A stretch of DNA of 64,000 nucleotides from an uncultured Euryhalocaulis sp. (GCA_913055605.1 CAJXKJ010000004.1:1-64000); one strand, 5' to 3'; numbered from the stretch's first letter, positions 1 to 64,000 are shown. Notes: generated by a model not told the origin, from the letters alone. Made by a program: numbers and translations.

Positions 1-1335
1 GTCCAGCTGGCCGGTCTTGGTGCGGCTGCCGGTGACCTGGGCGTTCACGTCCGCGCCATTGTCCAGCAGCAGCGTCATCGTCTCGATCACGCCGGCCTGG
101 ACGTCGCCGTCCGGGAGGCCGCCGCGGATCCGGCCGGTGCCGCTCATTCCGCCTGCGATCATCAGCGGGGTCATGCGGAACACGTTCGGCAGGTCCACGT
201 CCGCGCCGTTCGACAGCAGGCGCTCGATGGCCACATTGTCATAGCTCATCGCGGCGACCAGCAGCGCGCTGGTGCCGCCGCGCATGTCATAGTCGGTGAA
301 GCGGCCGCGCGCCGGGCCGTTGGGCCGCATCCGCGTCAGCTGGTGGTTCACGTCCACGCCCGCCTCGATCAGCCGGTCCATGACGTCGAGCGCAGAGTAT
401 TTCGCCTCCTGCCCCAGCTCCGCCGGCTCCGGATAGCCGCCGAAGCCGCCGAGGCCGAGCCGGATCGGCGGATTGAAGGAATGCATGTCGACCGCGAGAT
501 AAAGCGGCGTCCGGCCGTACTGGTCCCAGGCGTGGATGTCCGCGCCATTGTCCATCAGGTACCAGGCCGTATCGAAATTCTTGTTGTCCAGCGCGTTCAG
601 GAGCGGCGTGACGCCGTCCGGGTTCGGCTGGTTCACGTCCGCGCCGGCGTCGACGATCGACACCGCGCAGGTGTGGCAGCCCGAGCGCGTGGCGTAGAGC
701 AGCGCGGTCAGCCCGCCGGTGTCGCGGAACTGGGCCCGCGGCTCCGACGTCATCTGGCGCGGCCAGTCGTCATGCTTGGCGCGGACCGCGGTGTCGGCGC
801 CGTGTTCCAGCAGCAGGTCGACGATGCCGGCATGGCCGTTGGCGGCCGCCCACATCAGCGCGGTCTGGCCGCGGAACGTCTCCACCGCGTTCACGTCGGC
901 GCCGTGCTCCACCAGCATCTCGGCGATCGGCAGCGAGCCGATATTGGAGGCCAGCATCAGCGCGGTCTGATTGTCGCCATTGGGCGAGTCCGGATCGGCG
1001 CCGGCGTCCAGCAGCATGCGGACCAGCTCGGCGTCACCGATCTTCACCGCCTCGCTCAGCGGCGTGGAGCCGTAGTCGTTGGTGACGTCGGCCTTGGCGC
1101 CGGCGTCCAGCAGCGCGCGCACCAGATCATGGTCGACCTGATAGGCCGCATAATGCAGCGCGGTGGAGCCGTCGGCGGCCGCCTCGTTCACGTCGGCGTC
1201 CGCGATGGCCTCCATCGCGCCGTCGCGGTCGCCCGCGCGCAGCAGGTCGGTCAGCTCGCCCGCAGACGCGGCTGCGGGCAGCATGGCCGCAGACAGGGCC
1301 AGCATCGACGCGGCGGCGATTGTCCAGTTTCTCAT
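1..1335 (-). CDS. Exported ankyrin-repeat protein (C-terminus beyond window)
   Basis: The minus-strand frame opens at ATG 1335 and is still open at base 1, so the C-terminus is missing. Residues 1-25 look like a Sec signal peptide (MRNWTIAAASMLALSAAML, then an Ala-rich cleavage zone). The rest is a run of ankyrin repeats with the typical G-STALHYAA, TPLSEAV, LLLDAGADVN and TPLYLAVDM motifs. An unusual repeat holds a CHTC pair (SGCHTCAVSIV). Ankyrin repeats bind other proteins, and a periplasmic one is less usual than a cytosolic one. It is the fourth gene of the cassette with the MBL, DUF1552 and DUF1592 genes, 26 bases behind the MBL gene. From memory, ankyrin proteins of this type often sit beside DUF1592/DUF1552 genes in proteobacteria. 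The ankyrin call is firm; the binding partner is unknown. Confidence 0.85.
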   Translation of the reverse strand, partial: MRNWTIAAASMLALSAAMLPAAASAGELTDLLRAGDRDGAMEAIADADVNEAAADGSTALHYAAYQVDHDLVRALLDAGAKADVTNDYGSTPLSEAVKIGDAELVRMLLDAGADPDSPNGDNQTALMLASNIGSLPIAEMLVEHGADVNAVETFRGQTALMWAAANGHAGIVDLLLEHGADTAVRAKHDDWPRQMTSEPRAQFRDTGGLTALLYATRSGCHTCAVSIVDAGADVNQPNPDGVTPLLNALDNKNFDTAWYLMDNGADIHAWDQYGRTPLYLAVDMHSFNPPIRLGLGGFGGYPEPAELGQEAKYSALDVMDRLIEAGVDVNHQLTRMRPNGPARGRFTDYDMRGGTSALLVAAMSYDNVAIERLLSNGADVDLPNVFRMTPLMIAGGMSGTGRIRGGLPDGDVQAGVIETMTLLLDNGADVNAQVTGSRTKTGQLD

Positions 1336-1361
1336 CCTGCCCTCCCCGGCGCAGCCAGCCG

Positions 1362-2297
1362 TCAAACGGTGGCGCCGCCAAAATTGGTGTAGTGGGCCCA
1401 CAGGCCCTTCATGACGTCGTAGAGGAATTTCTGCGGGTCCTCGAACTCGCGATCCACCTCGTCCATTACGCCCATCTCGTACATGTCCTCGGCGCTGTGA
1501 CCCGTGACGCACAGTTCGGTCGTGCGGTCGTACAGATGGGTCATCATGTCCCGCTCGGCCTGCAGGTCGGCGCGCGACATCACCGGGCCATAGGCCGGGA
1601 CGATCTTCGTGTCGTCATTGACCATGGCCAGCAGGTCGTCCATCGCGTCGACCCGGCCGCCGAGCCAGCCGCCGGCGTACCAGTCCAGCGACGGATCGCG
1701 CTGCGGCGAGGCGACGTCGCCCACCGCCAGCACGTTGGAGTCGCGGAAGAACACATAGATGTCCCCGCGCGTGTGCGCCTCCAGCAGATAGCCGTACTCG
1801 ACGGTTTCGTCGCCCGCGGTCATCTCGCCGGTCTGGCGGAAGGTCTCGGTCGGCCGCGCGGCCTCGGGCGGCGCGGGGACCCAGCGGTCCTCGGCCGGGA
1901 CGTAGTAATTGGCCGACAGCCACTGGCGGGTGATCTCGTGGGCGTGGATCGTCGCGCCCTCCTCCCCGAACAGCGCGTTCCCGCCGGTCTGGTCGGCGTG
2001 ATAGTGCGTGTTGAACAGCGTGCGCACCCGGGCCGGCAGGCTGGCCTGGACGGAGCGGGCCATCGGCTCCGCCCCGCTATCCACCAGCAGCACGCCGTCG
2101 CCGGACGACAGCGCGACCAGATTGCCCGGCGCGCCGGTGACCAGCATAACGCGGTCGGTCAGCGCCTGGGTGGCCAGCGGTTCGGCGCTTGCGCCGCGCG
2201 CGCAGGCGGACAGGCCGCCAATCAGCGGCAGAGAGGCCGCGCCCGCAAGCCCGCCGAGACCGGCTTTCAGGACGCTTCTGCGATCGGTGATCTTCAT
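1362..2297 (-). CDS. Tat-exported lipoprotein, metallo-beta-lactamase-fold hydrolase
   Basis: This 311-residue protein starts at ATG 2297 (MKITDRRSVLKAG), two bases after the DUF1552 stop. The twin-arginine signal (D-RRSVLK) and a lipobox ending at Cys32 (GLSAC) suggest a Tat-translocated lipoprotein. The MBL fold is shown by THYHAD (His98, His100, Asp102), His175 in EAHTRGD, and Asp194 in VGD. The last metal ligand, usually His in a PGHGP loop, is Tyr236 here (PAYGPV), so one metal site may be altered. This resembles the MBL branch found near quinoprotein or cytochrome systems rather than a true beta-lactamase. The substrate is unknown. Its position between the DUF1552 and ankyrin genes suggests a role in the same exported complex. 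Confidence 0.85.
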   Translation of the reverse strand: MKITDRRSVLKAGLGGLAGAASLPLIGGLSACARGASAEPLATQALTDRVMLVTGAPGNLVALSSGDGVLLVDSGAEPMARSVQASLPARVRTLFNTHYHADQTGGNALFGEEGATIHAHEITRQWLSANYYVPAEDRWVPAPPEAARPTETFRQTGEMTAGDETVEYGYLLEAHTRGDIYVFFRDSNVLAVGDVASPQRDPSLDWYAGGWLGGRVDAMDDLLAMVNDDTKIVPAYGPVMSRADLQAERDMMTHLYDRTTELCVTGHSAEDMYEMGVMDEVDREFEDPQKFLYDVMKGLWAHYTNFGGATV

Positions 2298-2299
2298 CC

Positions 2300-3649
2300 T
2301 CAGGCCTCGGCGATCAGGCCGGTGCTGTTGGCGAAGCTGTCCTGCGGGATGCCGAACTTGTCCAGCATGGTCAGGTGCATGTTCGCCAGCGGCGTGCGGT
2401 CGGGCAGCGTCACGTTCTTGCCGCCCTTGTGGGCGCCGCTGGCGCCGCCGACCCACAGCTCCGGCAGCGGATAGTTATCGTGCTGGTTGGAGTTGCTCAT
2501 GTTCGAGCCGTACAGGAACAGCGAGTGGTCCAGGATGCTGCCGTCGCCGTCCGGCGTTTCGGCCAGCTTGGTCACGAAGTCGGCGAAGCGCTGCATGTGA
2601 TAGCGCTGGATGATCGTCAGGCGGCGGATCCGCTCGCGGTCATTGGTGTGGTGGCTGACCGGGTGGAAGGAATCCGGCACGCCGACATGGTTGTAGGTGC
2701 GGTTGGTGCCCTCGGCGACCATCACATAGGAGGCGATGCGCGTCAGGTCCGCCTGATACGCCAGCGCGATCAGGTCGAACATCAGCTTGACCTGCTCGTC
2801 GAAGTCCTCGAGCACGCCGACCGGCGCGTCCGGAACGTCGACGCCCGACAGGTCGCGCGACCCGGCCATCTCCACCCGGCGCTCGATCTCCCGCACCGTG
2901 TCCAGATAGTCGGACAGGGTGGAGCGGTCGGCGGGGCCGAGATCCGCGCGCAGCGTGTTGGTGCGGTCCGCGATCATGTCCAGCAGGCTGGCGGTCTTGC
3001 GGGTCAGCGCCTCGCGCTCGGCAGCGGTGTCGCCCTCGCCCATCAGCTTCACGAACAGCTTGCGCGGATTGAACTCCATCGGCAGCGGCGCATTCGGCGC
3101 GGCGTAGGACAGGGTCGAGGCGTAATAGCAGCCCGCCCCGCCGCAGGCCGCGACCTGGATCGTGGTCTCGGAGCACACTTCCAGCGACGGCAGCGCGGTT
3201 TCCTGACCCAGCTTCTGGGCGATGATCTGGTCCAGCGTGGTCGACATGCTGGCGGCCTTGGCGCCGGTGTCCGGACGCACGCAGGACAGCCAGGTCGCCG
3301 GATTGATCGTGTGGACCGAGCCGGCGGAGGCCGCGTTCTCCAGATTGTCGAACGTGGTGACGTAATTCTTGTGCGCCTCGAGCGGCTCAAGAATGTGGCC
3401 CAGCTTGTAGTTGTCGCCGGAGCCGGTGGACGACCAGGCGTCGACCTCTTTCCCATAGGGCGTGTTGTTCATGATCGCGCCGTGCGGGATGTAGAAGAAG
3501 CCCGCGCGGGTCTTCGGCGCCGCAGCGGTCTGCGCCAGCGCGGTCGAGGCCGGCACCATCGCTTCCAGGAACGGAAGGCCCATGGCCACCGCGCCGCCTT
3601 GCAGCAGCGTGCGCCGGGACAGGTGCTTCTTCCTCAGATAATTCGCCAT
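2300..3649 (-). CDS. DUF1552 protein, Tat-exported
   Basis: The 449-residue product begins MANYLRKKHLSRRTLLQGG, a clear twin-arginine signal, followed by a hydrophobic stretch and an AxA-type cleavage region (TALAQ). The body fits the DUF1552 family: an early FFYIPHGAIMN segment, a central DTVREIERRVEMAG segment, and a late SNMSNSNQHDNYPLPELWVGG segment. DUF1552 proteins have been noted mainly in Planctomycetes and some Proteobacteria, usually paired with DUF1592 proteins, and have no established activity. A good ribosome binding site (GGAGGCGGAGA in the minus sense) precedes ATG 3649. The gene lies 55 bases after the DUF1592 gene and 2 bases before the MBL gene, so co-transcription is likely. 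Confidence 0.88.
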   Translation of the reverse strand: MANYLRKKHLSRRTLLQGGAVAMGLPFLEAMVPASTALAQTAAAPKTRAGFFYIPHGAIMNNTPYGKEVDAWSSTGSGDNYKLGHILEPLEAHKNYVTTFDNLENAASAGSVHTINPATWLSCVRPDTGAKAASMSTTLDQIIAQKLGQETALPSLEVCSETTIQVAACGGAGCYYASTLSYAAPNAPLPMEFNPRKLFVKLMGEGDTAAEREALTRKTASLLDMIADRTNTLRADLGPADRSTLSDYLDTVREIERRVEMAGSRDLSGVDVPDAPVGVLEDFDEQVKLMFDLIALAYQADLTRIASYVMVAEGTNRTYNHVGVPDSFHPVSHHTNDRERIRRLTIIQRYHMQRFADFVTKLAETPDGDGSILDHSLFLYGSNMSNSNQHDNYPLPELWVGGASGAHKGGKNVTLPDRTPLANMHLTMLDKFGIPQDSFANSTGLIAEA

Positions 3650-3676
3650 AATCGTCTCCGCCTCCCTAAATGTTGC

Positions 3677-3690
3677 GGGGCGTTCGCCCC
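3677..3690 (-). other. Intercistronic hairpin
   Basis: Perfect inverted repeat GGGGCG-TT-CGCCCC in the 55-base gap between the DUF1592 gene and the DUF1552 gene. It has no T-tract, so it is more likely a processing or stability element, or weak attenuator, than a terminator. Confidence 0.4.
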
Positions 3691-3704
3691 ATCGATCGCG
3701 TCCC

Positions 3705-6206
3705 TTACGGAGTTTGGGGCGCGTCGCTATCCACGGACGCTTCCTGCACCGGCTCTTCGGAGCCCTGGTGGCGGAAGGCGTCGCTATTCACGATGCCGAT
3801 GACGATCGACTCGAACGTGTAGCCGTCCTCTTCGGACGCGCGCACGATCTGCCGGACCTCCGGCATGTCGAAATATTCGATCTCGCGGTTCAGCGCGTAC
3901 ATCATCGCCCGCTTGGTCACCGTCATGGCGAACTGGTCGGGCCGGCGCATCAGATATTCGCGCAGGTCCACCGGGCCGTGCAGCTCCATGCCGTTCGTCA
4001 TGACCGTCGTCGGGTCGATCGGCAGGTCGAACTCGGTGTCGATTTCCCGCCAGCGGCCGGTGACGTCGAAATTCTCCAGCGCCAGACCCGGCGGGTCGAT
4101 CAGGCCGTGACAGCCATTACAGCTCGGGTCGGCCCGGTGCTGCTCCAGCCGTTCGCGGACGGTCGAGGGCGGATCGCCCTCATGCACCGACAAATCGGTT
4201 TCCACGTTCGGCGGCGGCGGGGTCGGCGGCGTGCCGACGATCCGGTCCAGAACCCAGGCGCCGCGAAGCACCGGCGAGGTCCGGTCGCCGTAGGAGGTGC
4301 GCAGCAGAACCGCGCCCTTGCCCAGCAGGCCCCAGCGGTTTTCGTCCTTCAGCGTGACGCGCCGGAATTGCGGGCCGAACACGTCCTCGATGTCGTACTG
4401 GCGGGCCAGCGGCTCGTTCACGAAGGTGTAGTCGGCGTCCAACAGCCGGTGGACGCTCTTGTCCTCCAGCAGGACGCTGGACACGAACAAGCGGATCTCG
4501 GTTTCGAAATTAGACCGCATGGCGTCGGTGAAGCGCGGGTCCAGCGGCTCCACCTGGTCCAGTTCGTCCAGGTTCAGCCAGGCCAGCGCGAAGTTCTCGA
4601 CCAGCGACTGGGCGCGCGGGTCGTCCAGCATCCGCTCGACCTCGGCCTTCATCACCTCGGGGTCTTTCAGCGACCCGTCGGCGGCCCGCTCGATCAGCTC
4701 CTGGTCCGGGCCCTGGCTCCACAGGAAGAAGGACAGGCGAGAGGCCAGCTCCAGCCCGTCCAGCTCCCGCGACTCGTTTTCCCCCGGCGCGGCCTGGATG
4801 GCGCGGTACAGGAAGTCCGGGCTCGACAGGACCGCGGTGACCAGTTCGCGGATGCCGGAGTCGAACCCGCCCTCTTCGGCGCGGCCGACTTCATAGAACG
4901 GCATCAGCCATTCCAGATCGGCGTCGGTGACCGGCCGGCGGAACGCCCGCGTGGCCAGATTGCGCGCGATCTCTTCGGCGCAGGGACGCTCCTCCGCTTC
5001 GCTTTCGGGCTGGCAGACGAAAATCTTGGCGCGGCTTTCGCTGAGGGACAGGCCCTCGGGCGAGAACGGGCCCTGAATCTCGACGCCGTCCTGGATGCGG
5101 GGCATGCCGGAAATCTGGCCGCCGCCGGTGGCGTCGTTGCTCATTGCCCAGGATCGCTCGATGAAGGTCAGGGTCACTTCGTGCGACCCGGCCTCGACCT
5201 GCGCCGGAATGCCGGTGACCTTCTCGATGATCGCCGCGCGGCCTTCCGGCCCGTCGCGGTCGGCCAGCGCCAGGTCCTCTTCCCCGCCGATGTCCAGACG
5301 CGCCGCCTCGACCCCGTCGACCAGCAGCAGCAGCGTGGACCGGGTCTCCATGCCCCGCGGGTACAGGCCGTGATCGACGTCCAGGATGCTGAACCGGTAT
5401 TCGCCGTCCGCCGGGAAGACATGGGTGAAGCTCACGCCCCCGCGCGTGCCCAGCGGGAAGCCGTCGCGGTGGTTGATCTGGTTGCCGGCCGGGGCGCGCT
5501 GGCTGCCGCCGTCGGACGGGATGAAGGTGCTGGCCATTTTCGGCACCGGCTCGCCGACGGCCAGGCGCGCGGCCAGACGCGCCGCGGACAGATGCTGTTC
5601 CAGGAAGGACGGCGAGACGCCCAGCGCCCCGGCGATATTGTCGAAGCCCTCGACCTCGATCTCGGTCGGCAGGACCTGCTCGGGATCGACCTCGACGCCG
5701 ATCAGCTCCTTCACGGAGGTCGCGAATTCGGTGCGGTTCAGGCGCTGGATCGGAACATGGCCGACATGGCCGTCGGCGGCTTCGTCCAGATGCGCCTCAA
5801 GGAAATCGACCATTGCGTCGACATCGGCCTGGTCCGGCTGGGGCTCGCCGGCCGGCGGCATCAGCCGTCCGCGCAGGCGCGAGGCCGCGGTCTCCCAGAC
5901 CTCCGCGTCCTCCCCGACCTCATTCACGTCCAGAATGTCGAAGGCGACGCTGCCGGCCCAGTCGGTGAAATTGTGGCATTCCACGCAATAGGTATCGATC
6001 ATGTCGCGATAGGGCTCGGCGTCGCCGGCCGCCATTGCGGACTCTTGGGCGGACTCCTGAGCGTCCTGCGCCATGGCGCCCTGCGCCAGCAGCAGCCCGG
6101 CGATCGATGCGCCGGCGGCGAGGCGAATCCTCGCGCCGCGATTCGCGGCGGAGTCGCGCGCCGCAATCAGCGGCAATTGTTCGCGTAAGGCCCGATCCTT
6201 GAACAT
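3705..6206 (-). CDS. DUF1587/DUF1592/DUF1588/DUF1585 exported protein with two CxxCH motifs
   Basis: Start chosen at ATG 6206 (MFKDRALREQ), behind a GGGGAAACG ribosome binding site; a longer reading to 6275 lacks such support. The 833-residue product has a long n-region, a hydrophobic segment near residues 28-46 and an AMAQ cleavage site. A CVECH motif at Cys74-His78 and a second motif, CNGCH, in the C-terminal third are possible c-type heme sites. Domains in order: PSCyt/CxxCH; DUF1587 (RLNRTEF); a beta-rich insert (FPADGEYRF); DUF1595 (FRRPVTDADL); DUF1592 (LASRLSFFLW) with DUF1588 (LRTSYGDRTSPV-RG); and DUF1585 at the end. This is the classic Planctomycete-type architecture. The activity is unknown; an electron-transfer or oxidoreductase role is inferred. 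It is the first gene of the exported cassette. Confidence 0.88.
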   Translation of the reverse strand: MFKDRALREQLPLIAARDSAANRGARIRLAAGASIAGLLLAQGAMAQDAQESAQESAMAAGDAEPYRDMIDTYCVECHNFTDWAGSVAFDILDVNEVGEDAEVWETAASRLRGRLMPPAGEPQPDQADVDAMVDFLEAHLDEAADGHVGHVPIQRLNRTEFATSVKELIGVEVDPEQVLPTEIEVEGFDNIAGALGVSPSFLEQHLSAARLAARLAVGEPVPKMASTFIPSDGGSQRAPAGNQINHRDGFPLGTRGGVSFTHVFPADGEYRFSILDVDHGLYPRGMETRSTLLLLVDGVEAARLDIGGEEDLALADRDGPEGRAAIIEKVTGIPAQVEAGSHEVTLTFIERSWAMSNDATGGGQISGMPRIQDGVEIQGPFSPEGLSLSESRAKIFVCQPESEAEERPCAEEIARNLATRAFRRPVTDADLEWLMPFYEVGRAEEGGFDSGIRELVTAVLSSPDFLYRAIQAAPGENESRELDGLELASRLSFFLWSQGPDQELIERAADGSLKDPEVMKAEVERMLDDPRAQSLVENFALAWLNLDELDQVEPLDPRFTDAMRSNFETEIRLFVSSVLLEDKSVHRLLDADYTFVNEPLARQYDIEDVFGPQFRRVTLKDENRWGLLGKGAVLLRTSYGDRTSPVLRGAWVLDRIVGTPPTPPPPNVETDLSVHEGDPPSTVRERLEQHRADPSCNGCHGLIDPPGLALENFDVTGRWREIDTEFDLPIDPTTVMTNGMELHGPVDLREYLMRRPDQFAMTVTKRAMMYALNREIEYFDMPEVRQIVRASEEDGYTFESIVIGIVNSDAFRHQGSEEPVQEASVDSDAPQTP

Positions 6207-6233
6207 CGTTTCCCCGTATTCTTCTTGGCCCCC

Positions 6234-6261
6234 ACTATACGCATTCCGCACCCCGAACAAA
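6234..6261 (-). promoter_or_regulatory. Candidate sigma70-like promoter for the DUF1592 cassette
   Basis: In the minus sense, TTTGTT (6261-6256) and TATAGT (6239-6234) are separated by 16 bases. They lie about 30 bases upstream of the chosen start at 6206. The rest of the 295-base gap 6207-6501 shows no gene. The match is approximate. Confidence 0.3.
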
Positions 6262-6501
6262 GATTCCAAGCGCAAGGATTGCTGCGTTGTAATGGAAGGG
6301 CAAAAGCGTCCTTCGAAACGCCTTGGCGCGTCGTTGGCCCGTCAAGGCGATCTGCGGCCTTTTCAAGAATTCGGTCAGTCACGGGCGCCGGCGCGGTCCG
6401 GAAAGACTTCGGCAATTCGGAGGGGCTGGCCTCTCGCCTGTTACCCGACAGCTACCTATATCCAGCTAGCTATTGGAGTGGAGCGACAGTCTCGCTGACA
6501 A

Positions 6502-7704
6502 TTACGGACGAAAAGCGGCCGCGCGTGCGGCGTTGGCGTTCAGCACGCGCGCGTCATGACTTCGGCCGGCGGTCCCCCATTGGGGCGGACGGGACCATTG
6601 GGGCTGGCGCGTGCAGCGAACATATTTGCATTTCAATCCCATCACTGTGCGCTGTCTCATGTCGGGCGCAATGAACCCGTGTCCGTCGTCGAACGGCACG
6701 CACTCATCCGCCTCTTCGGGATTGTGGCATGCGCCGAGGAGGTGCCCGATCTCATGTGCGAACGCGAGCTTCTCCACCGCGCAACTGAAATGCACGACGG
6801 CGAACGCCTGCTCCGCGGCGGCGTAGATCGTGGCGAGGCCGCAGCCAGACGGGTTGTCCACGATAAGGACCACCATATCGGCGCGACGTGCATCCCGAAG
6901 AGAATGGATACTGTCCAAGGCGCCGTCATCAGGCGTGACCAGATTGGACAGTGCGTCCGCCATGTATGCGGGTTCGACGTACTGGACTGTGACCACCCCC
7001 GCCGTCTCGAGAATGATATCCACATCGGAATTTCGAAATGACAGATTTGCCGATTCAAAGGCTCTGGCAGCGAAGACGTCTGTCGCCCCGATTTCCGCTT
7101 CGGCTGCGGGGGTTACCGCCAGCAGCACGCGAATTCGGGACGGCCTGAACAGATTTTTCTGGTTGGCGCCGAACTCTTCCTGAAACTCGGTGTCGGGCTC
7201 CAACGACCCGATCGGCGGCTCCTCACCCGGCGGGTGATCAGGCGGAAACGCCTCTTCCTCAATTCTGATGAGTGCATGCGCGCCTTCGCCCAGAGGAGCC
7301 AGGGAGTAGACCCCGTCATCGGCCCAGATCGTGCCGTAGAGGTCCTCTCCGTCCAGGGCGATGCTCGCCTGTCCCTGAAATTGGGAGCCGATCGCGGCCG
7401 CCGCCGTGGCCCCGTCCCAGGTCATGCGCTCTCCCGGCAGGTCTTTTCGTTCGGTGACGCCCAGTGTCATGGCCTGGCCGTTGGACAGAGAAATTTCTAT
7501 GTCGTCCGGCAGCAGCAGTAGACCGGCCTCGGCCATGACCACGCGGATGTCCCCGCTAGTCGGGAGGCTTTCCAGCCGCTCAAGTTCCGCGCGTTGCTCG
7601 GGCGTCAAATCCTGACGCTCCAGATCGTCGAGCAAGCCTTGGGAACTGGCCGCGGACGCGCAGACGATCGTGAGGCCCGCGGCGACGAATAGCCTTAAGC
7701 TCAT
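6502..7704 (-). CDS. Secreted zinc metalloprotease, metzincin (M12/reprolysin-like)
   Basis: Start is ATG 7704 (MSLRLFVAAG), with GGGGAGAG just upstream and a signal peptide over residues 1-22 (cleavage near ASSQ). Residues 23-185 form an acidic N-terminal part without a recognised domain. From about residue 188 (SRIRVLLAVTPAA) the sequence fits a metzincin catalytic domain. The zinc motif is HEIGHLLGACH (His317, Glu318, His321, His327), and the tail runs through a Met-turn-like TVMGL and an ARVLNANAARAAAF end typical of bacterial peptidases of this group. Paired cysteines around the site suggest disulfides and an extracytoplasmic location. The substrate is unknown. It is divergent from the lipoprotein gene at 7796 with a 91-base gap. 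Confidence 0.85.
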   Translation of the reverse strand: MSLRLFVAAGLTIVCASAASSQGLLDDLERQDLTPEQRAELERLESLPTSGDIRVVMAEAGLLLLPDDIEISLSNGQAMTLGVTERKDLPGERMTWDGATAAAAIGSQFQGQASIALDGEDLYGTIWADDGVYSLAPLGEGAHALIRIEEEAFPPDHPPGEEPPIGSLEPDTEFQEEFGANQKNLFRPSRIRVLLAVTPAAEAEIGATDVFAARAFESANLSFRNSDVDIILETAGVVTVQYVEPAYMADALSNLVTPDDGALDSIHSLRDARRADMVVLIVDNPSGCGLATIYAAAEQAFAVVHFSCAVEKLAFAHEIGHLLGACHNPEEADECVPFDDGHGFIAPDMRQRTVMGLKCKYVRCTRQPQWSRPPQWGTAGRSHDARVLNANAARAAAFRP

Positions 7705-7795
7705 GACACAACTCTCCCCGCCGAGAAGTGTATAACCGTGCATTGCAACCTAAGCATATTGCTTGGTAAAGTTGAATGGGCTTGGGGACGCGCTT

Positions 7796-8821
7796 ATGGA
7801 TATTGGGAAGATCGCGGCGGCCGCCGCTATTGCTCCGCTGACGGCCGCTTGTGTAGCGATGCCGGACGCAACGCTTAATTACTACCTGACGACAACGGAG
7901 GTATCGGCCCGGCTGGTCCGGACCGTCGCGTGTACCGGCGGCGGACTTCCGATCGTGAGCAACGCCGTTACGCCGACGGTCCGGCATTCCGCTGACACTG
8001 GGACCGGGGTCAAAAGTCTTCGTATTCGGGACATCGACGGCTGGGCCGCGAATACAAAGCTCACCATGGAGAGGTTTCCGGACGGCCGCCTGAAGGCCGT
8101 GAATTCCGAGACAGCGGGTCAGGGATCGGAGGTGATCAAGACCGCCATCTCTCTGGCGGAGGTCGCCTTGGCCGCGGCGGGAGACCAGCCGGATTTCGAT
8201 GATGAGTGCGACCTGATCGCCGAACTCGGCGACGGGAAGCCGATCACGCTTACGTATGACGCCGGCGCGATACCGGTCGTCGCCGGCACGTCAGTGTCCT
8301 TTGAGGCCGATCCCACGAGCGCGCTGGTCGCCAATGACCGTCGGCTGGCCCGGTTGCTGGGCGAGGCTGAACTGCGGATTGAGGAGACAAGGGCTCCAGT
8401 CGCCGCGCCGGTGGCGATAACCCAGGGCGCCACGGGCTTTACACGACTGCCAGCGCGGGAACCCGCGATTGCGGCCCTCAAGGCCGTGCAGACCGCAGGC
8501 GTGGGACGTGACGCGGAGCTGTGGACCGGGGACATCGCCGCTGGAGGAGCGGGCCTTCCGTACGACATCCCCATTCCCGATGCGGCGATGTTCGGCGGGG
8601 GCCTGTTCGCGGCGGCTTTCGATGAATCCGGGGCGCTGACCAAGATCTCCTACAATGCCGACAGCGGGCTCAGCGGCGGCATGGGCGCCGTCGGCGCCAT
8701 TATCGGCGCTGCGGACGAGACCGACGCTGAGGAACTCGCCCGGTTGCAGACCGAAGCGAACCTGATCGTTCAGCAGCAGCGTGTGGTCGCTTGCCGCGCC
8801 GATCCGGCGGCTTGTGAATAG
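7796..8821 (+). CDS. Hypothetical lipoprotein
   Basis: Start is ATG 7796, with GGGGA upstream; the frame is open a little further but only via a TTG at 7763. The 341-residue product starts MDIGKIAAAAAIAPLTAAC, a lipoprotein signal with a lipobox ending at Cys19. The mature part is soluble, rich in Ala, Gly and Asp, without motifs I recognise. It ends with a Gly-rich segment (GLSGGMGAVGAIIG) and a basic/Cys tail (VVACRADPAACE). It is divergent from the metzincin gene, so the two could share a control region, but a functional link is only a guess. Confidence 0.7.
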   Translation: MDIGKIAAAAAIAPLTAACVAMPDATLNYYLTTTEVSARLVRTVACTGGGLPIVSNAVTPTVRHSADTGTGVKSLRIRDIDGWAANTKLTMERFPDGRLKAVNSETAGQGSEVIKTAISLAEVALAAAGDQPDFDDECDLIAELGDGKPITLTYDAGAIPVVAGTSVSFEADPTSALVANDRRLARLLGEAELRIEETRAPVAAPVAITQGATGFTRLPAREPAIAALKAVQTAGVGRDAELWTGDIAAGGAGLPYDIPIPDAAMFGGGLFAAAFDESGALTKISYNADSGLSGGMGAVGAIIGAADETDAEELARLQTEANLIVQQQRVVACRADPAACE

Positions 8822-9055
8822 GTTTTGGCGCCCCAAGCCCGCGCCGTAGAGGGCAAGCCTGGCGGCCTCTGTCTTTAAAGCGCGCTTCTCCTTTATCGTC
8901 GGGCAAACTCGCCGCATCGTGGTGGCCGGAAACGAGCCCTCCCCGGCGGCGGGAAATTGCTTGCGCGATTCTGGCGGACGGGGTTCGATGCGCGTTCGGG
9001 AGGGACGCGTAACGTTCGGCTATCCTGCTGCGGCGGCGCGGGATTTGGGGGAGTC

Positions 9056-9898
9056 ATGGGCGACGCAGCACGCGTGACCGGCGTGATGATCTGCGGCGCG
9101 GGTCATTCCGGCTCGACATTGCTTGGCATGATCCTGGGCGGCGCCGAGGGGGCGTTCTACGCAGGCGAAGGCGGCAAGATCCGCTATCTCCACGATTCCC
9201 GGAAACCCCTGCGCAAGCGCGTCTGCAAGATATGCGGCGAAGACTGTCCCGTCTGGTCCGGCTTTCACTGGGACCGCGGTCGACCGCTCTATCCGCAGAT
9301 CGCTGCCCATATCGGCCTGTCCATCGTTGTGGACTCCACCAAGGATTCCGAATGGATTTCCGCGCGGGCCGAAGAGTTGCGCGGCGCCGGCGGGCGGCCC
9401 TGCCTGATCCTGCTGCTGCGCGACGGGCGGGCGGTCGTGAACTCCCGCGTTCGCAAATACCCGGACTGCGATACGGAACAGCAGATCCGTGACTGGATGA
9501 CCCAGATGGCGCGCAGCCAGGCGCTCTATGACGCCTTCGACGGACCGAAAGCCATCGTGCGCTATGAAGACCTGGCGACGGGTGCCGAGGGCGTGGCGCG
9601 GCGGGTCTGCGCGCTGGTCGGCGCGCCATTCGACGCCGCGATGCTCGACTTCCAGTCGCGCGCCCACCATCCGCTGGGCGGCAATAGCGGCGCGCAATAT
9701 GTCGCCGCCCGGCCGACCCTACCCGATGACGCCGAGCCGTTTGTCGGCCTGAACGAACGCACCCGCGCCTATTACGAATCCCACCCGGGCGAGATCCGGC
9801 TGGACCTGCGCTGGCGCGATGAATTGTCCGAAGAGAATGCGGCGCTGTTCCAGCGCCTGGCCGGCGATTTCAACCGGTCGATGGAATGGGGGGAGTAG
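9056..9898 (+). CDS. Sulfotransferase family protein
   Basis: Start is ATG 9056, directly behind a GGGGGAG ribosome binding site. The 280-residue protein has a PAPS-binding P-loop near its N-terminus (ICGAGHSGSTLLGMIL, residues 12-27). The 3'-phosphate-binding segment follows at LILLLRDGRAVVNSRV, with Arg and Ser in the expected places. A Cys cluster (CKICGEDC, Cys57, 60 and 64) may bind metal. The family moves sulfonate from PAPS to a hydroxyl or amine of a glycan, lipid or peptide. Its stop is 7 bases before the GT-sulfotransferase gene, so both are probably one transcript together with the ABC transporter. No PAPS-synthesis gene is in the window. Confidence 0.85.
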   Translation: MGDAARVTGVMICGAGHSGSTLLGMILGGAEGAFYAGEGGKIRYLHDSRKPLRKRVCKICGEDCPVWSGFHWDRGRPLYPQIAAHIGLSIVVDSTKDSEWISARAEELRGAGGRPCLILLLRDGRAVVNSRVRKYPDCDTEQQIRDWMTQMARSQALYDAFDGPKAIVRYEDLATGAEGVARRVCALVGAPFDAAMLDFQSRAHHPLGGNSGAQYVAARPTLPDDAEPFVGLNERTRAYYESHPGEIRLDLRWRDELSEENAALFQRLAGDFNRSMEWGE

Positions 9899-9905
9899 CG
9901 GTCCG

Positions 9906-11336
9906 ATGGCGAAGGTCGATGTCGTTTTCCGCCAGGTCGACGAGCGCACGCGCGAGGTCTCGCTGGAACTGGCAAAGCGCCATATCCGCCCCGACGCCAT
10001 CCATGTGATGGACGACGTGCGGCCGTTCACCGAATGCGTGAACCAGATGCTGCGCATCCGCCACGACTGCGACTATGTCGTCTATCTGGACGCCGACTGC
10101 CTGATCCTGGAGGACATGCGCGACTTCATCGATCAGTGCGACGCGGCCTATGTCGACGCCTATGTGACCGACCGCTTCCGCGGCCGCATCCATTGCGGTG
10201 TGCACATCACGCGCACGGATCTGGTGCGCAAGATGGCGGTGATCGAGCCGCCGAAGGACGATCTGAAATACGTCCTGCGCCCGGAATCCCGCCTGCGGAA
10301 TCTGGCGATGAAGCCGCTGCGCATGTCCAAGCAGTTCCGCAATTTCGACATCCTGCACGACTATTTCCAGTATTACCGCCACGTCTTCATCAAATACGCC
10401 CTGCGCGAGCTGCGCAGCCGCACCCGGTTCCAGCTGCGCCGCCTGTCCAGCATGATGAACCGCTGGCCGGACCCCGCCGGCGCGGTCGACGACTACGCCA
10501 TCGCCCAGCACGCCATCGACTATGCGCGCGTCCATGTGCCGAAGGACGCGACGGCCGAGGCGGTGCACGCCTTCATCGCCGACCTGCCCGCCCATGCGGA
10601 GCGGGAGCTGGCGCGCCTGGGCGTGCGGGAGAAGGACGCCTTCACGATGGACGACCTGGAGGCGTGGCTGGAGCGGAACGACCACCGCCAGCAATACGGC
10701 GCCAATGCCGACGGCAAGCCGAAGGTCTTCGGCCTCGGCCTGTCGCGTACCGGCACGCGGTCGCTGACCGGCGGGCTGCAGGTGCTGGGCTTCGACACCA
10801 GCCATTATCCGATCGACGAGGACACCTATACCGAGCTCGCCAACGGCCAGTACGACCTGACCCTGCTGAAATATTATGACGGCCTGACCGACATCACGAC
10901 CGTCCCCTATTACCAGCAGCTGGACCGCGCCTATCCGGGCAGCAAGTTCGTGCTGACCGTGCGCGACAAGGATTCCTGGCTGCGCTCGTGCCGCAATCAC
11001 TGGTTCAACCGCCCGGCCTTCAAGGAGGCGGAGGATCCGGACGAGGAGACGCATCTGCTGATGCGCCAGCTCCTGCGCGCCGCCGTCTATGGCTGCTACA
11101 ATTTCGTGCCGGAGCGGTTTTCCTGGGTCTATGACCGGCATGTGCGGGAGGTGATGGACTATTTCCGCGACCGGCCGGACGACCTTCTCATCATCGACAT
11201 CTGTTCCGGCGAGGGGTTCGAGAAGCTGGCCCCCTTCCTGGACCGTCCGATCCCCGCCGAGCCCTTCCCGCACAAGGGCGCGCAGCTGTCCCAGCGCGTC
11301 GCCGAGGCGGAGGCCGCGACGGCCGCCGCCGAATAG
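9906..11336 (+). CDS. Glycosyltransferase-sulfotransferase fusion protein
   Basis: The 476-residue protein starts at ATG 9906. Residues 1-190 look like a GT-A-type glycosyltransferase domain: the motif VYLDADCLILED gives a DxD-like Asp62-Ala-Asp64, followed by a GRIHCGVHITR segment. Residues 191-270 form a linker with charged helices. From residue 275 a second enzyme begins with a PAPS P-loop (FGLGLSRTGTRSLTGG) and a 3'-phosphate motif (FVLTVRDKDSWLRSC, about 348-362), matching the Sulfotransfer_4-type family. No stop or frameshift separates the halves, so this reads as a genuine fusion that could glycosylate and sulfonate the same acceptor. The acceptor is unknown. The neighbouring sulfotransferase and ABC exporter suggest an exported sulfated glycoconjugate or peptide. 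Confidence 0.8.
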   Translation: MAKVDVVFRQVDERTREVSLELAKRHIRPDAIHVMDDVRPFTECVNQMLRIRHDCDYVVYLDADCLILEDMRDFIDQCDAAYVDAYVTDRFRGRIHCGVHITRTDLVRKMAVIEPPKDDLKYVLRPESRLRNLAMKPLRMSKQFRNFDILHDYFQYYRHVFIKYALRELRSRTRFQLRRLSSMMNRWPDPAGAVDDYAIAQHAIDYARVHVPKDATAEAVHAFIADLPAHAERELARLGVREKDAFTMDDLEAWLERNDHRQQYGANADGKPKVFGLGLSRTGTRSLTGGLQVLGFDTSHYPIDEDTYTELANGQYDLTLLKYYDGLTDITTVPYYQQLDRAYPGSKFVLTVRDKDSWLRSCRNHWFNRPAFKEAEDPDEETHLLMRQLLRAAVYGCYNFVPERFSWVYDRHVREVMDYFRDRPDDLLIIDICSGEGFEKLAPFLDRPIPAEPFPHKGAQLSQRVAEAEAATAAAE

Positions 11337-11356
11337 GCGCGCCATCGCGGGGCCGC

Positions 11357-13204
11357 ATGGCCGCTGAACCCGACACTTCTCCCGCCAATCCCTCTGGCAG
11401 CCCCTATGCGCATGTGAAGACGCCCGCGCTGCGGGAGGCGTTGTCGCACGCGCTGTGGGCGATGCGCATGGCGTGGCGCGCCGCGCCGGGGCTGACGCTC
11501 GCCATCGCCGCGATCACGGTCTGGATCGCGGCCGGCCCTGCGCTGGCCGCCTGGCTGGCGGCGAAGATCGTGGACTCGGTTCTGGCCGCCGCAACCGCCG
11601 GCGGCTCGCGCGCCGCCCCCCTGCTCTGGGTCGCGGCGGAGACGGTTGTGCTGGGCGCGCTGCTGGCCGCGCGGCGGATGCTGGCCCTGCGCAAGCGGCT
11701 GCTGCAGGCGGAGCTGGGCTACGCCGTCGGCGGCGCCGTCTTCGACAAGACGCTGCGCATGGATTTGCAGACCATCGAAAGCCCGGCGGTGCAGCAGCAG
11801 ATCGTGCTGGCGCGCCAGTCCGCGGCCGCGCGGCCCTTCGGCCTGGTCAGCCGGGTGTTCGATGTCGCGCAATTCACGCTGACGCTCGTCACCTTTGCGG
11901 TGGTGCTGTGGACCTTCTCACCCCTCGCCGTCCTGATCGTGATCCTGGGCGGCCTGCCGCTCTTCTTCAGCGAGCTGCGTTTTTCCGGCGAGTTCTTCCG
12001 CTTTTATACCGGCCGCACGCCGGAGATGCGGCGGCGCTCCTATCTCGAAGGGCTGATGACCAGCGACAGCGCCGCGCCGGAGCGCCTGCACGCCCGCGCC
12101 GGCGCGGCGATCATGCAGCGCTATCGCGCGCTCTATGAGCGGCTGTTCGGCGAGGACCGCGCGCTGCAGGTCCGGCGCGCCTGGGGCGGTGTGGCCCTGA
12201 TCGCGGTCAGCTCGCTCGTCTTCATGGGCGGCAAAATCTGGGTCGTCTGGGTCGCCGTGACCGGCGCCATAACGCTCGGCCAGATGACGATGTATGTCGC
12301 CCTGCTGAAACAGGGCCAGAACACTGTGACCTCCCTCCTCGCCACGATCGGCGGCGGGTACGAGGACCTTCTCTATATGTCCAATCTTCACGCCCTGCTG
12401 GACGCCCCCGAGGGTGTGGCGCGCGGCGCGGCGGCAGCGGGTCCCCTGCCCGGCGACGGCTACCGGCTGGAGGGGGTGGGGTTCACTTATCCGGGCGCGG
12501 CGAAGCCCGCGCTGGAGGGCGTCAGCCTGCACATCCCGCCCGGCACGCGGCTGGGCGTTGTCGGCGCGAATGGGTCCGGCAAGACGACGCTGGTGAAGCT
12601 GCTGACCGGACTCTATGCGCCGCAGACCGGGCACATCACGCTGGACGGCCTAGCTCTGTCCGACTGGGCGCCGGACGCGCTGTACGCCCGCACCGCCGCG
12701 CTGTTCCAGCCGTTCCAGCGCTATCAGCTGACCGCCGGCGAAAACATCGCCATGGGCGAAGGCTTGCGCGTGGACGATCCCGCCATGCTGAACGAGGCCG
12801 CCGTGCGCGGCCTGGCCGCGCCGCTGATCGCGGATCTGCCGCGCGGTCTGGACACCAATCTGTCGCGGCAATTCCTGGACGGGCGCGAACTGTCCGGCGG
12901 CCAGTGGCAGCGCCTGGCGCTCGCCCGCGCCATGCTGCGCTCCGGCGCCGAAACGCTGATCCTGGATGAGCCGACCGCAGCCTTGGACCCGGCGGCGGAG
13001 GCGGAGTTCCTGCAGAGCGCGGCGGCGCCCGGCCGCACCGTCATCCTGATCAGCCACCGGCTGTCCAACCTGCAATACGCCGACCGGATCGTGGTGCTGG
13101 ACAAGGGGCGGATCGTGGAGGACGGCGATCACGCCGCGCTGCTCGCCGCCGGCGGGCTCTATAAATCCCTGTTCGACAAACAGGCCGGCTTCTATCGCGG
13201 CTGA
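11357..13204 (+). CDS. ABC transporter, fused membrane and ATPase domains (exporter type)
   Basis: The 615-residue half-transporter starts at ATG 11357, 20 bases after the fusion gene. Its N-terminal half has about six membrane segments. A mid-region pattern (TIESPAVQQQIVLARQSA, then TPEMRRRSYLEGLMTS) is typical of the exporter branch often seen beside peptide or natural-product clusters. The ATPase half has Walker A GANGSGKTTLVKL, the signature LSGGQWQRLALARAM, Walker B LILDEPTAALD and an ISHRL H-loop. There is no N-terminal C39 peptidase domain, so it would not trim a leader peptide itself. It probably works as a homodimer exporting the product of the two upstream sulfotransferase genes; that link is inferred from the gene order. 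Confidence 0.88.
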   Translation: MAAEPDTSPANPSGSPYAHVKTPALREALSHALWAMRMAWRAAPGLTLAIAAITVWIAAGPALAAWLAAKIVDSVLAAATAGGSRAAPLLWVAAETVVLGALLAARRMLALRKRLLQAELGYAVGGAVFDKTLRMDLQTIESPAVQQQIVLARQSAAARPFGLVSRVFDVAQFTLTLVTFAVVLWTFSPLAVLIVILGGLPLFFSELRFSGEFFRFYTGRTPEMRRRSYLEGLMTSDSAAPERLHARAGAAIMQRYRALYERLFGEDRALQVRRAWGGVALIAVSSLVFMGGKIWVVWVAVTGAITLGQMTMYVALLKQGQNTVTSLLATIGGGYEDLLYMSNLHALLDAPEGVARGAAAAGPLPGDGYRLEGVGFTYPGAAKPALEGVSLHIPPGTRLGVVGANGSGKTTLVKLLTGLYAPQTGHITLDGLALSDWAPDALYARTAALFQPFQRYQLTAGENIAMGEGLRVDDPAMLNEAAVRGLAAPLIADLPRGLDTNLSRQFLDGRELSGGQWQRLALARAMLRSGAETLILDEPTAALDPAAEAEFLQSAAAPGRTVILISHRLSNLQYADRIVVLDKGRIVEDGDHAALLAAGGLYKSLFDKQAGFYRG

Positions 13205-13207
13205 GGC

Positions 13208-16200
13208 CTATTCGGCCGGCGCGGGTGACGGCTCCATCGCGTGGCGCCGGAACAGACCTTTGACGCCGCCCCGGATCAGCACGAAGAAGAGCGGGATATA
13301 GAAGACCGCCAGAACCGTGGCCGTGAACATGCCGCCGATCACCGCCGTGCCGATGGCGATGCGGCTGTTCGCGCCCGCCCCGGTGGAGATGGCCAGCGGC
13401 AGCACGCCGAACATGAAGGCGGTGGAGGTCATCAGGATCGGGCGCAGCCGGATACGCGCCGCCTCCAGCGCCGCGTCGATCAGGCCGAGCCCGCGCCTCT
13501 GCCCTTGGTCTGCGAATTCAATCATCAGGATCGCGTTCTTGGCCGCGAGCCCCATTGTCGTCAGCAGCCCGATCTGCAGGAAGACGTCGTTTTCCAGCCC
13601 GCGCAGGGTCACCGCGAACACCGCGCCGATCAGGCCCAGCGGCACGATCAGCATCACCGCGATCGGGATCGACCAGCTTTCATACAGCGCGGCCAGACAC
13701 AGGAAGACGACCAGCAGCGACAGGCCGTAAAGCAGCGGCGCCTGACCGGACGAGACCCGTTCCTGGAAGGACAGGCCGCTCCAGGCCACGGTCGTGCCCG
13801 GAATCTGGTCGGCCAGATCCTCCATCCGGTCCATCGCGGTGCCCGAGCTGACGCCCGGCGCCGCCGACCCTTCGATCTGGAAGGAGCGCACGCCGCCGAA
13901 GCGCGCCAGATTGGTCGGCGCCTGGGCCCAGGAGGTTTCTGCGAAGGAGGAGAACGGCGTCATGCCGCCGTCGCGCGAGCGCACATACCATTGTTTCAGA
14001 TCGTCCGGCTCGCCTCGGAATTCCGCCTCGCCCTGCAGATAGACGCGCTTGACCCGGCCGTTATCCAGGAAGTCGTTCACATAGCGCCCGCCCCAGGCGA
14101 TGGAGAGCGTCTGGTTCACGTCCGATTGCGACAGACCCAGCACGGACAGGCGCTGCGGATCGACATCGACCTTCAGCGTCGGCACGCCGGGCAGCTCGCT
14201 GGCGCGCACGCTGGACAGCTCGGGGTCCTGCGACGCCAGCGCCACCAGCTGGTCGCGCGCGTTCTCGAACTCGGTCTGGGTCAGGCCGCCGCTGTTCAGC
14301 AGCTGCAGCGTGAAGCCGTCGGACTGGCCGATGCCGCGCACCGGCGGCGGCACGATGACGAAGGCCTGAACGTCGCGCAGGCCGGCCAGCGCGCGGCTGG
14401 CGCGCTGGGCCACTTCCTGCGCGGAGTCCGGCCGGTCCTTCCAGTCCCGCAGGTGCAGGAAGCCGCGGCCCGAATTCTGGGCGCCGTTGCCGCTGACCGA
14501 CATCAGCGTTTCCATGTTGGCCTGCTCGTTCTCGAGGAAATAGCGCTCGATCGCGGCCTGCGCCTCCAGCGCCCTCGGCTGGGTCGCGCCGGAGGGCAGC
14601 TGGAACTGGAACATCGCCCGGCCCTGATCCTCGTTCGGCAGGAAGCCGGTGGGCAGGTTGGCGAACATGAAGGCGAGCAGGCCGACAATGCCGGCATAGA
14701 CCGCCAGGAACAGGAATCTCTGCCGCAGTACGAAGCGCACGCCCGCCAGATAGCGGCGCACCAGACTGCCCGCGGCGGCGTTGAAGCCATCCGCGGCGCT
14801 CTTGATCTTCGCGAACGGACCCGGCCCGCTCTTCGAGACGGCGTGGGCGTGGCGGGATTTCAGCACCGTCGCGGTCAGCGCCGGGCTCAGCACCAGCGCC
14901 ACGATCACCGACAGCACCATGGCCGACACGATGGTCACGGAGAACTGGCGGTAGATGACGCCCGTCGAGCCGCCGAAAAACGCCATCGGCAGGAAGACCG
15001 CGGAGAGCACCGCGGCGATGCCGATCAGCGCCATCTGGATTTCGCCCATGGAGCGGATCGTCGCCTCGCGCGGCGACATGCCCGGATTTTCGTGCAGCAG
15101 CCGCTCCACGTTCTCCACCACAACGATGGCGTCGTCGACCAGCAGGCCGATGGCCAGCACCAGGCCGAACAGGGTCAGCGTGTTGATCGAGAATCCGGCC
15201 GCCCAGAACACGCCGAACGTGCCCAGCAGGACGACCGGCACGGCGATGGCCGGCACCAGCGTCGCGCGCCAGCTTTGCAGGAAGACGAACATGACGATGA
15301 CGACCAGCACGATCGCCTCGCACAGCGTCTTCACCACTTCCTCGATGGAGATCTTGATGAACTCGCTGCCGTCGTTCGGGAAAGCGTACCGGAAGCCGTC
15401 GGGGAAGGAGCGCGCCAGATCGGCGACCTCGTCCTTCACCGCCGCGGCGGTCTTCAGCGCGTTTTCACCCGGCGCCAGCATCACCGCGATCCCCGCGCCC
15501 GGATAGCCGTTCACATGGGTGACGATGGAATAGTTCTCCGCGCCCAGCTCCACCCGCGCCACGTCGGACAGCCGCACGGTGGAGCCATCGGCCTGGGTCT
15601 TCACGACGATGTTGCGGAACTGTTCGGCGGTCTGCAGGCGCGACTGGGCCGTGACCGTGGCGTTCAGCATCTGCGCGGTCGGCATCGGCGTGGCGCCGAT
15701 CTCGCCGGCGGCGACTTCCGCGTTCTGCGCCTGGATCGCCGCCATGGCGTCGGTCGGCATCAGCGAATAGGAGGCGAGCCGCACCGGGTCGAGCCAGATC
15801 CGCATCGCCCGCTCGCTGCCGAAGACGTTGGTGTCGCCGACGCCCGGGATGCGCGCGATCGTGTCCTGCATGTTGGACGCGATATAGTCGGAAATATCGA
15901 GATTGGTGCGCGTGCCGCTGACGTCATAGACCGACACGATCAGCAGGAAGTCCGGATTGGACTTGGTGACGCGCAGGCCCTGCTGCTGCACCTGTTGCGG
16001 CAGACGGGACAGCGCCTGCTGGACCTTGTTCTGGACCTGGACCTGCGCGATGTCCGGATCGACCCCCTTCTCGAACGTCGCGGTGATGCCGACCTGGCCG
16101 CGCGAGCTGGAGTTGGAGCTGAAATAGAGCAGGCCCTCGATCCCGGTGAGCTGCTGCTCGATCACCTGGGTGACGCTGTTCTCCAGCGTCTCGGCCGACG

Positions 16201-16357
16201 CGCCGGGATAGGACGCGCTGATGTTCACTTCGGTCGGGGCCACGTCCGGATACTGCTCGACCGGCAGCATCATGATGCCGCCGACCCCGGTCAGCATGAT
16301 GACGATGGCGATGACCCAGGCGAAGATCGGCCGGTCGATGAAGATCCGCGACAGCAT
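13208..16357 (-). CDS. RND efflux pump, HAE1 (AcrB-like) inner-membrane subunit
   Basis: The 1049-residue protein has the standard length and layout of a HAE1 RND pump: MLSRIFIDRPIFAWVIAI at the N-terminus, about 12 membrane segments, and two large periplasmic loops. Characteristic stretches include GVGDTNVFGSERAMRIWLDP, the proton-relay helix LAIGLLVDDAIVVVENVERL with its Asp pair, and GLAAKNAILMIEFA in the second half. It expels amphipathic drugs with the adaptor encoded just upstream. The adaptor stop and this start share a base (TGATG, 16359-16355), so translation is coupled. No outer-membrane TolC-type gene lies nearby, so a distant one is probably used. It converges with the ABC gene, 3 bases apart. 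Confidence 0.95.
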   Translation of the reverse strand: MLSRIFIDRPIFAWVIAIVIMLTGVGGIMMLPVEQYPDVAPTEVNISASYPGASAETLENSVTQVIEQQLTGIEGLLYFSSNSSSRGQVGITATFEKGVDPDIAQVQVQNKVQQALSRLPQQVQQQGLRVTKSNPDFLLIVSVYDVSGTRTNLDISDYIASNMQDTIARIPGVGDTNVFGSERAMRIWLDPVRLASYSLMPTDAMAAIQAQNAEVAAGEIGATPMPTAQMLNATVTAQSRLQTAEQFRNIVVKTQADGSTVRLSDVARVELGAENYSIVTHVNGYPGAGIAVMLAPGENALKTAAAVKDEVADLARSFPDGFRYAFPNDGSEFIKISIEEVVKTLCEAIVLVVIVMFVFLQSWRATLVPAIAVPVVLLGTFGVFWAAGFSINTLTLFGLVLAIGLLVDDAIVVVENVERLLHENPGMSPREATIRSMGEIQMALIGIAAVLSAVFLPMAFFGGSTGVIYRQFSVTIVSAMVLSVIVALVLSPALTATVLKSRHAHAVSKSGPGPFAKIKSAADGFNAAAGSLVRRYLAGVRFVLRQRFLFLAVYAGIVGLLAFMFANLPTGFLPNEDQGRAMFQFQLPSGATQPRALEAQAAIERYFLENEQANMETLMSVSGNGAQNSGRGFLHLRDWKDRPDSAQEVAQRASRALAGLRDVQAFVIVPPPVRGIGQSDGFTLQLLNSGGLTQTEFENARDQLVALASQDPELSSVRASELPGVPTLKVDVDPQRLSVLGLSQSDVNQTLSIAWGGRYVNDFLDNGRVKRVYLQGEAEFRGEPDDLKQWYVRSRDGGMTPFSSFAETSWAQAPTNLARFGGVRSFQIEGSAAPGVSSGTAMDRMEDLADQIPGTTVAWSGLSFQERVSSGQAPLLYGLSLLVVFLCLAALYESWSIPIAVMLIVPLGLIGAVFAVTLRGLENDVFLQIGLLTTMGLAAKNAILMIEFADQGQRRGLGLIDAALEAARIRLRPILMTSTAFMFGVLPLAISTGAGANSRIAIGTAVIGGMFTATVLAVFYIPLFFVLIRGGVKGLFRRHAMEPSPAPAE

Positions 16358-17619
16358 CAGTTACGCGCCAGCGTAGGCTGGCCGCGTTCGGCGCCTTCGG
16401 CGATCGGCCCGGCCCCGCTTTGCGGACCGCCGCCGCCGCCGACATTCTGCGGCGCGCCGGCCGGCACGGGCCTGACCGGAACGCCGGGGGCCAGCTTGCC
16501 GGTCCCCTCCACGATCACCCGGTCGCCGTCCTGCAGGCCGGCGGTCACGACCCAGTTCTCGCCCAGCACGCGCGGCGCCGTCACGCGGCGCTGCTGCGCC
16601 GTCTCGTCGTCGCCGACGACCCACAGCATCGCCTGGCCGTCCGCGCTGCGCGTCAGGCTGGTCTGCGGCGCCAGAAAAGCGTGCTCCTGCACGCCCTGGC
16701 TGAACAGCGCCCGCACGAACATGCCGGGCAGCAGCAGGCCGTCCGGATTGGGAACGCTGGCGCGCAGCGTCACCGTGCCGGTGCTGGCGTTCACGGTCGC
16801 CTCGGCGAACTCCACCGTGCCCTGGTGTTCGTATTCGGAGCCGTCCTCGAGCTTCAGCTGGACCTCGGTCCGGCCGGGGGTCACCCCGCCGTCGGCCAGC
16901 GCGCGGCGCAGCGTCAGAAGGTCCGCGCTCGACTGCTGGATATCGACGAACATCGGGTCCAGGCGCTGGATCACGGCCAGCGGACTGGCCTGGTTGGCGG
17001 TGACCAGCGCGCCCTCGGTGAACAGGGACCGTCCGATGCGACCGCTGATCGGCGCGGAAATCTTGGTGTAGCGCAGATTGATCTGGGCGCGCTGCAGCTG
17101 GGCGCGCGCCTCCGCCACCGCGGCCTCGGCCCGGCGGGCAGACGCTTCGGCGTCGGTATAGGCCTGGCGGCTGACGGCCTCGACCTCCGCCAGCGGGCGG
17201 TACCTGTCGGCCAGCGCGCGCGCCGCCTCGGCGGAGGCTTCGGCGCTGGCGAGACTCGCCACCGCCTCATCCGCCGCGGCGCGATAGAGGCTGTCGTCGA
17301 TCTGGTAGAGGACGTCGCCTTCCTCGACCAGCGCGCCCTCGGTGAAGGCGCGGTCCAGGATGATGCCGTTCACCTGCGGACGCACTTCGGAGGTCTGGAA
17401 CGCGGCGGTGCGGCCCGCGAGCTCCGTCTGAACCGGAACGGTCGCGCCCTCCATCACCACATAGCCGACTTCCACGGAACGGCCGCCGCCGAACCCGCCC
17501 CCGCCGGGACCGCCGGCCTGCTCTTCGCCGGATGCGCCGCACGCGGCCAGAGCCGCCGCCGAGAGCAGAGCAGCACAAGATTTGACGATCGCCGAAGGCT
17601 TTAGGTCTTGTTTAGTCAA
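16357..17619 (-). CDS. RND efflux periplasmic adaptor lipoprotein
   Basis: The 420-residue membrane-fusion protein has a lipobox at Cys27 (AAALAAC) and a Gly-rich linker. The lipoyl/barrel-sandwich halves flank a helical hairpin (ASAEASAEAARALADRYRPL, then EARAQLQRAQINLRYTKI), with a C-terminal beta-barrel. The apparent start is TTG 17619, since no ATG or GTG lies upstream of the signal peptide in frame; the ribosome binding site is weak. It bridges the AcrB-like pump to an outer-membrane channel. A TTAA-N6-TTAA pair at 17689-17702 lies upstream, but its spacing does not match the known CtrA site. Confidence 0.92.
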   Translation of the reverse strand: MTKQDLKPSAIVKSCAALLSAAALAACGASGEEQAGGPGGGGFGGGRSVEVGYVVMEGATVPVQTELAGRTAAFQTSEVRPQVNGIILDRAFTEGALVEEGDVLYQIDDSLYRAAADEAVASLASAEASAEAARALADRYRPLAEVEAVSRQAYTDAEASARRAEAAVAEARAQLQRAQINLRYTKISAPISGRIGRSLFTEGALVTANQASPLAVIQRLDPMFVDIQQSSADLLTLRRALADGGVTPGRTEVQLKLEDGSEYEHQGTVEFAEATVNASTGTVTLRASVPNPDGLLLPGMFVRALFSQGVQEHAFLAPQTSLTRSADGQAMLWVVGDDETAQQRRVTAPRVLGENWVVTAGLQDGDRVIVEGTGKLAPGVPVRPVPAGAPQNVGGGGGPQSGAGPIAEGAERGQPTLARN

Positions 17620-17764
17620 TTCGACAGCCGATTCAGTCAGATAACGCAGCCGCGAAAAGAGTATCAGATAGCAACGGCCACGCGCGCGTTAAATTGTTTT
17701 AAGCCGCGCATGCCAGCCTTGCGAATGCGGAGAAGCACGCAGTTGTGATCGGCCCCTCCGCGCA

Positions 17765-17787
17765 GGGGCGGGATGCGCCCTGCCCCG
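17765..17787 (-). terminator. GC-rich stem-loop downstream of phoD
   Basis: Just past the phoD stop, GGGGC-GGG and CCC-GCCCC arms can pair around a short loop. A neighbouring GCCCCT/AGGGGC hairpin (17752-17769) overlaps it and would compete. There is no clear T-tract, so termination is uncertain. Confidence 0.35.
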
Positions 17788-17796
17788 GAACGGTGC

Positions 17797-19464
17797 TCAG
17801 CTTGCGTAGTCGATTCCGCCGTCCTTACGGGCGATCGGCATCTCCCGCAGGGTCAAAGGCCGGTAGTCCGGAGTCAGCACCGTGTCGACCGCGACATAGG
17901 TCGCCGTTCCGGCCTCCGGAGTCAGCTCCACGCGGACATAGCCCTGGTGCAGATTGTCGGTCCAGACGACCTCCTCCACCGCCTCGGCGAAGATTTCGTC
18001 CAGCCGCGCGGCGGTGGATTCGTCCCAGCCCGATTCGACGAAATCGCCGGGCGATGACACGCCGGCCGTTCCCAGCTCCAGCCCCATCGGCCGCCCCTGC
18101 CCGTCATGCAGGCGGTTGGCCCAGAAGCTGTGGCTGTCGCCGGTCAGGACCAGAAGGTCGGTGGCCCCCGCCTCCCGGCAAAGCGCATAGAAATTCTCCC
18201 GCGCCGCGGCGTAGCCGTCCCAGGTGTCGGTATAGAAGGGCAGGCCCAGCTGGCCTTTCCAGATCAGAGCCTGTTTCGCGAGCGGGATCTCGCCATTCGC
18301 GTCCGGCTCCGGAACCACGCCGTATGCGGTGACGTCCGGCACGGGCATCCGCGCCATCGGGATGGCGTTGCCGAGGATGCGCCAGGGCTGGCCGGCCGCG
18401 ACCGACTGCTCCAGCGCCGCGCGCAGCGTCGCCTCCATCTCCGCGCTCAGCATCCGGCGCGACGGATCGCCGATCACCTCAGCCAGAAACGTCCCGACGG
18501 CCTCCGGCGAGGTCAGCTCCTCGACATAATCCTTATAGTCCACCTGCCGGCCGCGGCCGGTGTGGCGGCTTTCCATCGTGACCAGCGTCGCCAGGTCACC
18601 GAAGACATAGGTGCGCCAGAACTGGGCGCGCTCCATGCCGGGCGCCGGCTCGCGGATCGGCATCCATTCATAATAGGCGCGGATCGAGGCCTCCCGCCGC
18701 GCGGCCCAGTCGCCTTCAGTGTCCGGCTGATGGTTCTGCGCCCCGCCCGTCCAGGGATTGTTGGCGCTCTCATGGTCGTCCCACAGCGCCAGCAGCGGAT
18801 GCGCGGCCAGCATGGCCTGGCTGCCCGCGTCCGATTTGTACTGGGCGTGGCGAGTCCGGTAGTCGGACAGCGAGACGATCTCGTGCGCCGGCGCATGCAC
18901 GCGGCCGATCGCGCTTGCGGTCTCCCCGCCCCACTCATCCGCGCCGTATTCGTAGAGATAGTCGCCGGTGTGCAGGACGAAATCGATCGCCGGGTCGCTG
19001 GCGATCTCCTGATAGGCGTTGAAGAAGCCGAACGCGTAGTTGGAGCAGGACACCAGAGCGACGCCCAGCCGTTCGACATGACCTTCCGGCAGCGTGCGCG
19101 TGCGCCCGGTCATGGAGGTCTCGCCGTCCGCGATGAAGCGGTAATAGACGGTCTGCCCCGCCGCCAGCGGCCCGGCGATCACCTTCACGGTATGATCGGC
19201 GTCCGAAACCGCCTCCGCTTCCCCGCTCAGCAGGATGTCCGTGAAGGCTTCATCTTCGGCCAGCTCCCACCGCACCGGCATGCTGTCCCGGTCCGTGGTG
19301 ACGCGCGTCCACAGGACGATACTGGAATAATCCGGGTCGCCGCTCGCCACGCCGTGGCGGAACAGCACGCCCGTGCTCTGGGCCGCTGCCTTGCCGGCAT
19401 AGGGGGCGGCCGCGCCCGCGGCGCCGAAAAGGGTCAGGGCCTGACGGCGATTGAGTTTGGTCAT
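17797..19464 (-). CDS. phoD: Alkaline phosphatase D family, Tat-exported
   Basis: The 555-residue enzyme begins MTKLNRRQALTLFGAAG, a Tat signal typical of PhoD. The PhoD N-terminal domain contains the DPDYSSIVLWTRV block. Metal-binding stretches of the catalytic domain are visible in order: VSCSNYAFGFF, VLHTGDYLYEYG, LLALWDDHESANNPW, and VLTGDSHSFWANRL near the C-terminus. PhoD enzymes are Ca/Fe phosphodiesterase-phosphatases that release phosphate from organic esters in the periplasm. The gene follows a TonB-receptor gene by 78 bases on the same strand, so the pair probably handles one organophosphate substrate. I could not assign the exact substrate. No convincing Pho box was found. Confidence 0.9.
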   Translation of the reverse strand: MTKLNRRQALTLFGAAGAAAPYAGKAAAQSTGVLFRHGVASGDPDYSSIVLWTRVTTDRDSMPVRWELAEDEAFTDILLSGEAEAVSDADHTVKVIAGPLAAGQTVYYRFIADGETSMTGRTRTLPEGHVERLGVALVSCSNYAFGFFNAYQEIASDPAIDFVLHTGDYLYEYGADEWGGETASAIGRVHAPAHEIVSLSDYRTRHAQYKSDAGSQAMLAAHPLLALWDDHESANNPWTGGAQNHQPDTEGDWAARREASIRAYYEWMPIREPAPGMERAQFWRTYVFGDLATLVTMESRHTGRGRQVDYKDYVEELTSPEAVGTFLAEVIGDPSRRMLSAEMEATLRAALEQSVAAGQPWRILGNAIPMARMPVPDVTAYGVVPEPDANGEIPLAKQALIWKGQLGLPFYTDTWDGYAAARENFYALCREAGATDLLVLTGDSHSFWANRLHDGQGRPMGLELGTAGVSSPGDFVESGWDESTAARLDEIFAEAVEEVVWTDNLHQGYVRVELTPEAGTATYVAVDTVLTPDYRPLTLREMPIARKDGGIDYAS

Positions 19465-19542
19465 GTCCAGCGCTCCGAAAATCTCTCCAGCCCGCGGGCC
19501 GGCATGGCGGGCGGCCCCGGGGGGACCGCCCGCCGCTGCAGG

Positions 19543-21954
19543 TTAGAAACCGGCCGTGACAGTCAGCACCGCGGTGCGCGGCGATGCGATCCAGGCGGCG
19601 TTTCCGGAGATGCCGCCCAGATAGTCCTCGTCCAGCACGTTGTTGACGGTCAGACGGGCCTCGAAGGAGTCCAGCGCGTCGGAGAACGCCTCCAGCTGCA
19701 CGCCCAGATACAGGTCCGTTTCCAGGTGGTCGTCGGCGACCCAGCTGTTGCTGACGTCGACGAAGCGGTCGCCGACGAATTTCGCCGACACGCCGCCGAA
19801 GAAATATCCGCGCTCGAAATCGGTGGAGAGCACGAACATGTTTTCCGGGATGCCGGTCACGCGGTTGCCGGGCGTGATGCCCTGCGCCGCGTCGACCAGC
19901 GGGTCGCCGGTGCCGATATAGGTGGAGTCGTTGTAGGTGTAGGAGGAATAGACCGACCAGTTCTCGTTGATCAGAATCTGGGCCGCGACCTCCACGCCCT
20001 GGGACTCAATGCCGCCGGCGTTGAAGAAGGAGCCGCTGGTGCCGACCAGATAGTCGGGCCCGGCGACCGTGGTGTTCGACAGGAAGAACAGCCGGTCCTC
20101 GAACGTCGTGTTGAAATAGGTCAGCGACCCGCGCACGCGGCTGCCGACATAGCGCGCGCCGACTTCCCAGTTCTCCGCCGTTTCCGGATCGGGCAGCGGC
20201 GCCTCTTCGCCGGCATCGACCACGCCGTTGCCATTGGTGTCCGTGCCGGTCCGTTCCACCACCGCGTCGCTGATCGACTTGAAGTTCTCCGCATAGCCGG
20301 CGAACAGCTCCAGCCCGTCCGCGAAGGCCGGCTGATAGGAGACGCCGCCCGACCACAGCAGGTCGGAGTCGCTTTCGACAGAGAAATTGGTGAACGCGTT
20401 CGCCGGGGCGAACACGTCCATCCGCTCGACCTCGTTATTGAACTGCTTCACGCCGCCGCGGACGGTGATGTCGCCGAACGTGATGGAGTCCTCGGCGTAC
20501 CATTTGAACGTCGTCTGCGGGAACTCGACGCTGTATTGCTGCCAATACGCGGTCTCGTCGTACTCATAGCCGACGCGCGCGTCGGTCAGCAGGTGCCAGT
20601 CGCGATACTCGTAGCGCGTGGCGTCTTCGTACCAGAGGCCGACGCGCAGCGTGTTGTCGATATTGCCGAAATTCGCCGTCCAGTCCGCGTCGGCGGTGAA
20701 GCCGGTACGTTCCTTCTGGTAATGCGTGTGGCGATAGGACTGAACCGGGATCGCCGTCGCCGGATAGCAGCCCGGATCGTACTCCGGACCCGCCCCGCCA
20801 TAGGGGAAGGTGATGGTGGATTCGCAGGTCGGGTCCGGCGACAGCGCCTCGCCCGCCGCATCGACGAAGAACAGCCGTCCCAGCGCCGCGCCGCCCTGGA
20901 CCGGGCTGGACAGCGACAGTTCGGACTCCGCCCCAGTGTCGGCGATGATGTCCACGACATAGGGCGGCAGCCAGTCGCCGCGGCCGTCCTGATCGTGGCG
21001 ATAGGCGCCGGCGTTCAGCGTGAAGCCGTCGAACAGCTCCCGCTCGACCTGCAGATAGGCGAAGCCGTTCTCGCGCAGGGTCGACCAGCCCTTGCGGTAC
21101 ATCTGGTTGACGTAGGGAATGGACGTCCACTCATCGATCAGACGGTCCCATTCCTTGTTCTCTTCCCACTCGGCCTCGGAATAGAGCTGCTCGTAATTGT
21201 CCTCGTGCGTCTCGTCGAAAGAGAGGTAGGCGGTCAGGCCCCAGCCGCCGACATCGCCGGCGATCTTCGCCGCGAAGTGGTCGCGCTCGTTCTCCGCCGA
21301 CTGGTTCACCCAGTCGGTCGCCGATTGGGTGGAGACGGAGAACCAGGCCGCCAGGTCCGTATTGCCGATCAGGCCGGTGTCGTAGCTGACATAGGCGCGC
21401 TTGGCGTCGAAATCGCCGTATGCGCCGGAAACGGTGGCGCGCGCCTCGTCCAGCGGGTCGCGCGTGGTGAAGTTCAGCGTGCCGCCCAGCGCCTCGTTGG
21501 AGCGGGAGGCGATGTCCGCGGTGCCCTGCGACACGATGATGCCGCCCAGATTCTGGGTGTCGATATAGCGGTTGGCCTTGGAGCCGCCGCCATAGTTGGA
21601 GTTGCCGTTCGGGAGGCCGTCGATCGTGATGCCGATCTGCTGTTCGGACAGGTTGGACTGGAAGCCGCGGATCGCGACGCCCGTCGACCAGTCGTCGAAG
21701 CCGAACTGGTCGCCCTCGGTCACGTGCACGCCGGGCAGATTGTCGATCTGGGCCAGCACGCTGGTCAGCGGCGCCTGCTGGTTCGCCATTTCACGGGTCG
21801 TCTCGTTCGACGAATAGGTCCGGCCCGACCCGACCACCACGACAACGTCGGATGCGGCGGCGTCCGTCACGCCCGCGCCTTGCGCGTGCGCCATGCCGGA
21901 CAGAAGGCCAAGGCTCGTACCGGCCAGAAGTCCGGATTTCCAGATCGCGTTCAT
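19543..21954 (-). CDS. TonB-dependent outer-membrane receptor
   Basis: The start is ATG 21954 (MNAIWKSGLLAGTSLG), with a signal peptide ending at AHAQ. The 803-residue receptor has a plug domain (LAQIDNLPGVHVTEGDQFG, then VAIRGFQSNLSEQQIGITIDG) and a long beta-barrel. It ends in a phenylalanine (VLTVTAGF), as outer-membrane porins and receptors do. The ligand cannot be read from sequence. Its direct neighbour phoD suggests a phosphorylated or phosphodiester substrate; this is inference. The 338-base gap 21955-22292 upstream holds a 7-bp inverted repeat, an A/T-rich stretch that could be the promoter, and the terminator of the next gene. Confidence 0.9.
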   Translation of the reverse strand: MNAIWKSGLLAGTSLGLLSGMAHAQGAGVTDAAASDVVVVVGSGRTYSSNETTREMANQQAPLTSVLAQIDNLPGVHVTEGDQFGFDDWSTGVAIRGFQSNLSEQQIGITIDGLPNGNSNYGGGSKANRYIDTQNLGGIIVSQGTADIASRSNEALGGTLNFTTRDPLDEARATVSGAYGDFDAKRAYVSYDTGLIGNTDLAAWFSVSTQSATDWVNQSAENERDHFAAKIAGDVGGWGLTAYLSFDETHEDNYEQLYSEAEWEENKEWDRLIDEWTSIPYVNQMYRKGWSTLRENGFAYLQVERELFDGFTLNAGAYRHDQDGRGDWLPPYVVDIIADTGAESELSLSSPVQGGAALGRLFFVDAAGEALSPDPTCESTITFPYGGAGPEYDPGCYPATAIPVQSYRHTHYQKERTGFTADADWTANFGNIDNTLRVGLWYEDATRYEYRDWHLLTDARVGYEYDETAYWQQYSVEFPQTTFKWYAEDSITFGDITVRGGVKQFNNEVERMDVFAPANAFTNFSVESDSDLLWSGGVSYQPAFADGLELFAGYAENFKSISDAVVERTGTDTNGNGVVDAGEEAPLPDPETAENWEVGARYVGSRVRGSLTYFNTTFEDRLFFLSNTTVAGPDYLVGTSGSFFNAGGIESQGVEVAAQILINENWSVYSSYTYNDSTYIGTGDPLVDAAQGITPGNRVTGIPENMFVLSTDFERGYFFGGVSAKFVGDRFVDVSNSWVADDHLETDLYLGVQLEAFSDALDSFEARLTVNNVLDEDYLGGISGNAAWIASPRTAVLTVTAGF

Positions 21955-22190
21955 ATTCCCCCTCGCGTTCGCCAGCGCGGCCGGCCCTTCCCTCGGGCCG
22001 ATCAGAAACACCGCGCTGCAGGATCGAACCGCCGCGCATCGCGCCGGCTCGTTTCGGGGGATTAGGCGCGCCGGATGACGGCTCGATCACAATTCCATTT
22101 CAGGAAATTGGCGTTGTATTTAATTCATGGATCGAACATCGGTCTGAAAAATGACCGCCGCACATCGGTCACAGTATAAATTCGGATATA

Positions 22191-22213
22191 CGCCGCGCGT
22201 TATTCACGCGGCG
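22191..22213. repeat. Inverted repeat upstream of the TonB receptor
   Basis: CGCCGCG (22191-22197) and CGCGGCG (22207-22213) are perfect complements around a 9-base spacer. It lies between the LigM-like gene's terminator and the receptor start, so it may be an operator or RNA hairpin. Its role is unknown. Confidence 0.4.
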
Positions 22214-22236
22214 TCCCGGGGTTCAGACACAAAGAA

Positions 22237-22262
22237 AGCGGGCCCCGTTTCCGGGACCCGCT
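22237..22262 (-). terminator. Rho-independent terminator of the LigM-like gene
   Basis: In the minus sense an 11-bp stem (AGCGGGTCCCG/CGGGGCCCGCT, one G-T pair) is capped by a GAAA tetraloop and followed by TTCTTT. It lies 31 bases past the stop at 22293 and insulates the LigM-like gene from the receptor gene. Confidence 0.8.
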
Positions 22263-22292
22263 TCCAACGTCTGATTTTACGCGATGTCGGTC

Positions 22293-24140
<1,848 letters not shown>

Positions 24141-25313
24141 ATGAACGTCGCGGGCGTGTCGCATTTCCGGGAGCTGGCGCAGCAGCACCTGCCCAACTTC
24201 CTGTTCCAGTACATCGATGGCGGCGCCTATCAGGAGCAGACGCTGGAAGCCAACCGCGCGGACCTGCGCGACATGGTGTTCCGCCAGCGCGCGCTGGTGG
24301 ACGTCACCGAGATGGATCTCAGCACGAACCTGTTCGGCATGGACATGTCGATGCCGGTAGGCCTGGGCCCGATCGGCCTGGCCGGCATGTACCGCCGCCG
24401 GGGCGAGACGATGGCCGCCCGCGCCGCGGTCCGCGCCGGCCTGCCCTTCGTCCTGTCCTCCCTGGCCCTGTGCGATCTGGAAGAGGTCGGCGCGGCGATC
24501 AACGCGCCCTTCTGGTTCCAGCTCTATGTCGTGAAGGACCGCGGCTTCGTCCGCGACTTGATCCAGCGGGCCAAGGATGTCGGCTGCACCGCCCTGTTCC
24601 ACACCGTGGACGTTCCGGTCACCGCCGTGCGCTGGCGCGACATCCGCTCCGGCCTGTCGGCCCAGCCGAGCTTCGCGGGCGGGATCAAATGGTGGTGGGA
24701 GATTCTGACTCACCCGTCCTGGGCCTGGGACGTCGGCGTGATGGGCAAGCCGCATGGTTGCGGCAACCTCACCCCGGTGATGGGCAAGAATCCGAAGCTG
24801 AACGACTACTGGAAATGGGTCGGCCAGAATCTGGACGCCAGCATTACCTGGAAGGACTACGACTTCATCCGGGAGCAATGGGACGGCCCCCTCATCATCA
24901 AGGGGATCATGGACCCGGAGGACGCGCGGACCGCGGCCTCGGTCGGCATCGACGGCGTGGTCGTCACCAATCACGGCGGACGTCAGCTCGACGGCGCGCC
25001 CTCCACCATCTCCATGCTGCCGCGCATCGTGGAGGCGGCCGGCGACAAGCTGGCCGTGACGATGGATGGCGGCGTGCGTTCCGGCGGCGACGTGCTGAAG
25101 GCGCTGGCCTGCGGCGCCAAGGGCGTCTTCCTCGGCCGGGCCTGGGCCTACGCCCTGGCCGGCGCCGGGGAAAAGGGCGTCGACCTGATGCTGGCGCAGA
25201 TCCGGCAGGAGCTGGCGTCGGAGATGGCGATGTGCGGCGTTACTTCCGTACAGGACATTCGCGCCCAGGACGTTTTGGACCCCCGCACGCTGCGCGATAT
25301 CCGGGACGTGTAA
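24141..25313 (+). CDS. FMN-dependent alpha-hydroxy-acid dehydrogenase (L-lactate/mandelate type)
   Basis: Start is ATG 24141, behind GAAGGGGA; the frame extends upstream to 24054 but without such a site. The 390-residue protein opens FRELAQQHLPNFLFQYIDGGA, the usual N-terminus of LldD-like enzymes. FMN and substrate motifs include PVGLGPIGLAG, the KGIMDPEDA stretch with a Lys, and the catalytic TNHGGRQLDGAPSTI with its His and Arg. The GGVRSGGDVLKALACGAKGVFLGR phosphate-binding region is split here: GGVRSGGDVLKA and KGVFLGRAW. It oxidises a 2-hydroxy acid and passes electrons to quinone or cytochrome c. Lactate and mandelate both remain possible. It is divergent from the LigM-like gene. Confidence 0.9.
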   Translation: MNVAGVSHFRELAQQHLPNFLFQYIDGGAYQEQTLEANRADLRDMVFRQRALVDVTEMDLSTNLFGMDMSMPVGLGPIGLAGMYRRRGETMAARAAVRAGLPFVLSSLALCDLEEVGAAINAPFWFQLYVVKDRGFVRDLIQRAKDVGCTALFHTVDVPVTAVRWRDIRSGLSAQPSFAGGIKWWWEILTHPSWAWDVGVMGKPHGCGNLTPVMGKNPKLNDYWKWVGQNLDASITWKDYDFIREQWDGPLIIKGIMDPEDARTAASVGIDGVVVTNHGGRQLDGAPSTISMLPRIVEAAGDKLAVTMDGGVRSGGDVLKALACGAKGVFLGRAWAYALAGAGEKGVDLMLAQIRQELASEMAMCGVTSVQDIRAQDVLDPRTLRDIRDV

Positions 25314-25331
25314 CCGGGTCTGTAACCGGGT
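25309..25331. repeat. Tandem 11-bp direct repeat overlapping a stop codon
   Basis: TGTAACCGGGT occurs twice (25309-25319 and 25321-25331), one base apart. The first copy contains the dehydrogenase stop codon TAA and the second supplies a duplicate stop. It looks like a small tandem duplication. Confidence 0.5.
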
Positions 25332-25443
25332 GACACGTCCGTCCGAACGGTTATTCGCGTGCGTTTCATCCCCCGCCTGTGCGGTTTCCCTCTGAACGAC
25401 AACGGAGCGGGCGCTTCTACGCCCGTCCACCAGAGGGGAAGCA

Positions 25444-27474
25444 ATGACCAGGAACCCGAACCGGGCCGCGCTGTGTGCGGCCGTCAGTCTCGCCGCGGTG
25501 TGTGCGGCCGCGCCCGCCATGGCGCAGGAAGCCCAGGACGCTCAGCAGGCTTCGTCCGCCTCGCCGTCGGACGTCGTCTATGTCTATGGCCGCAGCCTTG
25601 AGACGACGCTGCCGCAGGAGCTTGCCGAGTACGGCTCCGACCTCGTGATGCTCGGGCGCGACACGATCTCGCGCAACAACTACGCCGACGCGCATCAGGC
25701 CCTGCAGATGCAGGTGCCCGGCCTCTATATCCTGCCGCGCGGCCCGTTCTCCTATTCCGACGTCTCGATCCAGGGCTCGCGCATCGGCGACGTGCTGTGG
25801 CTGGTCGACGGCGTGCGCATCAATAACCGCCTGTATCCCGGCACGCTGTCCGACACCCTGCCCGCCAACATCATCGAGCGGATCGAGGTGCTGAAGGGCG
25901 GCGAGTCGCTGTTCTACGGCACCGGCGCGGCCGGCGGCGTGATCAATATCGTCACGCGCGATTTCTCGGACACGCTGGGGGGCGAGATCCGCGGCGGCGT
26001 CGACTCCGCCTTCGGCTACAACATCTCCGGCATGGTCCGCGGCCCGGCTGGCCCGGGCAATTTCGTCGCCTATGCGGGCTTCGACGAGTCGGACGGCATC
26101 CCGGCCTTCAGCCATACCGAGCCCAGCACCACGATGGACCGGCGTCCCTACGAGATCTGGAATATCGGCGGGAAATACGGCCTGGACGTCACCGACGACC
26201 TGCGCGTCAGCGCCCAGTACCAGCACACCGAAGGCGATATCGCCAACACCGGGCCGACCCGCATCTATCGCTCCAACAATGAGCGGAACGAGGAGATCGC
26301 CAGCCTCCGCCTCGACTACACCCCGAACGAGACGGCCCAGTTCTTCGTGAAGGCCTATTATCACGACTGGGACACGACCTATGGCCGCATCCGGAACGAC
26401 GTGAACAATCCGGGCCAGCTGATCTACGACTATTCCGACGCCTATTGGGGCTATGAGGATTACGGCCTGAACGCCCTCGGCAAGTTCCGCCTGCATCGCG
26501 GGCTGGAATATCTGGTCGGCTACGACTTCCAGAAATACAGCGCCGAGGACGATGTCTGGGTGATCGCGCCGATGACCGAGGAGGTGCACGCCATCTTCGG
26601 CCAGGTCCGCACGACCGAGGACTTCATCAAGAACGGCCTGTTCGCCATCGGCGTCCGGCATAACGAGGCCGGCGGCTCCGCCACGGTCTGGAACGCCAAC
26701 GGCAAATACAATTTCACCGACCAGCTCTATGTGCAGGGCATGGTGGGCACCAACTTCCTGCTGCCCAGCGCCGAACAGCTCTTCCTGAACGAGCCGTGTT
26801 GCGAGGCCGGCAACCCGAACCTGGAGCCGGAAGAAAGCTTGAACGCCAACGCCTCCATCGGCGGCAACACGGGCCAGTTCTACTGGCAGGGCACGTATTT
26901 CTGGCGGCAGATCGACAACATCATCACCGCCGACTACGCCGACCCCGCCTTCCCGAACGGCGTGTTCGTGAACGGCGACGGCCAGGTGGAGGTGAACGGG
27001 TTCGAACTGCTGGGCGGCTTCGCCCTCACCGAGGAATGGACCACCGAGGCCAGCTACACCAACACCCGCTCGCGCGAGGAAGGCGCCGGCGAACAGTTCG
27101 CCCGCATTCCGCGCCAGCAGGCCAAGGCGTCGCTGAACTACGATAACGGGCGGTTCGGCGGCGGTTTCGACACGCGCTGGGTCGGCGACACGTTCGTGTC
27201 GGTCCCTGGCGTCGCGAACCGGCTGAACTATGGCGACTATGTCGTCGCCGACCTGTCCCTGTTCGCCTATGTCGACTCCGACCGCCGGACCCAGATCAGC
27301 CTGCGGGTCGAGAACATCCTGGACCACGACTACGGACGTCCGGGGACGGACCTCTATGATAGCTCTCGCGCGGCGGGCGAGACCAGCTGCCGGTCCGCGA
27401 CGGCGAACTGTTTCACCTATCTGACCCTGGGGTCGCCGCAGACCTTCCGCTTCTCCATCCAGCGGACCTTCTAG
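25444..27474 (+). CDS. TonB-dependent receptor, BtuB-like layout
   Basis: The 676-residue receptor starts at ATG 25444, behind AGGGGAAGCA. The signal peptide ends near PAMAQ. The plug includes ALQMQVPGLYILPRG, DVSIQGSRIGDVLWLVDG and the ERIEVLKGGESLFYG segment before the barrel, which ends FRFSIQRTF. The single-Phe end is standard for outer-membrane insertion. It is followed 34 bases later by a PepSY membrane protein, a pairing typical of iron-siderophore or metal-cofactor uptake. The substrate is not readable; the region upstream shows no Fur site or cobalamin-riboswitch element that I recognise. Confidence 0.9.
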   Translation: MTRNPNRAALCAAVSLAAVCAAAPAMAQEAQDAQQASSASPSDVVYVYGRSLETTLPQELAEYGSDLVMLGRDTISRNNYADAHQALQMQVPGLYILPRGPFSYSDVSIQGSRIGDVLWLVDGVRINNRLYPGTLSDTLPANIIERIEVLKGGESLFYGTGAAGGVINIVTRDFSDTLGGEIRGGVDSAFGYNISGMVRGPAGPGNFVAYAGFDESDGIPAFSHTEPSTTMDRRPYEIWNIGGKYGLDVTDDLRVSAQYQHTEGDIANTGPTRIYRSNNERNEEIASLRLDYTPNETAQFFVKAYYHDWDTTYGRIRNDVNNPGQLIYDYSDAYWGYEDYGLNALGKFRLHRGLEYLVGYDFQKYSAEDDVWVIAPMTEEVHAIFGQVRTTEDFIKNGLFAIGVRHNEAGGSATVWNANGKYNFTDQLYVQGMVGTNFLLPSAEQLFLNEPCCEAGNPNLEPEESLNANASIGGNTGQFYWQGTYFWRQIDNIITADYADPAFPNGVFVNGDGQVEVNGFELLGGFALTEEWTTEASYTNTRSREEGAGEQFARIPRQQAKASLNYDNGRFGGGFDTRWVGDTFVSVPGVANRLNYGDYVVADLSLFAYVDSDRRTQISLRVENILDHDYGRPGTDLYDSSRAAGETSCRSATANCFTYLTLGSPQTFRFSIQRTF

Positions 27475-27508
27475 GCGAAGACCTCAAAACCGGACACGCT
27501 CGGCCAGC

Positions 27509-28966
27509 ATGAAACTCATCCTGTTCATCCACCGCTATCTCGGCGTCGCCGTGGGCCTGCTCATGGTCCTGTGGTGCCTGTCGGGGTTCGTGATGATGTA
27601 CCAGGGCTGGCCGCGCGTGGCGCCGGAAGACCGTATACAGGGCCTACCTCCCTTGGGCTCTGTGGAGCGCCGCGCTCTCTCCGATATCCCGATTGCGGAA
27701 GACGCGGCGCTCAACTCATTCCGCGTGGAGTCCCTGGCCGGAACCCCCGTCCTGCGGACTTCACGCGGAATCTATAATCTGCACGACGGGGCGGAGCTTC
27801 AGGAAGCCTCCCAGCAGGACGCCCGCTCAGCCGCCCTCGCCTTCGCCGCCGCGCACGGCTTCGCCGGCGCGCCGGACGCGGGCGAATTGGCCGGCTACGA
27901 CCAGTGGACGATTCAGGAGCGCCGCTCGGCGCCCTTCTGGCGGTTCCGGTTCGACGGGCCGGACGCCGCTATCGTCTATGTCTCGACCTCCGGCGAGGTC
28001 GCCCAGGCGACGACCGGCCGTGAGCGTTTCTGGACCTGGCTCGGCGCCATCCCGCACTGGCTCTATCCGCGCATGCTGCGGGAGCACGCCGGGACCTGGA
28101 CCCAGGTCGTGATCTGGACCTCCGCGCTCGGCGTCTTCCTCACCGTCACCGGCCTCTATGTCGGCATCGTGCGCTTCCGCCGCCGGCCGAACGGAAGCTG
28201 GTCGCCCTACCGAAAGGTCTGGATGTGGCACCATTATACGGGGCTGGCCTTCGGCGTTTTCACCCTGACCTGGGTGTTCAGCGGTCTGCTGACCATGGGC
28301 CCGTTCTGGCCGATGCAGTCGCGGCCGTTTCCGGAGGCGTATGGCCTGGCAGGCCAGCCCGCATGGAGCGAGGCGCGGCCGGTTCTGGAGGCCGCGCTCG
28401 CCCGGCCGGACGCCGCCGACATGGTCCAGATCGAATCCGCGCCGCTGGGCGGCGCGCCCTTCCTGCTGGCCCGCTATGCTGACGGGCGCGTCTTGCGCCT
28501 GGGCGAAGGCGGGGCCGAAGCGCCGCTGGGCGATGCGGAAATCCGCGACGTGTTCGCGGCGGCGGGCGGCCCCCTGCCCGTCGCGGATCTGGAGCTGCTG
28601 GAGCGGGAAGACGCCTATTATTACGGCCATCACCGTACGGTGGAGCTGCCGGTCTGGCGCGCCCGAACCCGGGAAGACAGCCCCCGCCTGCTCTATCTCA
28701 GCGCCCAGTCCGGCCGTCTGCTGCGCGCCTATGACGGCGGCAGCAAAGCGCACCGCTGGCTGGAGAGCGGCCTGCACAGCTTCGATTTCCCGGGCCTGCG
28801 GAACCGCCCGGTCTGGGATGTCGTGGTCCTGACCCTGCTCGCCGGGGTCACATTGCTCTGCGCGATCGGCGTCTGGCTGTCCTGGGAGCGGGTCCGGCGC
28901 GACTTCCGTTTCCTGACGCGGAAGCGGCGCGGCAAGGCGCGCCGGCGCGCGGCGACGGGCGGCTGA
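27509..28966 (+). CDS. PepSY-domain inner-membrane protein
   Basis: This 485-residue protein starts at ATG 27509. It has a first membrane segment (IHRYLGVAVGLLMVLWCLSG), then a periplasmic PepSY-like region, and further membrane segments near SALGVFLTVTGLYVGIV, LTWVFSGLLTMGPFW and VVLTLLAGVTLLCAIGVW. His residues beside these helices (HRYLG, WHHYTG) may bind heme. Such proteins sit next to TonB receptors for siderophores and are thought to reduce iron or act in uptake. It is co-directional with the receptor and likely in one transcript with it. Confidence 0.87.
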   Translation: MKLILFIHRYLGVAVGLLMVLWCLSGFVMMYQGWPRVAPEDRIQGLPPLGSVERRALSDIPIAEDAALNSFRVESLAGTPVLRTSRGIYNLHDGAELQEASQQDARSAALAFAAAHGFAGAPDAGELAGYDQWTIQERRSAPFWRFRFDGPDAAIVYVSTSGEVAQATTGRERFWTWLGAIPHWLYPRMLREHAGTWTQVVIWTSALGVFLTVTGLYVGIVRFRRRPNGSWSPYRKVWMWHHYTGLAFGVFTLTWVFSGLLTMGPFWPMQSRPFPEAYGLAGQPAWSEARPVLEAALARPDAADMVQIESAPLGGAPFLLARYADGRVLRLGEGGAEAPLGDAEIRDVFAAAGGPLPVADLELLEREDAYYYGHHRTVELPVWRARTREDSPRLLYLSAQSGRLLRAYDGGSKAHRWLESGLHSFDFPGLRNRPVWDVVVLTLLAGVTLLCAIGVWLSWERVRRDFRFLTRKRRGKARRRAATGG

Positions 28967-29013
28967 CCGGACGCCCTTTTAATTTGGGCGGCGGCGGGCC
29001 ATCTAGGCGCTCG

Positions 29014-30045
29014 ATGATCGACCCCGTCTATATCCCGCACGAATCCGCGCCGCACGTGGCGACCTGGACCGCCTTTCCCAGCCATGAGGAGCTGTGGGGG
29101 GAGGATTTGCCGCGCGCCCAGGCCCAGTCCGCCCAGATGATCGTGGCCCTGTCCGGCATGGGCCGCCGCCCCGGCCCGCTGGCCGAGCGTGTCTTCGTGC
29201 TGGTCCATGGCGAGGCGGCGCGCGCGGCGGCGTTCGCCCTGCTGCGCGACTGCGCCACGGTGCTGGAGGCCGATTTCGGCGATATCTGGCTGCGCGACAC
29301 CGGCCCGATCTTCGCCCGCAAGGGCCGGCGGGCCGTCGCCCTGCGCCCGCGCTTCAATGGCTGGGGCGGCAAATACGAACTGTCCGGCGACACAGATGTG
29401 GCGCCGCATCTGGCCGACCTGTCGCGCACCGCGATGCTGGACGTCGATCTGGTGATCGAGGGCGGCGCGCTGGAGTTCGATGGCGAAGGCACGCTGCTGA
29501 CCACGCGCGAATGCCTGCTGAACCCCAACCGCAATCCCGGCCTGACGGAGAAGGGGGCCGAGGCCCGCCTGCGCAAGGCGTTCGGTGTGGAGAAGGTCTT
29601 GTGGCTGGACCGCGGCCTGCTGAACGACCACACCGACGGCCATATCGACAATGTCGCGCGCCTGCTTGGCGGCGGCCGCGTCGTCTGCCAGACGCCGGCC
29701 GGCGACGGCGACCCGCACGCCGAACGGCTGACCGAGGCCCGCGCCGCGCTGGAATCCATGACCGACGCCCGGGGCCGCCGCCTGCAGGTGGTCACGGTCC
29801 CCTCGCCCGGCCGGGTGGAGAATGAAGACGGCGAACCGGTTCCGGCCAGCCATATGAATTATGTGATCGGCAACCGCCGCATCGTCGTGCCCGTCTACGG
29901 CACGCCGTCGCAGGACGCGGCCGTCGCCGCCATTGCCGCGCTGTTTCCGGAGCGGCGCACGGTCGGCGTGGCGGCCAACGCGCTGCTGACCGGCGGCGGC
30001 GCGTTCCACTGCATCACGCAACACCAGCCGCGCATCTCGCTATGA
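29014..30045 (+). CDS. aguA: Agmatine deiminase
   Basis: The start is ATG 29014; a longer reading begins with a TTG at 28984 and adds no family sequence. The 343-residue enzyme has ETHP-like opening residues (HESAPHVATWTAFP). Asp/Glu/His active-site segments are GDIWLRDTGPIF, DLVIEGGALEFDGEG and LNDHTDGHIDNVAR. The catalytic Cys is in AFHCITQHQP near the end. It hydrolyses agmatine to N-carbamoylputrescine and ammonia in the cytoplasm. The next gene, aguB, completes the step to putrescine; the two lie 22 bases apart and form an operon with the GNAT-nitrilase gene. Confidence 0.95.
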   Translation: MIDPVYIPHESAPHVATWTAFPSHEELWGEDLPRAQAQSAQMIVALSGMGRRPGPLAERVFVLVHGEAARAAAFALLRDCATVLEADFGDIWLRDTGPIFARKGRRAVALRPRFNGWGGKYELSGDTDVAPHLADLSRTAMLDVDLVIEGGALEFDGEGTLLTTRECLLNPNRNPGLTEKGAEARLRKAFGVEKVLWLDRGLLNDHTDGHIDNVARLLGGGRVVCQTPAGDGDPHAERLTEARAALESMTDARGRRLQVVTVPSPGRVENEDGEPVPASHMNYVIGNRRIVVPVYGTPSQDAAVAAIAALFPERRTVGVAANALLTGGGAFHCITQHQPRISL

Positions 30046-30067
30046 TGGCGGGCGCTATGAGGGCGGC

Positions 30068-30913
30068 ATGACTCGCACCATCACCGTTTCGGGCCTGCAG
30101 GCCGCGTTCGGCGAAGACCTGGACGCGAATGTGGAGACCGTGTCGCGCCTGGTCCGCGCCGCCGCGGCCGAAGGGGCGCAGGTGATCCTGCCGCCCGAAC
30201 TCTTTCAGGGCCCCTATTTCTGCAAGACGCAGGACGAGGCCTGGTTCGCCCACGCCCACCCGGCGGAGACCCATCCCGTCGTCGGCCCGATGCGCGATCT
30301 GGCCAGCGAGCTGAACGTCGCCATCCCCGTCTCGATCTATGAGCGCGACGGACCGCGCTATTACAACTCGCTGGTCATGGTCGACGCCGGCGGCGACATG
30401 CTAGGCGTCTATCGCAAGAGCCATATCCCCGACGGGCCGGGCTATCAGGAGAAATTCTATTTCCGCCCCGGTGACACCGGCTTCCGCGTCTGGAACACGA
30501 AATTCGGGCGGATCGGCGTCGGAATCTGCTGGGACCAGTGGTTCCCGGAAACCGCGCGGGCGCTGACGCTGCAGGGCGCCGAAATCCTGTTCTATCCCAC
30601 CGCCATCGGCAGCGAGCCGCACGACTCCGAACTGGACACCTCCGCCCCCTGGCGCCGCGCGATGCAGGGCCACGCCGTCTCCAACGTCATCCCCGTGGTC
30701 GCGGCCAACCGGATCGGCGACGAGGGCGGACAGGTCTTCTACGGCACCAGCTTCATCTGCGATCAGGCCGGCGACGTGGTCAGCGAACTAGGACGTAGCG
30801 ACGAGGGCTTCACCCTGGCCAGCTTCGATCTGGATTTCCTCGACCGGCGCCGCGCCGCCTGGGGCTTTTTCCGGGACCGCCGCCCGGATCTTTACGGACC
30901 TTTCTTCGCCTGA
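30068..30913 (+). CDS. aguB: N-carbamoylputrescine amidohydrolase
   Basis: The 281-residue nitrilase-superfamily enzyme starts at ATG 30068. The Glu-Lys-Cys triad is visible as LPPELFQGPY (Glu), YRKSHIPDGPGYQEK (Lys) and GICWDQWFPETA (Cys). The NKFG-type segment and the HDSELDTS stretch agree with AguB. It converts N-carbamoylputrescine to putrescine, CO2 and ammonia. It directly follows aguA and precedes a GNAT-nitrilase fusion, so the operon covers putrescine formation and perhaps further modification of the amine. Confidence 0.95.
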   Translation: MTRTITVSGLQAAFGEDLDANVETVSRLVRAAAAEGAQVILPPELFQGPYFCKTQDEAWFAHAHPAETHPVVGPMRDLASELNVAIPVSIYERDGPRYYNSLVMVDAGGDMLGVYRKSHIPDGPGYQEKFYFRPGDTGFRVWNTKFGRIGVGICWDQWFPETARALTLQGAEILFYPTAIGSEPHDSELDTSAPWRRAMQGHAVSNVIPVVAANRIGDEGGQVFYGTSFICDQAGDVVSELGRSDEGFTLASFDLDFLDRRRAAWGFFRDRRPDLYGPFFA

Positions 30914-30929
30914 TGCGTTAAACGGGCGC

Positions 30930-32504
30930 ATGGATTCCCAACCCCAGTCTCATCCGCAGTCCCCGCCGAAGATCGTGCTGCGCCAGGCGCAGCTGAACGA
31001 TGTCGACGCCATTCGCGGCCTTCAGGGCCGGGCCTATCCCTCCATGCCGCCGGATTCGGCGGGCATGATCCGGGGCCAGATCTCCCGCTTTCCCGAAGGC
31101 CAGTTCGTGGTCGAGTACGAGGGGGAGATCGTCGGCTGGTGCGCGACTTTCATCATCGCGGAGGATGCGGCCTTCGCCCCGCACGACTGGGCCTCGATCA
31201 CCGGCGGCGGCTTCGCCAGCCGGCACGACCCGGACGGCGACTGGCTCTATGGCATGGAGGTCGCGGTCGCGCCCGACCGGCGCCGCCTGCGCATCGGCCA
31301 GCGCCTCTACGATGCGCGCAAGCGGCTGTGCGAGGACTGGGGCCTGAAGGGCGTCGTCTTCGGCGGCCGCCTGCCCGGCTATTCGCGGAAGGCGAAACAA
31401 TACGCCACGCCGGAGGAATATCTGGCCGCCGTCTGGGACAAGCAGGCGCGCGATCCGGTCGCCAATTTCCACCGCCGCATGGGGTTCGAGCCGGAAGGCT
31501 TCCTGGACAATTATTATCCGGACGACCGGGAGTCGCTCGGCTGGGCCGCCCGCATGGTCTGGCGGAACCCGTCCTACGCCGCCTCCGAAAAGGGCGAGGA
31601 CGCGGACAGCGTCCGCCCCGAGCCGCACAAGGTGCGCGTCGCGTCGGTCCAGCTGGAGGCGCGCCGCCTTACCGGCTGGGACGATTTCGCGCGCAACATG
31701 GAATATTTCGTCGATGTCTGCGCCGACTATCACGCCGATTTCTGCGTGTTTCCGGAGCTGAACACGCTGGCCCTGCTGTCCGCGGAAACGCGAAAGCTGA
31801 CCCCGCAGGAAAGCATCGAGGCGCTGACCCGCTATACCGACCGCTATGTCGAGTTCATGAGCGCGCTGGCGATCCGCTACAACATCAACATCGTCGGCGG
31901 CTCCCACCCCACGCGCACCGATGACGGCGACATCCAGAACGTCGCCTATGTCTTCCTGCGCGACGGCTCGCTCTATGCGCAGGAAAAGCTGCACCCGACG
32001 CCGAACGAAAAATACTGGTGGAACATCAAGGGCGGCGACGCCATCCGCGCCATCCCCACCGATTGCGGCCCGGTCGGCGTGCTCATCTGTTACGACAGCG
32101 AGTTTCCGGAGCTGGCGCGGCGCCTGACCGACGAGGGCGCGAAGATCATTTTCGTCCCCTACGCCACCGACGGGCGGGAGGGGCATAATCGCGTCCGCTA
32201 TTGCTGCCACGCCCGCGCGATCGAGAACCAGATCTACATGGTCACCGCCGGCAATGTCGGGAATTTGCCGAACGTGGAGAACATGGACGTGAACTATGCG
32301 CAGAGCGCGATCATCACGCCCTGCGATTTCCCGTTCGCGCGCGACGGTCTGGCGGCGGAGGCCGGCGACAATGTGGAGACGGTGATCGTCGCCGATCTGC
32401 GGCTGGACGATCTCGGCGCCTCGCGCCGCGCCGGCACGGTCCGCAACCTCGCCGACCGCCGTTTCGACCTCTACCGCATCGTCTGGTCCGACGCGGAGAG
32501 CTGA
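30930..32504 (+). CDS. GNAT acetyltransferase-nitrilase fusion protein
   Basis: The 524-residue protein starts at ATG 30930, 17 bases after aguB. Residues 1-220 form a GNAT domain with acetyl-CoA-site features (EVAVAPDRRRLRIGQRLY, then FHRRMGFEPEGF). From about residue 225 (KVRVASVQLEARR) a nitrilase domain follows with the triad in FPELN, QEKLHPTPNE and VLICYDSEFPEL. This fusion is a known architecture of uncertain role. Being next to aguA and aguB makes acylated or carbamoylated polyamines plausible substrates, but this is inference. No frameshift is visible between the halves. Confidence 0.88.
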   Translation: MDSQPQSHPQSPPKIVLRQAQLNDVDAIRGLQGRAYPSMPPDSAGMIRGQISRFPEGQFVVEYEGEIVGWCATFIIAEDAAFAPHDWASITGGGFASRHDPDGDWLYGMEVAVAPDRRRLRIGQRLYDARKRLCEDWGLKGVVFGGRLPGYSRKAKQYATPEEYLAAVWDKQARDPVANFHRRMGFEPEGFLDNYYPDDRESLGWAARMVWRNPSYAASEKGEDADSVRPEPHKVRVASVQLEARRLTGWDDFARNMEYFVDVCADYHADFCVFPELNTLALLSAETRKLTPQESIEALTRYTDRYVEFMSALAIRYNINIVGGSHPTRTDDGDIQNVAYVFLRDGSLYAQEKLHPTPNEKYWWNIKGGDAIRAIPTDCGPVGVLICYDSEFPELARRLTDEGAKIIFVPYATDGREGHNRVRYCCHARAIENQIYMVTAGNVGNLPNVENMDVNYAQSAIITPCDFPFARDGLAAEAGDNVETVIVADLRLDDLGASRRAGTVRNLADRRFDLYRIVWSDAES

Positions 32505-32562
32505 CCTCCCCTCGCCGCGCGAATCCATCCATCATTCCGGTTGCGGAAGACCGGAGACGCGC

Positions 32563-32817
32563 ATGACCCTGAAAATGGTCCCGTCGAAACCGAGCGCACT
32601 CAGCCTGATGCTGAGCGAGCCGCCAGAGATCGAGGCCGATCGCGGCCTGATCGCCTTCAGCGCCATGTTCGGAGACACGCCGGTCAAATGCCACATGCAC
32701 CGGCACGACGCCGCCGTGTTCGCGCGGCGCATCCTGAAAATGTTCGAGGCGATGCAGGGCGAACAGGCCGAGGTGCTGGAGATGAAGGCCGCGCCCGAGG
32801 AAACGGGACGTCCCTAG
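32563..32817 (+). CDS. Small hypothetical protein, 84 residues
   Basis: Starts at ATG 32563 with GGAGA eight bases upstream. The product is a small, mixed-charge protein (FSAMFGDTPVKCHMHRHDAAVF in part, split as FSAMFGDTPVKC and HMHRHDAAVFARRI) with a His/Cys-containing middle and an acidic end. I do not recognise a family. Its stop overlaps the convergent alpha-E/transglutaminase gene by four bases at a CTAG. The ribosome binding site and lack of overlap with other frames support it as a real gene. Confidence 0.6.
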   Translation: MTLKMVPSKPSALSLMLSEPPEIEADRGLIAFSAMFGDTPVKCHMHRHDAAVFARRILKMFEAMQGEQAEVLEMKAAPEETGRP

Positions 32818-34742
32818 AGCTCGTCCCCCTGGGACGTGACCTCGACCTCCACTTCCATGGAGGACCCGCCGGCGCCTTCGAAGCTGCCCTGCAGCGGCAC
32901 GGCCTGTGACGGGCTGCGGCCGACCGCCGTGCGGATCAGGCTGCGCGATCCGATCAGGCCGTTTGTGGGATCGAACTCCACCCAGCCGGAGCCGGGCAGG
33001 AAGACCTGGACCCAGGCGTGCGTCGCGCCCGCGCCCTGGATGGCGCCGCCGCCGCTCATGCCGGAATCCAGCGCCGGGTCGTACAGATAGCCGCTGACGA
33101 AACGCGCGGCGAAGCCCAGGCGCCGGACGGCTTCCAGCATCAGCATGGCGAAGTCGCGGCACGACCCGGTCCGGGTGGCCAGCGTGTCGGCGGGCGCCTG
33201 CACCCCCGGCTCTTCGCGCCGGGCATAGGTGAACTCGGCCTTCACGGCTGAATTCATCCGCTCGAGGATGTGCCAGGTGTCGTTGTTCGCTTCCGCGACG
33301 AAGCGGTCGGCCCAGGCCTTCACCACCCCGTCGGGGTCATAGTCCGGCACCATGGTGGGGGTCAGGTCGACGATCTGCTCCGGCGCATAGTCGAACGGGA
33401 ATTGCGCGGCGTGCGGCGCGATCGGGAAGTCCGGCTGGCTGGGCGCGCCCCGGCGCACGCGGAACACGCATTCGATCTCCAGCGTGTCGGACGGCTCCTG
33501 CGCGAAGGTGAACACCGTCGCCGCGTTGCCGAACACGTCATGCACCCAGCGGATCTTCGCCTTCGGCGAAATATTGAAGCGCAAATCCAGCAGCCGCGTG
33601 TCGTAGGACGTGTGCGGCCGGAACATGCCGTGATGTTCGTTGAACACCACCGGATTGTCGTAGCGATAGCGCGTCAGGTGCCGGACCTGCAGGATCTCCG
33701 CCACCGTCTCCGGGCTCGCCCGGGTCGGCGCGGTATGATCGCTGACGATCTGCGACTGGTATTGCAGGCCCTCGCGGTCGGCGGCGGCCTCCTCGGCCTG
33801 CTCCGCCGTGCGGCCCGGATCGAAATGCCGTTCCGCCACCGCGACGCCCAGGCCGTTCAGCGCCACCTGCAGCCGGTCCAGATAGGCGTGCAGATCCTGT
33901 CCCAGCAGCACGTCCGGCCGCTGGGTCAGCGCCGTGCGCAGCGCCTCGCGCGCCGCCCGGACGCCCGGCCCGTGCAGCACGCTGAAGCCGGCCTCCAGCC
34001 GGTCCAGCAGCGCCAGCGCCTCCTGCACCGAACCTTCCACAGACCGCGGGAACGCCGAGTCGAACAGGATGAATTCGGCCGCGGCGTCCGGCTGCGGATT
34101 GACCGGGCCGGAGCGGCGGAAGGCGTGATAGCCGGAGGCCGAGCGCAGCAGCGTGTTCCACCACACCTCGTCCGGCTGGCGGTCCGCGCCCTCGCGGTCC
34201 AGCTGGTAGGATTTGATGTCGAGCAGGCGCGTGGACTGGTCGGCGCGCTCCAGCCGCACGCCCAGCCGGTTGAAGACCCAGGCCTCGTCCCGGTACCAGG
34301 TCGTGTCGACCAGGCCGAAATGGGCGTGGCAGGCGGCGCGGATGTCCTCGCAGATTTCGGTCAGGTGGCTCAGCGTCACCTTGCGCGGCGTCAGCGCCTT
34401 CACGTTGCCGTAGAACATGTTGATCTGGCGCCAGACCTCGACGCTGATCAAATGGCGCAGGCCGCGCGCGTTCTCGCGCACCCGCTCCAGCGACGACAGC
34501 ACGGAATTGGAGTTCTTCGCGTCGCACAGATACCAGCGCGCGACGTTCAGCCCGGTCATCTGCAGGCCGGTCTTGGCGTAGGCCTCCGCGTCCGAATGCA
34601 CTTCCAGAAGCGGCGTCCATTCGGCGCGGGAGTCCGAGCCCTCCGCATAGGCTTCGGTCACCGCCAGCAGGCGTGCGAGATTCTCGCACCGCTCTACATA
34701 GCGGCCCATCCAGAATGCGTTCTCCGCGTAGCGGGAGAGCAG
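32814..34742 (-). CDS. Fused alpha-E (DUF403) and transglutaminase-like protein
   Basis: The N-terminal 315 residues are an alpha-E/DUF403 domain (WMGRYVERCENLARLLAVTEAYAEGS in part). From about residue 350 a bacterial transglutaminase-like domain follows: RYRYDNPVVFNEHHGMFRPH, the catalytic Cys in TRTGSCRDFAML, His in GATHAWVQVFLP and Asp in WVEFDPTNG. These are usually separate genes in the ATP-grasp/alpha-E/transglutaminase cluster. Start call: the family N-terminus (MLSRYAENxFWMGRY type) is encoded from CTG 34742, one base after the ATP-grasp stop; the first ATG is 34709, inside the conserved domain. No ATG, GTG or TTG lies between the preceding in-frame stop and 34709. The role is probably protein or peptide cross-linking/modification, unproven. 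Confidence 0.85.
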   Translation of the reverse strand: MLSRYAENAFWMGRYVERCENLARLLAVTEAYAEGSDSRAEWTPLLEVHSDAEAYAKTGLQMTGLNVARWYLCDAKNSNSVLSSLERVRENARGLRHLISVEVWRQINMFYGNVKALTPRKVTLSHLTEICEDIRAACHAHFGLVDTTWYRDEAWVFNRLGVRLERADQSTRLLDIKSYQLDREGADRQPDEVWWNTLLRSASGYHAFRRSGPVNPQPDAAAEFILFDSAFPRSVEGSVQEALALLDRLEAGFSVLHGPGVRAAREALRTALTQRPDVLLGQDLHAYLDRLQVALNGLGVAVAERHFDPGRTAEQAEEAAADREGLQYQSQIVSDHTAPTRASPETVAEILQVRHLTRYRYDNPVVFNEHHGMFRPHTSYDTRLLDLRFNISPKAKIRWVHDVFGNAATVFTFAQEPSDTLEIECVFRVRRGAPSQPDFPIAPHAAQFPFDYAPEQIVDLTPTMVPDYDPDGVVKAWADRFVAEANNDTWHILERMNSAVKAEFTYARREEPGVQAPADTLATRTGSCRDFAMLMLEAVRRLGFAARFVSGYLYDPALDSGMSGGGAIQGAGATHAWVQVFLPGSGWVEFDPTNGLIGSRSLIRTAVGRSPSQAVPLQGSFEGAGGSSMEVEVEVTSQGDEL

Positions 34743-34743
34743 C

Positions 34744-36243
34744 CTATGCGAGGACCCAGGTATCCTTCGATCCTCCGCCCTGAGATGAATTCACGATCAG
34801 GGAGCCCTCACGCAACGCAACGCGCGTAAGCCCCCCCGGCATGACCCAAACGCCGCTGCGGCTGGTCAGCGCAAACGGCCGCAGGTCGACATGCCGCGGC
34901 TGCACGCCCTTGTCGGTCAAGGTCGGGCACACGGACAGATCGATCATCGGCTGGGCGATGAAATTGTCCGGGTCCGCCTTCACCTTGGCGCGCAGCTCCT
35001 CCAGTTCCTTTTTCGAGCTCTTCGGCCCGATGACCACGCCATAGCCGCCCGATTCCGCCACCGGCTTCACCACCAGCTTGTCCAGATTGGCCAGGACATA
35101 TTTCAGCTGGTCCGGCTCGCGGCACACATAGGTGTCCACGTTCGGCAGGATCGCCTCGGCGTCGAGGTAATATTTGATGATCTTCGGCATGTAGGCGTAG
35201 ATCGCCTTGTCGTCCGCCACCCCCGCCCCCGGCGCATTCGCCAGGGTCAAATTGCCGGCCTTCACCGCGCGCATCAGGCCCGGCGTTCCCAGCAGCGAGT
35301 CTTTCCGGAACGCCTCTGGGTCGATGAAGGCGTCGTCGACGCGGCGATAGATCACGTCCACCCGCTCGAACCCGCCGATCGTGCGCATCTGGACGACGTC
35401 GTTATCGTCCACGAACAGGTCTTTGCCCTCGACCAGCGGCGCGCCCATCTCCCGCGCCAGGAAGACGTGCTCGAAATAGGCGCTGTTGAACACGCCCGGC
35501 GTCAGCAGAACGACCGTCGGCGACGGCCCGGCGCTGACCGGCGCGGTCTCCAGCAGCTTCTGGCGCAGGCGCGCGCCATAGTGCGAAACCGCCCGCACGC
35601 GCAGCCCGTCCATCAGGTCCGGGAAGGACCGGCGCATCAGATGCCGGTTCTCCACCACATAGGACACGCCGCTCGGCGTGCGGCAATTGTCCTCCAGAAC
35701 CCGGAACACGCCGTCATGGTCGCGGATCAGGTCGGTGCCGCAGATATGGGTATAGACGCCGCCCGGCGGCTCCACGCCCTCCATCTGCTTCAGGAAATTC
35801 TTGTTCTTCAGGACCAGATCGGACGGCACCACGCCGTCCTTGATGATCTTTTTCGGCCCGTAGACGTCGCGCAGGAAGAAATTGATCGCCTCGATCCGCT
35901 GGACGATCCCGGCTTCCAGCGCCTCCCACTCGTCGGCGCGGATCGGCCGCGGGATCAGGTCGAAGGGCAGAACCCGGTCGATCGACCCGTCGCCGGAATA
36001 GACGGTGAAAGTGATGCCGAGGTCGTACAGCGCCTGTTCGGCGGCCTGGTTGCGCCGGCGCAGCGACCGCTCGGCGTACTTGGCCAGCCGGCTGATCAGC
36101 TCCGGATTGGCGACCGTTCCAGCGTCGGCGCCGAAATACTCGCAATAGTGGGAATCGACGGAATAGTTTTTGAACAAACCGCTATGGGGCGCGGCGGCAA
36201 GGCCCGCTTCTTCGCCCGAATTGCTTGTTTTCGCTCCCGCCAT
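34744..36243 (-). CDS. Circularly permuted ATP-grasp protein (DUF404/DUF407)
   Basis: The 499-residue protein starts at ATG 36243. It has the typical segments [36 protein letters not shown], the [21 protein letters not shown] motif and the ATP-site stretch [18 protein letters not shown]. It ends with a conserved tail ([14 protein letters not shown]). Such enzymes form peptide-like bonds and are usually in one operon with alpha-E and transglutaminase-like proteins, as here: its stop is one base before the CTG of the next gene. The substrate is unknown. The start region is divergent from the M2 peptidase gene. Confidence 0.93.
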
Positions 36244-36273
36244 TCGAATCCATGACAGCCGTTCGTGGGCTTT

Positions 36274-36287
36274 TTCGCAAGTGCAAA
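36274..36287. promoter_or_regulatory. Imperfect palindrome in the ATP-grasp/M2 divergent gap
   Basis: TTCGCAAGTGCAAA sits in the short divergent gap. It matches, with one base changed, a perfect palindrome at 23878-23891. Flanking T5 and A5 tracts extend the symmetry, so it could be a binding site of one shared regulator. Confidence 0.4.
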
Positions 36288-36368
36288 AACGGACTTGCGC
36301 GCCAGCGCAGTCGTTTCATTCTAGAGATCACGCCCTTGAATAATCGGCTCCCAGCCGCCGGAGTTCCA

Positions 36369-38225
36369 ATGAAATCGAGATTTCTCGCCCGCTCCTGCCT
36401 CGCCTCTTCCTGCGCCGCCGCCCTGTTCGCCCTTTCGGGCGCCGGGCTTGCGCCCTCCGCCAGCGCCGCACCCGCGACGCCGGAATCCGCCGCCCCGACC
36501 GCCGAGGACGCCCGCGAATTCCTGGCCCGCGCCGAGGCGACGCTGGAGGAACAGAGCCGCTTCGCCAGCCGCGTCTACTGGATCCAGGCCAATTTCATCA
36601 CCGACGACACGAACTGGCTGGCGGCGGAGGTCGGCGCCGACCTGACCCGCACCGCCGTGGAGTTCGCGCAGGAGGCGCGGCGCTTCGACGATCTCGACCT
36701 GCCGCTGGACCTGCGGCGCAAGCTCACGGCGCTGAAGACCGGCATCACCCTGCCCGCGCCCGGCCGCGACGGCGCGGCGGAGGAACTGGCCACCATCTCC
36801 ACCTCGCTCGACGCCATGTACGGCGAGGGCAAGATCGAGATGGACGGCGAGATCATCTCCGGCAACGACGTCGAGGGCCTGATGGGGACGGTGCGCGACC
36901 CCGAGGTCCTGGAGGAGATGTGGACCAAGTGGCGCGAAGTCTCGATCCCGATGAAGGACGACTACGCCCGCCTCGTCGAACTGGCCAACGAAGGCGCCAA
37001 AGAGCTCGGCTATTCCGACCTCGGCGAGATGTGGCTGTCCAATTACGACATGACCGCCGACGAAATGCGAGCGGAGGTCGAGCGCCTCTGGTCCCAGGTC
37101 GCCCCGCTCTATGACGGGCTGCACTGCTATGTCCGCGCCGGCCTGAACGAATATTACGGCGACGAGGTCCAGCCCGCGACCGGCCCGATCCGCGCCGACC
37201 TGCTGGGCAATCAATGGGCCCAGCAATGGGGCAATATCTACGATCTCGTCGCGTCCGAGGGCAGCGCCGACACCGGATACGACCTGACCGCGCTGCTGGA
37301 GGAACAGGGCTATACGCCGCTGACCATGACCGAGACGGCGGAGGGCTTCTTCACCTCGCTCGGCTTCGACCCGCTGCCCGAAACCTTCTGGGAGCGGTCG
37401 CTGTTCACACAGCCGCGCGACCGGGAGGTGATCTGCCACGCCTCCGCCTGGGACATCGACGACAAGAACGACGTGCGCATCAAGATGTGCATGAAGGTCA
37501 ACGCCGACGACTTCCAGACCGTGCACCATGAGCTCGGCCACAATTTCTACCAGCGCGCCTATCAGGCGCAGGACCCGATCTTCCGCACCGGCGCCCATGA
37601 CGGCTTCCACGAGGCGATCGGCGATTTCGTCGCCCTGTCGATCACGCCCGAATATCTGATCGATATCGGCCTGCTGGACGCCGCCGACGCGCCGCCGCCC
37701 GAAGCCGACACGGGCCTGCTGCTCTACCAGGCGCTCGACAAGATCGCCTTCCTGCCGTTCGGCCTTCTGGTCGACAAATGGCGGTGGGAGGTGTTCTCGG
37801 GCGAGCTGACGCCGGAGACCTATAATGACGGCTGGTGGGCGCTGCGCACCCAGTATCAGGGAATCGAGCCGCCGGCCCCGCGTCCGGCGGACGCCTTCGA
37901 TCCGGGCGCGAAATACCACATTCCCGGCAACACGCCCTATCTGCGGTATTTCCTGTCCTTCGTGATGCAGTTCCAGTTCCACAAAGCGGCCTGCGAGATG
38001 GCCGGCTGGGACGGTCCGCTGCACCGCTGCTCGGTCTACGGATCGCCGGAAGTCGGCGCCAAGTTTCGGGACATGCTGGAGGCCGGCGCATCGGAGCCCT
38101 GGCCCGACACGCTGGAGAAGTTCACCGGTACGCGCGAAATGGATGGCTCGGCCATCATCGAATATTTCGCGCCGCTGATGACCTGGCTGGAGGAACAGAA
38201 CGAAGGCCGCCAATGCGGATGGTAG
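36369..38225 (+). CDS. M2-family peptidyl-dipeptidase (ACE-like), exported
   Basis: Start at ATG 36369 (MKSRFLARSC) gives a signal peptide ending in a Ser/Ala-rich zone near residue 34; a frame open from 36225 is not needed. The 618-residue enzyme shows the M2 zinc site HELGH (residues 387-391) and the third ligand Glu in GAHDGFHEAIGD. The segment KYHIPGNTPYLRYFLSFVMQ contains the substrate-binding Tyr/His positions of angiotensin-converting enzymes. It removes C-terminal dipeptides in the periplasm and probably feeds dipeptide uptake. Two Cys pairs (for example CEMAGWDGPLHRC) support an extracytoplasmic location. The gene stands alone on the plus strand, ahead of sdaA. Confidence 0.93.
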   Translation: MKSRFLARSCLASSCAAALFALSGAGLAPSASAAPATPESAAPTAEDAREFLARAEATLEEQSRFASRVYWIQANFITDDTNWLAAEVGADLTRTAVEFAQEARRFDDLDLPLDLRRKLTALKTGITLPAPGRDGAAEELATISTSLDAMYGEGKIEMDGEIISGNDVEGLMGTVRDPEVLEEMWTKWREVSIPMKDDYARLVELANEGAKELGYSDLGEMWLSNYDMTADEMRAEVERLWSQVAPLYDGLHCYVRAGLNEYYGDEVQPATGPIRADLLGNQWAQQWGNIYDLVASEGSADTGYDLTALLEEQGYTPLTMTETAEGFFTSLGFDPLPETFWERSLFTQPRDREVICHASAWDIDDKNDVRIKMCMKVNADDFQTVHHELGHNFYQRAYQAQDPIFRTGAHDGFHEAIGDFVALSITPEYLIDIGLLDAADAPPPEADTGLLLYQALDKIAFLPFGLLVDKWRWEVFSGELTPETYNDGWWALRTQYQGIEPPAPRPADAFDPGAKYHIPGNTPYLRYFLSFVMQFQFHKAACEMAGWDGPLHRCSVYGSPEVGAKFRDMLEAGASEPWPDTLEKFTGTREMDGSAIIEYFAPLMTWLEEQNEGRQCGW

Positions 38226-38272
38226 GTTTGCGCCTCTCGCGGGCCGGCCGGGCGGATGCCATATAGGGATTC

Positions 38273-39655
38273 ATGTTCCTCGGCGTCTTTGACCTCTTCA
38301 AGATCGGGATCGGTCCCTCCAGCTCGCACACGGTCGGTCCGATGGAGGCGGCGCGGCGCTTTGTCGAGCGCCTGAAGCGCGACGGCCTTCTGGACCGGAC
38401 CGCGGGGCTGCGCTGCGACCTGTTCGGCTCGCTCGCCTATACCGGCGTCGGCCACGGCACGGTGTCCGCCGTGCTGCTGGGGCTGGAGGGCGAGCATCCC
38501 GAAACCGTGGACCCCACGCATCTCGGCGTCCGGGCGCAGGAGATTGCGGAGACACGCAGCCTGCGCCTGGCCGGCGCCCGCGGCATCGTCTTCGATCCGG
38601 AGACCGACGTCGTCGCCCGCAAGGGCGAGCGGCTGGACTTCCACTCCAACGGCCTGCGCTTTACCGCGCTTGACGAACAGGGCGAGGAAATCGCCGTAAG
38701 GGCTTATTTTTCCATCGGCGGCGGCTTTGTCGTGTCGGAGGACGAGGCCGGCGAACCGTCCACGCCCCAGCCGGCCCCGAACGCCGTCCCCTACCCGTTC
38801 GACAGCGCCGAGGAGCTGCTGGAGACCGGCGCGCGCGAGGGGCTCAGCATCGCCCAGATGATGCGCGCCAACGAACGCGCGCTGCGCAGCGAACAGGAGA
38901 TCGAGGACGGCCTCGCCCGCATCTGGGACGCCATGGAGCAATGCGTGGCGCGCGGCGTGCGCAGCGAGGGCGTGCTGCCGGGCGGCCTGCGCGTCCGCCG
39001 CCGCGCCCCGGCCTTGCGCCGCAAGCTGGAAAACACCCCGGCCGGAAACTCGGACCCCGTCGCCGCGCTCGATTGGGTCAATCTATGGGCCATGGCGGTG
39101 AACGAGGAAAACGCCGCCGGCGGCCGCGTCGTCACCGCCCCGACCAACGGCGCGGCGGGAATCATCCCGGCCGTGATGAAATTCTACGACCGCTTCTATC
39201 GCCAGCCCGGCTGCGACGACGGCTTCCAGACCTTCCTGCTGACCGCCGCGGCCATCGGCTCGCTCTACAAGAAGAACGCCTCCATTTCCGGCGCCGAGGC
39301 CGGCTGCCAGGGCGAGGTCGGCTCGGCCTGCTCCATGGCGGCCGCGGGCCTCGCCGCGGCTTTGGGCGCCACCAACGCCCAGATCGAAAACGCCGCCGAG
39401 ATCGCCATGGAGCACAATCTCGGCCTCACCTGCGATCCGGTGGGCGGGCTGGTGCAGATCCCCTGCATCGAACGCAACGCCATGGGCGCGGTGAAGGCGA
39501 TCGACGCGGTGCGCCTCGCCATGCATGGCGACGGCAGCCACATGGTCTCCCTGGACCAGGTCATCCGCACGATGAAGGAGACCGGTCAGGACATGAGCGA
39601 GAAGTACAAGGAAACCTCCACGGGCGGTCTGGCGGTCAATGTCCCCGCTTGTTGA
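38273..39655 (+). CDS. sdaA: L-serine ammonia-lyase, single-chain iron-sulfur type
   Basis: The 460-residue enzyme starts at ATG 38273. It has the SdaA N-terminal sequence [21 protein letters not shown]-like text (here [20 protein letters not shown]) and the C-terminal catalytic part with the iron-sulfur Cys residues in [30 protein letters not shown] and nearby. It deaminates serine to pyruvate and ammonia. A hybrid histidine kinase gene follows 77 bases later, but no control link is evident. Length and layout are standard for the single-chain bacterial type. Confidence 0.95.
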
Positions 39656-39732
39656 CTGGAGTCTAGTTTCTGCAGATTCCGCGCCCCGAATCTGCTCAAC
39701 TCAACCTGCAGTCGTGGGATTTGGGAACGGGA

Positions 39733-41391
39733 ATGGATGAATCGCAACGGCCCGTGAGGCCGCCGGTTGATGCTGCGCCGGACTTCGGGACTGAAAACGG
39801 CGCCTTCGCCGACGACGAGCAGACCTTCCGCCTGCTGGTCAAAGGCGTCGTCGACTACGCCATCTACATGCTCCACCCCGACGGCCGGGTCGCCAACTGG
39901 AACGCCGGAGCAGAGCGCGCCAAGGGCTATGCGGCCGAAGAGATCGTCGGCCAGTATTATGGCTGTTTCTATCCGGCGGAGGCGCGCGAGGCCGGCATGC
40001 CCCAGCGCAATCTGGAAGCCGCGCGCAGGAACGGCACCTTCTCCGAAGAGGGCTGGCGCCTGCGCAAGGACGGCAGCCAGTTCTGGGCCAGCGTCGTGAT
40101 CGACGCGCTCTATGACGACGGCGGACGGGTCATCGGCTTCGCCAAGATCACCCGCGACATCACCCAGCAAAAGACCGACCGGGACCGGCTGAACGCCCTG
40201 CTGGACGCCCAGGCCCGCTCGGCGAAGGATCTGGAACGGGCGGTGGCGCGCGCCACCGACGCCAGCCGCGCCAAGAGCGCCTTCCTCACCACGATGAGCC
40301 ACGAAATCCGCACGCCGCTGAACGGCGTGCTGGGCATGGCGGAGGTGATGGCGCGCGACGATCTGAGCGAGCCCCAGCGCGAGCGGCTGGAGATCATCCG
40401 CAAGTCCGGCGCGGCGCTCCTCACCATCCTGAACGACATTCTGGACCTGTCCCGCATCGAGGCCGGCCGGATGGAGCTGTCGTCCGAGCCGTTCGACCTG
40501 GCCCTGCTCATCGGTTCGGCCGTCTCGGCCTTCTCCGCGCTGGCGCGGGAAAAGGTGCTGGAGCTGACCGCGGAGATCGAGCCGGAGGCGGAGGCCTGGT
40601 ATTTCGGCGATGCGGTGCGCATCCGCCAGGTCGTGACCAATCTGGTCTCCAACGCCATCAAATTCACCGAAACCGGCTCGGTCTCCATCACCGCCCGCCG
40701 CGGCGAAGGCGGCGTGGGGCTGGAGATCGAGGTCGCGGACACCGGCATCGGCCTGACGGCAGAGGAATGCGGCGCGGTCTTCGAGACCTTCGTCCAGGTC
40801 GATTCCTCCCTCGCCCGCCGGTTTGGCGGCTCAGGCCTCGGCCTGTCCATTTCGCGGGAGCTCGCCCGGGCCATGGGCGGCGACATTCACGTCGCGGCGG
40901 AAGTCGGCAAGGGATCGGCCTTCACCGTCATCCTGCCGCTGGAGCGCGCGGCGGCCGAAGCCCCGGCGGCGGCGCCCGAAGCGGCCGATCCGGCTACCCG
41001 GCTCTATAAGGGCGCGCGCATTCTCCTGGCGGAGGACAATGTCATCAACCGCATGGTCGTGGAGGCGGTGCTGGCGCCCACCGGCGCGGACCTTGTCTCG
41101 GTCACGACCGGCCTGTCGGCGGTGAAGGCCTGGCGCGAGCGCGAATTCGACATCGTGCTGATGGACGTCCAGATGCCCGAAATGGACGGCATCGCGGCCA
41201 GCCGCGAAATCCGCCGCTCCAACCCCGGCGTGAACGCGCCCGATATCCCGATCATCGCGCTGACCGCCAACGCGATGGAGCATCAGGTGCGCGAATACCT
41301 CGACGCCGGAATGGACGCCTGCGTCACCAAGCCGATCTCGGTGGAGGCCCTGTTCGGAGCGATCGACGCCGCGCTGGCGAGCCGCGCCTGA
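39733..41391 (+). CDS. Hybrid histidine kinase: PAS, HisKA, HATPase, receiver
   Basis: Start is ATG 39733, behind GGGAACGGGA; the frame is open to a TTG at 39721. The 552-residue protein has a PAS domain (about 25-140: FRLLVKGVVDYAIYML, FGKxTRDI-type end), a coiled linker, the H-box FLTTMSHEIRTPLNG with phospho-acceptor His190, N-box NLVSNAIKF, G1 DTGIGLT, G2 GGSGLGLSIS, and a C-terminal receiver with Asp478 (LMDVQMPEMDG). No membrane segment is visible, so it is likely soluble. The receiver could pass phosphate to a phosphotransferase. Its signal and target are not known. The next gene is convergent. Confidence 0.93.
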   Translation: MDESQRPVRPPVDAAPDFGTENGAFADDEQTFRLLVKGVVDYAIYMLHPDGRVANWNAGAERAKGYAAEEIVGQYYGCFYPAEAREAGMPQRNLEAARRNGTFSEEGWRLRKDGSQFWASVVIDALYDDGGRVIGFAKITRDITQQKTDRDRLNALLDAQARSAKDLERAVARATDASRAKSAFLTTMSHEIRTPLNGVLGMAEVMARDDLSEPQRERLEIIRKSGAALLTILNDILDLSRIEAGRMELSSEPFDLALLIGSAVSAFSALAREKVLELTAEIEPEAEAWYFGDAVRIRQVVTNLVSNAIKFTETGSVSITARRGEGGVGLEIEVADTGIGLTAEECGAVFETFVQVDSSLARRFGGSGLGLSISRELARAMGGDIHVAAEVGKGSAFTVILPLERAAAEAPAAAPEAADPATRLYKGARILLAEDNVINRMVVEAVLAPTGADLVSVTTGLSAVKAWREREFDIVLMDVQMPEMDGIAASREIRRSNPGVNAPDIPIIALTANAMEHQVREYLDAGMDACVTKPISVEALFGAIDAALASRA

Positions 41392-41410
41392 CCCCGCCTT
41401 GGGCCGCGTC

Positions 41411-42072
<662 letters not shown>

Positions 42073-42073
<1 letters not shown>

Positions 42074-42777
42074 CACGCCGTCTCCCGCTGCCGCACGGTC
42101 CGCTGTTCGATCCGCTTTTCCTGAACGCCCGCCACGATCCGCTGCACGAAGATGCCGGGCGTCTGGATACAGTCGGGGTCCAGCGCGCCGACCTCCACGA
42201 TCTCCTCCACCTCCGCGACGGTCGTCTTGCCGGCGGTGGCCATCATCGGATTGAAGTTCCGCGCCGTGCGCCGGTAGACCAGATTGCCTTCCGCGTCGCT
42301 CTTCCATGCCTTCACGATGGACAGGTCCGCCTTCAGCCCGGTCTCCAGGATATAGGTCTCGCCGTCGAAATCCTTGTGCTCCTTGCCCTCGGCGATGACG
42401 GTGCCGACGCCGGTCTTGGTGTAGAAGCCCGGGATGCCCGCCCCGCCCGCGCGGATGCGCTCGGCCAGCGTGCCCTGCGGATTGAATTCCAGGTCCAGTT
42501 CGCCGGACAGGTACTGGCGCTCGAACGTCTTGTTCTCGCCGACATAGGAGCTGACCATTTTCTTGATCTGGCGGGTCTGCAGCAGCAGGCCCAGGCCGAA
42601 ATCGTCCACCCCGGCATTGTTGGAGATGACCGTCAAATCCTTCACCCCGCTGTCGCGCAGGGCGGCGATCAAATTCTCAGGAATGCCGCACAGGCCGAAC
42701 CCGCCGGCCATGATCGTCATGCCGTCGAACAGCAGACCGTCCAGCGCGGCGGCGGCGTCCTTTTGAACTTTCTTCAT
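42073..42777 (-). CDS. scoA: 3-oxoacid CoA-transferase subunit A
   Basis: Start at ATG 42777 ([12 protein letters not shown]); an upstream extension to 43047 would overlap the YihY-type gene and has no family support. The 234-residue subunit shows the typical [13 protein letters not shown] loop and ends with a conserved [10 protein letters not shown]. It pairs with the B subunit, overlapping by one base. The length is that of SCOT alpha subunits. Confidence 0.92.
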
Positions 42778-42874
42778 TCCGGGGGCGTCCGTCTCTCGAT
42801 GCTGCGATGCAGCATCACTAGAGCAAAATCGCCCTGCCTTGAAACGCAGAATGTTGAAACGCGGAATCCGGCAT

Positions 42875-43837
42875 TCAGGCCCGGTTTCCCGCCCGGCGCA
42901 GAAATCCCAGCCGCTCCCGCAGGCCCTTGCGCGTGGGCTTCGGGTTTTCGTCCTCACGGGCCTGCAGGCGGGCCAGCCGCTCTTCAAGCTCGATCTCCGC
43001 TTCGGTCGCCAAGGCCGCGCCGAAAAAGACGGAATAGGCCGCGACATAGATCCACATCAGGAACACGACGACCGCCCCGATGGACCCGTAGGTAGCCCGG
43101 AAATCCGCCAGGCTGGAGACATAATAGGCGAACAGCCCGGCCGCCGAGATCCACAGCAGCGTCGCCGCCCCCGCCCCGACCAGCGACGGCCGCCAGCGCA
43201 CCCGCCCGGCCGCCATCGCGAAGCGATAGAGCAGCGCCACCGACAGGAACATCGCCGCCCCGGCCCACAGCCAGACATTGCCCAGAACCGGGTGCAGCTG
43301 GTTCACCCCGATCAGGCTGCGCAGGATGACGGGCAGCGAGACGATCAGCACGCTGGCCACGAACGCGGCGAAGATCGCCACCAGGGTCAGGCCGGCCGCC
43401 AGCAGGTTGAAGGACAGGATGCCGCGAATGTCTTCCGACGTGCTGATCCGGTTCAGCCCGGCCAGCAGCGCCTTCACCCCCCGCACCGCGCCATAGAAGG
43501 CGATCAGGAACGCGAACAGGCCGTGCACCGACAGGATGGATCGCGGCGTCTGGGTCAGGTTGCGCATCTGGTCGACGACCGTCGCGCGCGCCTGAGGCGG
43601 CATCAATTCGGTCAGCTTGAACACGACCGCCGCCACGTCTTCGGGCTGGGCGATGGCGCCATAGATGCTGACCGCGATGACCACGCCCGGAAAGATCGCC
43701 AGCAGCCCGAAAAAGGACACGCCGCCCGCGAACAGCATGACGTCGCGGCCATTGAACCGGCGCCAGGTGCGCCGGCCGACGCGCCAGACCGTCGCGGCCC
43801 AATCGATCCAGAAAGCGAGCTGAGATTCTGCGCGCAT
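42875..43837 (-). CDS. YihY/UPF0761 family inner-membrane protein
   Basis: The start is ATG 43837 (MRAESQLAF), chosen because the family N-terminus begins here; the frame runs back to 43891. The 320-residue protein has six predicted membrane segments, including VMLFAGGVSFFGLLAIFPGVV, FAFLIAFYGAVRG and the last VVVFLMWIYVAAYSVFFGA. The YihY/BrkB motif of small-side-chain helices is clear. It ends in a basic cytosolic tail. Once annotated as ribonuclease BN, the family has no settled role. Its start lies in the same gap as the popA start. Confidence 0.9.
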   Translation of the reverse strand: MRAESQLAFWIDWAATVWRVGRRTWRRFNGRDVMLFAGGVSFFGLLAIFPGVVIAVSIYGAIAQPEDVAAVVFKLTELMPPQARATVVDQMRNLTQTPRSILSVHGLFAFLIAFYGAVRGVKALLAGLNRISTSEDIRGILSFNLLAAGLTLVAIFAAFVASVLIVSLPVILRSLIGVNQLHPVLGNVWLWAGAAMFLSVALLYRFAMAAGRVRWRPSLVGAGAATLLWISAAGLFAYYVSSLADFRATYGSIGAVVVFLMWIYVAAYSVFFGAALATEAEIELEERLARLQAREDENPKPTRKGLRERLGFLRRAGNRA

Positions 43838-43875
43838 GGCGGCGAATGTATGCGAGCGCACAGGCGATTGCGAAA

Positions 43876-43940
43876 GCGAAAACCTGCGCACAAACCAAAA
43901 CGCCGGCCCCTGGGACGGGGCCGGCGCCAGGTTTTATCGC
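43876..43940. other. Nested inverted repeats between yihY-type gene and popA
   Basis: An inner perfect 10-bp stem (CGCCGGCCCC 43901-43910, GGGGCCGGCG 43917-43926) with loop TGGGAC is enclosed by outer arms AAAACCTG (43879-43886) and CAGGTTTT (43928-43935). The gap 43838-44094 is otherwise without a gene. The flanking genes diverge, so this is not an ordinary gene terminator; it may be a small RNA, an attenuator of one leader, or a DNA cruciform. Confidence 0.6.
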
Positions 43941-44094
43941 GGCGCGGGTAGGCGCAGCGGAGCCGGGCGAACAGCGAGGGACAGTTAATGTCCGCCAGAC
44001 ACAGCGTCGTTCTAAAGGGGGCGGGCTGAACCCTAGCTGAACGGCTTTCAGACGGCTGCAAGTCCCTGTAAGTTCAAGCCGCCAAGGGGGATTC

Positions 44095-45444
44095 ATGCAG
44101 CGTCCGCGCATCCTGGTCGTCAGCCGAAACGCCGCCGCTTTGTCGGCCGTTTGCGAGTGCCTGGACCAGGCCGGCCTGCGCACCATCACCGCGGGCAGCG
44201 CCGCGGCCGCCGAAGTCGCCGCGACGGATCTGCGGACCGAGGCCATCCTGCTGGACCTGGGCGACGGTCGCGCGGACGAGGCCCGCCGCCTGGCCGGCGC
44301 CCTGCGCCGCCTGGGCGACGCCCGCCCGATCGTCGCCGCCCTCGCCCCGGCCGAAGACACCGCGATCCCGGACGGCGTATTCGATCTGGTCATCCGCCGT
44401 CCCTGCCACCCGCATCAGGTCTGCGCCCGGATGCAGGAGGCGCTGCGCCTCGGCGTCCAAGCGGCGGAGGCGCGCCTGCGCCGCCGCACCCTGACCGATC
44501 TGGGCGTGAAGCTGCCCCCCGAACCGGAGCCTGACAGACAGAAGCTGGCCGTGCTGTTCGTCGGCTCCGCCGATCCGTCCTTCATGCATCTGCGCAGCGC
44601 GCTGTCCGCCGCCGATGTGGACGTGATGGCCGCCTTCACCTCCTTCACGGCGTTCGACTATCTGCACGACCGCATCTTCCACGCCGTCGTGCTGGGCGCG
44701 TTGCAGGGTGTGGAGCCGGCCTTCACCATCTGCTCCGCCATGCGGCGCAACACCCGGCTGTTCCACGTTCCGGCCCTGCTGCTGGTGGACAATTCGCGCT
44801 TCGACGCGGTGGACGAGGCCTTCGCCCGCGGCGCCAGCGACATCATCTCGTCCAGCGCCCCGGCCGCGGAGACCCGCGACCGGATTCTGAGCCTGGCGGC
44901 GGAGCGCCAGCGCGGCATCGCCCTGCGCAACGCCTTCGATCAGGTGCGCGACCCCGCCGTGCTCGACCGGCCCACCGGCCTGTTCAACCGCGACGTCTTC
45001 GCCGCGCATCTGCGCCGCATGGCTGAGTGGTCTGACCACAGCGGTAAGCCCCTGTCGCTCGCGGTCATCCGGGTCCAGCCCTCGGTCTTCTCCGAAAAGC
45101 CGCCGGCGCCGGCCGCGCTGGATTCCGCGCGTAAACAGTTTGGCCTGATGCTGCGCCATCTGACGCGCAGCGAGGATTTCGCCGCGCGGCTGGATTCCGG
45201 CGTCTATGTCGTGGCCATGCCCGCCACTTCGGTCGAGGAGGCCCGCGCGGCCGCCGAGCGTATCCGCTCCGCCGCCGAATGCGCGGCCTATGACGGCGGC
45301 GGCGATGGCGGCGTGCGCATCGCGCTGCAACTGTCCTGCGTGGAGCTGGGCGGCGGCGAATCCGGCGCCCGGCTGCTGAAGCGCGGGGTGGACGGGCTCA
45401 GCCGCGCGCGCACCGCGCCGCGCGCCGAAAGCGCCGCCTCCTGA
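44095..45444 (+). CDS. popA: PopA-like protein: two receiver domains and degenerate GGDEF with intact c-di-GMP I-site
   Basis: Start is ATG 44095, behind AAGGGGG. The 449-residue product has the PleD layout: receiver 1 (RPRILVVSRN, acceptor-type Asp54 in ILLDLG), receiver 2 (KLAVLFVG; acceptor lost, VVLGALQG) and a GGDEF-type domain. In that domain the catalytic GGEEF is replaced by DSGVY (367-371), so cyclase activity is not expected. The inhibitory I-site RxxD is kept as R358-S-E-D361, five residues before, the spacing of PleD. This is the signature of Caulobacter PopA, a c-di-GMP effector that brings CtrA to ClpXP for degradation. The assignment rests on these motifs, not on a search. Confidence 0.85.
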   Translation: MQRPRILVVSRNAAALSAVCECLDQAGLRTITAGSAAAAEVAATDLRTEAILLDLGDGRADEARRLAGALRRLGDARPIVAALAPAEDTAIPDGVFDLVIRRPCHPHQVCARMQEALRLGVQAAEARLRRRTLTDLGVKLPPEPEPDRQKLAVLFVGSADPSFMHLRSALSAADVDVMAAFTSFTAFDYLHDRIFHAVVLGALQGVEPAFTICSAMRRNTRLFHVPALLLVDNSRFDAVDEAFARGASDIISSSAPAAETRDRILSLAAERQRGIALRNAFDQVRDPAVLDRPTGLFNRDVFAAHLRRMAEWSDHSGKPLSLAVIRVQPSVFSEKPPAPAALDSARKQFGLMLRHLTRSEDFAARLDSGVYVVAMPATSVEEARAAAERIRSAAECAAYDGGGDGGVRIALQLSCVELGGGESGARLLKRGVDGLSRARTAPRAESAAS

Positions 45445-45446
45445 GC

Positions 45447-46838
45447 CTAGCCGGCGGTCTTCGCCGCCGGATTCCTGTGACCGCCCGGCCCGCCATGCGC
45501 GGTCATTTCCCCGAACCGCAGCGTCCACAGGACGGATCCCAGACCCGCCGCGATATTGGCCAGCGCGATCGCCGCGATCGCGCCCGCAGGCCCCGCGATC
45601 GTTCCGCCGATCCAGGCCCCCGGCGCGTACAGGACCAGCGAACGGGTCAGCGTCATGCCCAGCCCGTTCAGCGGCCGGCCCAGCGCGTTGAACCCGGCGG
45701 ACGCCGCGATCACCACGCCGTATCCGGCCGCCGTCACCGGGACCATCCAGAGATAGAGCCGCGCTACGCGCAGCGTCTCTTCGTGGTCGGAGAACAGCCC
45801 GGTCAGCGGCACGGATGAGGCGGCCAGCACCGCCGCCATGAACAGGCCATAGCCGAGCGCGAAGGCGAAGCTGACGGCGAAGGCGCGCTTCACCCGCTCG
45901 TCCTCCCCGGCCCCGCCGTTCTGCCCCGTCACCGGACCGATGGAGCCCGACAGCGCCAGCAGCGGGACCAGCGCGAAGGTCTCGATCCGCGTCGCCACGC
46001 CGAACCCCGCCACCGCCTCCGCCCCGAACCGGGCCAGGCTGGCGGTGGCCAGCGTGATCCCGGCCGGGTTGATGGAGTTGGAGATCGCCGCCGGCGCGCC
46101 GACCCGCGCGATCTCCGCCCAGGAGGATTTCAGCTCCTCCCATTTCGGCCGCTTCAGCGTGATTGCGTGCTGCCGCCGTGCGAGCAGCCACAGGAACACG
46201 CAGAAGGCCGCGATATTGCCGATCACCGTGACGAAGGCCGCGCCCTGAACCTCCATCCGGGGAAACGGGCCGATCCCGAAAATGAACAGCGGATCCAGCA
46301 CGAAATTGAGCAGGGAAACCGCCACCATCACCGCCGCCGGCGCCCGCGCCTCGCCCAGCGCGCGCAGGATGCCGTTGATGACGATGGCGCCGCCGATAAA
46401 GACCAGGCCCGCGTACCAGGTGCGCATATAGGCCAGGATGTGCGGCAGCAGCCGCTCCTGCGCGCCCAGCAGGCGGAACAGCGGCTCCGCCGTGAACCAG
46501 CCTGCCACCGACAGCGCGATCAGCGCCAGCGACGACAGGATCAGCGCGTCCTCGGCCAGCCGCCGGATGCGCCTTTCGTCCCGCCGCCCCGCTGCGCGCG
46601 CAACGACCGACGCCGATCCAGCCGACAGGCCGATGGCCAGCGACATCAGCGTCGTGGTGACCGGAAAGCAGAAGGAGATCGCGGCCAGCTCGTCCTCGCC
46701 CAGCCGCCCGACGAAATAGGTGTCGACGACCGAGACCGACATGATCGCGGCCACGGCCAGCACGGTCGGCAGGCCCAGATAGACCAGATGGCGATAGACA
46801 GGACCCGTCGTGAGGTCCCGCGTCCGCGGTCCGGCCAT
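45447..46838 (-). CDS. MATE-family efflux transporter
   Basis: The 463-residue protein starts at ATG 46838, 12 bases after the maeB stop, so it is probably in one transcript with maeB. It has the twelve-segment MATE layout in two halves: LVYLGLPTVLAVAAIMSVSVVDTYFVGRLGE at the start in part, and the second half from about IARVGAPAAISNSINPAGITL. It exchanges Na+ or H+ for drugs or metabolites. It ends two bases from the popA stop, convergent. The substrate cannot be told from sequence. Confidence 0.92.
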   Translation of the reverse strand: MAGPRTRDLTTGPVYRHLVYLGLPTVLAVAAIMSVSVVDTYFVGRLGEDELAAISFCFPVTTTLMSLAIGLSAGSASVVARAAGRRDERRIRRLAEDALILSSLALIALSVAGWFTAEPLFRLLGAQERLLPHILAYMRTWYAGLVFIGGAIVINGILRALGEARAPAAVMVAVSLLNFVLDPLFIFGIGPFPRMEVQGAAFVTVIGNIAAFCVFLWLLARRQHAITLKRPKWEELKSSWAEIARVGAPAAISNSINPAGITLATASLARFGAEAVAGFGVATRIETFALVPLLALSGSIGPVTGQNGGAGEDERVKRAFAVSFAFALGYGLFMAAVLAASSVPLTGLFSDHEETLRVARLYLWMVPVTAAGYGVVIAASAGFNALGRPLNGLGMTLTRSLVLYAPGAWIGGTIAGPAGAIAAIALANIAAGLGSVLWTLRFGEMTAHGGPGGHRNPAAKTAG

Positions 46839-46850
46839 GTTCCCTCGCCT

Positions 46851-49163
46851 TTAGGCTTGTTGTTCCGCTTCGCCCAGATCATAGGCCGCAAACGCGGCCA
46901 GCGAGACGATCTCGGACACCGGCGCTCCCAGGCGGCAAATCTGCACCGGCTTCTCGAACCCGACCAGAACCGGGCCGATCACGTTCGCGCCACCGGCGGT
47001 CTTCAACAGGCGCGTGGCGATGGACGCCGAATGCACCGCCGGCATCACCAGCACGTTGGCCTCGTCCGTCAGGCGGGAGAACGGGTAGATGTCATGATGG
47101 GCGGGATCCAGCGCGATGTCCGGCGCCATCTCGCCCTCGTATTCGAAATCCACGCCGCGCGCGTCCAGGATGCGCACGGCCTCCTGCATCTTCTCGGCCC
47201 GCTCGCCCATCGGGTTGCCGAAATTGGAGAACGACATCAGCGCCGCCCGCGGCGTGAGGCCCAGGCGCCGCGCCGCGCGCGCCGCGCCCTCTGTGATATC
47301 GGCCAGTTCCGAGGCGGAGGGGAATTCGGTGACCGACACGTCCCCGACCACCAGCGTCCGTCCCTTCGATACGCAGATGGTCAGGCCGATGATCCGCCGG
47401 TCGGCCGCCGGGTCCAGCACCAGCTGGACGTCGCGCATCGCCACGTCCGCGTGGCGCGTATAGCCGGTGACCATGCCGTCGGCGACGCCGCACGCGACCA
47501 TGCAGGCGGAGAAAACGTTCCGGTCGGTATTCACCAGACGCTGCACGTCGCGGCGCAGATAGCCCTCGCGCTGCAGTCGCCCGTACAGGAAGTCCACGAA
47601 TTGCGGATTGCGGTCCGACAGGCGTGCGTTCCACACCTCCAGCGTGTCGTCGGGCAGGCCCAGCGCCCGCATGTTCTGCTTGGCGATGTCCTCGCGCGCC
47701 ACCAGCACCGCCTTGCCCATGCGCGAATTCTGGAACTGGAACGCCGCGCGGATGACGGACGGCTCCTCGCCCTCCGCGAACACAATCGTCCGGTTGTGCG
47801 CCCGGGCGCCGGCGGTCACGCGCTGCTGCACCGCCGCGGTGGGGTCCAGCCGCCGCGCCAGCGTGCGCGTATAGGCGTCCGGATCGCTCAGCGGCTTGCG
47901 CGCCACGCCAGTCTCCTGCGCCGCGCGCGCCACATAGGGCGGCACCCAGGTGATCAGGCGCGGGTCGAACGGCGTCGGGATCAGATATTTCGGCCCGTAT
48001 TGCAGGCGCTCGCCGCGATAGGCGGCGGCGACCTCGTCCGGCGTGTCCTGCCGGGCCAGCTCGGCCAGCGCGTGCGCGGCGGCCAGCTTCATGTCCTCGT
48101 TGATCGTGCGCGCCCGCACGTCCAGCGCGCCGCGGAAGATATAGGGGAAGCCCAGGACGTTATTGACCTGGTTCGGATAGTCGGACCGCCCCGTCGCCAT
48201 GATCGCATCGGGCCGCACGGCGGCGACCTCCTCCGGCGTGATCTCGGGAACCGGGTTGGCCATGGCGAAGATGATCGGGTTCTTCGCCATCGACTTGACC
48301 ATGTCCTGCGTGACCACCCCGCCCGCCGACAGGCCGATCAGGCAGTCCGCGCCGGCCACCGCCTCGGACAGGTTCCGCATCCGCGTATCGATGGCGTGTT
48401 CGGCCAGCCGGGGGTGCAGATCGTTGCGCCCGCGATGCACCACGCCGTCCTTGTCCACCAGGACCGTATTGGACGGCCGCACGCCCAGCCGCTGGATCAG
48501 CGCCAGCACGGACAGGCCCGCCGCCCCGCCGCCGACCAGGCAGACCTTCAGATTCTCCATCCGCTTGCCGGTCACGTCGCAGGCATTGATCAGCGCGGCG
48601 GAGGCGATGATGGCCGTGCCGTGCTGGTCGTCGTGGAAGACCGGAATATCCAGTTCGGCGCGCAGCCGCGCCTCGATCTCGAAACAGTCCGGCGCGGCGA
48701 CGTCTTCCAGATTGATGCCGCCGAACGTGTCCCCGAACCCGGCGACGCACTCCACGAACTGGTCCGGGTTTTTGTAGGTCACCTCCACGTCCACCGAGTC
48801 GATGTCGGCGAAGCGTTTGAACAGGACCGACTTGCCTTCCATCACCGGTTTGGCGGCCGCCGGGCCCAGATCGCCCAGGCCCAGAATGGCGGTGCCATTG
48901 GTGACCACCGCCACCATGTTGCCTTTGGAGGTATAGTCGTAGACGGCGGACGGATCGTCCGCGATCGCCCGCACCGGGACCGCCACGCCCGGCGAATAGG
49001 CCAGCGCCAGGTCGCGCTGGGTCGCCATCGGCTTGGTCGGGGCAATGGCCAGTTTCCCCGGCGTCGGCTCGCGGTGGAAATCCAGCGCCTCCTGATCGGT
49101 CAGGCGCTCGGTGCGGCGGCGGTCCATCTCAGGCATTGTCGAGGGCGGTCCGGAATCGGCCAT
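46851..49163 (-). CDS. maeB: NADP-type malic enzyme with phosphotransacetylase-like domain
   Basis: The 770-residue protein starts at ATG 49163. The N-terminal malic-enzyme part begins [19 protein letters not shown] and includes the Lys/Tyr catalytic region ([12 protein letters not shown]), the metal-binding and Rossmann stretch [18 protein letters not shown]-like text (here [19 protein letters not shown]), and [10 protein letters not shown]. From about residue 435 the C-terminal part resembles phosphate acetyltransferase, without evidence of activity. It converts malate to pyruvate with NADPH. MaeB fused to this domain is standard in alphaproteobacteria. The MATE gene follows it. Confidence 0.95.
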
Positions 49164-49251
49164 CGCTTCTTTTAGGCGCCGCGCGGGCGCTCGCCAATCG
49201 GCCCGGGCCGTCGGGACGGCAGTTGGCGCCGGAATGCGGCTCCCCTACACC

Positions 49252-49268
49252 AGACTGCAAAACAGTCT
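49252..49268. promoter_or_regulatory. Inverted repeat upstream of the GH3 gene
   Basis: AGACTG-CAAAA-CAGTCT lies 20 bases before the GH3 start codon, just ahead of its GGGGAGG ribosome binding site. It could be a repressor operator or a leader hairpin in the maeB/GH3 divergent gap. Confidence 0.4.
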
Positions 49269-49288
49269 AACGTTTTGGGGAGGCGCAT

Positions 49289-51232
49289 ATGACCGGGAAC
49301 CGGAAAGCCCCCGGCCTAGCTCTGCTGGGCGGGGCCCTCGCCCTTGCCGCCTGTTCCGGCGCCGATCAGCCGGCGCTACAGGCCCGCGCCGCCCCGCTGC
49401 TGGAGGACGGCGGGCTCAGCTTCAAGGACCTGAACCGCAACGGCGCGCTGGACCCCTATGAGGACTGGCGCCTCGGCGACGAAGAGCGCGCCGCCGATCT
49501 CGTCTCCCGCATGACGCTCGCCGAAAAGGCCGGCGCGATGATGCACGGCACGCTGCCGGGCGAGGACGACGCTTACGATCTGGAGGCTGTCCGGCCGCTG
49601 ATCGCGGAGCGCGGGGTCAACAACTTCATCACCCGCATGGCGACAGACCCCCTCGCCTTCGCGGAGCAGAACAACGCCATCCAGGAAATCGCGGAGGGCG
49701 CGCGGCTCGGCATTCCGCTGACCATAAGCACAGATCCGCGCAACCATTTCGCCGAAGCGTTCGGCGCCAGCGTCCAGGCCAGCGGATTTTCGCAATGGCC
49801 GGAAGTGCTCGGCTTCGCCGCGATCGACGATGCGGATGCGGTGCGCGAATTCGGCGACATCGCCCGGCGCGAATACCGCGCCGTCGGCATCCATATGGCG
49901 CTGTCGCCCCAGGCCGACATCGCGACCGAGCCGCGCTGGCCCCGCATCGACGGCACGTTCGGCGAGGATCCGGAGCGCGCCGCGCGCATGGTCGGCGCCT
50001 ATGTGGAGGGCTTCCAGGGCGGCGATGGCGGGGTGGCCGAAGACGGCGTGATCACGGTGGTAAAGCACTGGGTCGGCTACGGCGCCGCGGCGAACGAGGG
50101 CTATGACTCCCACAATTATTACGGCCGCTACGCCGCGCTGAGTTCGGAGACGCTGCCCCTCCACGTCCGCCCGTTCGAGGCGGCGTTCGACGCCGGCGCG
50201 GCGGGCGTCATGCCGACCTATTCCATCCTTCAGGGCGTCACGCTCGGCGGGCAGCCGCTGGAGCAGGTCGGCGCCGGCTTCAACAGCCAGCTCCTGACGG
50301 ACATGCTGCGCGGCACGCACGGCTTCGACGGGCTGATCCTGTCCGACTGGGCGATCACCAATGACTGCGAGGCGGCCTGCATGGACGGATCGCCGGAGGG
50401 CGAGCCCTTCGCCGTCGCCATGCCCTGGGGCGTCGAAGACCTGACCCAGACCGAACGCTTCGCCCGCGGCGCGGCCGCCGGGATCGACCAGTTCGGCGGC
50501 ACGGTGGAAAGCCAGCATCTGATCGAAGCCGTCGAGACCAGCCTGATCGACGAGGCCCGGCTGGACGCCTCGGTCGCGCGCATCATGGCGCTGAAATTCC
50601 GTCAGGGCCTGTTCGAAAACCCCTATGTCGATCCGGAGCGTGCCGCGGCTGTCGTCGGCGATCCGGAATTCCAGCAGGCAGGGCTCGCGGCCCAGCGCCG
50701 CTCCATCGTGCTGATCGACAATGCGATGGACGTGCTGCCGCTGGCGGACGGCGCGGCGGTCTATCTGGAGGGCGTGGACCCCCAGGCCGCCTCGGGGACG
50801 GGCCTCGCCGTAGCGCTGACGCCGGCGGACGCGGATTTCGCCATCGTGCGCCTCGCCACGCCTTGGGAGACGACTCACCCGCGCTACCTCTTCGGCTCCT
50901 TCCAGCATGAGGGGAGCCTCGCCTTCCGGCCGGGACAGGAGGATTTCGACCGCGTCGCGGAACTGGCGCAGACGATGCCCGTCATCGTCGCGGTGCATCT
51001 GGACCGGCCGGCGGTGATGACCGCCCTGCTCGATCACACGTCCGCCGTGCTCGGCGTGTTCGGCGCCAGCGACGCCGCGCTGCTGGACGTCCTCACCGGC
51101 GCCGCGGCGCCGGAGGGCAGCCTGCCCTTCGAACTTCCCTCGTCGATGGAAGCCGTGGAGGCCCAGTCGCCGGACCGGCCTCACGATTCCGCCGACCCGC
51201 TCTTTCCCTACGGCCACGGCGAGACGTACTGA
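49289..51232 (+). CDS. GH3-family glycoside hydrolase lipoprotein
   Basis: Starts at ATG 49289 behind GGGGAGG. The signal ends in a lipobox at Cys22 (LALAAC). The 647-residue enzyme has a GH3 TIM-barrel with the segments VSRMTLAEKAGAMMHG, STDPRNHF, WPRIDGTFGEDPERAARMV, VVKHWVGYGA and the catalytic nucleophile Asp353 in LILSDWAITND. The second domain contains AAQRRSIVLIDNAMDVLPL. Such enzymes release terminal sugars such as glucose from beta-glucosides outside or in the periplasm. The lipid anchor suggests attachment to the outer membrane. The sugar linkage is not readable. No other carbohydrate gene is near. Confidence 0.9.
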   Translation: MTGNRKAPGLALLGGALALAACSGADQPALQARAAPLLEDGGLSFKDLNRNGALDPYEDWRLGDEERAADLVSRMTLAEKAGAMMHGTLPGEDDAYDLEAVRPLIAERGVNNFITRMATDPLAFAEQNNAIQEIAEGARLGIPLTISTDPRNHFAEAFGASVQASGFSQWPEVLGFAAIDDADAVREFGDIARREYRAVGIHMALSPQADIATEPRWPRIDGTFGEDPERAARMVGAYVEGFQGGDGGVAEDGVITVVKHWVGYGAAANEGYDSHNYYGRYAALSSETLPLHVRPFEAAFDAGAAGVMPTYSILQGVTLGGQPLEQVGAGFNSQLLTDMLRGTHGFDGLILSDWAITNDCEAACMDGSPEGEPFAVAMPWGVEDLTQTERFARGAAAGIDQFGGTVESQHLIEAVETSLIDEARLDASVARIMALKFRQGLFENPYVDPERAAAVVGDPEFQQAGLAAQRRSIVLIDNAMDVLPLADGAAVYLEGVDPQAASGTGLAVALTPADADFAIVRLATPWETTHPRYLFGSFQHEGSLAFRPGQEDFDRVAELAQTMPVIVAVHLDRPAVMTALLDHTSAVLGVFGASDAALLDVLTGAAAPEGSLPFELPSSMEAVEAQSPDRPHDSADPLFPYGHGETY

Positions 51233-51278
51233 AGCAGCACCTCCGGGAACCGGCGGCGGGCATCGGCTTTCCCTTGGA

Positions 51279-51623
51279 ATGGCGAAACGAAAATCCCCGG
51301 GCGATGACGCTGCGGCCGCGATGCGCGACACGGCCGACATCGCCTCGGTGCTGATGTTTCGCATGCCGATGCTGTGGATGTCGGCGATGCACCCGACCGC
51401 CGCCCGCCAGCGGGAGGCGCAGCGCATGGTCACGGAGAAATCCCTCGCCGCCGCGCAGGGCGCCGCGGCCGCCGGAATGGAAATGTGGCGCGCCGGCATG
51501 ACCGCATGGCTCGGCGCGGGGCGCCCGGCCTCCGCCGAGCGCGTCAGCCGAGCCGCCTATGCGCCGGTGCGGAAAACCCTGCGCGCCAATGCGCGCCGGC
51601 TGAACGCCCGCAAGACCGTCTAG
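51279..51623 (+). CDS. Small phasin-like hypothetical protein
   Basis: This 114-residue protein starts at ATG 51279. It is Ala- and Met-rich with amphipathic helices (EAQRMVTEKSLAAAQGAAAA) and a basic tail (APVRKTLRANARRLNA). The pattern recalls a small alphaproteobacterial family sometimes annotated as antifreeze or phasin-like; no function is settled. It converges with nnr, overlapping four bases in a CTAG. Confidence 0.7.
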   Translation: MAKRKSPGDDAAAAMRDTADIASVLMFRMPMLWMSAMHPTAARQREAQRMVTEKSLAAAQGAAAAGMEMWRAGMTAWLGAGRPASAERVSRAAYAPVRKTLRANARRLNARKTV

Positions 51624-53113
51624 GCCGCGCCGGCCCGCAGCCCGGACAGAATTTCGGGCAGCGCGTCCGGAATATCCTCCGCAATCAGGCCCGGCCCGAT
51701 CAGACGCCCGGCCCGCCCGTGCAGCCAGGCGCCCGCGCAGGCCGCCGCGAAGGCCGGCATATGCTGCGCCATCAACCCGCCAATAATCCCGGCCAACACG
51801 TCGCCCGTCCCGGCGCTGGCGAGGAACGGCGTCGTCTCCGTCGTCACCGCCGCCCGCCCGTCCGGCGCCGCGATCACGGTGTCCGGGCCTTTCAGCAGCA
51901 CCGTGCATCCAGCGCGCGCCGCCGCCGCCCGCGCGCGGTCCAGCTTCGATCCTGAGTCGTCGTCCAGGTCCGGAAACAGGCGCAGGAATTCGCCTTCGTG
52001 CGGGGTCAGCACGCAGTCCGCGCGCAGCGCCGCGAACAGCGCCTCCGGCGCGTCGGCGAAGACGGTCAGCGCGTCGGCATCCAGCACCAGCGCCGGCCCC
52101 TCGCCCAGCAGGTCCAGCGCCAGCACCCGCGTCTCTGCATCCGCGCCCGCCGCCGGTCCTACGATGGCGGCATGCGCACCGAACGCGCGGATCGCCTCCG
52201 CCGTCGCCGCGCCCCGCGCCGCCGGTTTCAGCACCGCCCCGGTTTCGTGCGCCGCGGCGATGCGCAGCGCATCCTCGGTGCCGAACAGCGTGGTGAAGCC
52301 GGCGCCCACGCGGCGGCCGCCCGCGACCGACAGGCGCGCCGCGCCCGTGGCCAGCGCCGGGCCGCACACCACGGCCAGCCGCCCGCGCCGGTGCTTGTGC
52401 GTGCCCCGCTCCGGCCAGGGGAAATCCGCCGCCCACAGTTCCGGCGTGTTTTCCCACGCCCGCACGTCCAGTTCGGGCAGCACCGAATCCGGAATGCCGA
52501 TATCGGCCAGTACGATGTCGCCGCATAGCGTCCGGCCCGGCTCCAGCACATGCGCCGGTTTTTTGCGGAAAAAGGTCACCGTCGCCCGGGCGGCGAAACA
52601 CCCCGCCTGCCCCGGCGGCCGCCCCAGAGGCCGTCCCAGATCGCCGTGCAGGCCGCTCGGGACGTCCGCCGCGATCACCGGCGCGGAAATCGCGTGGGAC
52701 TGTTCGGCCAGGCGCGCCGCCTCGCCCTCCAGCGGCCGCGTCAGCCCCGCGCCGAACAGCGCGTCGATCACCACGCCCGCCTGTGTCAGATCCGCCGCGG
52801 ACAGGGGTTCGACCGGCGCATTCCACAGCGCCGCCGCCCGCGCCGCATCGCCCGACAGCGCTTCGACAGGACCCAGGGAAAAGACCCGAACCGGCCGTCC
52901 GGCGGCGCGCAAACCGGCCGCCGCGACATAGCCGTCGCCGCCATTATTGCCCGGTCCGCACAGCACGAACGCCGCGCCCGCCGGCGCGCATATCTGCGCC
53001 GCGTCAGCGACCGCCGCGCCGGCCGCTTTCATCAGCGAAAACGTTTCCACCCCAAAACGTTGAGCCAATGCATCGGCTTGGGCGCTCTGCCCTATCGAAA
53101 GAATCTGGTTCAT
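51620..53113 (-). CDS. nnr: Bifunctional NAD(P)H-hydrate repair enzyme (epimerase + dehydratase)
   Basis: Start is ATG 53113 (MNQILSIGQS), the family N-terminus; the frame continues upstream to 53203 but would enter the glnB region. The 497-residue protein has an N-terminal epimerase (YjeF) domain with CGPGNNGGDGYVAAAGLR and a C-terminal dehydratase with TPHEGEFLRLFPD and the ATP/ADP site GTGDVLAGIIGGLMAQ. It repairs hydrated NADH and NADPH. Its position before glnB-glnA is a common alphaproteobacterial arrangement; here it is divergent from glnB. Confidence 0.95.
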   Translation of the reverse strand: MNQILSIGQSAQADALAQRFGVETFSLMKAAGAAVADAAQICAPAGAAFVLCGPGNNGGDGYVAAAGLRAAGRPVRVFSLGPVEALSGDAARAAALWNAPVEPLSAADLTQAGVVIDALFGAGLTRPLEGEAARLAEQSHAISAPVIAADVPSGLHGDLGRPLGRPPGQAGCFAARATVTFFRKKPAHVLEPGRTLCGDIVLADIGIPDSVLPELDVRAWENTPELWAADFPWPERGTHKHRRGRLAVVCGPALATGAARLSVAGGRRVGAGFTTLFGTEDALRIAAAHETGAVLKPAARGAATAEAIRAFGAHAAIVGPAAGADAETRVLALDLLGEGPALVLDADALTVFADAPEALFAALRADCVLTPHEGEFLRLFPDLDDDSGSKLDRARAAAARAGCTVLLKGPDTVIAAPDGRAAVTTETTPFLASAGTGDVLAGIIGGLMAQHMPAFAAACAGAWLHGRAGRLIGPGLIAEDIPDALPEILSGLRAGAA

Positions 53114-53118
53114 TGTAA

Positions 53119-53521
<403 letters not shown>

Positions 53522-53523
<2 letters not shown>

Positions 53524-53537
53524 CGGCTTCCGCCGTC
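53522..53537 (+). other. Hairpin overlapping the glnB stop codon
   Basis: GACGGC-TTCC-GCCGTC starts inside the glnB stop codon and is followed shortly by CCTTTTG. It may partly terminate or stabilise the glnB message before glnA. Confidence 0.4.
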
Positions 53538-53637
53538 GGGCCTTTTGCCTCCGTGTTTCATAGCGCGCTGGATCGGCGGAAACGCCGGTGCTGCGCGCGG
53601 GTGCAGTTAATTCCATAGAGCTGGAGAACGCCGAATC

Positions 53638-55038
53638 ATGAGCGAAAACGTTCTGAAAAAGATCAAGGACGAGGACATCAAATACGTCGACCTGCGCTTC
53701 ACCGACCCGCGCGGGAAGATGCAGCACGTCACCTTCGACGTGGACCTCGTCGACGAAGAACTGATGGCCGAAGGCACCATGTTCGACGGCTCTTCGGTCG
53801 CCGGCTGGAAAGCCATCAACGAGTCCGACATGGTTCTGCTGCCGGACGCCTCCAGCGCCATCGTGGATCCGTTCTTCCAGCAGCCGACCCTGGCGCTGAT
53901 GTGCGACATCCTGGAGCCGTCGGGCGAGGCCTATAACCGCGACCCGCGCACCACGGCCAAGAAGGCCGAGGCCTACATGGCCCAGCTCGGCGTCGGCGAC
54001 ACCGCCTATTTCGGCCCGGAAGCCGAATTCTTTGTGTTCGACGACGTGCGCTGGATGACCAGCCAGCACGAGACGGGCTACGCCATCGACTCGACCGAAC
54101 TGCCGGCCAACACGGGCACCCGCTATGAAGGCGGCAATATGGGCCACCGCCCGGGTCCGAAGGGCGGCTACTTCCCGGTCCCGCCGATCGACTCCCTGCA
54201 GGACATGCGCGGCGAGATGCTGTCCATCATGGGCCAGCTCGGCCTGATGCCGGAAAAGCACCACCACGAGGTGGCGCCGGCCCAGCACGAACTGGGTCTG
54301 AAGTTCGGCACGCTGACGCAGATGGCCGACCGTCTGCAGCTCTATAAATATGTGGTGCAGAACGTCGCCCACGCCTTCGGCAAGACGGCGACCTTCATGC
54401 CGAAGCCGATGTGGAACGACAACGGCTCGGGCATGCACGTGCACCAGTCGATCTGGAAAGACGGCAAGCCGACCTTCGGCGGCGACCTGTACGCCAACCT
54501 GTCGGAAAACTGCCTCTTCTATATCGGCGGCATCATCAAGCACGCGAAGGCGATCAACGCCTTCACCAACCCGACCACCAACTCTTACAAGCGTCTGGTG
54601 CCGGGCTTCGAAGCGCCGGTGCTGCTCGCCTATTCGGCGCGCAACCGCTCCGCCTCGATCCGTATCCCGCACGGCACCTCGCCGAAGTCCAAGCGTCTGG
54701 AAACCCGCTTCCCGGACCCGATGGGCAACCCGTATCTGACCTTCTCCGCGCTTCTGATGGCCGGCCTGGACGGCATCGAGAACCGCATCCATCCGGGCGA
54801 CCCGATGGACAAGGACCTGTACGACCTGCCCCCGGCCGAGCTGGAAGGCATCCCGACCGTCTGCGCCTCGCTGCGTGAGGCGCTGGGCTCGCTGGACGCC
54901 GACCGCGGCTTCCTGACCAAGGGCGGCGTCTTCGACGACGACCAGATCGACGCCTATATCGAACTCAAGATGGAGGAGACCCTCCGCTACGAGATGCACC
55001 CGCACCCCGTCGAGTTCGACATGTACTACAAGGCGTAA
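53638..55038 (+). CDS. glnA: Glutamine synthetase, type I
   Basis: The 466-residue enzyme starts at ATG 53638 behind GGAGAAC. It shows the usual GSI features: [16 protein letters not shown], the latch [11 protein letters not shown], the metal-site [11 protein letters not shown], the [15 protein letters not shown] segment, [11 protein letters not shown], the ATP site [10 protein letters not shown] and the adenylylation Tyr in [10 protein letters not shown]. It makes glutamine from glutamate, ammonia and ATP. PII and adenylyltransferase control is implied by glnB upstream and the conserved Tyr. A strong terminator follows. Confidence 0.97.
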
Positions 55039-55073
55039 GCGCCCTTCGGGCCTTGCGTTTCCAACAGTCCGGG

Positions 55074-55106
55074 ACGGGCTCCGCACCAGCTGCGGAGCCC
55101 GTTTCG
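55074..55106 (+). terminator. Rho-independent terminator after glnA
   Basis: A perfect 12-bp stem (ACGGGCTCCGCA/TGCGGAGCCCGT) with loop CCAGC is followed by TTCG. It lies 36 bases past the glnA stop and closes the glnBA unit before parE. Confidence 0.8.
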
Positions 55107-55192
55107 ATTCCGAGGTCCGCCGTGCTGTGATCGGCGCTCCATAAAGCCGCCCGCCGATAGCGGGGGCGGCGCGACTCAGACAAAGTTTCCCG

Positions 55193-57190
55193 ATGGCCAA
55201 AGCGAAGCGTGAAGACGACCTGTTTGCGGGCAAGGGCGGCCCGGCCGCCGAGTCCGGCTACACCGCCGCCGATATCGAGGTGCTGGAGGGGCTGGAGCCC
55301 GTCCGCAAGCGCCCCGGCATGTATATCGGCGGCACCGACGAGCGCGCTTTGCACCACCTCTTCGCGGAGGTCCTGGACAACGCGATGGACGAGGCGGTCG
55401 CCGGTTTCGCCGACCGCATCGACGTGTCGCTGGAGGCAGACGGCTTCGTGTCGGTCAACGACAACGGGCGCGGCATCCCGGTCGACGCGCACCCGAAATT
55501 CAAGACCAAGTCGGCGCTGGAGGTGATCCTCACCACGCTGCATTCGGGCGGCAAATTCTCCGGCAAGGCCTACAAGACGTCGGGCGGCCTGCACGGCGTC
55601 GGGGTCAGCGTCGTCAACGCGCTCAGCGACGTGCTGGAGGTGGAGGTCGCGCGCGACCGTACGCTTTACCGCCAGGAATATTCGCGCGGCGCGCCGAAGG
55701 GGAAGCTGAAAGAGGTGGGCGCGACGCCCAACCGGCGCGGCACCAAAATCCGCTTCCGCCCGGATACGGAGATTTTCGGCGAGCGCGCCCGCTTCCGCCC
55801 GGCCCGCGTCTTCGCCATGGCGCGTTCGAAAGCCTATCTACACCGCGGCGTCACGATCCGCTGGAAATGCGCAGCCGAGCTTGCCAGCGAGGACGCGCCG
55901 GAGGAAGCCGTCCTGCACTTCCCCGGCGGCCTCGCCGATTTCCTGGCCGAACAGTTCGGAACGCGCAAAACCGTCACCGATCAGATGTTCAGCGGCCGCA
56001 TCGAACGCGAGGGCGGCCACGGCGCCGCCGAATGGGCGGTCGCCTGGACCGCCGCGGGGTTCGGGGAGGCCGACGGCTTCTCCCGCTCCTACTGCAACAC
56101 CGTGCCGACGCCGGACGGCGGCACGCATGAGGCCGGGCTGCGCGCGGCGCTGACCAAGGGTCTGCGCGCCTATGCCGAAAGCGCCGGCAAGGCCAAGCGC
56201 GCCGCCGCGATCTCGCCGGACGACGTGATGGCCGGCGCCGGGGCGATGATCTCCGTCTTCCTCGCCAACCCGGAATTCCAGGGCCAGACCAAGGACCGCC
56301 TCGCCAATCCGGAGGCCGCGCGCCTGGTGGAGCAGGCCGTCCGCGACCCGTTCGACCACTGGCTCGCCGCCGCGCCGAAGGAAGCCGAGCGCCTGCTGGA
56401 ATTCGTGATCGAGCGCGCGGAGGAGCGCCTGCGCCGCCGCAAGGAAAAGGAAGTCAGCCGCAAATCGGCGATGAAGAAGCTGCGCCTGCCGGGCAAGCTC
56501 GCCGACTGTTCGGGGGCGGAGCAGGAGGGCTCGGAGCTGTTCCTGGTGGAAGGCGACTCCGCCGGCGGCTCCGCCAAACAGGCGCGCGACCGCCGCAGCC
56601 AGGCCGTGCTGCCGCTGCGCGGCAAGATCCTGAACGTGGCGAGCGCCAGCGCCGACAAGATCGGCAAGAACCAGGAAATCTCCGACCTGCTTCTGGCGCT
56701 GGGCGTGCAGACCGGATCCAAATTCGATCTGGAGACGCTGCGCTATGAGCGGGTCATCATCATGACCGACGCCGACGTGGACGGCGCCCATATCGCCTCG
56801 CTGCTCATCACCTTCTTCTACACCGCCATGCCGGCCCTGATCGACGCAGGCCGGCTGTATCTGGCCCTGCCCCCGCTCTACCGGCTCAGCCAGGGCGGTA
56901 AGACCGAATATGCGAAGGACGAGGCCGACCGCGACCGCCTGCTGAAGGAGGAATTCACCGGCCGCGGGAAAGTAGAAATCAGCCGGTTCAAGGGCCTCGG
57001 CGAAATGATGCCGGCCCAGCTGAAAGAAACGACCATGGACCCGGCCACGCGCACCCTCGCCCGCGTCACTTTGGCCGACGGCGCCCGCGCCGAGGCGGGA
57101 AAGCTGATCGAGACGCTAATGGGCCGCAAGCCGGAGCTGCGCTTCCAGTATATCCAGGACAACGCCGCCTTCGCGGAGCTGGACCTCTAG
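55193..57190 (+). CDS. parE: DNA topoisomerase IV subunit B
   Basis: The 665-residue protein starts at ATG 55193. The GHKL ATPase motifs are RPGMYIGGTDERALHHL, EVLDNAMDEA and the GGKFSGKAYKTSGGLHGVG region. The TOPRIM domain has EGDSAGGSAKQARDR, PLRGKILNV and DADVDGAHIASLL, and the end is standard for ParE. With ParC it unlinks daughter chromosomes. No parC is in the window. Its stop overlaps the next, convergent gene in a CTAG. Confidence 0.95.
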   Translation: MAKAKREDDLFAGKGGPAAESGYTAADIEVLEGLEPVRKRPGMYIGGTDERALHHLFAEVLDNAMDEAVAGFADRIDVSLEADGFVSVNDNGRGIPVDAHPKFKTKSALEVILTTLHSGGKFSGKAYKTSGGLHGVGVSVVNALSDVLEVEVARDRTLYRQEYSRGAPKGKLKEVGATPNRRGTKIRFRPDTEIFGERARFRPARVFAMARSKAYLHRGVTIRWKCAAELASEDAPEEAVLHFPGGLADFLAEQFGTRKTVTDQMFSGRIEREGGHGAAEWAVAWTAAGFGEADGFSRSYCNTVPTPDGGTHEAGLRAALTKGLRAYAESAGKAKRAAAISPDDVMAGAGAMISVFLANPEFQGQTKDRLANPEAARLVEQAVRDPFDHWLAAAPKEAERLLEFVIERAEERLRRRKEKEVSRKSAMKKLRLPGKLADCSGAEQEGSELFLVEGDSAGGSAKQARDRRSQAVLPLRGKILNVASASADKIGKNQEISDLLLALGVQTGSKFDLETLRYERVIIMTDADVDGAHIASLLITFFYTAMPALIDAGRLYLALPPLYRLSQGGKTEYAKDEADRDRLLKEEFTGRGKVEISRFKGLGEMMPAQLKETTMDPATRTLARVTLADGARAEAGKLIETLMGRKPELRFQYIQDNAAFAELDL

Positions 57191-58164
57191 CGGGCGGTCC
57201 GCCCGCTCGCGTGAGAGGGCTGCAACAGCGCCTGCCCCTCCAGCGGCCGGCCGGCCGGCCACAGCTTGCGCAGCCCGGCGGCGTACCGCTCCACCATGTT
57301 CCGGTCGGACAGGAAATATCCGGGCAGGACGGCCGGATCGACGCCGGTGATATAGGGCACAAAATAGCCGCTGGCGCGGTCCTGTCCCGGATCGAACAGA
57401 TAGGCGCGCGCATGCGGCGCCTCGGAATAGAGCCGCACATGGACATCCGCCAGGGAATCGCCCCTCTCCGCCGCCCAGGCCTGTTGCAGATCCAGAATGA
57501 ACTGCACTCCGGACGCGCACATCACGCGCACGCTGTCCTCGGTCTTGGCCATGGAGCGCGCGACATCGGCCAGATGCGGGCCGGAGCAATCGAAGATCAT
57601 GTACCGCAGCGACACGCCGCGGCGCAGCGCGCCCAGAAGGTCGTCGACCCGGTCCCCGGCGGAGATGTGAAACGCCACGCCGTAGAACCAGATTTCCTTG
57701 TCGGCATTGCGGATGCTGTCGCCCAGGCTCGGCAGGCCGTCGGCGTCCAGATAGTCGTTGGCGCTTGCGAACGGCCGGACGGACGCCTCCCCGGCGCCCG
57801 CCGTCGGCGCCGCCCCGGACCGGGTGAGCGCGGCGCCGGCGAGGAAGCACGCCGGCGCGGCCAGCAGCAGGGCCAGGGCAAACAGGGACGCCGGCGCGCG
57901 CCGGTCCACCGGGCGGCGGAAAATCAGCAGGGCGGCGGCGGCGAAGGTGACGACGAAGGACAGCGCGATGAGGTCCGCGGACAGGCCCGTCAGCTGGGCC
58001 ACCGCCGCGACGGCGCTCGCCGGGGCGGCGATCGTGCCGATAATCCCGGCGCCGCGCAGCAGCCGGCGATCCACGGCTGGCGCCGCGGCGGAAGACGCGC
58101 GTTCGGACCGAACCCTCTCCTGGACGGCCATCGCCCCTGCCCCGTTTCCCGGGCGTTCTAGCAT
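57187..58164 (-). CDS. Membrane protein with PLD-like soluble domain
   Basis: The 325-residue protein starts at ATG 58164; an inner ATG at 58131 is also possible. Residues 35-120 form two or three membrane segments. Residues 140-325 resemble one half of a phospholipase-D-like fold (KEIWFYGVAFHISAGDRV, RYMIFDCSG, PHARAYLFDP, YFVPYITGVDP). No HKD catalytic motif is visible, so it may only bind a ligand. I recall similar stand-alone proteins of unknown role in other bacteria but cannot name the family with certainty. It converges with parE, overlapping four bases. Confidence 0.7.
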   Translation of the reverse strand: MLERPGNGAGAMAVQERVRSERASSAAAPAVDRRLLRGAGIIGTIAAPASAVAAVAQLTGLSADLIALSFVVTFAAAALLIFRRPVDRRAPASLFALALLLAAPACFLAGAALTRSGAAPTAGAGEASVRPFASANDYLDADGLPSLGDSIRNADKEIWFYGVAFHISAGDRVDDLLGALRRGVSLRYMIFDCSGPHLADVARSMAKTEDSVRVMCASGVQFILDLQQAWAAERGDSLADVHVRLYSEAPHARAYLFDPGQDRASGYFVPYITGVDPAVLPGYFLSDRNMVERYAAGLRKLWPAGRPLEGQALLQPSHASGRTAR

Positions 58165-58212
58165 TCCCCGATTTCCGGGACGAACGGAATCGGCGCGGGC
58201 TTTTGGCCTCGC

Positions 58213-58629
58213 CTAGTCGGCCAGCCAGACGGTCCGGAATTCGTCGCCGGTCCAGTAGACCAGCGCGGAGGACGACTCCGCGGTCCCATAGATCAGCGCC
58301 TGCCCGCGCGTGCGGATCTGCTCCGATCTGCCCTCGCCCGGTCCCGCCGCCGTGGTGCGGAATTCGCCGGGCGGGACGACATTCATCGTGTTGGGCGCGC
58401 GTTCGGCCGGCCCCTCGGCGATCACTGCCGGGTCCCGGGGCGCCGCGCCGCGCGTGACGGTCACATGATACCCGCGATCATTGCTGACCATCTGGGCGGT
58501 GTCGGTCAGGCCGTCGCCGTCGAAATCGCCGGTCGCCTGCATCTGCGATGTGAAATTTTGGGCCGCCGCCGCGCCGGCGAGACCGCAAGCCGCGATGACT
58601 GCGGTGATCATTATCCGTACGCCCGTCAT
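58213..58629 (-). CDS. Small exported protein with FG-GAP-like calcium motif
   Basis: The 138-residue protein starts at ATG 58629 and has a signal peptide ending in AAAAQ. The motif DFDGDGLTDTAQ resembles the calcium-binding loop of FG-GAP/VCBS proteins. The rest is without recognised features. It sits 48 bases from the membrane protein gene, same strand, so both may be co-transcribed. Its role is unknown. Confidence 0.6.
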   Translation of the reverse strand: MTGVRIMITAVIAACGLAGAAAAQNFTSQMQATGDFDGDGLTDTAQMVSNDRGYHVTVTRGAAPRDPAVIAEGPAERAPNTMNVVPPGEFRTTAAGPGEGRSEQIRTRGQALIYGTAESSSALVYWTGDEFRTVWLAD

Positions 58630-58765
58630 GCCCGTCCTCCTGCACTACCCTGCGATGCATTCTGACCACTGTGCGCGGCGAAAGTTGGGCGGCGGTTACC
58701 GGAAACAGCGGCGATCGTTGACTTTCTGCAAGGAATCCATCATCTGCCGCCTGTCCGTTGCGCGC

Positions 58766-58815
58766 CGAAAGGGCGTGCGCCCTTTCGCCTGACGCCCCCC
58801 GTCTCCCGGAGACGG
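58766..58815 (+). promoter_or_regulatory. Structured leader of the DEAD-box helicase gene
   Basis: Two hairpins lie in tandem: CGAAAGGGC-GTGC-GCCCTTTCG (58766-58787), then CCGTCTCC-C-GGAGACGG (58799-58815). They sit in the 262-base gap 58630-58891. A TTGACT at 58718 could be a -35 element. Long structured leaders are common for RNA helicases that are autoregulated or cold-induced; this is inference. Confidence 0.45.
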
Positions 58816-58891
58816 ATGCCGGCCGAGGCGCCAACACAGCGTCGCAGACTCCGCTCACGGATGCGGCAGGACTGCACGCAAGAGAGACTGA

Positions 58892-60520
58892 ATGAGCTCA
58901 GACGAAACGTCTTCCGACGACACCGGTGCGCAAGTCACGTTTGCGGACCTTGGCCTTGGCCAGAAACTCCTGACCGCGCTCGAAACCGCGGGCTACACCA
59001 ATCCCACCCCGATCCAGGCCAAGGCGATCCCGCCGGCGCTGCAGGGCCGCGACGTTCTGGGCATCGCCCAAACCGGCACCGGCAAGACGGCGGCCTTCGC
59101 CCTGCCGATGATCGAGCGCCTGTCCAAGGGCCGCGCCCGGGCCGGCATGCCGCGCTCGCTGATCCTGGCGCCGACGCGGGAACTGGCCGACCAGGTCGCC
59201 GAACAGGTCCGCAAATACGCCACCGATTTCCGCCTGAAGATGGTGCTGCTGATCGGCGGCGTCTCGATGGGCGAACAGGAAAAGGGCCTGAAGTCCGGCG
59301 CCGACATCATCATCGCCACGCCCGGCCGCCTGCTGGACCTGTTCGACCGCGGCAAGATCATGCTGGGCGGCATTTCGGTGATGGTCGTCGACGAAGCCGA
59401 CCGCATGCTGGACATGGGCTTCATCGAGGACCTGGAGCGCATCTTCAAGCTGACGCCATTCACGCGCCAGACGCTGTTCTTCTCGGCCACCATGCCGAAG
59501 GAGATCCAGCACCTGACCGACCAGTTTCTGCAGGCCCCGGTGCGGGTCGAGGCGGCGCGGCCGAACACCACCGCCTCCACCATCACCCAGAATTTGGTGA
59601 AGGTGCGGGAGCGGGAGCCGAAGGCCAAGCGGCTGGCCCTGCGCACCGCCATCGACGCGCTGGAGGTCAAGAACGCCATCGTGTTCTGCAACCGCAAGCG
59701 CGATGTGGACGTGGTGGCGCGCAGCCTCCAGCGTCACGGCTATTCCGCCGCCCCGATCCACGGCGATCTGGCCCAGTCGGAGCGGATGGCGACCCTGAAG
59801 CGCTTCCGCGACGGCGAACTGCGCCTGCTGGTGGCCAGCGACGTCGCCGCGCGCGGCCTGGACATTCCGGACGTCAGCCACGTCTTCAATTACGATCCGC
59901 CCAACAGCCCGGACGACTATGTCCACCGCATCGGCCGCACCGGCCGCGCGGGCAAGAAAGGCGCGTCCATCACCATCGCCGGACCGGAAGACAGCAAGAA
60001 GCTGAAGGCGATCGAAGAGATGCTCGGCGCGCCGATCGCGCCGCTTGGCGCCACGCCGGCAAAGGACGAGCCGGCCAAGGACGTCAAAGCCGAAACGCCC
60101 GCCGAAGACGCCGAAACCGGCGAGGCCGAAGCCGAGGCGGAAGCCGCCCCGGCCGAAAGCGGCGGCGACACGGCCGGCGAGGAGAAATCCGCCGGTGAAA
60201 AGACCGGCCGCCGCCGGCGCCGCGGCGGACGCGGCCGCAACCGCAAGAAATCCGCCGAAACCGCGTCCGCGGAGTCCGAGGACAAAGAGGCTCAGAAGCC
60301 CGCCAAAGCCGAAGAGCCGGACGATTCCTACGAACCGGACGATCTGGACGAGGTGGAGGACGAGGATCTCGCCGCCATCGCCGAGGAGCCCCAGCTGCGC
60401 CGTGAGGGCAGCGCCCCCGCCGGCCGCCGGGGCGGCGGCGGACCCAAGGGGTTCGGCGACCATACGCCGGCCTTCGTGACCCGGTCGGTAAAGGAACGGC
60501 TCTCCGAAGCGGAGGCCTGA
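58892..60520 (+). CDS. rhlE: DEAD-box RNA helicase, RhlE-like
   Basis: The 542-residue protein starts at ATG 58892, behind AGAGAGA. Motifs in order: Q-motif (NPTPIQAKAIP), AQTGTGKTAAFALP (motif I), PTRELADQV, TPGRLLDL, VVDEADRMLDMGF (DEAD box), FFSATMP, the VASDVAARGLDIPDV and HRIGRTGRAGK motifs of domain 2. The last 160 residues are an acidic, Ala/Glu-rich tail with an RRRRRGGRGRNRKK basic patch, probably an RNA-binding extension. It unwinds structured RNA in ribosome or mRNA processing. The symbol rhlE is by family likeness. Its leader is structured. Confidence 0.92.
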   Translation: MSSDETSSDDTGAQVTFADLGLGQKLLTALETAGYTNPTPIQAKAIPPALQGRDVLGIAQTGTGKTAAFALPMIERLSKGRARAGMPRSLILAPTRELADQVAEQVRKYATDFRLKMVLLIGGVSMGEQEKGLKSGADIIIATPGRLLDLFDRGKIMLGGISVMVVDEADRMLDMGFIEDLERIFKLTPFTRQTLFFSATMPKEIQHLTDQFLQAPVRVEAARPNTTASTITQNLVKVREREPKAKRLALRTAIDALEVKNAIVFCNRKRDVDVVARSLQRHGYSAAPIHGDLAQSERMATLKRFRDGELRLLVASDVAARGLDIPDVSHVFNYDPPNSPDDYVHRIGRTGRAGKKGASITIAGPEDSKKLKAIEEMLGAPIAPLGATPAKDEPAKDVKAETPAEDAETGEAEAEAEAAPAESGGDTAGEEKSAGEKTGRRRRRGGRGRNRKKSAETASAESEDKEAQKPAKAEEPDDSYEPDDLDEVEDEDLAAIAEEPQLRREGSAPAGRRGGGGPKGFGDHTPAFVTRSVKERLSEAEA

Positions 60521-60611
60521 TCCGGCGTCTGTCCCGGCCCCTCCGGAGGCCGCCGTTTACCCCCTGTTTCGCTTTTCCCGCTTAAGAGAATGGCCGGGAC
60601 AGGGGGTGGAT

Positions 60612-61664
60612 ATGAGCGAACGTCTGAAACTGGAAGAAGGCGGCGAGCTCGCGCGCAAAGCGCTGGAGCATATGCAGGAGCGGTCCATTCCGCCCTCCGC
60701 CCGCAACTACGAAGTCTGGCTGACCTATCTCCTGGGCGAAATCCCGGCCCTGAACGCCGAAATCGACGCCTTCATCGCCGAACACGCCGAATTCACCGAC
60801 CAGATCTGCACCAGCCTGTTCGAGTCCCATTTCACCAATAAGCGGCTCGAGGACGAGCTGCTGCGCACCGGCTCCTCCATGTCGCGCGAGCTGGAGGAAG
60901 TGCAGCGCCAGCTGGAAGAAGCCAGCCGCAACACCGCCGCCTATGGCGAGGCCCTGGAAGGCGCCAGCGGCAGCATGGACACCGCCGATGCGGGCCGGGT
61001 GAAATCCCTGGTCGGCGTGCTGATGGAGGCCACCTCCAAGATGCGCCGCCATAACGAGGCGCTGGAAACCAAGCTCACCGAAACCTCGCACGAAGTCAAA
61101 AACTTGCGTGTGAACCTTCAGCGGGTGCGCGAGCAGGCGATGACCGACGCCCTGACCGGCGTGGCCAACCGCAAGCGTCTGGACGAGATGCTGCAACAGG
61201 CCGTGGAGCAGGCCGAGGCGACCGGCACCCCGGTCTCCCTCGCCATCGCGGACATCGACCACTTCAAGAAATTCAACGACACCTGGGGCCATCAGACCGG
61301 CGACCAGATCATCCGTTTCGTCGCCCAGTCGCTGGGCCGCTCCGCCGGCGAGGAAGGCGAGGTCGGCCGCTATGGCGGCGAGGAATTCGTGGTCGTCATG
61401 TACGGCGCCGCGCTGGACCGCGCCGCGGAGATCGCGGAGGACGCCCGCAAGACGGTCGAAAAGAAGCGCCTGCTGCGCCGCTCCACGAACGAGGATCTGG
61501 GCAACGTCACGGTGTCCGTCGGCGTCGCCCAGCTGCGCGAGGGCGAGACGCCCAGCTCGCTGGTCGCCCGCGCCGACGCCCTGCTCTATCAGTCCAAGCA
61601 TGACGGCCGGAACCGGGTCAGCCTGGAGCAAACCGGCGAAGAGCCGGACGCCAGGGCCGCCTGA
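60612..61664 (+). CDS. Diguanylate cyclase (GGDEF) with helical sensor domain
   Basis: Start is ATG 60612, behind AGGGGGTGG; a GTG at 60606 overlaps that site. The 350-residue protein has an N-terminal helical part (PPSARNYEVWLTYLLGEIPAL) and a coiled coil, then a GGDEF domain from DALTGVANRKRLDEM. The active-site motif is RYGGEEF (GGEEF 255-259). The I-site position before it holds GEEG instead of RxxD, so product inhibition is not expected. It makes c-di-GMP. The popA-like effector elsewhere in the window could respond to this signal, but a direct link is not shown. Confidence 0.93.
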   Translation: MSERLKLEEGGELARKALEHMQERSIPPSARNYEVWLTYLLGEIPALNAEIDAFIAEHAEFTDQICTSLFESHFTNKRLEDELLRTGSSMSRELEEVQRQLEEASRNTAAYGEALEGASGSMDTADAGRVKSLVGVLMEATSKMRRHNEALETKLTETSHEVKNLRVNLQRVREQAMTDALTGVANRKRLDEMLQQAVEQAEATGTPVSLAIADIDHFKKFNDTWGHQTGDQIIRFVAQSLGRSAGEEGEVGRYGGEEFVVVMYGAALDRAAEIAEDARKTVEKKRLLRRSTNEDLGNVTVSVGVAQLREGETPSSLVARADALLYQSKHDGRNRVSLEQTGEEPDARAA

Positions 61665-61685
61665 GCCCTCGCTGTTCCGCAAAGA

Positions 61686-61715
61686 AAAAGGCGGCTCCGG
61701 GCGGAGCCGCCTTTT
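61686..61715. terminator. Bidirectional terminator
   Basis: A 9-bp GC-rich stem (GGCGGCTCC/GGAGCCGCC, loop GGGC) is flanked by A-tract on one side and T-tract on the other. It can end both the cyclase gene and the convergent repeat-protein gene. Confidence 0.85.
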
Positions 61716-61736
61716 CCGTCTGAGACGCCTGCGAGA

Positions 61737-62222
61737 CTAGCGTGCGCGCAGAGCGCCGCGCACGTTGGCGTTCGCGTCCACGCGGGCCGCGTTCTCGACC
61801 CAGACCCATCCGCGATCCTCGACATAGAGATAGGACCCGTTGTCGTAATCGCGGCGGTCCGAATAGCGCAGGCCGGAGCGCGCATCGGTGCGCGTATAGA
61901 CGTCGGCCCGCGCGCCCGCATTGGGCTGCACATCGGCCCGCGCGCCGGCATTGGTCCGGACCTGCGCCCGGGCGCCCGGATTGGCGTCCACGCGGGCGCG
62001 CGTCGCGGCGTCGACGCCGCTGCGCGCCGCGCCGGTGGCGCCGCGGGCCGCAGCGCCCACATCCGCGCCGACATTGCCGGCGACGCCGGCGCCGACCGGA
62101 CCGCCCGCCACATTGCCCGTCAGGCCGCCGCCCACATTGCCGTTCAGCACCTGGGCGCTCGCGCCGCCCGCGGCCGCCAGGCTGGCGGCGCCGATGGCGG
62201 CGATCAGAAATTCCTTACGCAT
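61737..62222 (-). CDS. Exported low-complexity repeat protein
   Basis: The start is ATG 62222 (MRKEFLIAAIGAASLA), giving a 161-residue product with a signal peptide ending at ASAQ. A Gly/Val/Ala-rich region (GGGLTGNVAGGPVG) is followed by three tandem decapeptides of the type NAGARADVQP. The C-terminal part (SGLRYSDRRDYDNGSYLYVEDRGWVWVE) is aromatic, given here in two pieces as SGLRYSDRRDYDNG and SYLYVEDRGWVWVE. I do not recognise a family. It is probably a cell-envelope or secreted structural protein. Confidence 0.65.
   Translation of the reverse strand: MRKEFLIAAIGAASLAAAGGASAQVLNGNVGGGLTGNVAGGPVGAGVAGNVGADVGAAARGATGAARSGVDAATRARVDANPGARAQVRTNAGARADVQPNAGARADVYTRTDARSGLRYSDRRDYDNGSYLYVEDRGWVWVENAARVDANANVRGALRAR
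61901..61990 (-). repeat. Three tandem 30-base repeats inside the repeat-protein gene
   Basis: Units at 61901-61930, 61931-61960 and 61961-61990 share the core CGGCCCGCGCGCC-GCATTGG with substitutions, and encode the decapeptide repeats. The period is a multiple of three, so copy number could change without a frameshift. Confidence 0.65.
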
Positions 62223-62389
62223 GAGAACTCTCCCGTATCGGTTGCGTGTCGTTGATCCAGCGGTCTTTCGCCGCCTTCGGAGAGGTAAACGTTCCGGCCG
62301 CCGGACGGGTTTCACCGCCCGCTGTTCCCCTTGGCCCTGCGCGGAATCCCGCCCTTGCGCGCCGGGCGGGGACGCCCTACCCCCGTCTG

Positions 62390-62773
62390 ATGATCAAGGG
62401 TCTGTTGCTGGTCGCGCTCGGCGGCGGCGTGGGCGCCGCGCTGCGCCATCTGGTGTCGCTGGGCGCCCTGCGCGCGCTCGGGCCGAACTGGCCCTGGGGC
62501 ACCATGACGGTGAACATCCTGGGCAGCCTGCTGATGGGCCTGCTGGTCGGCTGGCTGGCCCTGCGCGTGGACGGCGGCCGCGACCTGCGCCTGCTTCTGG
62601 CGACCGGCGCGCTCGGCGGCTTCACCACCTTCTCCGCTTTCTCGCTGGAAACCGCCTTGATGATCGAACGGCGGGCCTTCGCGGCCGCGGGGGCCTATGC
62701 CGGCCTGTCTGTCCTGCTCTGCGTCACGGCCCTGTTCGCCGGCCTGATGACGGCGCGCCGCATTTTCGGATGA
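62390..62773 (+). CDS. crcB: Fluoride channel CrcB/Fluc
   Basis: Start is ATG 62390 (MIKGLLLVALGGG); an earlier frame to 62246 lacks the family N-terminus. The 127-residue protein has four membrane segments, the NILGSLLMG helix and the GGFTTFSAFSLET signature with its Phe/Ser residues. It exports fluoride as a dual-topology dimer. No fluoride-riboswitch pattern was seen upstream. Its stop overlaps the start of the next gene (ATGA 62770-62773), so translation is coupled. Confidence 0.93.
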   Translation: MIKGLLLVALGGGVGAALRHLVSLGALRALGPNWPWGTMTVNILGSLLMGLLVGWLALRVDGGRDLRLLLATGALGGFTTFSAFSLETALMIERRAFAAAGAYAGLSVLLCVTALFAGLMTARRIFG

Positions 62774-63750
62774 GCGTCCGCACCGACACCGTCGCGCCGG
62801 ACGAGGCCGGCGTCCGGCTGGACCGCTGGTTCCGCCGCCGCTTCCCGGACCTGACCCAGGGCCGGATCGAGAAGCTGCTGCGCACCGGCCAGATCCGCGT
62901 CGACGGCGCCCGCGCCAAGTCCAACACGCGGCTGGAAGCGGGCCAGGAGATCCGCATCCCGCCGCTGGGCGACCCCGCCCCGGCGCCCTCCGGCGACGCG
63001 GTGTCGGATAAGGACGCCGCCTTTGTCCGCTCCCTCGTCCTGTACGAAGACGACGCGCTGATCGCGCTGAACAAGCCCTCCGGCCTCGCGGTCCAGGGCG
63101 GCAGCGGCCAGACCCGGCATCTGGACGGCATGCTGCCGGCGCTCGCCCGCAAGGGGGAGACGCCGCGCCTGGTTCACCGGCTGGACCGGGACACCAGCGG
63201 CGTTCTGGTCGTGGCGAAGTCCGCCTCCGCCGCCGCGGACCTCGCCCGCCTGTTCCGCTCGCGCGACGTGAAGAAGACCTATTGGGCCATCGTCCTCGGC
63301 GCGCCGCGCCCGCCGGAGGGGGAGATTTCCGGCTTCCTGCGCAAGAGCGCCGGCGGCGCCGAGGGGCGGGAGCAGATGAATCTCGCCCGCCACGGCGACG
63401 ACGACGCGCGCCACGCCCGCACCTTCTATTCGGTGATCGAGGAAGCCGGCCGCAAGGCCAGCTGGGTCGCCCTGCGCCCCGTCACCGGCCGCACCCACCA
63501 GCTGCGCGTCCATATGGCGGAGCTCGGCTACGCCATCGCCGGCGACCGCAAATATGTCTGCGACCGGCCGACGCCCGACGCGCTGGAGGGCCGGCTGCAG
63601 CTGCACGCCCGTCAGATCGTGCTGCCGCGCCCGGGCGGGCCGCTCACCCTCACCGCGCCGCCGCCGCCGCATATGGTCCAGGCCTTCGCCGCGCTCGGCT
63701 TCGACGAGGCCGCCTTCAAGGGCGATCCGTTCGCCGGGATGGACCGGTGA
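62770..63750 (+). CDS. rluC: RNA pseudouridine synthase, RluC/RluD type
   Basis: The 326-residue enzyme starts at ATG 62770. An N-terminal S4-like RNA-binding domain (GVRLDRWFRRRFPDLTQGRIEKLL, given in part) precedes the catalytic domain with HRLDRDTSGVLVVAKS, holding the catalytic Asp. The end has the RTHQLRVHMAELGYAIAGD motif. It modifies uridines in 23S rRNA. It overlaps crcB upstream and the atp12 start downstream (GTGA), so the three are translationally linked. rluC is preferred over rluD by the neighbours, not by sequence. Confidence 0.92.
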   Translation: MSVRTDTVAPDEAGVRLDRWFRRRFPDLTQGRIEKLLRTGQIRVDGARAKSNTRLEAGQEIRIPPLGDPAPAPSGDAVSDKDAAFVRSLVLYEDDALIALNKPSGLAVQGGSGQTRHLDGMLPALARKGETPRLVHRLDRDTSGVLVVAKSASAAADLARLFRSRDVKKTYWAIVLGAPRPPEGEISGFLRKSAGGAEGREQMNLARHGDDDARHARTFYSVIEEAGRKASWVALRPVTGRTHQLRVHMAELGYAIAGDRKYVCDRPTPDALEGRLQLHARQIVLPRPGGPLTLTAPPPPHMVQAFAALGFDEAAFKGDPFAGMDR

Positions 63751-64000
63751 AGCGCTTCTACAAACACGCCGGCGTCCAACAGGACGGCGGCGCCTGGGCC
63801 GTCGCGCTGGACGGCCGGCCCGTCCGCACGCCCGGCGGCGGAACGCTCGCTCTGCCGACCTCCGCCGCGGCCGATCTCCTCGCCGCCGAATGGGAGGGCC
63901 AGGGCGACGAAGTCGATCCCCACGCGATGCCCCTCACCCGTCTGGTCAATGTCGCGCTCGACCGGACGCCGCAGACGCGGGAGGGCGTGGCGGACGAGAT
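63747..64000 (+). CDS. ATP12-family F1-ATPase assembly chaperone (partial, runs off window)
   Basis: A GTG start at 63747 overlaps the rluC stop (GTGA). The visible 84 codons read VKRFYKHAGVQQDGG-type text and contain the hallmark ALDGRPVRTPGGGTLALPT and ATP12-like WEGQGDEVDPHAMPLTRLVN. Bacterial ATP12 homologues in alphaproteobacteria follow rluC. They are thought to assist F1-ATPase alpha/beta assembly. The C-terminal part lies beyond base 64000. Confidence 0.85.
   Translation, partial: MKRFYKHAGVQQDGGAWAVALDGRPVRTPGGGTLALPTSAAADLLAAEWEGQGDEVDPHAMPLTRLVNVALDRTPQTREGVADE

Follow-up and report, generated by a model that had tools for sequence, protein, structure and literature searches.

The closest described relatives of the locus analysed here are pairs of PSCyt3/DUF1592 and HXXSHH/DUF1552 proteins, reported as planctomycete-specific cytochrome c families (He et al. 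2017, PMC5615132). The PSCyt3-type proteins and their fixed neighbours were described without a function, and in Verrucomicrobia sulfatase genes are often located near PSCyt genes (PMC5615132). Our literature search returned no paper covering DUF1592 and DUF1552 together; in the literature searched, we found no activity for either family and no description of ankyrin or metallo-beta-lactamase (MBL) fold proteins as their partners. A second precedent is provided by ankyrin proteins that are encoded beside catalase genes in other bacteria and support catalase activity or heme loading. The pairs cited there are AnkB-KatB, Cj1386-KatA and AnkB-CatB, AnkB being periplasmic (PMC10294975).

Here, a stretch of 64,000 nucleotides (the window) from an uncultured Euryhalocaulis sp. 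(GCA_913055605.1, CAJXKJ010000004.1:1-64000) was analysed, in which genes of the DUF1592/DUF1552 pair are accompanied by an MBL-fold gene and an ankyrin gene.

Results

A first-pass annotation of the window had described four tightly packed minus-strand genes, each with an export signal, and this is borne out by gene calls, Pfam matches and signal motifs. All four families were confirmed by Pfam; export signals were called by eye from motifs, with no trained predictor involved. The DUF1592 protein (3705..6206, minus strand, 833 aa) carries a Sec-type signal and PSD/PSCyt Pfam matches. It is followed by the DUF1552 or HXXSHH protein (2300..3649, minus strand, 449 aa), which has a Tat-type signal (LSRRTLLQG) and matches PF07586 with 250 bits (cut-off 30). 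The MBL-fold protein (1362..2297, minus strand, 311 aa) combines a Tat-type signal (TDRRSVLK) with an LSAC lipobox and matches PF00753 (Lactamase_B) with 56 bits (cut-off 22.7). The last gene (1..1335, minus strand, 445 aa present) encodes an ankyrin-repeat protein with a Sec-type signal and is incomplete, its 3' end being cut by the contig end, as base 1 of the window is base 1 of the contig. The intergenic gaps between DUF1592, DUF1552, MBL and ankyrin genes (55, 2 and 26 bp) suggest that the four genes form a single operon. A search for a consensus promoter of the cassette found none, which carries little weight in a high-GC genome. The combination of Tat motif and lipobox holds for the MBL of the window but is not a general trait, since the other MBL proteins of this genome lack the lipobox; the MBL of a sister cassette (G445_L032) has one too.

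The DUF1592 protein starts with a cytochrome c-like N-terminus (CVECH, Met116), where a PSCyt1 match is barely over cut-off (22.1 against 22), followed by PSD3, a jelly-roll at about residues 223-382, PSD5, PSD4, PSCyt3 (CNGCH) and PSD2. From PSD3 to PSD2, every Pfam domain scored over its cut-off. Both CxxCH motifs of the first annotation are real; one is located in the N-terminal cytochrome c domain and the other in PSCyt3, and both are kept in 87/87 homologues. Residues C74, C77, H78, M116 (which belongs to an MPP motif), H690, C696, C699 and H700 are invariant in these 87 proteins, as is the pair Cys398/Cys409. The heme motifs fit two c-type hemes per predicted chain, and the invariance of the cysteine pair fits a disulfide formed outside the cytoplasm. 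Heme 1 is probably ligated by His78/Met116 (His/Met) and heme 2 possibly by His700/His690 (His/His). The idea of a heme-linked exported redox protein is hence well supported by sequence. The structural model of the protein has a pLDDT of 69, falling below 50 in the region of the second heme. Its jelly-roll resembles CBM6/35/36 with a best Z of 7.8, which is within the range of chance, and Foldseek gave no match at E <0.001 for the whole model and a consistent but weak result for the jelly-roll alone.

Two hemes per chain, as read from the motifs, would also suit a di-heme peroxidase or oxygenase acting like cytochrome c peroxidase or RoxA, which would cleave or detoxify its substrate with the ankyrin protein as activator. 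Catalase, a heme enzyme that handles peroxide, does have known ankyrin partners (PMC10294975). We nevertheless consider such an enzyme unlikely, since neither a CCP_MauG Pfam match at E 0.001 nor a sequence relative in the PDB was found for the DUF1592 protein, and since heme 1 looks fully ligated, heme 2 possibly too.

In the DUF1552 protein, the HxxSHH motif reads FHPVSHH, and H329 and H333 are present in 84/84 homologues. Complete or almost complete invariance is also seen for the arginines of the Tat motif and for several His, Asp, Arg and Glu residues, including those of HxxSHH. No PDB sequence relatives of this protein were found. Its model (pLDDT 61) aligns over residues 42-449 to sulfatases and nucleotide pyrophosphatases, with phosphodiesterases also among the matches; alignment by VIA gave Z values of 13-14.6 over 220-270 residues (rmsd ~4), while a search with Foldseek on its own gave a marginal match (E 0.0017). 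As modelled, the fold is of the alkaline-phosphatase/sulfatase type. DUF1552 might thus be a sulfatase- or phosphatase-like hydrolase in a cassette devoted mainly to hydrolytic polymer degradation, the hemes having a side role. Besides the fold match to sulfatases and phosphodiesterases (Z 14.6), the carbohydrate-binding-like jelly-roll (weakly) and the sulfatase genes near PSCyt genes in Verrucomicrobia (PMC5615132) would agree with this. We regard a mainly hydrolytic cassette as very unlikely, because no invariant nucleophile was seen in the expected stretch (residues 107-135), itself poorly modelled (pLDDT <50), and because the heme motifs are strictly kept (87/87); DUF1552 itself may nonetheless have hydrolytic activity.

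The MBL proteins of the cassettes form a subfamily set apart, with full-length members scoring 335-468 bits and other MBL proteins in the searched genomes at most 232. The third His of the metal site is kept in all cassette MBLs and HxH in all but two (L014, L017). The last His of the two-metal site is lost in every cassette MBL spanning that position, and Asp is lost in most, being mostly replaced by Gly; the window copy keeps Asp. A complete two-metal site (HxHxDH / H / D / H) was not found among the cassette MBLs. Because most of the second metal site is eroded, the cassette MBL is predicted not to be a standard two-metal hydrolase. It scored 58 against the SoxH-related quinoprotein relay hydrolase model TIGR04559 (cut-off 280) and 53 against the subclass B1 lactamase model NF033088 (cut-off 200).

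The recurrence of the cassette within the genome exceeds chance, and the locus is not a one-off. Eleven DUF1592 genes are present, in cassette loci spread over 8 contigs, and each of the 11 has a DUF1552 partner. An MBL gene is found in 11/11 loci, and an ankyrin gene in 11/11 once the locus that a contig break divides between C86 and C9 is joined. Of the 12 DUF1552 matches in the genome, two sit at the ends of these contigs and, judged by these positions, are the two halves of a single gene. Compared to the window, the paralogues show 42-53% identity for DUF1592 and DUF1552 and 33-42% for MBL. Each of the 24 Ank_2 matches listed (of 33) is found no more than 5 kb from a locus. Loci with their 5-kb flanks make up 3.3% of the genome, so that 0.8 matches would be expected there; as these 24 hits are only 11 genes, the P value overstates independence and it is the exclusivity that counts.

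Conservation was examined in genomes reached through named records and in loci fetched from them; a scan of the named genomes with two short patterns gave 8 loci only. Of 94 DUF1592 genes sampled, 92 have DUF1552 next to them and 82 have an ankyrin gene no more than 5.5 kb away. Copy numbers per genome are 9-17 in Proteobacteria (Gammaproteobacteria among them) and 29-39 in Acidobacteria. PSCyt3 occurs in 78/119 genomes of the class of G448 (Vicinamibacterales bacterium, Acidobacteria), some with at least 30 copies. The wider conserved unit, found with 9-39 copies per genome in Gammaproteobacteria and Acidobacteria, is the trio DUF1592-DUF1552-ankyrin; a cultivable Novosphingobium strain (L110) carries this trio too. 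In a DUF1592 tree (a quick tree without bootstrap, rooted for drawing only), genuine MBLs are confined to one clade of 28 (SH-aLRT 100), and the MBL is an accessory of this supported clade. The order DUF1592-DUF1552-MBL-ankyrin is common to the window, G445_L032, G445_L031 and G451_L041, which lie in a clade with SH-aLRT 100. G445_L032 shares 80% identity with the window in DUF1552, 73% in MBL, 66% in ankyrin and 70% in DUF1592 over the part present. The gene order is thus kept over three genomes, two of them distant from the source; conservation elsewhere was one of the points on which the first-pass annotation had made its proposal depend. The idea of a separate, exported system linked to heme thus largely stands, but both of its extra partners have to be seen differently: the MBL is indeed an addition, specific to one clade and with an eroded site, but the ankyrin protein is a general partner of the family and belongs to the trio.

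In congener and family genomes PSCyt3 was found in 0/36 sampled, and in the phylum 7/398 genomes had it over cut-off, the window's own genome included. Horizontal gain is the simplest reading of the absence from genus and family together with sister copies in other lineages. The cassette was therefore probably acquired by horizontal transfer, and probably as several cassettes. The assembly is unlikely to be contaminated: the cassettes sit on 8 contigs, and the contig of the window encodes a glutamine synthetase that has orthologues in the family at 71-77%.

Three cassettes are located in an aromatic-catabolism region that encodes an HpaE equivalog, CHMI, a LigB-type dioxygenase and two lignostilbene-dioxygenase-like proteins (below the equivalog cut-off), as well as an FAD oxidase-type protein with a small cytochrome c and a PQQ alcohol dehydrogenase with cytochrome c. 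A LigM-type O-demethylase (815 bits, cut-off 580) is encoded 16 kb from the window cassette. Individually, these loci suggest that plant-derived matter is oxidised. Tallies of neighbour families gave diverse genes and no dominant family. TonB receptors were found near cassettes in 3 of 18 cases among the matches listed, with 0.8 expected (P ~0.05), and are not relied on here.

Distant relatives of the cassette point to electron transfer. In L060 and L061 the DUF1592 module is fused to GSDH (PQQ sugar dehydrogenase), cytochrome c and a starch-binding CBM26. A Sphingobium plasmid carries an operon DUF1592-DUF1552-cytochrome c-cytochrome b, and on a second Sphingobium plasmid the corresponding genes are annotated cytochrome c' - cytochrome b561. 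Fusions and plasmid operons both belong to distant subfamilies without ankyrin or MBL. The fusion to a PQQ sugar dehydrogenase would also agree with a DUF1592 protein that only transfers electrons or binds, catalysis being left to a separate PQQ or flavin dehydrogenase and the cassette serving to relay the electrons of that enzyme and to tether it to the substrate. Many PQQ dehydrogenases are encoded in these genomes, and the linkage to single cassettes beside them looked convincing at L010, L031 and L041; genomes so rich in these genes do not make it a reliable one. Near the cassettes of the window's own genome PQQ dehydrogenases are not enriched (1/17, with 0.6-1.0 expected), and a relay of this kind leaves the obligate DUF1552 partner unexplained. 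We therefore hold it to be doubtful, with a minor but real chance of being right.

Discussion

We propose, with a probability of about 0.5, that the products of the cassette are a di-heme oxidoreductase pair of the periplasm, an ankyrin protein acting as its partner and an accessory protein of MBL fold. This redox reading draws on the invariant heme residues (87/87), the frequency of DUF1552 (92/94) and ankyrin (82/94) neighbours, the kept gene order and the fold match of DUF1552 (Z 14.6). Further support is drawn from the GSDH/cytochrome c fusions, the Sphingobium operons, the aromatic region and the ankyrin-catalase precedents. Against it stands that no PDB sequence relative was found from which a catalytic chemistry could be taken. 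The context names no substrate either, given the diverse neighbours and the lack of PQQ dehydrogenase enrichment near the cassettes of this genome; moreover, the fusions and operons come from distant subfamilies, and the models are moderate (pLDDT 69 and 61).

The module would be located in the periplasm, the MBL possibly being anchored to the membrane. DUF1592, as a di-heme c-type cytochrome with a carbohydrate-binding-like domain, would bind the substrate and/or carry its electrons, and DUF1552, as an alkaline-phosphatase-fold metalloprotein with an HxxSHH site, would be its obligate catalytic or binding partner. We infer that electrons would leave via other periplasmic cytochromes towards the respiratory chain. 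The ankyrin protein may bind the DUF1592 heme protein and aid its maturation or activity, as AnkB does with catalase. The MBL would act on, or merely bind, a reaction intermediate, probably via a single three-His metal site. Divergent copies may serve different substrates, e.g. plant- or lignin-derived aromatics or polysaccharide fragments.

At somewhat less than even odds, a broader reading would apply: the trio may be a general, undescribed exported redox machine, in which a dedicated ankyrin protein services a di-heme cytochrome and its partner, a metalloprotein of alkaline-phosphatase fold, the 10-40 divergent copies forming a substrate repertoire. One clade would then have recruited an MBL fold and dismantled its second metal site for a new mono-metal or binding role. 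The fixed partner set, the conserved heme and metal-site residues, the DUF1552 fold and the compactness of the unit make for a small, expressible test system. If plant- or lignin-derived matter is indeed oxidised, the trio would stand for a widespread way of turning over carbon that has so far been overlooked.

Like AnkB-type partners (PMC10294975), the cassette ankyrin is exported (by motif) and encoded beside a heme-protein gene; unlike them, its neighbour is a predicted c-type di-heme DUF1592 protein and not a catalase. By analogy, it would most naturally be a partner of the di-heme protein. The first-pass annotation had thought of a scaffold holding a redox complex together, and the catalase precedents suit a partner of a heme enzyme no less than they suit a passive scaffold. 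The cassette MBL shares with the metallo-beta-lactamase superfamily its Lactamase_B match and, in most copies, HxH and the third His. Unlike B1 lactamases and SoxH-related hydrolases, it scores far below the respective cut-offs, and the last His is gone and Asp mostly gone.

The GSDH-cytochrome c-PSD fusions L060 and L061, which belong to Pseudomonadota, contain the same PSD3-PSD5-PSD4-PSCyt3-PSD2 module as DUF1592 of the window, and L114 (Pseudoalteromonas) encodes a similar giant protein annotated 'starch-binding protein'; in L060 and L114 a DUF1552 gene then follows. Unlike in the window, a dehydrogenase and CBM26 are fused on, and ankyrin or MBL genes were not found at these loci. With the pair of PMC5615132 the window shares the PSD/PSCyt3 domain set, the heme motif, a fixed neighbour of unknown family and many copies per genome. 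The PSCyt3-type gene pair is thus already known, and what is new is the four-gene form as a variant of it, along with the invariant CxxCH/Met116/His690 residues, the modelled DUF1552 fold, the eroded MBL site and the fusions and cytochrome neighbours of distant relatives. Added to the described pair are an ankyrin partner, conserved here, and an MBL partner confined to one clade.

Genes adjoining the cassette and its relatives

At its upstream end the DUF1592-DUF1552-MBL-ankyrin cassette adjoins a gene for an exported-looking metallopeptidase with reprolysin (M12) matches (window 6502-7743, minus strand). Families without a name, one of them having DUF6152, repeatedly adjoin cassettes across several genomes; examples are found at loci L096 (2621-3853, minus strand) and L042 (2259-3494, minus strand).

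Further along the window, a LigM-type vanillate/3-O-methylgallate O-demethylase is encoded at 22296-23696 on the minus strand (NF047885, 815 bits versus a cut-off of 580). This gene suggests that the window organism breaks down aromatics derived from lignin. An aromatic-catabolism region on contig C2 of genome G000 (39-94 kb; loci L106, L009, L010 and L107) holds three cassettes, together with genes for HpaE, CHMI, a LigB-type dioxygenase, two lignostilbene-dioxygenase-like proteins and a PQQ alcohol dehydrogenase.

Fused and plasmid-borne DUF1592 proteins

Two giant proteins (L060, 7683-14795, minus strand; L061, 2196-8690, plus strand) combine CBM26 starch-binding modules, a PQQ sugar dehydrogenase and cytochrome c with the entire DUF1592 module. 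On Sphingobium plasmids, a DUF1592-DUF1552 gene pair precedes genes for cytochrome c and cytochrome b/b561 (L111, 8677-12867; L112, 8725-12871). A Novosphingobium plasmid carries the DUF1592-DUF1552-ankyrin trio with two heme motifs (L110, 8761-13983, plus strand), and this Novosphingobium is a candidate experimental host.
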